Of a DNA stretch of 29,010 nucleotides, positions 1-29,010 are shown in pieces (the stretch's first letter is position 1; each line of letters begins with the position of its first letter). Below the pieces are notes generated by a model that saw nothing but the letters and a program-made list of their open reading frames with translations, searched no databases and had not been told where the DNA came from. Both the position numbers and the translations under genes were made by a program. This stretch comes from a virus. The stretch is taken from the IMG/VR virus record IMGVR_UViG_3300022074_000270, positions 1 to 29,010 of that record; one strand, 5' to 3'.

Positions 1-29
1 GCGCGTCCCAGAAGAACCTATATTATATA
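1..29. repeat. left terminal direct repeat
   Basis: Bases 1-24 are identical to 28980-29003, and 28 of 29 bases match when extended to 29 (mismatch at base 25). A shared sequence at both ends usually means a circular molecule opened by assembly, or a terminally redundant linear genome. The mismatch means it is not a perfect assembler overlap. The repeat lies upstream of the small terminase gene when the ends are joined, so a terminase recognition repeat is also possible. Confidence 0.8.
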
Positions 30-215
30 GGGGTTGTGGCTTGCTGAGAAGTCAGATTGGATTGCTGCTATCAAATCATCTGCCGAAGGCGTCCTACTCC
101 TCTTTCCCCCTTGGGGGGTTAGGGGGTATTCTTTTCCTTTTTCTTTTCCTTTTATATATGGGGCCGGTTCAAGGGCCGGTTCAAGGGCCACATTGAACCT
201 TGAACCAAGGGAGTA
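18..215 (-). pseudogene. C-terminal remnant of a replication-type protein
   Basis: A leftward open frame runs from just after a stop at 216-218 to a TAG at 18-20, with only a GTG (191) as possible start and no ribosome binding site. It contains a Leu-Glu-Pro-Ala repeat, a Lys/Glu-rich stretch ending in KEKGKEYPLTPQ, then about 33 residues ending NPYII. The same KEKGKEYPLTPQ tail ends the fragment at 330-671. I infer a decayed C-terminus of a phage replication protein, second copy. It could instead be a small real gene; low confidence. Confidence 0.35.
111..146. repeat. 36-bp direct repeat, copy 1
   Basis: Identical to 351-386, exactly 240 bp away. On the minus strand it encodes the KGKEYPLTPQ-type tail in both copies, followed in each case by different residues. 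This points to duplication of the end of one gene or to recombination between related genes. Confidence 0.9.
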
Positions 216-329
216 TTACCTATTGTTTAGAACAGAAGCAGAAATTCCAGCAAGCGTTTCTCAACAGTTGAAAAGGTATGCGGGATAACAAAGGCGCGGC
301 TTAGTTTCTTGTCGAGCATCCTTAAACTC

Positions 330-671
330 TTACCCCAAAACTTTTTTTGTTTGGGGGGTTAGGGGGTATTCTTTTCCTTTTTCTTTGTTATCCTTATTAC
401 TTTCTTTAGTTGTGGTTAGGCGCTGGTTAGCTGCTGGTTGATCGCTGGTTAGCTGCTGGTTAGCTGCTGGTTGATTCGCTGGTTGGTCGTCAACTTCGTC
501 TGACTGATAAGCCTCGAAGTTAACTAGGGTTACAAGCAATCCGCCGTTGGTTGATTTGGTGGTTAGTTCACCGGTTGATTGCAGGTTAGCCATCGCTGTT
601 CTCACATTCTGCCGGGAAAGCCCTACCCTATAGCGACCACATTCCTCGCCTGCTCTGGCATGATCGACCAA
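330..671 (-). pseudogene. truncated winged-helix replication protein
   Basis: The conserved part begins inside the integrase stop region and reads LSRQNVRTAMANL followed by STGELTTKSTN and LVTLVNFEAYQ. This is the pattern of the winged-helix domain of phage DnaD/replisome-organiser-like proteins. It is followed by a low-complexity Asn/Pro/Ala/Gln repeat linker and a Lys/Glu tail. The N-terminal half of the usual domain is missing: the frame opens only at a TTG (671) and overlaps the integrase by 49 bases with no ribosome binding site. I infer a gene whose 5' part was replaced when the integrase arrived. A short expressed protein starting further in cannot be excluded. A different gene (3889-4704) looks like the working initiator. 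Confidence 0.55.
351..386. repeat. 36-bp direct repeat, copy 2
   Basis: Second copy of the 36-bp sequence at 111-146. It encodes the C-terminal end of the 330-671 replication-protein fragment. Confidence 0.9.
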
Positions 672-1828
672 TAAGCCTCTGCCTGCTTGGGGCTTCTCGT
701 TGTGACGTAGTGGTCAAACAAAACTTGTGGGCTACCTCGATGGCCCATCTCTAAAGCTATGCGGCCTGGGTTCTGCTCTGCTTGTAGGCCGTAAGACGCG
801 AACGAGTGGCGCATAGCGTTCTGGCCCCAAGGTTTTGCTTTGCCAGTAGCGCCGACTGCAAATCCAGCAGACGCCTTGGCCCTATCAAACTCGCTGCGCC
901 ATTTGGTTCCGCGCGGCGACAGTGCGCCCGACGTCTGGGCGTAGGGCAACAACCAGGCTTTTAGGTTAGGTCTGATTGAAATGATCCGCCGAAACTTCTT
1001 TTTAGTAACCGCACTTTGTAGCTCTATTAAATCAGTCTCGAGATTTACCTCTGCCCAATCTAAGCGTTGTAGTTCAGAAACCCTGCAACCAGCAAACAAC
1101 CCAATCGCAATGGCCGGTCTAATGGTTTGTGAGGCGTTAGCTAATAAAGCGGCAGCCTCCGCTGGGCTTAAAACAGTTATAGCGGTTTCCGCTTTTTGTG
1201 GGGCTTGCGTCAACGTCGCTGGGTTTGATTCGCAATAGCCCCAGGCGACGCATTGTTTAAATAGCATTACCAATTGAGTCCGATAGTTCCGCCACGTCTT
1301 AGGCGCTATCTGTTCGCTGGTTCTGGCAGATTTCAAACTAAGCAACCAACCGTCTAAATCTTTAACAGTTATTGCTGCGATGCTTCTATTGCCGAAATCG
1401 TCAGCAAAGCGCCCTAGCCGCGACTTTGTATCATTTACGGCCCTTTCTGAAAGTCGCATTGATTCTTTCAGTTCGGTAAACTCTGTAACCGCTTGGGCTA
1501 CCGTTACTGATGAAACTGCCGTGTTATGCTCATTCAGAGCGTTTCCTAACGCCTGGCGCAATGACAAGCCAGCGTCGGCTAACCTCTGCCGATACTCGTT
1601 AATTACGGTTTTCTCTTCGTGACTGATCGACAAATTAACGCCGGCGCTTACTAGCTCGGCTTGTTTGTTTTCAGCAAAAGCAACAGCTCTAGTTTTTGCT
1701 TTGAAACCTTTTGAATGTCTTTTGCCACCTTCCACCCAAGACACTCGGCATTTGTAGGTTGGGTGGTTTTGCCACGGTTTGACTGACACGCGAGTGCCAA
1801 GCCTAGATCCAATTCCTTGTTTACCCAT
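623..1828 (-). CDS. int: tyrosine-family integrase
   Basis: Site-specific recombinase that would integrate the phage at a host tRNA gene. The 401-residue protein has an N-terminal AP2-like DNA-binding part (about 15-60), a SAM-like core-binding domain (about 105-205) and a catalytic domain (about 218-395). Visible catalytic residues are R249 (in GCRVSEL), a Lys near 277, R340 (NAMRHSFASY), H363 (MGHRG) and the nucleophile Y374 (FDHYV). The first His of the HxxR box is Asn, a common substitution in phage integrases. It starts at ATG 1828; the attP-like region lies directly upstream, as in many temperate phages. Its 3' end overlaps the truncated replication fragment. Confidence 0.95.
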   Translation of the reverse strand: MGKQGIGSRLGTRVSVKPWQNHPTYKCRVSWVEGGKRHSKGFKAKTRAVAFAENKQAELVSAGVNLSISHEEKTVINEYRQRLADAGLSLRQALGNALNEHNTAVSSVTVAQAVTEFTELKESMRLSERAVNDTKSRLGRFADDFGNRSIAAITVKDLDGWLLSLKSARTSEQIAPKTWRNYRTQLVMLFKQCVAWGYCESNPATLTQAPQKAETAITVLSPAEAAALLANASQTIRPAIAIGLFAGCRVSELQRLDWAEVNLETDLIELQSAVTKKKFRRIISIRPNLKAWLLPYAQTSGALSPRGTKWRSEFDRAKASAGFAVGATGKAKPWGQNAMRHSFASYGLQAEQNPGRIALEMGHRGSPQVLFDHYVTTRSPKQAEAYWSIMPEQARNVVAIG

Positions 1829-1849
1829 TGTTTAGATTCTAATTAAATA

Positions 1850-2150
1850 ACGCAAAAGGGCAAAATAATTGTATTTATTTGTATTCTTTAAGGTGACAAC
1901 CTCCACCTTATTGTCACTTGATAAGCTGCAACCCTTTTATAATGGGGATACCGACAGCCGGGATCGAACCGGCACGTCCCTTGGGACAACGGATTTTAAG
2001 TCCGTTACAGGCCCTTGCTGTGCTTAGGTTGTGGGCTACAACCCTTTTACTTTCGTTTAAATTCGTTTAGTGACGAGTCCTGACTACCGTTTAAATTGTA
2101 TTTATTTGTATAGTTGGAATTGTATTTATTTGTATATTTCAAGTTGTGCC
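1850..2150. other. attP: attP region with integrase arm-type repeats
   Basis: A 332-bp gene-free stretch between integrase and regulator. It holds a 3' fragment of tRNA-Leu (core) and, on both sides, repeats that could be integrase or excisionase arm sites. The 18-mer AATTGTATTTATTTGTAT occurs exactly at 1867-1884, 2094-2111 and 2118-2135. Near-identical 15-mers (CTGCAACCCTTTTAT at 1927-1941, CTACAACCCTTTTAC at 2036-2050) flank the core. A perfect inverted repeat GTGACAA/TTGTCAC (1893-1899, 1911-1917) sits before the integrase start and could be an operator. The layout (core between repeated arms, next to int) matches lambda-type attP sites; the binding roles are inferred. Confidence 0.75.
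1949..2009 (-). tRNA. 3' fragment of tRNA-Leu(UAA), attP core
   Basis: On the minus strand the sequence folds as an anticodon arm (ACGGA / CTTAAAA loop / TCCGT, anticodon UAA), a long variable arm (GTCCC AA GGGAC) and a T-arm (GCCGG TTCGATC CCGGC). The 3' acceptor strand TGTCGGT and discriminator A follow. The upstream sequence has no matching ACCGACA acceptor strand and no recognisable D-arm, so the gene is incomplete. A phage carrying only the anticodon-to-3' part is what is expected if integration regenerates the host tRNA gene. No CCA is encoded. Confidence 0.85.
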
Positions 2151-2160
2151 GAGCAAATTA

Positions 2161-2418
2161 TTAGTTTTTGCCATCCTCAAGATTTTGGATAATCTCCTTT
2201 AATTTATTTAAATCAAAAGAGCTTGATTCGCTGGCTAACGTTTCCTCGTCTGAGCTTTCTTTAGCCGCGTGTTTTTTCATAAATTCACGCAAAGCGATCC
2301 GAGAGACTGTTGAGTATTTTTCGCCGTAAAATTCGCAAAAAGTCTCTAACTCTTTTTTGAACTTTGGTGAGACCTCAACACGCAAAACTGTGCGCGGCTG
2401 ATTGCATTGCTTTTTCAT
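2161..2418 (-). CDS. ribbon-helix-helix transcription regulator
   Basis: An 85-residue protein. Residues about 8-50 show the Arc/CopG ribbon-helix-helix pattern: a short beta strand (RTVLRVEVSP) then two helices (KFKKELETFCEFYG and YSTVSRIALREFMKKH). The rest is acidic and probably flexible. It lies between attP and the divergent rightward early operon, the position of a lysogeny or early-gene repressor; no CI-like helix-turn-helix repressor is visible elsewhere. An ATG at 2418 is preferred; a GTG at 2451 would add 11 residues upstream of the domain. Binding probably involves the 2452-2543 intergenic region, where I see no clear operator. Confidence 0.7.
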   Translation of the reverse strand: MKKQCNQPRTVLRVEVSPKFKKELETFCEFYGEKYSTVSRIALREFMKKHAAKESSDEETLASESSSFDLNKLKEIIQNLEDGKN

Positions 2419-2543
2419 TTTGTGGCACAAACCATGCCCGTTTGTAGACACTAGCGGTCAAATGCCCCTCGTCCTATACCCCATTTGGGGGATTATTACG
2501 CTTTTTATTGACGTAGCCACAATTAAGCTCTCTCGTGCTTTTT

Positions 2544-3107
2544 ATGAGTTTTAAACCAGCCACATATTTGGGAATTGATCCCGGAACTGAGCAAAGCGGC
2601 TTCACAGCTCTTTACCCAGGCGGCCCAAAGCACACGGGGGTCTTTCAAAACGCTGAACTGCTCAACCATTGCGAGCGAGTGCTAATTGAATGCGACCAAA
2701 AAGGTTTGGGCGTTCGGGTTGGGATCGAAATGATTGCCTGCTACGGAATGCCAGTTGGCCGAGAGGTTTTTGAAACTTGCCTATGGATTGGCAAGTTCGT
2801 TGCTCGATTTCCAAGGGTTTCCGGTCACGTTGAGATTCGGAAGGTCTACCGTCGCGAGGTCAAACACCACCTTTGCAATAGCGTGAAGGCTAACGACGCC
2901 AACATCCGACGGGCGTTAATCGACTTATATCCGCCGACTGGCGGCGGCGCGGTTCCTCAGATCGGAACCAAATCAAAGCCTGGGCCGCTTTACGGATTTA
3001 AAAGCCACGCATGGGCCGCACTTGGCGTCGCCAAAACCGCAGAAGCGAATTGGCACATTTTAGAACCTTTTTTGCAAAGCCAACCAACAACAACCGCATC
3101 TCTCTAA
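2544..3107 (+). CDS. RuvC-like Holliday junction resolvase
   Basis: First gene of the rightward operon, 187 residues. It shows the RNase H-fold pattern of RuvC-type endonucleases: GIDPGTEQSGF near the N-terminus (catalytic D12), GIEM with acidic E62, and a C-terminal SHAWAALGVA helix. Such enzymes cut four-way DNA junctions and in phages resolve recombination intermediates or branched DNA before packaging. The usual second Asp of the C-terminal motif appears as Ser, so its metal site may differ from cellular RuvC. Start at ATG 2544 rather than GTG 2535. The stop overlaps the next start (TAATG). Confidence 0.75.
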   Translation: MSFKPATYLGIDPGTEQSGFTALYPGGPKHTGVFQNAELLNHCERVLIECDQKGLGVRVGIEMIACYGMPVGREVFETCLWIGKFVARFPRVSGHVEIRKVYRREVKHHLCNSVKANDANIRRALIDLYPPTGGGAVPQIGTKSKPGPLYGFKSHAWAALGVAKTAEANWHILEPFLQSQPTTTASL

Positions 3108-3325
3108 TGCAACGAGAACAAATAAACAGTTTAGCCTCTCTCTGCCAATCGAAGATAGAAGAGCTCGATAACATCCTTCTTAAAAAAGGGCATTCTTTAA
3201 CGCCTGCTGAAAAAGCAATTTTTGCAATGGCGTTCGAAACCGGGGTGCAAACGATGGCCGACCAAGTCCAACCAATGTTGACTTCTTTGGAACTAGAATT
3301 AGCCGGCCAACAAGGGGAAATGTGA
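3107..3325 (+). CDS. small conserved-looking protein, unknown function
   Basis: A 72-residue protein starting at an ATG that overlaps the resolvase stop (TAATG) and ending in a TGATG overlap with the next gene, so it is translationally coupled on both sides. It is mostly helical, with SLASLCQSKIEELDNILL and a SLTPAEKAIFAMAFETGVQTMADQ segment. I recognise no family. It is probably an accessory early protein. Confidence 0.65.
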   Translation: MQREQINSLASLCQSKIEELDNILLKKGHSLTPAEKAIFAMAFETGVQTMADQVQPMLTSLELELAGQQGEM

Positions 3326-3567
3326 TGGAGCATTTCTTTGAGGAGTTGCCAGAGTCCGAACCTTTGTGGGCGCAGCTAAAAAAACATCACGAAATACGCG
3401 TCCACTACGACCCTAAAACCAACTCCGTTGTGGCCATGGCAAACGGCTTCGATCCAGAGCAAGCGCATGATGAGCGGAGCGCGGTTGTTGCCCTAATTCA
3501 AAACAATCTTTTGGACGGGTGGCAAACGGTTTCAATCAGTGAGCCAAGGCAAAATTTTTACGATTAA
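3325..3567 (+). CDS. small protein, unknown function
   Basis: An 80-residue acidic protein coupled to the previous gene by TGATG. It starts MEHFFEELPESEPLWAQL and has a mixed alpha/beta look, with a histidine-rich region around residue 21. No family recognised. A GTG at 3322 is the alternative start. Confidence 0.6.
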   Translation: MEHFFEELPESEPLWAQLKKHHEIRVHYDPKTNSVVAMANGFDPEQAHDERSAVVALIQNNLLDGWQTVSISEPRQNFYD

Positions 3568-3574
3568 AACAAAC

Positions 3575-3889
3575 ATGAAGGGCGTTATCAAAAACCAGCA
3601 GACAAACAAATGGCGTGCAACTTTATATGGTAACGGTGAAAACCACTATCTTGGAGAATTTGCAACCGAACAAATAGCCCAGGCTAGACTGCTCAAAGCT
3701 AAAAAGGCCGTAGCCGGCAAACTTAGGACAACGCGAAAAGACAATGTAACCGGCTACGTCGGCATCAGTTATTCCAAAGTCTACCGCACGTACAGAGTTT
3801 GCGAAAAAGGTAGATATATCGGCACTTTTAAAACTTTGGCCGACGCCGTTGTTGCTCACAAATCTGTAGCTAAGGGGGGCGCAAGCTAA
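3575..3889 (+). CDS. double AP2-domain DNA-binding protein
   Basis: About 104 residues containing two AP2-like units: residues about 2-42 (GVIKN, NKWRATLYGNGENHYLGEF) and about 60-100 (GYVGISYSKVYRTYRV, KGRYIGTFKTLADAV). AP2 units bind DNA and in phages usually accompany HNH homing endonucleases or integrase arm-binding domains. Here no HNH or other catalytic domain is attached, so a stand-alone binding or regulatory role is likely. ATG 3575 has no clear ribosome binding site; GTG 3539 is an in-frame alternative. The stop overlaps the next ATG (TAATG). Confidence 0.65.
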   Translation: MKGVIKNQQTNKWRATLYGNGENHYLGEFATEQIAQARLLKAKKAVAGKLRTTRKDNVTGYVGISYSKVYRTYRVCEKGRYIGTFKTLADAVVAHKSVAKGGAS

Positions 3890-4704
3890 TGGTTGAAATC
3901 CTTAATTGGCGAGAATGCTTTGAGAACGCCGATACGCGAAAGCGTCAGCGGTTGAAATCGTTTCACAACCCATCTGGGGTTGATAGCGCCGGATACATCG
4001 CTTTAGCGTCAAAAGGCGAAACTGGAATGGCCGCTTTTGGAGTGTTTTTAGCTCTCTGCCAGTTGTCTGCCACCTTTGAATTTAAGCATCGTGGACGGTT
4101 CTTGAGGTCGAACGGATCGCCTATGACTTTGGAACTGCTTGCTGCAACGCTTCGGTTAAAACCATGCCAGTTGTCTGCCAGTCTAGAAGTGCTTGCTTCT
4201 GAGGAAGTTAAGTGGGTTGCCTACCTTGATAATTTTAACCAATCTGCCAGTAGTCTGCCACCAATCTGCCACTCATCTCCCAGCTTTGTGCAAGGAGAAG
4301 GAGAAGGAGAAGGAGAAGGAGAAGATAGTAAGCTAAAGCTTACTTCTCCGAGCTGTAGCGATTCCGCTACATCATCAGAGAAAGCGGAACGCACGGACTA
4401 TCGAGATTTGATCAGTTGGGTTCCTGGCGACGGTTGGGTTGGGATCACTGACGAAATTTTGGAGCGATGGGCAGTCGCTTATCCAGCACTAAACCTTTTG
4501 AGCCAAATCGCAAGAGCAAGCGAGTGGCTTTTAGCAAACCCAAAAAAAGCAAAACGCTGCCCAGGCCGGTTTTTGGTGAACTGGTTGGCGAGAGCGCAAG
4601 AACGTGGAGGAGACAATGAGAATAGCAGACATATCAAAACAGGTTCTAGGAACTCTGGAACCGCAAACGCAACCCGATCTGGGCAATATGCCAACCTTGG
4701 CTGA
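3889..4704 (+). CDS. putative replication initiator (lambda O-like role)
   Basis: A 271-residue protein just upstream of a DnaC-like loader, the position of lambda O or DnaD-type initiators. The N-terminal half (about 1-115) looks like a winged-helix region (AAFGVFLALCQL, LRLKPCQLSASLEVLA). A repetitive linker follows with alternating Glu-Gly (about 135-145), then a C-terminal helical domain (about 168-235; WVGITDEILERWAVAYPALN, RFLVNWLARAQE). The gene contains DNA-level repeats resembling origin iterons. It overlaps the loader by 89 bases. Initiator identity is inferred from context and repeats rather than from a diagnostic motif. Confidence 0.6.
   Translation: MVEILNWRECFENADTRKRQRLKSFHNPSGVDSAGYIALASKGETGMAAFGVFLALCQLSATFEFKHRGRFLRSNGSPMTLELLAATLRLKPCQLSASLEVLASEEVKWVAYLDNFNQSASSLPPICHSSPSFVQGEGEGEGEGEDSKLKLTSPSCSDSATSSEKAERTDYRDLISWVPGDGWVGITDEILERWAVAYPALNLLSQIARASEWLLANPKKAKRCPGRFLVNWLARAQERGGDNENSRHIKTGSRNSGTANATRSGQYANLG
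4055..4371. other. ori: candidate replication origin inside the initiator gene
   Basis: Iteron-like repeats: TCTGCCAGTTGTCTGCCA at 4055-4072, its 16-base core again at 4165-4180, TCTGCCAGTAGTCTGCCA at 4243-4260 and TCTGCCA at 4265-4271. The third copy is read in a different codon frame from the first two, so the DNA and not the protein is repeated. Next comes a GGAGAA tract, five copies (4294-4323), a perfect inverted repeat AGTAAGCT-AA-AGCTTACT (4327-4344) and a second hairpin TGTAGCG-ATTC-CGCTACA (4354-4371). Lambda-type origins similarly lie within the initiator gene. Confidence 0.6.
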
Positions 4705-5215
4705 ATCGCTTGCCGACTACGACGGTAATTTTCACGCCGATTGCGCCAAAGCAAAACGCGAAACAATGCAATTTATGCACAACGTCAAAAACGGCGCAGG
4801 GCAGTGGCTAACCCTTCTAGGCGGGTCAGGTGTAGGAAAAACGTTTCTAGCGCGTCTGGTGCGAAACTGGAGCAAAAGAGAGGGTATCCACGGCGCGATG
4901 TTCATACGCTGGATCACGGTTTGCGATTATATGCGGAAGGGAGACTTTGGAGTACTCGACGCAATGGCTGAATGTTCGCTTCTTATCGTCGATGATATTG
5001 GCGCTGATTACGAGACTGCTCTGAGCAAGGCAAAAATCTACGTGCTGGCTGAACGGCGCTTTAACAAGCCAACGCTTTTCACCAGCAATCTCACCTTGGA
5101 TCAAATAGGCGACCAAATCGACGTGCGTGTGGCGTCTCGCCTGGTGAGAGACAACAACCGGGTCGTGACATTCAGCGACTGCCCGGATTGGAGCGTTGCC
5201 AACTACCGCAAATAG
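4616..5215 (+). CDS. DnaC-like helicase loader ATPase
   Basis: A 199-residue AAA+ protein that would load the host replicative helicase at the phage origin. Walker A is GGSGVGKT (69-76), Walker B LLIVDDIG (122-129), followed by a sensor-type LFTSNLT and an Arg-containing RVASRLVRDN segment typical of DnaC/IstB-like ATPases. It starts at ATG 4616 behind a strong ribosome binding site (GGAGGAG); a GTG at 4604 is less likely. It overlaps the initiator gene, supporting coupled production of initiator and loader. Confidence 0.88.
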   Translation: MRIADISKQVLGTLEPQTQPDLGNMPTLAESLADYDGNFHADCAKAKRETMQFMHNVKNGAGQWLTLLGGSGVGKTFLARLVRNWSKREGIHGAMFIRWITVCDYMRKGDFGVLDAMAECSLLIVDDIGADYETALSKAKIYVLAERRFNKPTLFTSNLTLDQIGDQIDVRVASRLVRDNNRVVTFSDCPDWSVANYRK

Positions 5216-5234
5216 AATTTACCAACCAGAAAAT

Positions 5235-5420
5235 ATGAGCAAACTACTAAGCAGAAAACAAACGGCAGAGGCACTGTCTCTGTCCACCAGGACACTAGAC
5301 CGTCTTGTTAAAAAACGGAGAATCCCGTTCATTGACACCGGCCACAAAATCCTGTTCGACGTCGATAAAGTTATCGAAACGCTGACGGTCGAAAGCGAGC
5401 CAAGGGAGGTAAGCAAATGA
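5235..5420 (+). CDS. MerR/excisionase-type helix-turn-helix protein
   Basis: 61 residues. LLSRKQTAEALSLSTRTLDR followed by LVKKRRIPFIDTGHKILFDVDKVIETL is the winged helix-turn-helix of the HTH_17/Xis/AlpA type. It may act as an excisionase or an early regulator. It is far from attP but in the same early operon. It overlaps the next gene by four bases (ATGA). An upstream in-frame start at 5196 would overlap the loader gene; 5235 is preferred because the domain begins there. Confidence 0.75.
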   Translation: MSKLLSRKQTAEALSLSTRTLDRLVKKRRIPFIDTGHKILFDVDKVIETLTVESEPREVSK

Positions 5421-5722
5421 ACGCTCTACCTTTGTTCGACTGGTGCGGATCGCGCCACAACGGAAATGCTCAAAGCGACGCAGCTTTTGACAGCATTAAA
5501 AACGACCTCACTGAAATGGAAAACGAGGTTTTGCAATTTATCGAACGCCAAGGTCGGCGCGGATCGAGCATCGATGAAATGGCAGCCGCAACTGGCAAAG
5601 CGCCTAATCAAATCAGTGGTCGTTTCACCTCACTAAAAGCTGCCAACAAAATAATGAAAATAGGCACTCGCCCCACTAGGTCAGGCAGGTCTGCCGGAGT
5701 GTTTGTTTCAACAGGTCTGTAA
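5417..5722 (+). CDS. winged-helix DNA-binding protein
   Basis: 101 residues, ATG 5417 behind a good ribosome binding site (GGGAGGT). Residues about 35-100 look like a winged helix: ENEVLQFIERQGRRGSSIDEM, then a recognition-like NQISGRFTSLKAANKI helix and a basic wing (GTRPTRSGRSAGVFV). Such small proteins are common in phage replication regions; the target is unknown. Confidence 0.65.
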   Translation: MNALPLFDWCGSRHNGNAQSDAAFDSIKNDLTEMENEVLQFIERQGRRGSSIDEMAAATGKAPNQISGRFTSLKAANKIMKIGTRPTRSGRSAGVFVSTGL

Positions 5723-5724
5723 GC

Positions 5725-6054
5725 ATGAAAGTAAGCGAAGTATTTGGAGGTTTTTTAGAGGCGGAGGATCTGCCAGAAGGTAAAGACGTGCCGGTGACCA
5801 TTGTAGCCGTAAGGCAATCAACGCAAGACGATAAAGGCAGCGATGGGAAACCGATAGACAAGCCACTGGTGCAAATTAAAGGCGCTAAAAAAGAGTGGGT
5901 TTTAAACAAAACTTGCGCCCGTGTCATCCGCCGGCTCTACGGCAACGACATGGCGGAATGGGCAGGCAAAAAGGTCACGCTACACCGGGACGTTTGCAAT
6001 GCCTTCGGCAAGCGGAACGTGCCTTGCATTCGGGTCAGGGGGAAACAATTATGA
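5725..6054 (+). CDS. small phage early protein, unknown function
   Basis: 109 residues, two bases after the previous stop. The layout (MKVSEVFGGFLEAEDLPEGK, VTIVAV, QIKGAKKEWVLNKTCARVI, LYGNDMAEWAGKKVTLHRD, IRVRG) matches a small, beta-rich protein family I recall from replication regions of many phages, without an assigned role. An OB-fold-like nucleic-acid-binding function is possible but unproven. It overlaps the following gene through ATGA. Confidence 0.6.
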   Translation: MKVSEVFGGFLEAEDLPEGKDVPVTIVAVRQSTQDDKGSDGKPIDKPLVQIKGAKKEWVLNKTCARVIRRLYGNDMAEWAGKKVTLHRDVCNAFGKRNVPCIRVRGKQL

Positions 6055-6275
6055 GTAAGCAAAAAACAGACAAATGGTTGATTGAGTGGAGTCAAAGGCA
6101 AGCGCACTTCCACATCGGACTGTTGCAGCATCGTCAAAATTCAAACGGTGGAGAATGGAGAACCATTGGGAGTGTGACCGGAGAATACAACGATGCTTCA
6201 CGATGGGCATATGAATGGCTCAAAACAAATACGGAAGCAAAAAAGGCTTACCAAAACCGAATTGGATTGGAGTAA
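6051..6275 (+). CDS. small hypothetical protein
   Basis: 74 residues, starting at the ATGA overlap with a GGGGG ribosome binding site upstream. It is rich in Trp and charged residues (DKWLIEWSQRQAHFHIG, WRTIGSVTGEYNDASRWAYEWLK), suggesting a compact alpha/beta protein. Not recognised. Confidence 0.6.
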   Translation: MSKQKTDKWLIEWSQRQAHFHIGLLQHRQNSNGGEWRTIGSVTGEYNDASRWAYEWLKTNTEAKKAYQNRIGLE

Positions 6276-6350
6276 CTGGCAACGGTCAATGCCCAAAGCG
6301 GCAGCATTAGCTTGGACAATTTTATCAAAAGCAGAATGACAAAATAAAAC

Positions 6351-7061
6351 ATGGGCGATTGCACAAAAACACAAGACTCAAAGCAGAGTGCCGCTAGTAG
6401 CTTGATTGCGCTTAGTCCGTATTACCAACACGCTGGCGTTACAATTTATAACGGAGACAGCGCACAGGTCATTCCTTCGCTTGGCCGTTTTGACCTTTTG
6501 CTGACCGACCCTAAGTATGGAATTGGGGCAGATGCTGCCGCTGCCAAAAATAAAGGTAGGTGGGGTTGGAAAGATTACGGAAAAACTAATTGGGATGAAA
6601 AAAGAACACCAACCTGGCTGCTGGAAATGGCTTTAGAAAAGTGCGACGAAGGAATTATTTGGGGCGGCAACTATTTTACCGATTGCCTGCCACCGACAAT
6701 GGGTTGGCTTGTTTGGAACAAAATGCAACGCGAATTTTCTTTGGCAGACGGTGAGTTAGCGTGGAGCAGTTACGACAAAGCGTTGCGAATTGCTGACATA
6801 TCGCGTGGCAAAGCTCTTACAGATGTCAAACAACACCCAACACAAAAAAGCCTCCATCTTATGCGCTGGTGTATCAATTATGCAGAAAGGGCCGGCGGTA
6901 AAAAAATTAAGACAATTTTAGACCCGTTTGGAGGCAGCGGAACAACAGGGCGAGCAGCCAAAGACCTTGGAAAGCAGGTGGTGCTAATCGAGCGCGAAGA
7001 AAAATACTGCGAGATTGCAGCAAACCGTATGAGTCAAGAGATGCTGCCTATTTTTGATTAA
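6351..7061 (+). CDS. orphan DNA amino-methyltransferase (beta class)
   Basis: 236 residues. Motif IV appears as TDPKYGIG (D53-Y56; usual DPPY, here Lys in the third place), motif X-like QHPTQKS lies near 160, and the AdoMet-binding motif DPFGGSGTTG is at 191-200. Motif IV preceding motif I places it in the beta class of N6-adenine or N4-cytosine DNA methyltransferases. No restriction enzyme is nearby, so it probably protects phage DNA from host restriction or marks it for regulation. The start at 6351 has no visible ribosome binding site. The Pro-to-Lys change may affect base choice or activity. Confidence 0.85.
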   Translation: MGDCTKTQDSKQSAASSLIALSPYYQHAGVTIYNGDSAQVIPSLGRFDLLLTDPKYGIGADAAAAKNKGRWGWKDYGKTNWDEKRTPTWLLEMALEKCDEGIIWGGNYFTDCLPPTMGWLVWNKMQREFSLADGELAWSSYDKALRIADISRGKALTDVKQHPTQKSLHLMRWCINYAERAGGKKIKTILDPFGGSGTTGRAAKDLGKQVVLIEREEKYCEIAANRMSQEMLPIFD

Positions 7062-7068
7062 AACATTT

Positions 7069-7959
7069 ATGACAAAACCTTTAGAAATCTCACCTAACGA
7101 ATACCACTCACGGCTAAAAGTAAACCGGGCTAACATTTTCGACGCCGAAAGCTACTTGTCGAAATCTGTTATTTGGGAGCTAAAACAGGCAAGCCTGTAT
7201 CGTTGGCGCAACAACCCAAAGACGTTTGCTGGATCGACGGCAGCAACCTGGGGAACCGTCGTTGATTGTCTAGTGACTACGCCAGAAGAACTTGGCGACG
7301 TAGTTGCTATTAGCCCGTTTGATAGCTTTAGAACGAAAGAAGCAAAAGAGTGGAAAGCTGATCAAATCGAAGCCGGCAAAACGATTATGTCTAAAGACGT
7401 TTTAATCGAGGCGGAAACTGCTGCTGGGCGGCTAAAGGAACACCATATAGCTGGCGATTTAATCGAGAACGCGCAGAAGCAAGTTGTCCTTTTAAACAAA
7501 GTAAAACTGCCAGGCTACGACGAAATTAATCTTAAGGCGCTCGTAGACTTAGCTCCTACCAGCGGCAGCTATCTTGTAGACATAAAAACAACCAACACGG
7601 TCACGCCATTAGCACTAAGCAAAAAAACCGCAGAGCTAGGCTATCACGCTCAAGCCGGTCTTTATCTGAAACTATGGAATCTGTGTTTCCCAGACGATCA
7701 GCGCGACCGCTTTATATTCATTTGGCAATGCTCTGAGCCTCCCTACGAAGTCTGCGTGTCAGAGCTGCCTGCTGCCGACATACACGCCGGCGAGGAGTGG
7801 ATAGCGTTTCAGCTTGAAAGGCTCGCAAAAGCCACAAAAACAAACACCTGGCCCGATCCATTCCAAAACAAAGTAGCTGTCATTGGTCGCCCGGAATGGG
7901 CCGGCTACCAGGACGAAGAGGAATACGATGGAATCATCGCTGCGCCTGCTCATTGCTAA
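7069..7959 (+). CDS. RecE-like PD-(D/E)XK exonuclease
   Basis: About 296 residues with the pattern of phage exonuclease VIII/YqaJ-like nucleases: LKALVDLAP carrying the first Asp, YLVDIKTT giving the D-x-K core, and the QAGLYLKLWN glutamine motif. Such enzymes resect double-stranded ends to produce single strands for recombination. No obvious Redbeta/RecT annealing partner follows; SSB comes soon after. The start is taken as ATG 7069 rather than the TTG at 7054 overlapping the methyltransferase. Confidence 0.72.
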   Translation: MTKPLEISPNEYHSRLKVNRANIFDAESYLSKSVIWELKQASLYRWRNNPKTFAGSTAATWGTVVDCLVTTPEELGDVVAISPFDSFRTKEAKEWKADQIEAGKTIMSKDVLIEAETAAGRLKEHHIAGDLIENAQKQVVLLNKVKLPGYDEINLKALVDLAPTSGSYLVDIKTTNTVTPLALSKKTAELGYHAQAGLYLKLWNLCFPDDQRDRFIFIWQCSEPPYEVCVSELPAADIHAGEEWIAFQLERLAKATKTNTWPDPFQNKVAVIGRPEWAGYQDEEEYDGIIAAPAHC

Positions 7960-8131
7960 ACTCAGTCCTCCAAACTACGACGGTTACGGATACACCCAAG
8001 CTGATCAAGACGGATACAACGGTGAAATTGTGACGCCAGAACAGCATAAAGAAGAAGAATTTTTTGAAGCACTTACCCAACTACTAGATGCCAAACCTAA
8101 ACAAAATAACATTGATGGGGAATCTCACTAG
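7928..8131 (+). CDS. small acidic protein between nuclease and SSB
   Basis: 67 residues from ATG 7928 (GAAGAGGA upstream), overlapping the nuclease end by 32 bases and SSB by 44 bases. It contains a Tyr/Gly-rich stretch (NYDGYGYTQADQDGYNGE) and an acidic C-terminal helix. The function is unknown. Overlap on both sides suggests a real, tightly packed gene, but small size leaves doubt. Confidence 0.5.
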   Translation: MESSLRLLIAKLSPPNYDGYGYTQADQDGYNGEIVTPEQHKEEEFFEALTQLLDAKPKQNNIDGESH

Positions 8132-8531
8132 AGATCCAGAACTAAAGCACACGCCAAAGGGAACTGCGGTTGCCGACATTGGGCTTGCCATTAACCGAAT
8201 CGGTAAAAATGACGTTGGACAGCGCACTGAGGAGACAACCTTTGTGGATGTTACCTTTTGGGGCCGGACAGCAGAAACGGTTGCGCAATACATGAGCAAG
8301 GGACGCCCCCTTTACGTTGAGGGCCGATTGAAAATGGACACCTGGCAAGATAAAGAAACAGGTCAGAACCGATCCAAGCTTAAGGTCGTTGGCGACACGT
8401 TTCAGTTTCTCGGTGGTCGTGAAGAAGCGCCTGCCGCACTTCAACCGCCCGCGCAGCAACCAGCGCAACCTGTAGAACACAATGCACCGGCGTCTCGAGG
8501 AACTGTGGCCGGCGATGACATTCCGTTCTAG
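8088..8531 (+). CDS. ssb: single-stranded DNA-binding protein
   Basis: 147 residues. The N-terminal OB fold (about 1-110) reads NKITLMGNLTRDPELKHTPKGTAVADIGLAIN in segments, with FVDVTFWGRTAETVAQYMSKG and PLYVEGRLKMDTWQDKETGQ, all SSB hallmarks. A Pro/Gln/Ala-rich linker follows, and the protein ends in the acidic tip DDIPF that recruits partner enzymes in bacterial SSBs. It coats single strands made during replication and recombination. Confidence 0.95.
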   Translation: MPNLNKITLMGNLTRDPELKHTPKGTAVADIGLAINRIGKNDVGQRTEETTFVDVTFWGRTAETVAQYMSKGRPLYVEGRLKMDTWQDKETGQNRSKLKVVGDTFQFLGGREEAPAALQPPAQQPAQPVEHNAPASRGTVAGDDIPF

Positions 8532-8533
8532 CC

Positions 8534-8938
8534 ATGAGTCAAAAACCGATAGTAAAGGATTTTGCCGACGCAATCCCGCTTTTGGACAAAGCTGCCGGCG
8601 ATAGCGAAGTCCTTAAAGAGTGTATGCAAATCGTGCGAAATGATCGCAAAAAATTGCAAAACCAACTCCACGTCGCTAGGCGATCTGCAAAAACAAACTT
8701 GTTAGAACTCAGAGAACTGAAACGCGAAATAAAAAAGGAAGCGACTAGGCAGTTGCACTCCAATAGCGTGACCGTGGAGCTAACGCCAACAGCTCAACGG
8801 CTTATTAAGAAAATGGAGTTCAAAAAACGGCACGGCTACGGAGTAGAGCCAGAACCCCAAGATGAGCGCAAATCGAGGGACAATGACGAAATGAACTTTA
8901 CGGATCATTCGCGCGTCAATTGCAACCAAGGCTTTTAA
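8534..8938 (+). CDS. charged coiled-coil protein upstream of terminase
   Basis: 134 residues. The middle (about 25-75) is a highly charged helix (VRNDRKKLQNQLHVARRS, LELRELKREIKKEATRQ) likely to form a coiled coil. The C-terminus is polar. It sits directly before the large terminase, where a small terminase often lies, but it shows no helix-turn-helix and a better small terminase candidate exists at 28405-28857. Function unassigned. Confidence 0.6.
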   Translation: MSQKPIVKDFADAIPLLDKAAGDSEVLKECMQIVRNDRKKLQNQLHVARRSAKTNLLELRELKREIKKEATRQLHSNSVTVELTPTAQRLIKKMEFKKRHGYGVEPEPQDERKSRDNDEMNFTDHSRVNCNQGF

Positions 8939-8950
8939 TTTTGCTCTAAA

Positions 8951-10804
8951 ATGCCCTCCGACATTCAACTCTCCAGCGCACCTTTTATAGAGCGTCTAAA
9001 TCAGGCAGCTTTGCAAACTGCTATGGATCGTCTGCGGGTAAAGCCACACTTGGATTTTATCGATTGGGCGCCTTTAAATATCCGCAACCCGGACGGAACG
9101 CCGTTCCGCTTCCGTCCCACGCAACTACAAGTAGCCAAGGATCTATTTAATCCAAACTTATACAGCGTAACGCTCAAAGCCTATTCTGGCATGGGCAAAA
9201 CCTATCTTATAGGCGCTGCGTTTGCCTACGCTATTGAACAACTAGGGCTTCTGGTTGGAGCGATGATGCCAAATAAAGTTTTGGTTGAGGATTGGATAAA
9301 CGACGAGCTACAAAAGGTTTTCGACGCTACGCCTGTTATGGCGTCGCTCGGCCTTTCTCGGGACATAAGAGGCCAAAAGCTATTTACAAACGGTGCAGAA
9401 CTTCACGGCGTGGGCGCTAACAGCAGCGGTCTGATTCGACGTTTGCAGGTCGATGTAATGTATTCAGATGAGATTGACGCCATAGAACAAACCGCAACCG
9501 ATGAGGGAGATAAGTTAGGGCAGTTTGAAAAGCGCGGTCGAGGCCGAAAAACGCAGCATATGTGGAGAACGTCTTATCCGTCGATGAAGGGTGCTAGTAA
9601 GATTGACGCTAAATATGACGAAACAGATAGATGCGCCTGGTTCGTCGTTTGCCCAAAGTGTGACCATCAATACACGCTTCACACTAGCCAAATGATTTGG
9701 ACGCCTGGCCGACCAGATACGGCGCATTTAATTTGCCCAAGTTGCGGAACCAAAATAGACGAATCGCAGCGTCTGCAAATGTCTGGTGCAGGGCAGTATT
9801 TAACTCGTAAAAAAGAACCGTTAAAGCCTGGTGGCTTGCACCGAGGTTTTCACGTTGGTTGCTTGGCTCATACCGGCGACCACAACAATGCGTATGGCGA
9901 AGGGTTTTTGCATGAAGTAGCAGCGGAACGCGAAGCTGCTGATAAAGCAGAGAATCCAGAAAAATCCAAGCGGGTCTTTGTTAACACGATGGACGCCGAA
10001 TCTTACGCAGAGGATGTCGAAAGCAAGCCAGAAGCGGATTCACTTTATGACAAGCGCGAAGTCTGGTCTGAGCCTGATCCGTTTGTAGAGCTGCCGCCAG
10101 GCGTTCTTATGATAACGATGGGCGTTGACGTCCAAAAGGACAGGCTCGAAGCAATGATAGTTGGCTGGGGCGCTAACAGCGAAAGCTGGCTTTTGTCATA
10201 TCGGTCGCTTCACGGTAGCCCTCAAAGCCAAAAAACTTGGAATCAGTTGGATCGCTTAAGGCTTAAAAAGTTTAAGCATCCCCTTACCTCTCAACCCATG
10301 CCGATTGTTTGCGTGTTCGTCGATTCGGGCCACTGGACGACCGACATTTACCAATATACTAGGCCGAGGTTGAGGCAGGGAGTGTTTGCGTGTAAGGGTT
10401 CGCGCACGTTGTCTTGCCCTCTGATGAGCAACAAGCCAACAAAACAAGGTCGGCCCCCTGCTTTGCTTTACGAGGTTGGAACGCACGAAGCTAAGGATCT
10501 AATCTATCAGCGTTTGGAGTTCATGCCGCCTGCCGGGAAAGATTTCCCAATGGGATACATTCATATCCCGGCTAATGAAGAATTTGGAGAGACTGCTGGC
10601 GGTGAGGCAACTGGCTTTTTTGAAATGCTGCTGGCAGAGGATAGCCAAATGAAACGCTGCACAAAAACGGGCGAATTTGTCCGCTTTTTTGATTGTCCTA
10701 AAGGCACTCGGAACGAGGCGCTCGACTGCTTCGTTTATGCAATGGCCGCAGCGCGGAAGATGAATCCTAATTTTGAGCGGATCGCGGAAAATTTGGGCAA
10801 ATAG
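8951..10804 (+). CDS. terL: large terminase, lambda GpA family
   Basis: A 617-residue DNA-packaging motor. The ATPase domain has a Walker A-type AYSGMGKT (77-84) and Walker B VDVMYSDEID (167-176). A zinc ribbon follows with CPKC (234-237) and CPSC (262-265), typical of the GpA family. The nuclease domain shows MGVDVQKDRLE (D393), FVDSG (D458) and RNEALDCFVYAMAA near 585. Length is close to lambda gpA (641). It closes the rightward operon, far from its presumed small subunit, which is on the other strand. It probably cuts and packages DNA at cos-like sites, inferred from family. Confidence 0.95.
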   Translation: MPSDIQLSSAPFIERLNQAALQTAMDRLRVKPHLDFIDWAPLNIRNPDGTPFRFRPTQLQVAKDLFNPNLYSVTLKAYSGMGKTYLIGAAFAYAIEQLGLLVGAMMPNKVLVEDWINDELQKVFDATPVMASLGLSRDIRGQKLFTNGAELHGVGANSSGLIRRLQVDVMYSDEIDAIEQTATDEGDKLGQFEKRGRGRKTQHMWRTSYPSMKGASKIDAKYDETDRCAWFVVCPKCDHQYTLHTSQMIWTPGRPDTAHLICPSCGTKIDESQRLQMSGAGQYLTRKKEPLKPGGLHRGFHVGCLAHTGDHNNAYGEGFLHEVAAEREAADKAENPEKSKRVFVNTMDAESYAEDVESKPEADSLYDKREVWSEPDPFVELPPGVLMITMGVDVQKDRLEAMIVGWGANSESWLLSYRSLHGSPQSQKTWNQLDRLRLKKFKHPLTSQPMPIVCVFVDSGHWTTDIYQYTRPRLRQGVFACKGSRTLSCPLMSNKPTKQGRPPALLYEVGTHEAKDLIYQRLEFMPPAGKDFPMGYIHIPANEEFGETAGGEATGFFEMLLAEDSQMKRCTKTGEFVRFFDCPKGTRNEALDCFVYAMAAARKMNPNFERIAENLGK

Positions 10805-10870
10805 GTTTTCTCAATGCGGCCCCTTTTACCGCCGGCTAAAACCAAGCAAAACGCGAAACCCAAAATCGAC

Positions 10871-11116
10871 CTATTGAACTGGTCGCCACATTTCGCAGCG
10901 CACTCGGCCCTTCATTGCTTTTTTTATTTCCCAAGTTTTAGCTTTTTTGCCGGCAACCAAACGGGTTTTCATAGTTGTTCGGCAACACAAAGCGATCTCA
11001 GCAAGTTCTTTTGCGGTGTAGTATCCCTCACTTTTTAAATCGTCGTATTTAGGCAACACTTCTCCCAAAGCGGCGATGGCCTCAAACAATGCTTTGTCTA
11101 TAGCGGGGTCATCCAT
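10871..11116 (-). CDS. small helix-turn-helix-like protein
   Basis: 81 residues, last gene of the leftward arm. It overlaps the metallophosphoesterase end by 19 bases. The segment YYTAKELAEIALCCRTTMKTRL resembles a helix-turn-helix preceded by a wing strand, and the C-terminus is basic (KKAMKGRVRCEMWRPV). It might regulate late genes or assist the phosphoesterase. No family recognised. The stop faces that of TerL across 66 bases with no clear terminator. Confidence 0.55.
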   Translation of the reverse strand: MDDPAIDKALFEAIAALGEVLPKYDDLKSEGYYTAKELAEIALCCRTTMKTRLVAGKKAKTWEIKKAMKGRVRCEMWRPVQ

Positions 11117-11832
11117 GTGTCTCCATCCTTTCTGACAAACCAGCACTCCCATGACGTTGTGCCGGATTTGTTTTCTACAAATTCACCAAAAAGCCATCCG
11201 TTCTCGTAGGCTAGTTTTCTAGGCGTCTTTGTGTTGTAGGGCATATCTTTTTTGCCCAAAAGTCCGCACGTTATACCTTCTGCTCGATTGAGTCCGGTAT
11301 CAGCAAACCGCGAAAAACTGTGGACGTGGCCTTGAATCACGCTGCCGGTTCCTTTGTAAGTGGCTATAGCCTGTCGTGCGGCGTTAATGCCAGAATGGAA
11401 GCCGTGTATAAATTGCAGAGTGCCGATAGCAAAAACGCCTGTTCTTGTGTCGTAGGGAAATACCTCTGCATTTTGCCAAGCTGTTTGCGCTTCGATCTGG
11501 TCGGCAAGCCTGGCGCATAGATCGCGCAGCGTTCCATCCGTTTTGCTCTGCGCTTTATTCCACAAGCGCACGTCGTGGTTGCCTTTTAAAATTTGCGTTG
11601 GCTTGTATTGGTTTAAAAACTCAATGCCTGCTTTGACATCTGATTCCATTGATTCAGACTTTTCCTCTCCACCAGCGCCTTCCCTGAGAGGTCGAAAGTC
11701 AAAAACGTCGCCACCGTGGATCTTATAGTGTGGTTTGTAGCTTTCGCTAAATTGCAAAAACCGCTTGGCAGTTTCACGGTCGATCTGGTCTCCGTGGCTA
11801 TCCGTTCCGAATAGAAATTTTTTAATCGCCAT
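11098..11832 (-). CDS. calcineurin-like metallophosphoesterase
   Basis: 244 residues with the full two-metal motif set: TDSHGD (D11, H13), HGGDVFD (D42), KGNHD (84-87), FIHGFH (H143) and GHVHS (168-171). Family members hydrolyse phosphodiesters or phosphomonoesters; the substrate here is unknown and could be nucleic acid or a nucleotide. It lies downstream of the lysis genes and four bases from the preceding membrane-protein gene, so is likely expressed late. Confidence 0.88.
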   Translation of the reverse strand: MAIKKFLFGTDSHGDQIDRETAKRFLQFSESYKPHYKIHGGDVFDFRPLREGAGGEEKSESMESDVKAGIEFLNQYKPTQILKGNHDVRLWNKAQSKTDGTLRDLCARLADQIEAQTAWQNAEVFPYDTRTGVFAIGTLQFIHGFHSGINAARQAIATYKGTGSVIQGHVHSFSRFADTGLNRAEGITCGLLGKKDMPYNTKTPRKLAYENGWLFGEFVENKSGTTSWECWFVRKDGDTWMTPL

Positions 11833-11836
11833 AGTG

Positions 11837-12085
11837 CTATGGTTTGGTTTCAGATTCGGCCAATTCTGCCTTTTTCTGTTTCAGTTCGATTGCAGCAATT
11901 CTGATGCGATAAATTGCCAAAATCGTGGTAGCAACCGCTGCCAACGCTCCAACAAATGTGGCAATGTTTGAAAAACTTAGCGCAGTTCCGACAGTAAAAC
12001 CTGACGGAATGAACCACCTTTCCCAACCAGGCATCGTGCCATGCAAAACTTTAAACAGCTCCGGTATTTCGCGCCAAAAATTCAT
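11837..12085 (-). CDS. small membrane protein of the lysis cassette
   Basis: 82 residues, coupled to the endolysin by an ATGA overlap. A hydrophobic stretch of about 27 residues (VGTALSFSNIATFVGALAAV, continuing TTILAIYRI) forms one long or two short membrane segments, followed by a charged, coiled-coil-like C-terminus (ELKQKKAELAESE). Position and topology suggest a holin, antiholin or pinholin-type partner; sequence alone does not decide. Confidence 0.6.
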   Translation of the reverse strand: MNFWREIPELFKVLHGTMPGWERWFIPSGFTVGTALSFSNIATFVGALAAVATTILAIYRIRIAAIELKQKKAELAESETKP

Positions 12086-13119
12086 TTACCGTGGCGCTTT
12101 AGAATTTCGGAAATGTCAGAGCGGCACAAGTCACGAAACTCTGACATGGTTAAAGAGTAGCCTTGCCAAACAATAGATCCGCCTGGATCAACCTTTCGGC
12201 CTGGGCTTATCTCGTCATGGCCGACTACGTTTTCTAGTTGGAACACTTCTGGGTTGTTTAGATAAAGCCAAGCCACAAGCCGGCGCAGCGCCCAAACCTG
12301 CGAATCTGTAAAGCGATGATAGTAGCCAGCGGTTATGTTTTCTTTTTGTGGAGAAAACGTCACCTCGTAATTGGAGATTCTGTTTCGAGGATTTCGCTGG
12401 TTTTTATCCCACCAAGGATAAAACCCGTTTTTGTCTTTTGAAAGCATTCCGGCGGCCTGAACTTCGACGCCAGCATACTCGTCAGATACATAACCAGCAG
12501 CGCCAGTGTGATTGCTTTTCCCGGCGTGATAGCCGTAAAACTCCAGCGAATCGCTTTGAGCAGTTTTGCCTTCGTCATCAATCAACAAATAAAGCATCCC
12601 AGTATTCCGCATCAAACTGTTGCCGGCCTCAAGTCCGTTCCGATGGCCGGCAGTCCAATGAACAACCAAACCTTTCGGATAGCCTGCACTGTAGCGCCCT
12701 CTTTTGTTGCCGCTCGTAGCGTCTTTTGCCCAAGGAATCCAACGACGCTTTTCTCCAAAACTGTAGTTTGCAGGGTCAAACAAACCGCGCGGATCGTCTT
12801 CGTTTAAATCGACATCCGTTTTGCTGTTGCGCTCTGTCGGCGAAGCGTCTTGGCCTGGCTTGTAGTCTAGAAAATCGTAATAGTCGGCAATGAACTCGTT
12901 CCGTTCGTCAATGCTCAAGTGCTTGTAAAAACAAAACTCTTCGTTTTCGTCGGTTTGCGAAAGAAACCAAATACGCTTCCAGGCTCGGCTTTTTTCGTGA
13001 GAATCAGACAACATAACTAAAGAGGTTGTGCTACTCGCCAATAACGAGAGCGCGAATATAAGAAAAGTGACTGTGGAACCGTTGGCCTGAGCCAACCAGC
13101 TTGCCTTCGTCAAACTCAT
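12082..13119 (-). CDS. N-acetylmuramoyl-L-alanine amidase endolysin
   Basis: A 345-residue peptidoglycan amidase (Amidase_2/PGRP fold, about 145-320). Zinc ligands are H154 (LVVHWTAGH), H301 (VGHDEISPGRK) and D311 (DPGG), with K309 as the likely catalytic lysine; H198 (YGYHAGKSN) is also conserved. From the first start the N-terminus carries a hydrophobic segment (STVTFLIFALSLLASSTTSL), which would be a signal peptide or SAR-type anchor. A second start at 13014 (MLSDSHEKSR) would remove it. The 13119 start has a weak AAGGG upstream and lies inside the spanin gene. The 110-residue acidic insert before the amidase domain is unassigned. Confidence 0.85.
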   Translation of the reverse strand: MSLTKASWLAQANGSTVTFLIFALSLLASSTTSLVMLSDSHEKSRAWKRIWFLSQTDENEEFCFYKHLSIDERNEFIADYYDFLDYKPGQDASPTERNSKTDVDLNEDDPRGLFDPANYSFGEKRRWIPWAKDATSGNKRGRYSAGYPKGLVVHWTAGHRNGLEAGNSLMRNTGMLYLLIDDEGKTAQSDSLEFYGYHAGKSNHTGAAGYVSDEYAGVEVQAAGMLSKDKNGFYPWWDKNQRNPRNRISNYEVTFSPQKENITAGYYHRFTDSQVWALRRLVAWLYLNNPEVFQLENVVGHDEISPGRKVDPGGSIVWQGYSLTMSEFRDLCRSDISEILKRHGK

Positions 13120-13270
13120 AAACGACGCCCTTACTCAACGTGATGTGTGGCGGTTGATATAAGGCTGATTTGTTCAACCGCTCTACGTCGCCTTTTGTCC
13201 AGCGCATCGATTCGCAACTTGTCAGATGGATCAGCGCCAGACAAACCAAGCTGATAAATTTGATCCTCAT
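13031..13270 (-). CDS. outer-membrane spanin lipoprotein (Rz1-like)
   Basis: 79 residues starting at ATG 13270. A basic start and hydrophobic signal (KFISLVCLALIHLTSC) end in the lipobox L-T-S-C, giving a lipid-modified Cys19 and a mature protein of 61 residues. It overlaps the Rz-like gene by 140 bases in another frame and the endolysin by 89, the classic nested spanin layout. The mature part lacks the proline-rich tract common in Rz1. Spanins disrupt the outer membrane at the last step of lysis. Confidence 0.7.
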   Translation of the reverse strand: MRIKFISLVCLALIHLTSCESMRWTKGDVERLNKSALYQPPHITLSKGVVYEFDEGKLVGSGQRFHSHFSYIRALVIGE

Positions 13271-13376
13271 ATTGCTCAATCTGCCGGTAAAGTTTGCGTT
13301 GCTCCACTATTGGCCAAACCTTTAAAAACGACGTCGCCGCCAAAAAAAAGGCGTGGATCGTTTTAAAGATTGTCAT
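13131..13376 (-). CDS. inner-membrane spanin (Rz-like)
   Basis: 81 residues from ATG 13376. An N-terminal membrane anchor (IHAFFLAATSFLKVWPI) is followed by a coiled-coil region (EQRKLYRQIEQYEDQIYQL, DALDKRRRRAVEQISL), the standard form of an i-spanin. The Rz1-like lipoprotein starts inside it, in a different frame. The start overlaps the holin end by 14 bases. Assignment rests on topology and nested position. Confidence 0.7.
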   Translation of the reverse strand: MTIFKTIHAFFLAATSFLKVWPIVEQRKLYRQIEQYEDQIYQLGLSGADPSDKLRIDALDKRRRRAVEQISLISTATHHVE

Positions 13377-13572
13377 CCGGGAAAAGTGTAATCCTTTCCT
13401 TCGTGACAAGGCGCAGCGCAAAGTTTAGTCCGCCTAAAGTCAGGAGAATGCCGGCAGCGTTTTCTGCGACAAATTCTCCTACGGATGGAACGAAGGCGGC
13501 GATCACGCCTGCAAGCGTAGTAATAAACGCAGCGGCAACGGTTTTGCTTTTGAATAGGGGTTTTGTTGTCAT
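13363..13572 (-). CDS. holin-like two-segment membrane protein
   Basis: 69 residues with two hydrophobic segments (about 12-31, VAAAFITTLAGVIAAFVPSV; about 39-56, AAGILLTLGGLNFALRLV) and a short acidic tail. It directly precedes the spanins and endolysin. Holins form the membrane lesion that times lysis. A second candidate lies at 11837-12085, so one may be the holin and the other its antagonist. Confidence 0.65.
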   Translation of the reverse strand: MTTKPLFKSKTVAAAFITTLAGVIAAFVPSVGEFVAENAAGILLTLGGLNFALRLVTKERITLFPDDNL

Positions 13573-13584
13573 AGGTAAATTGTC

Positions 13585-14826
13585 TTAGGCGTTTTCAAAG
13601 TAGATTGAGACAATCAAACCAGAGTATTCGCCTGAGCTGTTAAATGACGTCGTGTTGCTTGATTCAAAACCCAGACCAATGACTTGGCCTTGGTTGACTG
13701 AAAGGCTTAGGCCGGTAGCGGTAACGCCACTGTTTTGGGAAATGTCCCAAGCGATAGAGGTTAAAGAAGTGTCAGAAGTTCCGTCAGTGGCGCTTCGTAT
13801 GCCGAAATCTAAAGTAACGGTGTCGTAATCATCTCCGCTGCCATTGTATTCAAGATAGGCAAAGCTGATTTTACTAACCGTGACGTTTTGCGTTGCAATA
13901 AAAATAGGCTCAAGCTGTCCGCTTCCGGTGTCGGCGTTGACAATATCAAACCAGGCGTCGATAGCTTCGGTCCTTTCTAGAATTACTTCCGATTGCAAAA
14001 ACTCGTAACTAGTTGCTCCGCCGCCACCACTGCTGCCCGCTGTTCTAAGCTTCCAAACCTTCTGATTGGTGCTTGCAGCGTAATCGTCTGGGCGAATGAC
14101 GTCCGGGGCGCTCTCAGCGTCCGTTCCGCTAGTCAGTTGGTAAAACCGCAACTGGTTGGAAGTGTCGGCGTCAACGAAAGCAATAATCTCCCCTACCGTT
14201 CGCGTTGTCGTTATTATGTTGTCTAGGTCAACGCTTGTTCCACCAATTTGCGAAGTCACTTCTGGTATAAATTCGATGGCGTCGCTTTTTAGCAAGTAGG
14301 CCGTAGGATCGCCGGCGTTGCTTGGCGTCCCCTCTCCCCCAAGCAGAATGTCGTGCTTGATTTTTACCGTAACGTCGTTGACGGAACTGCGCGGTTTGCC
14401 GCCGCTCGATTCTGTAAAAGTCAGTTCGAGCTGTGCCTTTTCGATTGCTGCAACGTCGTTGCTGCTGTTTGAATCGTCCCTAGCCAGCAGCGTGTTAATT
14501 TGCGTAGTGTTTAGATCAAGTTCGGCGGTGTAGGTCTTGGCGGCGCTGTCGTGCGTCCAAGTTGCAACTGAAGCCAATAAATCGCCATCGCTGTAGTCGC
14601 CCTCGGCCTTAATGCCTAGCGTTATTGTTGCCGCAACGGGTAGGTTTTCGGCAGTCCATGCTGGCGCAGTTAAAACGCTAGAAGGAAGCGATGTATCTGG
14701 CGAAGTGCCATATTGAAGCACCACTTCGACGCCATCGCCAGCTTTGAAGTCTAGAGATTCCAGCGCCGTATCGAGCCCTGGGGTGCTTACTAAGTAGCCA
14801 AGTCTTTTATCAAAAAATAAGTTCAT
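13585..14826 (-). CDS. tail fibre or receptor-binding-like structural protein
   Basis: 413 residues, rich in Ser, Thr, Asp, Asn and Gly with an alternating beta pattern and no enzyme motif. A Gly linker (SSGGGG, about 271-276) separates two parts; the N-terminal part (about 1-140) looks like a repeatable Ig/beta-sandwich, and the C-terminal ~130 residues a beta-sandwich adhesin tip. It lies between the sugar-modifying cassette and lysis genes, the usual end of a tail operon. It is preceded by the GGGCTAGG element at 14857. Receptor binding is inferred; baseplate or head decoration are alternatives. Confidence 0.6.
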   Translation of the reverse strand: MNLFFDKRLGYLVSTPGLDTALESLDFKAGDGVEVVLQYGTSPDTSLPSSVLTAPAWTAENLPVAATITLGIKAEGDYSDGDLLASVATWTHDSAAKTYTAELDLNTTQINTLLARDDSNSSNDVAAIEKAQLELTFTESSGGKPRSSVNDVTVKIKHDILLGGEGTPSNAGDPTAYLLKSDAIEFIPEVTSQIGGTSVDLDNIITTTRTVGEIIAFVDADTSNQLRFYQLTSGTDAESAPDVIRPDDYAASTNQKVWKLRTAGSSGGGGATSYEFLQSEVILERTEAIDAWFDIVNADTGSGQLEPIFIATQNVTVSKISFAYLEYNGSGDDYDTVTLDFGIRSATDGTSDTSLTSIAWDISQNSGVTATGLSLSVNQGQVIGLGFESSNTTSFNSSGEYSGLIVSIYFENA

Positions 14827-14844
14827 GGAAAGCTAAACGCTCCC

Positions 14845-14875
14845 CGTCGATGCCGACCTAGCCCAATAAGTCTTA
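14845..14875 (-). promoter_or_regulatory. GGGCTAGG late element before fibre gene
   Basis: Minus-strand GGGCTAGG at 14857-14864, then eight bases and GACG (14845-14848), the same spacing as copies at 26243 and 28353. The -10 equivalent TAAGAC (14870-14875) is weak; TTGCCG lies 18 bases further upstream. It sits 30 bases before the ATG. Confidence 0.5.
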
Positions 14876-14903
14876 CAAAGTTTACCACGCGAACGGCAAA
14901 AAC

Positions 14904-15551
14904 TCAAATAAGACGAACATTTTGCCAAAGCGCGTTATCGTCGTTGTAGAAGTCTAAAATGTTAGAAACGGCTAGCTTGCTCAACGAATCAGCACTAGGC
15001 CGGTCGGTTTCGTGCATTTTTTTTGCTGGCAAAACAATCGGTCTGCCTCCGTAAGTAGCCACCAAGCGGTCTAGGCCGGCTTGCAATGAATCAAAACTAA
15101 TCATTTCGACGGGTTGCGTAACGTCTAAATAGTCGGCCTGCCTAGTAAAATGGTGACAAACCGTTGCTAGTGACGCTAGGTTGACGCGCTCGAAAAACGT
15201 GGACGGGTTGCTAGATGCAAAAAGTGCCGAATAAACTTGAGCCTCCTCGCTGCTGACAAGTGGATGCCAAGTGCTTTGTCTGCTGCACCATGACCAACTT
15301 TTTAACGCTCGTTCTATTGGATTTCTAATGACGCAAAATAGCTGCTTTGTTCTAGCAGATTCAAACGCTTGATAAAGTTTGCTGGCTGTCTGGTGATGAT
15401 AAGCGCGGTGATTTCCACCATATTGGCCAAGTGCTTTTCGGATAGATCCGCCGGCGTTTCCGGGAATGTGAACTAGAAACAAAGTGTCATGGCCGGCCTT
15501 TTCTTCTGAAATTGCAGGGTCAGCTCTTGGATTTGGATAACTAGCCTGCAT
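14904..15551 (-). CDS. sulfotransferase-family protein
   Basis: 215 residues from ATG 15551, overlapping the glycosyltransferase stop by 11 bases (an in-frame start at 15590 is possible). LVHIPGNAGGS (26-36) matches the 5'-phosphosulfate loop, and RNPIERALKSW (76-86) the 3'-phosphate-binding motif of PAPS-dependent carbohydrate sulfotransferases. It would transfer sulfate from PAPS, supplied by the host, to a sugar. Coupled to a GT9 glycosyltransferase and next to a fibre-like gene, it probably sulfates a glycan on the virion or host surface. Such enzymes are rare in phages. Acceptor unknown. Confidence 0.75.
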   Translation of the reverse strand: MQASYPNPRADPAISEEKAGHDTLFLVHIPGNAGGSIRKALGQYGGNHRAYHHQTASKLYQAFESARTKQLFCVIRNPIERALKSWSWCSRQSTWHPLVSSEEAQVYSALFASSNPSTFFERVNLASLATVCHHFTRQADYLDVTQPVEMISFDSLQAGLDRLVATYGGRPIVLPAKKMHETDRPSADSLSKLAVSNILDFYNDDNALWQNVRLI

Positions 15552-16488
15552 AGCTTTCCAAAAATGCTGCAATTTGCGGGTAAACCTCACTTACGGTTTG
15601 ACTGAGACAAGGTGGGTGCTTGTAGCCTGGTTCATGCTCGCAATAGATTTTTGCCCGGCAAGGTTGCTGCCCGAGCGGACAATAACCTGTTACTGGCAAA
15701 GTCGGCACTTGGTAAATGCTCATCGTTTGTTGAGCTGGATAGCTACCAAACAACCCGACCAGCGGAATCTGTAAAGCGCCGGCAACGTGCAACCATCCGG
15801 TATCCGGCGTTATGACTGCCTTGCTTTCGGCTATCAATGCTGCCTGCTGGCGGATCGTTAGCCCCATTGTGGTAGGCTCGGCACTCAAAAACGGCTTGTC
15901 GTGTTCTATCAAGTAAGCGTCGAAGTCCCATTGCACTCGTTGGAATAACTCAGGAGTAGCGGCAAAGTTTTTTGTCTTGCTTGCTGATTGATAAACCACG
16001 CCGACTGGGTTAGACAATCCGCGCGTCGAAAACCAATCTTTTGCCCACAATCGCTCTGCCGGCGTTACCATCACTTGCGGTCTGTTTGTTGCTTGCAGTC
16101 CCATCGCGGCAGCAAACAGCAAAGACCTATTGCCTGGCTCTGGGCAGCGAAAATACCCTTCGATCGCAGCGCATGGCCCAGGATTGGACAAATCTAAAAT
16201 CTTGGAGTCTAAATCCAGTAGCCCAGGTGACGTTATCACCTTATCAACCGCTGGATGGTGTAATGCGATAGACGCGACGGGATCGACGCCTAGTAAAGTG
16301 GTTTGGATTGTAGGGTGTTTTTCTCGAAATGATGAGATAGCGCCTAGTAGGGATACCATATCCCCTAAACCTCGCCTAGTGCGGACAAACGTAACGACGC
16401 TGCAATTGCCAAGCTGCAAAGGAACTAGCGGAAGGTCTTTACTAAGTTGGCTATAAGGCAGGCGATAACCTAAATTTGGCAAACTCAA
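15541..16488 (-). CDS. family 9 glycosyltransferase (heptosyltransferase-like)
   Basis: 315 residues with GT9 signatures: RTRRGLGDMVSLLGAI near 36-51 (acceptor-side loop) and VITPDTGWLHVAGALQIPLV followed by GLFGS (about 225-250; nucleotide-sugar side). A C-terminal cysteine group (GYCPLGQQPC, YCEHEPGYKHPPC) may bind metal. GT9 enzymes add heptose or related sugars to LPS core. The start is uncertain: TTG 16488 is the first usual codon, yet the frame stays open and protein-like up to an ATT at 16554 (IKIVNHSVAKKDAQ). An inverted repeat covers the TTG. Likely role: host-surface or virion glycan modification with the next gene. Confidence 0.82.
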   Translation of the reverse strand: MSLPNLGYRLPYSQLSKDLPLVPLQLGNCSVVTFVRTRRGLGDMVSLLGAISSFREKHPTIQTTLLGVDPVASIALHHPAVDKVITSPGLLDLDSKILDLSNPGPCAAIEGYFRCPEPGNRSLLFAAAMGLQATNRPQVMVTPAERLWAKDWFSTRGLSNPVGVVYQSASKTKNFAATPELFQRVQWDFDAYLIEHDKPFLSAEPTTMGLTIRQQAALIAESKAVITPDTGWLHVAGALQIPLVGLFGSYPAQQTMSIYQVPTLPVTGYCPLGQQPCRAKIYCEHEPGYKHPPCLSQTVSEVYPQIAAFLESYAG

Positions 16489-16529
16489 AGTTGATTGCAG
16501 ATGGTCGCAACTTTGAGCGTCTTTTTTAG
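16484..16529. promoter_or_regulatory. 10-bp perfect inverted repeat at glycosyltransferase start
   Basis: CTCAAAGTTG (16484-16493) and CAACTTTGAG (16508-16517) pair perfectly around a 14-base loop, with CGTCTTTTTT following on the plus strand. As plus-strand RNA this is a terminator; as minus-strand RNA it would hide the TTG start. No rightward gene ends here, so it may block antisense reading or control translation of the glycosyltransferase. Confidence 0.6.
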
Positions 16530-16634
16530 CAACCGAGTGATTTACAATTTTAATGACGGTAAATTTTTAGTTGCCCCATTTTAACTTGTTTTGCGCTAAT
16601 TTTCAAACCGGCACGTTGTGTGGTAAATTAGGGC

Positions 16635-17264
16635 ATGGCCGATGGCGTAGAATTTGAATTGGATACTCGGGAAATTGTCGAGGCGCTTTCTTGGGTTGAG
16701 AAAAACAGCAAAAAAGATGCTCTGGAGGTAGTCAACCAAGCAGCTATCGGCGCTTGCATCGGAGGTGGGCAACGCAAGAACGGCACTTTTTACGAGGGCG
16801 CTTTGCAGAAAACAAAGACAGCAAGCAAGGCAAGCATCGGCAAGTTCGATCCAGACAAAAAAGCTAAAGGCGCATTGACCAAAAAACGCGCTAGGTTGTT
16901 TCACGCCTTAGCTTCGAGAGGTAGCAAAAAAGGCAAAGCAAAAAAAGGCCAAGGCAACGCAAAGCTGGCAAAAAGAATCTACAGTGGTCGCCAAAGTGCG
17001 CGTGGTTATGCAAAAGGTATTTGGCTTAAAATTGCTAGAGACTTGGGCGCTAGGGTGAGAACTTACGCCGATACTAATATTGCCCACGGCAAAAAAGCAA
17101 CAATCAGAACCTTAGCGGCGTTTGTGGAGATCGACAAAACAGATGGCTGGTCGGATGAAATGAAAAACGCCTACAAAAAGGGGTTAGCAAATTCAGCTCG
17201 GGATATGGTTCGTCACGTCGAACAAAAGCTAAACTCTCGATTTAAGCAAATTGAGCCTAAGTGA
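16635..17264 (+). CDS. basic protein, possible gp10-like tail completion factor
   Basis: 209 residues, the only rightward gene in the late arm. Very Lys- and Ala-rich in the middle (about 80-115, with KKGKAKKGQGNAKLAKR), with helical ends (DTREIVEALSWVEKNSKKDA; MKNAYKKGLANSARDMVRHV). This helix-basic loop-helix outline recalls HK97 gp10-like head-tail completion proteins, but I see no decisive motif; a DNA-binding moron protein is the alternative. It ends with an 8-base overlap against the convergent gene at 17257. Ribosome binding is weak (AGGGC directly before ATG), so near-leaderless translation is possible. Confidence 0.5.
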   Translation: MADGVEFELDTREIVEALSWVEKNSKKDALEVVNQAAIGACIGGGQRKNGTFYEGALQKTKTASKASIGKFDPDKKAKGALTKKRARLFHALASRGSKKGKAKKGQGNAKLAKRIYSGRQSARGYAKGIWLKIARDLGARVRTYADTNIAHGKKATIRTLAAFVEIDKTDGWSDEMKNAYKKGLANSARDMVRHVEQKLNSRFKQIEPK

Positions 17265-17952
17265 TCGGCAGGTTTTCTTCTGCTGTTATGGCCAAACTAA
17301 AAGACAAACCACTTTCTGCTTCCATGGCGATAGGTTGACCAAACCAAGTCGCGCTGCTTGTATCGTTGGCGCTGCTTGCATACCAGTCGCGGGAATTTGC
17401 CGCAAAGGAACTAGAGCTAAACTCGTCGCTTTTTGTGACTGTCAAATTTATCCTAACGGGCAAAAACAGTTCGTTGGTTGCGTAGCTTAACTGGTAGTTT
17501 TCGTTTGGTTCTCCGTTTGGCTCAACTAGCAGTTGCAGTTGTTCGGTGGTGATGTCGCCATCTGTAACAAACTCGTGAAGAAAATAAGAACTATGCGTGG
17601 CTTGATAGTTTAAATTTCCAGAAACCGCTGCGCCTAGCGAATTAATCGCTGTGCCTGACGTGCTGACTGAGCCATTGACATTTGTTACGGTTTGGCCAAG
17701 CGAAAAGGTTTTGTTGAAGGTAAACGACAGACCGTCAGCAGATGCGCTGCCCTGTATCCGATAAATCTTTGTAAACCACCGTCCATTGATAACCGTTTCT
17801 GCTGGTGTGGCGATGTCTACGCTGGTAAAACGGACAGGCTTGCCGTCAACGGCCCCTCCAAGCGTTATTTGCTCTGGATCGACTACCAGTGCCGAATTGC
17901 TGCTAGTCGGATTGGCAGCGCCAGCATTAGCCCGGTTGCTAATAAAATTCAT
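17257..17952 (-). CDS. beta-rich tail protein, unassigned
   Basis: 231 residues, coupled to the previous gene by a TGATG overlap (GTG 17955 also possible). Rich in Ser/Thr/Asn with a beta pattern, e.g. VRFTSVDIATPAETVINGRW and LSFTFNKTFSLGQTVTNV. The position after the tape measure suggests a distal tail or baseplate role, but no lambda M/L/J-like signature is seen. Confidence 0.55.
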   Translation of the reverse strand: MNFISNRANAGAANPTSSNSALVVDPEQITLGGAVDGKPVRFTSVDIATPAETVINGRWFTKIYRIQGSASADGLSFTFNKTFSLGQTVTNVNGSVSTSGTAINSLGAAVSGNLNYQATHSSYFLHEFVTDGDITTEQLQLLVEPNGEPNENYQLSYATNELFLPVRINLTVTKSDEFSSSSFAANSRDWYASSANDTSSATWFGQPIAMEAESGLSFSLAITAEENLPIT

Positions 17953-18590
17953 CACGTCGCAATAGTTGCCGGCAGTGCTTTGTGTGACGGTATGAGCTTT
18001 GGAACGACAAACTTTTTACTCGTAGTGCTTTCCTCGTAGAGCGTGTGGATTACTTCAAAAGACCAATCGCCACAAACCCTAACTGCATAAAGATCGTCTG
18101 TGATGCGTTGGCCTGAGTTGCTATCGCTTGTAAAATACCACATCGGTTCTCTGTAGGCGACAAAAGCCGGCGTTGAGTCAACCTCATAGCGGCTAGGGTG
18201 ATCCGTCCAAGTGCTTTCAAGTTCTACGCTGCAAGCTGTTGGGTTAGTCGAGGTAAACTTTAAAACCATAACCTCCCCGGCAGCTGGCGTTTGCTCTGTT
18301 GTAATGTTTGAAATAGTTACCTGTTCCGATATGTCGTTGGAACCTTTCAAAATAGTGCCGGCGTTTAAAGTAACATTGCCGGGCGTTTCTGTCGAAAGCG
18401 TCAAGTTCCAATATTGATTTGCCGTTGTCGATCCGGCAACTGGTGTTGGCGGAGGCATTAGGCCGTTCGGCGTTTGCTCCCAACCAGGCCGATTTGGAAT
18501 GACCATGTATTTTTCTTGCAGCTTTAACAAGCGGTTAAAACGCTTGTAGCCAAAACCTTTTTGGTAAGGTTTGAAATCCCCTTTTGTCAT
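17952..18590 (-). CDS. beta-rich tail protein, unassigned
   Basis: 212 residues in a coupled run (ATGA overlap with 18587-19210, TGATG with 17257-17952). A basic N-terminus (KPYQKGFGYKRFNRLLKLQEKY) and a Pro-rich turn (LMPPPTPV) precede a long beta-rich domain (LTLSTETPGNVTLNAGT, VMVLKFTSTNPTACSVELES). Function unknown; likely a distal tail component. Confidence 0.55.
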   Translation of the reverse strand: MTKGDFKPYQKGFGYKRFNRLLKLQEKYMVIPNRPGWEQTPNGLMPPPTPVAGSTTANQYWNLTLSTETPGNVTLNAGTILKGSNDISEQVTISNITTEQTPAAGEVMVLKFTSTNPTACSVELESTWTDHPSRYEVDSTPAFVAYREPMWYFTSDSNSGQRITDDLYAVRVCGDWSFEVIHTLYEESTTSKKFVVPKLIPSHKALPATIAT

Positions 18591-19210
18591 GCGTCAGGCT
18601 CAATTCTGATTGACCAAGTTTCTGTAACGGCCCACACGCCCGTGGCCAGTTCTACTCGATCAAACTGGTTGAGCCTGCCGACGTGTTTCTTTTGGAGTGT
18701 TCCGCTATACTTTGCCGGGTAATGTCCAAACAAAACGCCTCCAGCCACTTCACTTGGCACAATAGCCGGGAAACGTGGCGCAGTCGGCGCACTTGATCCA
18801 CGGTAAACCCACCTTGTTGTCGTTTGTTGAGCCATGTACTGGACTTGGATATTTTGATCGCGGCCTTCACTGTCTACTTCGTCGCTTACAAGCGTCACAC
18901 TTTGCAGCGTTATTGAGTCTGTTATGTCGATAGGGTTGTTTAGTTCCGACGTCAAAAACCCAGTAAAGTTCAACGTAATTGTGGCAAAAGACGATCCGCC
19001 ACCGGCACTAATGTTTTTGCTTTGCAAATACATGTTTGGATAGCCAATCGACGTTCCAACTTTGCCTCTGCTCCAGTATGCGCTTTCGCTGTCTAAATCG
19101 GTCAGGTTGCCCTTAAGGACATAGCTTAAAGTGTCTAGCTCTTCGCCTTCTGTTTCGTTATACGAAAACAACCTGTAGGAAGTGTCGCCTATGTAATTCG
19201 CTGCCGGCAT
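18587..19210 (-). CDS. beta-rich tail protein, unassigned
   Basis: 207 residues immediately after the tape measure gene (stop of that gene one base upstream) and overlapping the next by ATGA. Beta-rich throughout (YRLFSYNETEGEELDTLSYV, FATITLNFTGFLTSEL, WAVTETWSIRIEP). The position is that of a distal tail protein, but no known family is recognised. Confidence 0.55.
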   Translation of the reverse strand: MPAANYIGDTSYRLFSYNETEGEELDTLSYVLKGNLTDLDSESAYWSRGKVGTSIGYPNMYLQSKNISAGGGSSFATITLNFTGFLTSELNNPIDITDSITLQSVTLVSDEVDSEGRDQNIQVQYMAQQTTTRWVYRGSSAPTAPRFPAIVPSEVAGGVLFGHYPAKYSGTLQKKHVGRLNQFDRVELATGVWAVTETWSIRIEPDA

Positions 19211-19211
19211 A

Positions 19212-20882
19212 TTAGTTTAGCGCCTCCTGTAACATCTCGTTTTGTTTCTCCAGCTTTTCGTTGACTGTCGTAAGTCGTTCGTTTGTGCCAATCACCGTAT
19301 CGTCTTTACGTAGCTGCTTCTGGTCGGCTTTAGCGCCAACTTTGCGAACTGCACCTAGTCCGCCTGTTTGTAGACCGCTCGCAATGCCCAGGCGCGTCCT
19401 GTCGCGGCTAAAGGTTGTATTCGATCCGGGAGCAATGCCGGCCATGCGCTCCAACTGCATGCCGTGTAAACCGGCTAGGCCAGTAAAGCCAGCGCCGGCT
19501 GCGGTTGACATTTGCATTGCCGTGGCTTGCATTGGGCTTATTGGTGTGGGGGGAGAACCTCTTAAACTTTCCGCAGGGCCGGCCTCCTCATAATTCCTAA
19601 AAACATCCTCTTTAGCAACTCGCTTGCGTTGCTCCTCTAATTCTTGATCGTATAAATTGGATTCAGAACTTGATCTATTAGACGTTTTTGGCGGTAGAAA
19701 TAATTCGCTTACACCGCTCATCAATTCTTTGAATTTTTTGTGAACTTCTCCAGTTCCCATTTGTGGCACTTGTTCTGCAAGCTCTTGCAAAGTTTCTTCC
19801 ATTAAGCCTTGCATGGCCACGCTAGTGGAAGAGCGACCAGTTTTTTGTTCCTCGTTGTAGGCGTTGGCGTCTGTTATTATTCCAACAGACCTCAAAATTG
19901 AGTTGCCAACAATTTCCCTGCCTTCGGAACTAAAAAGTTTTTCAAAAATCACAAACGCCGCTGTTACCGCTTTTATCAGTCCATCTTGGAAAACTTCCGC
20001 TGCAAACTGTACCGCTGTTGTAAAAATTGCAGTTAGTTTTACCAAATTAAAATTCTGCATAAAATTCTGCCCCATCGCTGCAAAGTCGATTGCGTTAAAC
20101 TTTTCTAGGGCCGGCAAAATTTTGTCGGCGGCAACGTCTGCAATTCCAACAAAAAAGCCTTGTAGTTTACTTCCGGCGCTGCCAAGTAAATCGCTGATTC
20201 TGTCGAATTTTGTTGCGTTTTTGTCTAGCAAATCGGCGGCACTACCAACCGTCACCATTGCGTTGTCGATTGCGTTTCCGTCAGCAAATAGCGCCAACAT
20301 ATCGCCGCCGGATCTGCCGAAAATTTCCATTGCGGTTGCAGCCTTTTGCGTAGGGTTCTCCATTTTGGAGATGGCGGCCTGCACCATTTGGAATTGTTCG
20401 AGCGGTGACTTTTGGTCGAGCTGATCAAAGCTAATTCCCAAACGCTCAAAAGCTCTTACTTGCGTCGACAGTCCAGCGCCAAAATCGGAAATTGAGCGTT
20501 GTAACTTGTTTATTGTTGAGCCAGCTTGATCTGCCGACAAACCGTTGTCTTTAAATGCCTGTTGTAGAATTACCAGTTGTTTAACGGCAATGCCTGTTTG
20601 CGCTGACAAATCCGACAATGCTCCTCCAGCATCAAACGCCTTTTTTAAAGCGCCCCCTAGTTTTACAGCTCCGGCAACTGCTGCCGCAAAGGTAATAGCG
20701 CCGGCGATTACTGCAAACCGCGCGAGGCTTTTAACTAGGTTTGCCATGACGGAACCTAACTTTCGGAAACTGGTTCCTATTTGTTTTCCTGCTGCCGCTG
20801 ATGCAAGCCTGACGCGTCTCAGGCCGGCTGAAAACTGCGTATCGTCTAAACTAATTTTGCTTTTTAAATTTGCGGAAGCCAT
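19212..20882 (-). CDS. tail tape measure protein
   Basis: 556 residues. The N-terminus (about 1-100) is typical of tape measures: KISLDDTQFSAGLRRVRL, a helical run and a hydrophobic Ala/Gly stretch (FAVIAGAITFAAAVAGAV), then ALSDLSAQTGIAVKQL. Further hydrophobic segments lie near 250-310 and a helical C-terminus follows (NERLTTVNEKLEKQNEMLQE). At about 0.15 nm per residue it implies a tail near 80 nm. ATG 20882 follows an AAAGG; an upstream start (20921) is less likely. It lies just after the frameshifted chaperone, as in lambda (gpH). Confidence 0.88.
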   Translation of the reverse strand: MASANLKSKISLDDTQFSAGLRRVRLASAAAGKQIGTSFRKLGSVMANLVKSLARFAVIAGAITFAAAVAGAVKLGGALKKAFDAGGALSDLSAQTGIAVKQLVILQQAFKDNGLSADQAGSTINKLQRSISDFGAGLSTQVRAFERLGISFDQLDQKSPLEQFQMVQAAISKMENPTQKAATAMEIFGRSGGDMLALFADGNAIDNAMVTVGSAADLLDKNATKFDRISDLLGSAGSKLQGFFVGIADVAADKILPALEKFNAIDFAAMGQNFMQNFNLVKLTAIFTTAVQFAAEVFQDGLIKAVTAAFVIFEKLFSSEGREIVGNSILRSVGIITDANAYNEEQKTGRSSTSVAMQGLMEETLQELAEQVPQMGTGEVHKKFKELMSGVSELFLPPKTSNRSSSESNLYDQELEEQRKRVAKEDVFRNYEEAGPAESLRGSPPTPISPMQATAMQMSTAAGAGFTGLAGLHGMQLERMAGIAPGSNTTFSRDRTRLGIASGLQTGGLGAVRKVGAKADQKQLRKDDTVIGTNERLTTVNEKLEKQNEMLQEALN

Positions 20883-20907
20883 GACGCCTTTAAACGATGT
20901 CCGGTTT

Positions 20908-20931
20908 CCTAGATCCCCCAATCAGTTTACC
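20908..20931 (-). promoter_or_regulatory. divergent copy of the late element before tape measure
   Basis: On the minus strand GTAAACTGATTGGGGGATCTAGG resembles the GTAA-N-GGGCTAGG late element in position (25 bases before ATG 20882) and in its AT-rich then G-rich form, but CTAG is preceded by GGGAT rather than GGG. Treated as a degenerate family member. Confidence 0.3.
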
Positions 20932-20948
20932 CTAAAAACGGTTAAAAA

Positions 20949-21170
20949 TCAAAATTCCCAATCTTCTGCCCAATCTCCTAAAATTGCGTTGACTTCGTCG
21001 CGCAACGAGCTGCCGCCGGCGGGTTTCATTTTCACGTTCTGACGCATCAAGCCAACCGTTCTTAGCTGCAAGCCCTGCGCTCGGGGCAGAGACAAAATAT
21101 CGTCCACGCTCATGCCTCCGTTGGTAGCTATGCAAATTAGGCCAACATACTCGGCTATGTCTCCGCAGAC
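20949..21170 (-). CDS. tail assembly chaperone extension (lambda T-like), by -1 frameshift
   Basis: There is no start codon of its own in a useful position; it is read as a continuation of the gene at 21155-21700 after a -1 slip at GGGAAAG. The added 73 residues begin VCGDIAEYVGL and end in ILGDWAEDWEF. The fusion is 250 residues against 181 for the short form (lambda: 279 and 140). The extension recruits tape measure and tube proteins in lambda. Another open frame here (20932-21276) gives an Arg-rich implausible protein. Confidence 0.88.
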   Translation of the reverse strand, partial: VCGDIAEYVGLICIATNGGMSVDDILSLPRAQGLQLRTVGLMRQNVKMKPAGGSSLRDEVNAILGDWAEDWEF

Positions 21171-21700
21171 TTTCCCACGCTATCAGGATCGCCAGCCTCA
21201 AGGCCCGTTTCGTCAACTTCGTCTTGGCTTGCAAAAATGTCTCGCAGAATAGAACCAAACGCCTCGAGCAGTTCACCGTGGTTTTCGTTGCCGACCAGTA
21301 TGCTGTTTTTCTCGGCCCAGGCCATTGCCATGCCTTGAACAGCAGATGGAGCTGAAAGCGCCCTTTTTGATACGCTTTCTGGTTGTGTGCAAAGGTAGAC
21401 AGTTAAAATGGCGTCTAGGAAAATGCCGTTGTAAGTGCCGGCGCTCATGAACTCGGCTAGCGCGTCCTCGCCCATGCTGAAAAAGTTCATGCCTATTTTT
21501 TGAGCGGCAACTTGTCGATACGTGTTGAAGGCTTGTAGCTCGGCGTTGCCGTTGTCACGTCCTCCAAAACTTAACGAGCGAGATCCGCTGGCGCTTTCGA
21601 TAAAAGCAGCGTCCTTTTCGCTAAGTTCGGCAGTTCCTTCTATTTCAAAATTACCGATGCCCGGCATTTTGGTTTTGGTTTTGGTTTCTTCTACGTCCAT
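21155..21700 (-). CDS. tail assembly chaperone, short form (lambda G-like)
   Basis: 181 residues, helical and acidic, in the conserved position between tail tube and tape measure genes. The -1 slip site G GGA AAG lies four codons before its stop, so most ribosomes make this short product and some make the 250-residue G-T fusion. The start ATG 21700 overlaps the end of the preceding gene by 10 bases. Chaperone identity rests on position plus the frameshift, with no strong sequence motif. Confidence 0.85.
   Translation of the reverse strand: MDVEETKTKTKMPGIGNFEIEGTAELSEKDAAFIESASGSRSLSFGGRDNGNAELQAFNTYRQVAAQKIGMNFFSMGEDALAEFMSAGTYNGIFLDAILTVYLCTQPESVSKRALSAPSAVQGMAMAWAEKNSILVGNENHGELLEAFGSILRDIFASQDEVDETGLEAGDPDSVGKSAET
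21170..21176 (-). promoter_or_regulatory. -1 ribosomal frameshift site GGGAAAG
   Basis: Minus-strand GGGAAAG read as G GGA AAG in the zero frame, identical to the lambda G/T slippery heptamer. The stop of the zero frame follows four codons later and the -1 frame stays open to 20949. Confidence 0.9.
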
Positions 21701-22395
21701 CGTTGCAGCATTTCGTTGAATTTTGGCCCTTTCGGGATGACAAGTGGAAATCTGCTGTTGGGGCGCTCAATCTTGATTGCCGCCGGCGCGTGGTGCCAAA
21801 GGTTTTTTAGCTCTAGGTGATGCCCTTTGAATGCGCGAAGCCACGCAACCATTGCAGGCTTCCAGTGTTTAACTAAGGTGGCAACGGCGTTTTTTCGATC
21901 TTGCGACGTCCTTAGTTTTTCCAACGTGACGCGGAAGCCATCTAATTCTTTCAACGCTGCCTTTTCCTGTTTATTCGGGTTTAGATCCGAATCAGGCATT
22001 GCAATCATGCCCTTGGATAAAAAGCGCATATGCCCTACTGCGGCCTTTTGATATAGCGTATCGAACCGGCTTAGTAGTCGCTGTAGCTCGTCGGCGTTTT
22101 GCGCCAACTTGATTCGATCAGGCAACGCCTCTGCGTCCACCAGCGCCTGCTTTGGGTTTACCCAGGTTTCGCCTAGATCGTCCAACGAAATTTGGTTGTT
22201 GGCTATCGTCAAAAAGTAGCGCAGGTCTCCAGGTTCGCCTGGCTCATATCGCCTCTCCTTAGAATATACATTGGACAACCCAGGAGTGTGGTCGGCCATT
22301 TTAAAGCCCATCGCTAACGCCGCTGCAACAAACGAAAACCGCGCATCCGTGTCCGGTGAAACGGCGTTGAACGATACGTTGGGCAAGTTTCCCAT
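21691..22395 (-). CDS. unassigned tail-region protein
   Basis: 234 residues between the tail tube candidate and the chaperone pair. It is helical and basic in the C-terminal half (LDGFRVTLEKLRTSQDRKN, LVKHWKPAMVAWLRAFKGHH). The place matches assembly factors in other siphoviruses, but I recognise no family. Start ATG 22395 has a GGGCTAGG element 20 bases upstream and no clear Shine-Dalgarno. Confidence 0.6.
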   Translation of the reverse strand: MGNLPNVSFNAVSPDTDARFSFVAAALAMGFKMADHTPGLSNVYSKERRYEPGEPGDLRYFLTIANNQISLDDLGETWVNPKQALVDAEALPDRIKLAQNADELQRLLSRFDTLYQKAAVGHMRFLSKGMIAMPDSDLNPNKQEKAALKELDGFRVTLEKLRTSQDRKNAVATLVKHWKPAMVAWLRAFKGHHLELKNLWHHAPAAIKIERPNSRFPLVIPKGPKFNEMLQRWT

Positions 22396-22415
22396 ACTAG
22401 CTGTCAGGTTGTCCC

Positions 22416-22434
22416 CCTAGCCCCAGAGTGTTTA
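22416..22434 (-). promoter_or_regulatory. GGGCTAGG late element before tail gene
   Basis: GGGCTAGG (22416-22423) 20 bases before ATG 22395, with TAAACA at the -10 equivalent five bases before the GGG (22429-22434), a weak box. GAC lies 10 bases downstream instead of eight. A small palindrome AGTGT-AA-ACACT overlaps its upstream side. Confidence 0.45.
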
Positions 22435-22812
22435 CACTGTAACGCCAGCGCAGCGGATTAGATTGAGTGAAGCGGTCGACCAACCTCCTCGATCCTGGCT
22501 CTCTTCGATGTCCTCAAGGAAAGTGTCGCCTGTAGTGGTGTCGTAGGCGTCTGTTTCGTTGGCAACAGTGATAGCTGTGCCGAAAGCTGCCGACATAACG
22601 GAACCAAGCGCGGTTGATATTTCTCCTTCAATCGTCATGGTTGAATGAGGATCGAAGTCGTGAGCAAATCCAGTTCTGCCGCCGAAGCGATCAGGAAGCC
22701 ACTCTTTTTCGTTCTGGTAAGATTGGCGAAAGCTGGAAATGTTTATGCCCGTTTCGGCGTTGGTCACGCCTCGGAACGAAGATCCGCCTTGAATGTATGA
22801 TGGTGTAGCCAT
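22432..22812 (-). CDS. candidate major tail tube protein
   Basis: 126 residues. Order of genes (connector, terminator candidate, this gene, chaperone) and its beta-rich content (SSFRGVTNAETGINISSFRQ, STMTIEGEISTALGSVMSA, STASLNLIRCAGV) suggest the tail tube subunit, although it is small for one. ATG 22812. No diagnostic motif. Confidence 0.5.
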   Translation of the reverse strand: MATPSYIQGGSSFRGVTNAETGINISSFRQSYQNEKEWLPDRFGGRTGFAHDFDPHSTMTIEGEISTALGSVMSAAFGTAITVANETDAYDTTTGDTFLEDIEESQDRGGWSTASLNLIRCAGVTV

Positions 22813-22839
22813 TTGTTTAATAGGGTTGGTTTTGAATGG

Positions 22840-23262
22840 TCATGCGGCGTCCGACACCTCTTGTGTCTGCGCCCATAAGCCAAAAGTAAATCGGTGTTCT
22901 AAATCTAGCCCGGTTCCAGTTTTCGGGCCGGCGTCTAGTTCGACGCATTGCCCTCCAGCCACAACGAAGCTGCCAGAGGCGGCAGTTCTAATTGCGTTTC
23001 CTAAAGTTGTTGCCCCGTCGAAAAGTTCTTCTAAAGCGTGTAAGTTTGCCTGAGTAAAATTGCCATGAGCGACAACTTGAACGTCGTGAATAAATACGCC
23101 TGATCCTGGAGGATCTTCGCCTACTCTAACGGCAGTGGTTGCGATATAGTCTTTGTCGGCGTCAGTCGTTTGGCCAAAAACTAAAGCCTGCTCATCTGGC
23201 AAAACGGCTTCAATTAGTCCGTCAATGACGTTTTCTATGCGTCTGGAAAGCGGGTCGGCCAT
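22840..23262 (-). CDS. candidate tail terminator protein
   Basis: 140 residues, ATG 23262 coupled to the previous stop (TAATG). Alternating helices and strands (SRRIENVIDGLIEAVLPDE, VFIHDVQVVAHGNFTQANLH, LEHRFTFGLWAQ) match the outline of lambda gpU-like terminators, which close the tail at the head end. Inferred from position and shape. Confidence 0.5.
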   Translation of the reverse strand: MADPLSRRIENVIDGLIEAVLPDEQALVFGQTTDADKDYIATTAVRVGEDPPGSGVFIHDVQVVAHGNFTQANLHALEELFDGATTLGNAIRTAASGSFVVAGGQCVELDAGPKTGTGLDLEHRFTFGLWAQTQEVSDAA

Positions 23263-23567
23263 TACGGTGTTTCTAGTTCTAACCGGGTGCAAATAAAGCC
23301 CTCGGCTGACGTGTTAGTAATTCGGTAAACGACGCCTGAAAGTGTAACGGTGCTGGTGTAACTGAGCGTCGGTAGGTCGGCAGTTTTGCAAGTTATGTTT
23401 GTCGTGGTGACCGTCTGCTGTATTCCGTCTTGGTCCCGCTCGCGTTCAGTGTCGAAATCGTGCGGCACAACTGCCCTGATTGAGCTAATGCCGTCCACCG
23501 TCACTAGTTGGCCAGACAAAACGTAGGAGTCCTCGAAGGCTTTGCTATGCTCTTGGCTTAGGCTCAT
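23262..23567 (-). CDS. candidate head-tail stopper/connector
   Basis: 101 residues, beta-rich (SYVLSGQLVTVDGISSIRAV, TSTVTLSGVVYRITNTSAEG), in the place of a gpFII-like stopper. ATG 23567 is directly preceded by a terminator U-tract and has no Shine-Dalgarno, so its expression probably depends on readthrough. An in-frame TTG within the terminator loop is improbable as start. Confidence 0.5.
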   Translation of the reverse strand: MSLSQEHSKAFEDSYVLSGQLVTVDGISSIRAVVPHDFDTERERDQDGIQQTVTTTNITCKTADLPTLSYTSTVTLSGVVYRITNTSAEGFICTRLELETP

Positions 23568-23572
23568 GGTGT

Positions 23573-23619
23573 AAAAAAAATAGCCCGGCGGTATCAACTA
23601 AAAAAAATACCGCCGGGCT
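23573..23619 (-). terminator. strong intrinsic terminator between head and tail genes
   Basis: Minus-strand hairpin with a 13-bp perfect stem (AGCCCGGCGGTAT / ATACCGCCGGGCT at 23607-23619 and 23582-23594) and a U-rich loop, followed by eight U residues. It lies 30 bases after the stop at 23659 and immediately before the ATG at 23567, within the late operon. Confidence 0.9.
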
Positions 23620-23624
23620 TAGGG

Positions 23625-23632
23625 GGGCTAGG
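23625..23632 (+). promoter_or_regulatory. plus-oriented copy of GGGCTAGG
   Basis: Exact 8-mer on the plus strand, next to the terminator and opposite in direction to the other four copies. No rightward gene follows, so it may have a different role or be chance. Confidence 0.3.
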
Positions 23633-23658
23633 AACCTCGACAGTTTGTCGGTTAAAAT

Positions 23659-23973
23659 TTATTTTCTTTTCCTCGCTTGGTTGTTTGTAACCGCTTTTTG
23701 CGGCTTTTCTTCAACCGGATTTGGTCTTGCGTCGCAGAGTTCGTGGGCAACTTCAACGAGCGTTTTTGAGTCGATTCCTAGACTTTCCCCGGCAGCGTTT
23801 TGTTCTGCCTTTTTAAATTCTTCAAACCTTTCCAAATAGTCTTGGGCTTCTCCTAAAACTTGAACTGCTAAACCGCAGCGTGAGCGCAAAGCGTGTAGCA
23901 GTTGTGCTTCTCGGCTTGCACCGTTTGGTAGGGCCGCAGGGCTTAAATAAGTTGGAAAGCTGGAGAATTTCAT
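23659..23973 (-). CDS. head-region protein, unassigned
   Basis: 104 residues after the capsid gene, five bases downstream of the 23979-24164 stop. The body is helical (LLHALRSRCGLAVQVLGEAQ, LERFEEFKKAEQ) with a basic tail (NNQARKRK). Position is that of head-completion or connector genes. Family not recognised. Confidence 0.6.
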   Translation of the reverse strand: MKFSSFPTYLSPAALPNGASREAQLLHALRSRCGLAVQVLGEAQDYLERFEEFKKAEQNAAGESLGIDSKTLVEVAHELCDARPNPVEEKPQKAVTNNQARKRK

Positions 23974-23978
23974 GGCGT

Positions 23979-24164
23979 CTATTTTTCAGCCACGGCTTTT
24001 TTCTTTGCCGGCTTTTTAGGGGCAACGTCGGCGTCGGTAGCAACTACTGCTCCGGCACACTGAAGGCCGCCAATGTGGTTTCGATCTGTTTCCTCAACAA
24101 CATCCCCAGCCATTTTGATTTGGCCTCGGTGATTTGTTCCGTTTTTTGTGATTTTGAATTTCAT
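23979..24164 (-). CDS. small head-region protein with basic tail
   Basis: 61 residues. A compact beta-type N-terminus (MKFKITKNGTNHRGQIKMAG) and a Lys/Pro/Ala-rich end (KKPAKKKAVAEK), an outline seen in small capsid-decoration or accessory head proteins. ATG 24164 directly follows a U7 tract of a weak hairpin and has no Shine-Dalgarno. Confidence 0.5.
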   Translation of the reverse strand: MKFKITKNGTNHRGQIKMAGDVVEETDRNHIGGLQCAGAVVATDADVAPKKPAKKKAVAEK

Positions 24165-24196
24165 AAAAAAAGAGGTTGGACGCCCCCCACTCAACC
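24165..24196 (-). terminator. weak terminator-like hairpin after capsid gene
   Basis: Minus-strand GGTTG (24192-24196) pairs with CAACC (24174-24178) around a G-rich loop, followed by CUC and seven U residues that run into the ATG at 24164. Stem is short, so only partial termination is expected. Confidence 0.4.
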
Positions 24197-24231
24197 AGCA
24201 GAGCGGGAGGCGATCCAGTGCGCGGAAGAAA

Positions 24232-26220
24232 TTAGCTGAGAGCGCCAGCGTGAGCTGTGCCATCGTCGCCAATAACGAAGCTGTTTGGCTGGAGAAGTCC
24301 GCAATCTGCAAAAGTCTCGGCGTAAAGCTCAACCTGACCACTCTTCTTCTGAGAGTAGGGATCGTAGGTAAGCTGAATTCCGCCCCAGAGAGCAACAAAC
24401 AACTGTGAGAAGTCGCCAAGGATAACCTTGCCGGCAGTAACGTCGGTGTGTTCGCAGAATGGGCGACCGGCTACGCTATAGCCATTGTTGTTAACGTCTT
24501 CTTCGATCACGAAAGTTCCGGTTGAAGCGGCGAGTTGGGTCTTATACCAACCAGCCCAAACGGACGTGTCAGTGAGCCAGCTTGCGTTGGCAAGTGGGGC
24601 GTTGTTATCGCGGTAGTCAGCGATCTGGTCAACGATGTTTGTCCAGAGAGCGTTAGCACTATTCCAGGTGTAGGCGTCAGTTCCAGAAGCGTTCAATACG
24701 CCGGTAGGAGCGTCGCCGCCTGCACCGTTGATAGCTGCGCGATCAATTGCGGAAGCGATTCCGTATTGAAGCTCGCCACGAACCCATGCTTCGAAGTCCA
24801 CGGAGGACTGAGCAAGGAGCTGCTTAGAAACAGCAGTGCCTGCGCCAACACGCTTAGGTGTCAAAACAAGATTAGCTGCAAAAGTAGCGTCAGCGTTTGA
24901 AATGGTGTCAGTCTCAGCGTCAAACGTGCCGGTGTAACCAGCGGTTGAGCGTGGAAACTCAAGATTGCCTTGAGAATCGCGGAAGATAGTAGCGCCAACT
25001 TTCGGCAGAATGCTGTAGTCGCGGAGGTAATCCGTGATTTCTTGCATTTCAGTGCCAACAGTGTTTCCACCGGAAGTTCCTGTTCCAGCGGTTGAGGCAT
25101 TTTGTGGGCGGCTTGTGGAAGCGTTCCAGTACTCAGCCGGGATCAGGAGGCCGTCAGCGACTTTGCCAGTTGCGTTGCGATACTTGCTAGAAAGTTCTTC
25201 TTGAACTTCTTTCTCGAGTCCGTCCAGGCGTCCTTCGTTCACGTGCTGCTTAATAGCTTTGAATAGCGAGTATTCTTTAGCTTCAGGGGAATTTACGCGG
25301 GAAGCGTCTTGGAGAGCTTCAGCGTTAATTGCAGGCTCGGAAGGAACGAAGTTAGAGATAACGGAATCTTTAAACGATTCCAGCTCAACGCCGTTTTCGA
25401 TAGCGTTTTTCACTTCGCTTTCGTCAACGCCGAAACGCTTGCCGATAGCGGCGATTTCATCTCTGCGCGGCTTGTCGGCTGCCAGAGCGTCTTTGATGCT
25501 GACTTTAGGTTCGTCAGCTTTTGGAGTCTCACTCATTGTAATAATAGAGTTTTTAGGTTCTGTTTTTGGGTGGTTTTTGGGTTCGGGTTTAGGTTCGTCG
25601 GTATCCGTTTTGGGAGTTCCAAAAACCAACCCTTTAGGTAAATTGTGTGGAAGTTTGTCGCGCCAGTTTTCAGCGCAGGCAGCGGCCTTAAATGCTTTGG
25701 TCACTTCGTCGGCAAACCCTTTTTCGGCGGCTTCAATGCCGTCCATCCAAGTTTCACGCGCCATGTATTCCTCAATCTCGTCTTCGTCTAGTCCAGTTCT
25801 CGTGGCGTAAGCCGTGACGATTGCTTTTTGGATTTTCTGAAGGCTGTCGGCCATGTCGATCATGTCCTGCGCGTCTCCTCCAACCATTGCCCACGGGTTG
25901 TGGATCATTATAAAGGCATTCTCTGGGACAACGATGTGGTCGGCGGCCATCAAAATGACGGATGCCATGCTGCCGGCGAATCCTTCGACCTTAGCTGTAA
26001 CGTGGGCCGGATGCTCAACCAGTTTGTTATACATTGCCCAGCCTTCGATGACGTCGCCGCCTGGTGAATGTATTGAGAGGTTTATGGCTTCGACGCCTTC
26101 TAAAGCGTCCAGTTCTGCCATGAATGTTTTAGCGTCAACGCCGTAAAGACCTATCTCATCGTGGATCGAGATTTTTGCCTCTGCGCCTTTCGCCTGGATT
26201 GAATACCAAGAATTTTTCAT
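24232..26220 (-). CDS. ClpP-like prohead protease fused to HK97-type major capsid protein
   Basis: 662 residues in one frame. Residues about 1-185 are an S14/ClpP-like protease: SIHSPGGDVIEG, nucleophile S84 (GFAGSMAS), H107 (MIHNPW), and ETWMDGIEAAEKG where Glu replaces the usual Asp. Residues about 200-330 are a charged Pro/Glu/Lys linker and helical delta/scaffold-like part. About 345-662 is the HK97-fold capsid (LIPAEYWN, LTPKRVGAGTAVSKQLL, VDFEAWVRGEL, IDRAAINGAGGDAP). The protease would cut the precursor during head maturation. An internal ATG (residue 229, base 25536) could give separate capsid, though without a ribosome site. Protease and capsid are separate genes in most relatives. 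Confidence 0.92.
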   Translation of the reverse strand: MKNSWYSIQAKGAEAKISIHDEIGLYGVDAKTFMAELDALEGVEAINLSIHSPGGDVIEGWAMYNKLVEHPAHVTAKVEGFAGSMASVILMAADHIVVPENAFIMIHNPWAMVGGDAQDMIDMADSLQKIQKAIVTAYATRTGLDEDEIEEYMARETWMDGIEAAEKGFADEVTKAFKAAACAENWRDKLPHNLPKGLVFGTPKTDTDEPKPEPKNHPKTEPKNSIITMSETPKADEPKVSIKDALAADKPRRDEIAAIGKRFGVDESEVKNAIENGVELESFKDSVISNFVPSEPAINAEALQDASRVNSPEAKEYSLFKAIKQHVNEGRLDGLEKEVQEELSSKYRNATGKVADGLLIPAEYWNASTSRPQNASTAGTGTSGGNTVGTEMQEITDYLRDYSILPKVGATIFRDSQGNLEFPRSTAGYTGTFDAETDTISNADATFAANLVLTPKRVGAGTAVSKQLLAQSSVDFEAWVRGELQYGIASAIDRAAINGAGGDAPTGVLNASGTDAYTWNSANALWTNIVDQIADYRDNNAPLANASWLTDTSVWAGWYKTQLAASTGTFVIEEDVNNNGYSVAGRPFCEHTDVTAGKVILGDFSQLFVALWGGIQLTYDPYSQKKSGQVELYAETFADCGLLQPNSFVIGDDGTAHAGALS

Positions 26221-26230
26221 AGGGTGCGGC

Positions 26231-26284
26231 CGTCAGGTCACACCTAGCCCACTATAAAATAAACATAAGTTGCCGCATTTGCAA
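26231..26284 (-). promoter_or_regulatory. late promoter with GGGCTAGG start-site element
   Basis: Minus-strand -35 TTGCAA (26279-26284), 17-base spacer, -10 TATTTT (26256-26261), five bases, then GGGCTAGG (26243-26250), eight bases and GACG (26231-26234). The predicted transcription start falls on the GGG. It lies 22 bases before the protease-capsid ATG, which has no Shine-Dalgarno. Confidence 0.6.
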
Positions 26285-26294
26285 ATATGGCCCT

Positions 26295-27773
26295 TCAATT
26301 TGCGTCATCTGCTTCAATCTCAACTTCTACGGGTTGCGGCATATCTAAAAACAAATCAAGCTGTTGATCGTCGGCGTTTTTATTATCTTCTGCGCGTTCT
26401 TCCAAAATCGTGTCGTGATCGAGTCCCATTTTCCTAGCTTCACGCTGGTGCGACGTAAGCGACATTTTAAGGTTTCGCTCAATAGCTTTGGAATCTTTAT
26501 CTGGATCGACCCAGTGCCATGAGCGTGGGGTAAACTCTGGCTTGTTAAGTCGTTCAAAATCGACAATTGAATATGGGCTATCCCCTGTCAGCAAATACCA
26601 TTCAAGCCAGGCGCCAAACTGCGCTTTTTTTACTGTGTCAATATACCAGTGTTGCAAGACGCGCCACATATCCCTTTCGTGCAAAACGCCCTGCCGGATT
26701 GACGAGTAGCTAACGCCTTCAAGATCGTTGGCTAACGTGTTGTAAGAAGCCGCAACATATCCGCTGGCAATGCCTCTAAGAATTGACTTTTTAAAGGCAG
26801 GGCTATTGCTGTTTGGGCTTGTTGGTTGCAACAGCTTGGCGCTAACGCCGGCAGGCAGATTGTGGCTAGTGCCTGGGCTACCGTCGAAAATAACATTGCC
26901 GTGGACGTCTGTGCCTTCGCCGGTGTATTCTTGCCCAATCTCAGGGTCAGTTTCAAAAAACAGATGGGTAGAAGCTTCGGCTCGGGCTTTAATCACTTCG
27001 GCCTCCTCGTAAGCGTCAAGCTGGCGCAGGCGAGTCATTACCGGAGTAAGCAGTGGCTTGCCTTGCGTTTGGCCAAACTCCTCGCGCATAAAAGCGTGGA
27101 TTACACTTTCTGCTTTTACCTCTACCCTACCAGAAAAGGTTGAATGGAAAGTATTGTTTGGAACCTCTTTAAGTAGGTGATACTTAGTTGGCCGGCCCTG
27201 CTCGTTTTTCTCAACCGACATTACAATGTTTTTGTGCTGATCGTCGTATTCGGGATCGAGCAAATCCATTGGCAAGCCCTGAAAGGCAAAGTTGAAAGCG
27301 TTGTCGGCCTTTTTAATAATTCTGGCCATGCCTCCGCCAAAAGTGGCTATTGATTTAACCATAAGGCAATCAAACTGCTGCTCTGTTATGTCGCCGGTTA
27401 CGGTAAAATTCTCAGAGCGACAGAACTGCCTCCAGGCGTCGCCAATAGTTTTAGAAGCTGTTTTGTCTACTCCGCCTCCTTTGCGCTTGGCCTCAACTTT
27501 CAAGGTGAAACCCTTTTCGCCAACCATATTTGAGACGGTCTGTTGAATTAAGGCGTTGGCATAAGGGTTGTTGTCTACTAGGTGCCGGGATCGTGCGCGG
27601 AGTTTTAACAGTCCGGTTTCAAGCAACGAATCAAGCGAAGCGTTCCGGCATATCCAATCGCCAGTAAAGCGTCCAACTTTAGCCCCTTCAAAATGCTGCG
27701 CTTTCCGGGGTTTTGGCTCGGGGTTGCCAATAACCATTTGGCCGGCCTCGTTAAGGTAAGAGTTTTTTGCCAT
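26295..27773 (-). CDS. portal protein, lambda gpB type
   Basis: 492 residues. Typical features are RARSRHLVDNNPYANALIQQ near the N-terminus, the NMVGEKG segment, and a C-terminal W-x-WVDPDKDSKAIERN motif shared by lambda-like portals. The protein forms the dodecameric gate for DNA and docks the terminase. Start ATG 27773 is coupled to the upstream stop (TAATG). The acidic C-terminal tail (about 460-492) is variable in the family. Confidence 0.92.
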   Translation of the reverse strand: MAKNSYLNEAGQMVIGNPEPKPRKAQHFEGAKVGRFTGDWICRNASLDSLLETGLLKLRARSRHLVDNNPYANALIQQTVSNMVGEKGFTLKVEAKRKGGGVDKTASKTIGDAWRQFCRSENFTVTGDITEQQFDCLMVKSIATFGGGMARIIKKADNAFNFAFQGLPMDLLDPEYDDQHKNIVMSVEKNEQGRPTKYHLLKEVPNNTFHSTFSGRVEVKAESVIHAFMREEFGQTQGKPLLTPVMTRLRQLDAYEEAEVIKARAEASTHLFFETDPEIGQEYTGEGTDVHGNVIFDGSPGTSHNLPAGVSAKLLQPTSPNSNSPAFKKSILRGIASGYVAASYNTLANDLEGVSYSSIRQGVLHERDMWRVLQHWYIDTVKKAQFGAWLEWYLLTGDSPYSIVDFERLNKPEFTPRSWHWVDPDKDSKAIERNLKMSLTSHQREARKMGLDHDTILEERAEDNKNADDQQLDLFLDMPQPVEVEIEADDAN

Positions 27774-28327
27774 TAGAAGTAAAGTTTTACGCTGCTGCCT
27801 GTTCCCATTCCTGGGTTCTCACGTTTCTGTTTTAAACCGTTTTCTTGTTTTAAACGGGCCTCATATTTCACTAGTAAACCGTGAGCTTCTGACAGTGGTA
27901 TTTTATTAATTGGAACGCCTCCAATAGTGTGAGATTCGATCCCGTCAGGCGCCCTGCCTTCTAGGTGAGCGCGGAGCAAATTAACCATTCTTTGATTAAA
28001 AGACTTATCAGGGTCTTGCTCGGGGTTAGGCAAAAGGTCGAGCGTCCCAACTTCTAGCGATTCGCGGCCCCAGGTGTAGGTGATAATCTCAGTGGCTTTA
28101 AATTTACCGGCTGAAAGGTTTGCGGTGTCGGAGCTGGCTATCTCAAACCGGAAATAAGTGGTTTGGTCTGATCCGGTCACTGTAAAGCTTACGTCGGAAT
28201 CTTCGACGCTGCGGAACGTAATCTTGTAAGACGTCACGTCGGCAACGTGTTCTGGCGTCGAGTGCCATAAGTAGACGTCGCCAGCTATGTGAACGAGTGG
28301 AGGATTTGAATGTATTTCGAGAGCCAT
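27773..28327 (-). CDS. connector-region protein with Ig-like N-terminus
   Basis: 184 residues coupled to the portal gene. The first ~90 residues look like a beta-sandwich (VTSYKITFRSVEDSDVSFTV, FRFEIASSDTANLSAGKFKA). A helical C-terminal part contains HTIGGVPINKIPLSEAHGLL and KYEARLKQE, which recalls the short gpW-like/head-joining segment found before lambda-type portals. Exact role inferred from place. Confidence 0.6.
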   Translation of the reverse strand: MALEIHSNPPLVHIAGDVYLWHSTPEHVADVTSYKITFRSVEDSDVSFTVTGSDQTTYFRFEIASSDTANLSAGKFKATEIITYTWGRESLEVGTLDLLPNPEQDPDKSFNQRMVNLLRAHLEGRAPDGIESHTIGGVPINKIPLSEAHGLLVKYEARLKQENGLKQKRENPGMGTGSSVKLYF

Positions 28328-28340
28328 TGCAGCGGTTGCC

Positions 28341-28394
28341 CGTCAATTAGCTCCTAGCCCAAAGTATTTTACGACATTATTCGCGATTTGTCAC
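28341..28394 (-). promoter_or_regulatory. late promoter with GGGCTAGG start-site element
   Basis: Minus-strand -35 GTGACA (28389-28394, 5 of 6 consensus), 17-base spacer, -10 TAAAAT (28366-28371, 5 of 6), five bases, then GGGCTAGG (28353-28360), eight bases, GACG (28341-28344). Same geometry as the copy before the capsid gene. It would drive the connector and portal genes. Confidence 0.65.
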
Positions 28395-28404
28395 ATTTTG
28401 CCGA

Positions 28405-28857
28405 TCAATCTGATTCGGATTCGTATTTTTTGGCAACCTTGCCCGGAATCGCCTGCAACTTTTCAACGAACTGCTGTTTGCGGTCATCGTCACATGGCAT
28501 CTCTTGAACAACTTCATTCAGCATTGAAAACAGGTCTTCCATCCAAGCGATAGGTTCGTCGGCGGTAAAAGCGTATTGGCTTTCAAGCTTTCGAGTTTCG
28601 GCGTCACTCTTACGCGCCTGGGCGATGTTGCGAATGTCAGACGAACTGGTTCCAGATTCAAACCGGATCAATGCTTGCATCGCTTCTGGCAAAAAATACA
28701 AAGTCTCGTTGCCCTTATCGACGCGCGGAGATATACCAACTTCAAGCAATCGCTTTTTTACTGTTGAGCGGTCGTGTCCTGATAAAGCGGCAACGGTTGA
28801 GGTCGAGGCCAGTTTGCTTACCTCGTCAATTGTGGTGGTGTTTGATTTTTTTGCCAT
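28405..28857 (-). CDS. terS: small terminase subunit (Nu1-like)
   Basis: 150 residues. The N-terminus (about 10-60) is a Nu1-type winged helix-turn-helix (VAALSGHDRSTVKKRLLEVG, then YFLPEAMQALIRF). The next part has the RKSDAETRKLESQ helix seen in Nu1-like small terminases, and the C-terminus is helical and charged. It recognises the packaging site and recruits TerL. ATG 28857 has a very strong ribosome site (GAGGAGAT). A possible promoter (TTGCCT, 17 bases, TAGATT) lies just upstream. It heads the leftward late arm; TerL is on the other strand. Confidence 0.82.
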   Translation of the reverse strand: MAKKSNTTTIDEVSKLASTSTVAALSGHDRSTVKKRLLEVGISPRVDKGNETLYFLPEAMQALIRFESGTSSSDIRNIAQARKSDAETRKLESQYAFTADEPIAWMEDLFSMLNEVVQEMPCDDDRKQQFVEKLQAIPGKVAKKYESESD

Positions 28858-28979
28858 GTATATCTCCTCAGTGGCTCAATCTATGCCATACGATCAAATA
28901 AGGCAAAACTGGGCAGTGTCGCTGGAGCCTTATGGGAGCAAAAAATTACAGACTCATCGCAATCGGACACTGAATTGGA

Positions 28980-29008
28980 GCGCGTCCCAGAAGAACCTAT
29001 ATTTTATA
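28980..29008. repeat. right terminal direct repeat
   Basis: Matches bases 1-29 with one mismatch (29004), 24 bases exact. Upstream of it, between 28858 and 28979, are only the small terminase promoter region and an inverted repeat CAGTGTC/GACACTG (28914-28920, 28966-28972). No gene is visible there. Confidence 0.8.
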
Positions 29009-29010
29009 AG

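Follow-up and report, generated by a model that had tools for sequence, protein, structure and literature searches.

Comparable Phage and Bacterial Systems

The serotype-converting gtrABC cassettes of temperate phages consist of a flippase, a bactoprenol glucosyltransferase and a serotype-specific glycosyltransferase encoded near attP. Phage enzymes can also act on the virion itself, as glycosylation of virion proteins has been established in the mycobacteriophages Che8, Corndog and Myrna (PMC12363180 and PMC12619734, citing Freeman et al., 2023); in the portions of these papers considered here the targets are capsid and tail tube, and no sulfotransferase partner is mentioned. Phage sulfotransferases have been recorded without known function (PMC10580990). 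A preliminary description of the locus analyzed here held them to be few; they are less rare than that, as a PHROG family exists for them and huge phages carry several beside glycosyltransferases. On the bacterial side, TibC is a heptosyltransferase-type enzyme able to modify a surface protein (PMC4358343).

Here we describe a pair of genes for a GT9-family glycosyltransferase (GT) and a family-2 sulfotransferase-like protein (ST) beside a fibre gene, in a 29,010-base virus record from a temperate-type tailed phage (the whole stretch is termed the “window”). As with gtrABC, this appears to be a phage-borne glycan modification linked to receptor use, but the window has GT9 and ST in the late fibre/lysis block and not by the attachment site, with no GtrA or GtrB beside GT. 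With the mycobacteriophages, as far as those papers were covered, it would share the idea of phage glycosyltransferases acting on the phage's own structural proteins, whereas the window phage is known from an environmental contig alone. Phage glycosyltransferases and sulfotransferase relatives were already known separately; what is new is their coupling in a triad with one particular fibre head, and we found no paper on a cassette of GT9, sulfotransferase and fibre in the open literature, a scope that leaves most subscription papers outside. The target of chemical decoration by these phages is probably either the fibre they carry or the host surface to which it binds. We tentatively favor, at somewhat short of an even chance, that fibre head, GT and ST form a mobile, exchangeable late-gene cassette that decorates the fibre.

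The Overlapping Gene Pair

The features of the cassette in the window are as follows.

15541 to 16488, minus strand (start uncertain, maybe to about 16554): GT9-family glycosyltransferase (GT), PF01075 at E=5.5e-10
14904 to 15551, minus strand: family-2 sulfotransferase-like protein (ST), from PHROG_3347 in its homologues, hhalign and motifs
15541 to 15551, minus strand: ST start overlapping GT stop by 11 bases, conserved in four of four loci
13585 to 14826, minus strand: fibre-type gene, third cassette member, predicted from its C-terminal fold
13588 to 14004, minus strand: predicted jelly-roll head domain at the fibre C-terminus, about 138 residues, common to the fibre genes beside GT and ST in the other three phages
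16578 to 16606, minus strand: promoter-like site TTGAAA-17-TAAAAT upstream of GT (10/12)

Both leftward ORFs lie at the place and on the strand first described and overlap by 11 bases, a stretch that reads ATGCAGGCTAG in the window and ATGCCGCATAA, ATGCTGTCTAA and ATGCCGCATAA in three homologous loci. Since the overlap recurs in these loci, the ST start (ATG 15551) is fixed, and its conservation suggests translational coupling. The fibre-like gene reported beside the pair is also there, downstream of ST on the same strand after a gap of 77 bases, and the link turned out stronger than had been claimed, being seen in all four loci. The promoter-like site ahead of GT is the best within the 10 kb scanned, where the number of sites found was not above chance. 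Codon-level comparison of GT and ST gave pN of 0.15–0.30 with saturated pS, i.e., purifying selection; both ORFs are real and not chance frames, and the clear selection on ST indicates that the protein is in use.

The GT9 assignment held: the motif VITPDTGWLHVAGA was confirmed, and PF01075 scored 39.4 bits against a cut-off of 22, which the GT copies of two other loci (L002 and L004) also passed. TIGR02193 (LPS heptosyltransferase I) matched at E=9.4e-12 with 44.8 bits against an equivalog cut-off of 185.3, and TIGR02195 (heptosyltransferase II) with 31.1 bits against 134.6, placing the window GT more than 100 bits below both NCBIfam cut-offs. The residues D43 (in GLGD), D229 and H234 align with D13, D261 and H266 of WaaC and are invariant among the GT copies, and DTGWLH is the donor motif. 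GT reads as a GT9 enzyme with an intact-looking catalytic site, and its donor would be ADP-heptose-like by family. Salmonella WaaC (RfaC) and WaaF (RfaF) share with it the GT9 profile, the GxGD aspartate, the DTG/DSG..H donor motif and a catalytic core of similar length, but it differs from them in its identity of about 21–23%, an N-terminal extension, a four-cysteine C-terminal segment and in being phage-encoded beside a fibre. Its frame has no ATG start, the choices being TTG 16488 and rarer codons as far as about 16554, and the N-terminus is longer in its homologues than in the window GT read from 16488. Identity is 67–70% between the window and the three other phage copies and 62–77% among all four.

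The autotransporter heptosyltransferases TibC and AAH resemble GT in being of the GT-B heptosyltransferase type with four cysteines near the C-terminus, and in view of their surface-protein target they offer by analogy a model for how GT might glycosylate the fibre (PMC4358343). The window GT is not a member of that family: the cysteines of TibC are at 339/342/358/370, those of GT (C270, C277, C283 and C294, all invariant) are spaced C-x6-C-x5-C-x10-C, and TIGR04414 (autotransporter heptosyltransferase, TibC/AAH) had no match in G000, G001 or G002 at E<=10. Four-cysteine segments occur in other GT9 proteins, and this segment was accordingly not accepted as a sign of a TibC-type enzyme. A correspondence of spacing between Arg286/Trp305 of TibC and R213/W232 of GT was dropped as well, because H234 of the GT9 motif is the likelier counterpart and TIGR04414 did not match.

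Of the reported PAPS-type sulfotransferase, the family homology and the two motifs (HIPGNAGGS and RNPIERALKSW) stood, but two residues of the usual active site are replaced in all four copies. Taken alone, the window ST has no Pfam match and no PDB relative, Pfam Sulfotransfer_2 (PF03567) did not reach its cut-off, and a single-protein scan gave no relatives, which were found only after the pair in L002 allowed alignments. PHROG_3347 (annotated as galactose-3-O-sulfotransferase) then matched four of four ST homologues (best E=1.4e-7), and hhalign of the ST clade against clear huge-phage family-2 sulfotransferases gave a probability of 96.6% and E=6e-10 over 79 N-terminal columns covering both motifs. 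With this family (Sulfotransfer_2; PHROG_3347) ST shares IPxNAGxS and (V/I)R(N/D)PxxR in the same order and a C-terminal Y..D..L pattern. An AF2 model of ST built from four sequences reached a pLDDT of 52.7, too low to judge the fold by, and Foldseek against PDB returned nothing below E=2.6.

Clear family-2 sulfotransferases read HIPKNAGTS and VRNPWDRVVSNY at the two motifs. The lysine of the P-loop (5′-phosphosulfate loop, P-K-x-x-G-T/S), present in L026:2477, L027 and the Leisingera sequence L040, is glycine in all four ST copies, and the serine of the 3′-PB motif is an invariant lysine, Lys84 (RNPIERALK), with Arg76 and the overall pattern retained. For this reason, “PAPS sulfotransferase” is here a statement of homology. 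In the active site of cytosolic sulfotransferases the P-loop lysine and the 3′-PB serine are in contact. Their joint replacement may accordingly be compensatory, one change making up for the other, or it may mean that the usual chemistry was lost. In the second case ST would assist GT9 by binding glycan or positioning the acceptor, or would transfer a different group, and the product would be an unsulfated glycan. Both replacements and the Sulfotransfer_2 score below cut-off point that way; yet ST is under strong purifying selection, a serine-to-lysine change beside a lysine-to-glycine change could keep a lysine near the phosphosulfate, and a huge-phage sulfotransferase paralogue likewise lacks the P-loop lysine (HVPHAAGTS). 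We regard such a loss as rather unlikely, an estimate that cuts across the choice of target (fibre or host) and overlaps the other readings. A scan with the exact variant motif, HIPGNAG, found 24 stretches; only those at the three known loci are sulfotransferase-like.

The huge phages LR756500 and LR756508 carry several family-2 sulfotransferases, also among glycosyltransferases, with 18–27% identity to the window clade, but no adjacent fibre head of the window kind was found in the stretch read. In the 484-kb phage LR756508 (L026, 1811–3677), three sulfotransferase-like genes stand in a row beside apparent GT25-type and other glycosyltransferase genes; one of the three has histidine for the P-loop lysine.

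A Triad Shared by Four Phages

The coupling of the two genes was borne out by the neighborhood search, as the pair with its 11-base overlap was found in three further viral contigs: L002 of phage G001, found with GT, and L004 of G002 and L005 of G003, found through the alignments made thereafter. A fibre gene with the same head domain adjoins the pair in four of four loci. In L004 and L005 it is the gene just before GT, and its C-terminal stretch of approximately 138 residues is homologous to the final 138 of the window fibre; the L005 fibre has collagen-like repeats. In G001 the head domain was found by a separate search, split across the contig ends. As a further observation on G001, the overlap of these ends (L008 and L009, of a 59-kb contig) falls within the fibre gene and suggests that the genome is circular or circularly permuted. 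The gene order is GT-ST then fibre in the window, and fibre then GT-ST in the other three loci, where the frames of fibre, GT and ST overlap (6968/6971 in L004, 6974/6990 in L005 and 320/339 in L002), suggesting co-translation.

The AF2 model of the head has a pLDDT of 76; its best match in BFVD is the tail fibre protein of Gordonia phage GMA2 (E=1.7e-5), and PDB gave weak jelly-roll matches including TNF and C1q. When the fibre was searched, its C-terminal half as query found relatives and the other half found none. The head diverges faster than GT and ST, and no obvious acceptor motif was seen in it.

Scans of IMG/VR with head, GT and ST each returned the same contigs only, and the head alone, scanned over the viral collection, gave 201 candidate stretches, from which only the same three contigs were confirmed. 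The count of four loci comes from pattern-seeded scans that miss distant relatives. In the scans made, neither GT nor ST had a close bacterial or plasmid relative, and a pattern-limited scan of bacterial genome contigs with GT found none. According to an all-against-all ORF comparison, the triad alone is common to G001 and G003, whose heads are 80%, GTs 77% and STs 67% identical; for each of these proteins no other pair of phages is closer, which is consistent with transfer as a single block. Beyond the triad, the window phage shares SSB and distant replication genes with G002 and a distant integrase with G001, a few further genes are common to G001 and G002, and a spanin-like pair is common to three of the four phages. 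Of the shared genes, GT and ST are among the most conserved. Terminase, portal and capsid belong to differing PHROG families where assignable: the window has a lambda-like TerL and a fused protease-capsid, G001 and G002 have other TerL, portal and capsid families, and G003 has a T7-type adaptor and capsid.

The strict company of head, GT and ST and the overlap of their frames speak for common expression and a shared task. It seems very unlikely to us that GT and ST are a passenger (moron) pair, i.e., two host-interaction genes at a tolerant site by the fibre and lysis genes and functionally unrelated to the fibre. The promoter-like site ahead of GT, the different gene order of the window and the partly shared lysis genes next door would suit such a pair, but head, GT and ST were found only together, the two enzymes rank among the most conserved shared genes, and the frames overlap in three loci.

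Genomic Context in the Window

On the plus strand the window encodes a RecE-like exonuclease, SSB and the large terminase; on the minus strand the order is terminase small subunit, portal, fused ClpP protease-capsid, tape measure, GT, ST, fibre and lysis block. Further features are as follows.

623 to 1828, minus strand: integrase
13363 to 13572, minus strand: holin-like small membrane ORF, first in the lysis block after the cassette, assigned from position and size
13131 to 13421, minus strand: inner-spanin-like ORF, 36–43% identical to G001/G002
13031 to 13279, minus strand: outer-spanin-like lipoprotein ORF, in out-of-frame overlap with the inner-spanin-like ORF, 46–52% identical to G001/G002
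12082 to 13119, minus strand: endolysin (Amidase_2), PF01510 at E=7.1e-9

The pair is immediately surrounded by fibre, lysis and tail genes and lies about 13 kb from the integrase. Base composition is even throughout the region, and the window gave no defense-system match, no Rfam match and no tRNA. ORFs of like size to the holin-like one stand at the equivalent place in G001 and G002, 69% identical mutually and without a BLAST match to that of the window. Two side observations concern the late genes: at 24232–26220 (minus strand) the ClpP-type head-maturation protease and the HK97-type capsid protein form a single 662-aa ORF, and a plausible 209-aa ORF lies at 16635–17264 on the plus strand, within the leftward late operon and just upstream of GT, whose only match is a very weak one to a tail protein (E=0.18).

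Fibre or Host Surface as the Proposed Target

The preliminary description had allowed either the virion or the host surface as the target, the latter with an effect on receptor use. That one fibre head is inherited with the pair and overlaps it in frame shifts the balance toward a role linked to the fibre, and lysogenic LPS conversion becomes less favored because the genes sit at a distance from the integrase, within the late fibre/lysis block.

For decoration of the fibre we propose the following course. Both enzymes would be co-expressed with the late genes and would work as a sequential pair in the cytosol of the infected cell. In a first step, GT9 would move a host-made nucleotide sugar, ADP-heptose-like by family, onto an acceptor; in a second, the ST-like partner would modify the transferred sugar, the simplest case being sulfation with PAPS supplied by the host. 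The fibre protein itself would be the acceptor, which best accounts for the strict tie to one head, and the virion would then carry a charged glycan that may alter adsorption, stability or shielding. Export of either enzyme would be unnecessary if the acceptor were newly made fibre that is still cytosolic, or LPS core under synthesis on the cytosolic side. Co-expression, sequential action, the fibre as acceptor and sulfate as the group are what we infer from the sequences. The same triad in four phages otherwise little related, its exclusive co-occurrence in the collection scanned, the conserved active-site residues of GT and the purifying selection on both enzymes agree with this proposal. 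Weighing against it are the missing P-loop lysine and 3′-PB serine in all four ST copies, the small number of loci, the lysis pair that is partly shared too, and the window, where GT-ST precedes the fibre and GT may have its own promoter. Likewise, divergence is faster in the head than in the enzymes, no acceptor motif is obvious in it, and the nearest characterized GT9 relatives by profile are LPS heptosyltransferases.

These last relatives bear on the other target. GT9 and ST may alter the LPS core or another envelope glycan bound by the head, blocking re-adsorption to host or debris and superinfection, with the fibre recognizing the same glycan. Enzymes altering a host glycan would likewise be inherited together with a fibre that recognizes it, so the tie to the fibre is expected here too, and association alone is no proof of self-modification. 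The GT9 profiles closest to GT are those of LPS heptosyltransferases I and II, lysogeny is possible for the window phage with its integrase, and family-2 sulfotransferases occur in gene clusters for polysaccharides, with an example on a Leisingera plasmid. However, the position of the pair is late-operon and fibre-coupled in three phages and not near an integrase, and no gtr-type flippase or lipid-linked-sugar gene was recognized beside it. Phages with T7-type head genes are usually lytic, and the carrier G003 has such genes. We consider host-surface modification possible but the less probable target, and place decoration of the fibre somewhat above it; the evidence does not separate the two firmly.

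A more specific form of the fibre-decoration proposal, which we think unlikely, is a self-contained and horizontally exchanged fibre-tip system, where the phage's own receptor-binding fibre would be glycosylated and given a charged group, the catalytic lysine of ST having moved from the P-loop to the 3′-phosphate motif. If true, the adhesin of such a phage would be sulfated. Apart from this specific form, the company that the pair keeps with a single fibre head across unrelated phages gives the phage sulfotransferase question a concrete, testable substrate, be it the fibre or the glycan bound by it, and would offer an example of phages swapping a receptor-binding tip along with the enzymes that modify it.

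Other Genes of the Carrier Phages

A second sulfotransferase-like gene, unrelated to ST, was observed in G001 (L019:7038–8171) and in G002 (L023:6625–7737), 53% identical to each other, and none is present in the window. The G002 copy matches PF00685 at E=5.3e-5, just above the cut-off, and in both phages the gene is preceded by the same two genes of no assigned function, possibly structural. G002 also holds giant ORFs at L023:10175–19996 and L024:1–9692, of 3,273 and 3,230 aa when split at the stretch boundary; together they may form a single ORF of some 6,500 aa that occupies the final 20 kb of the contig.
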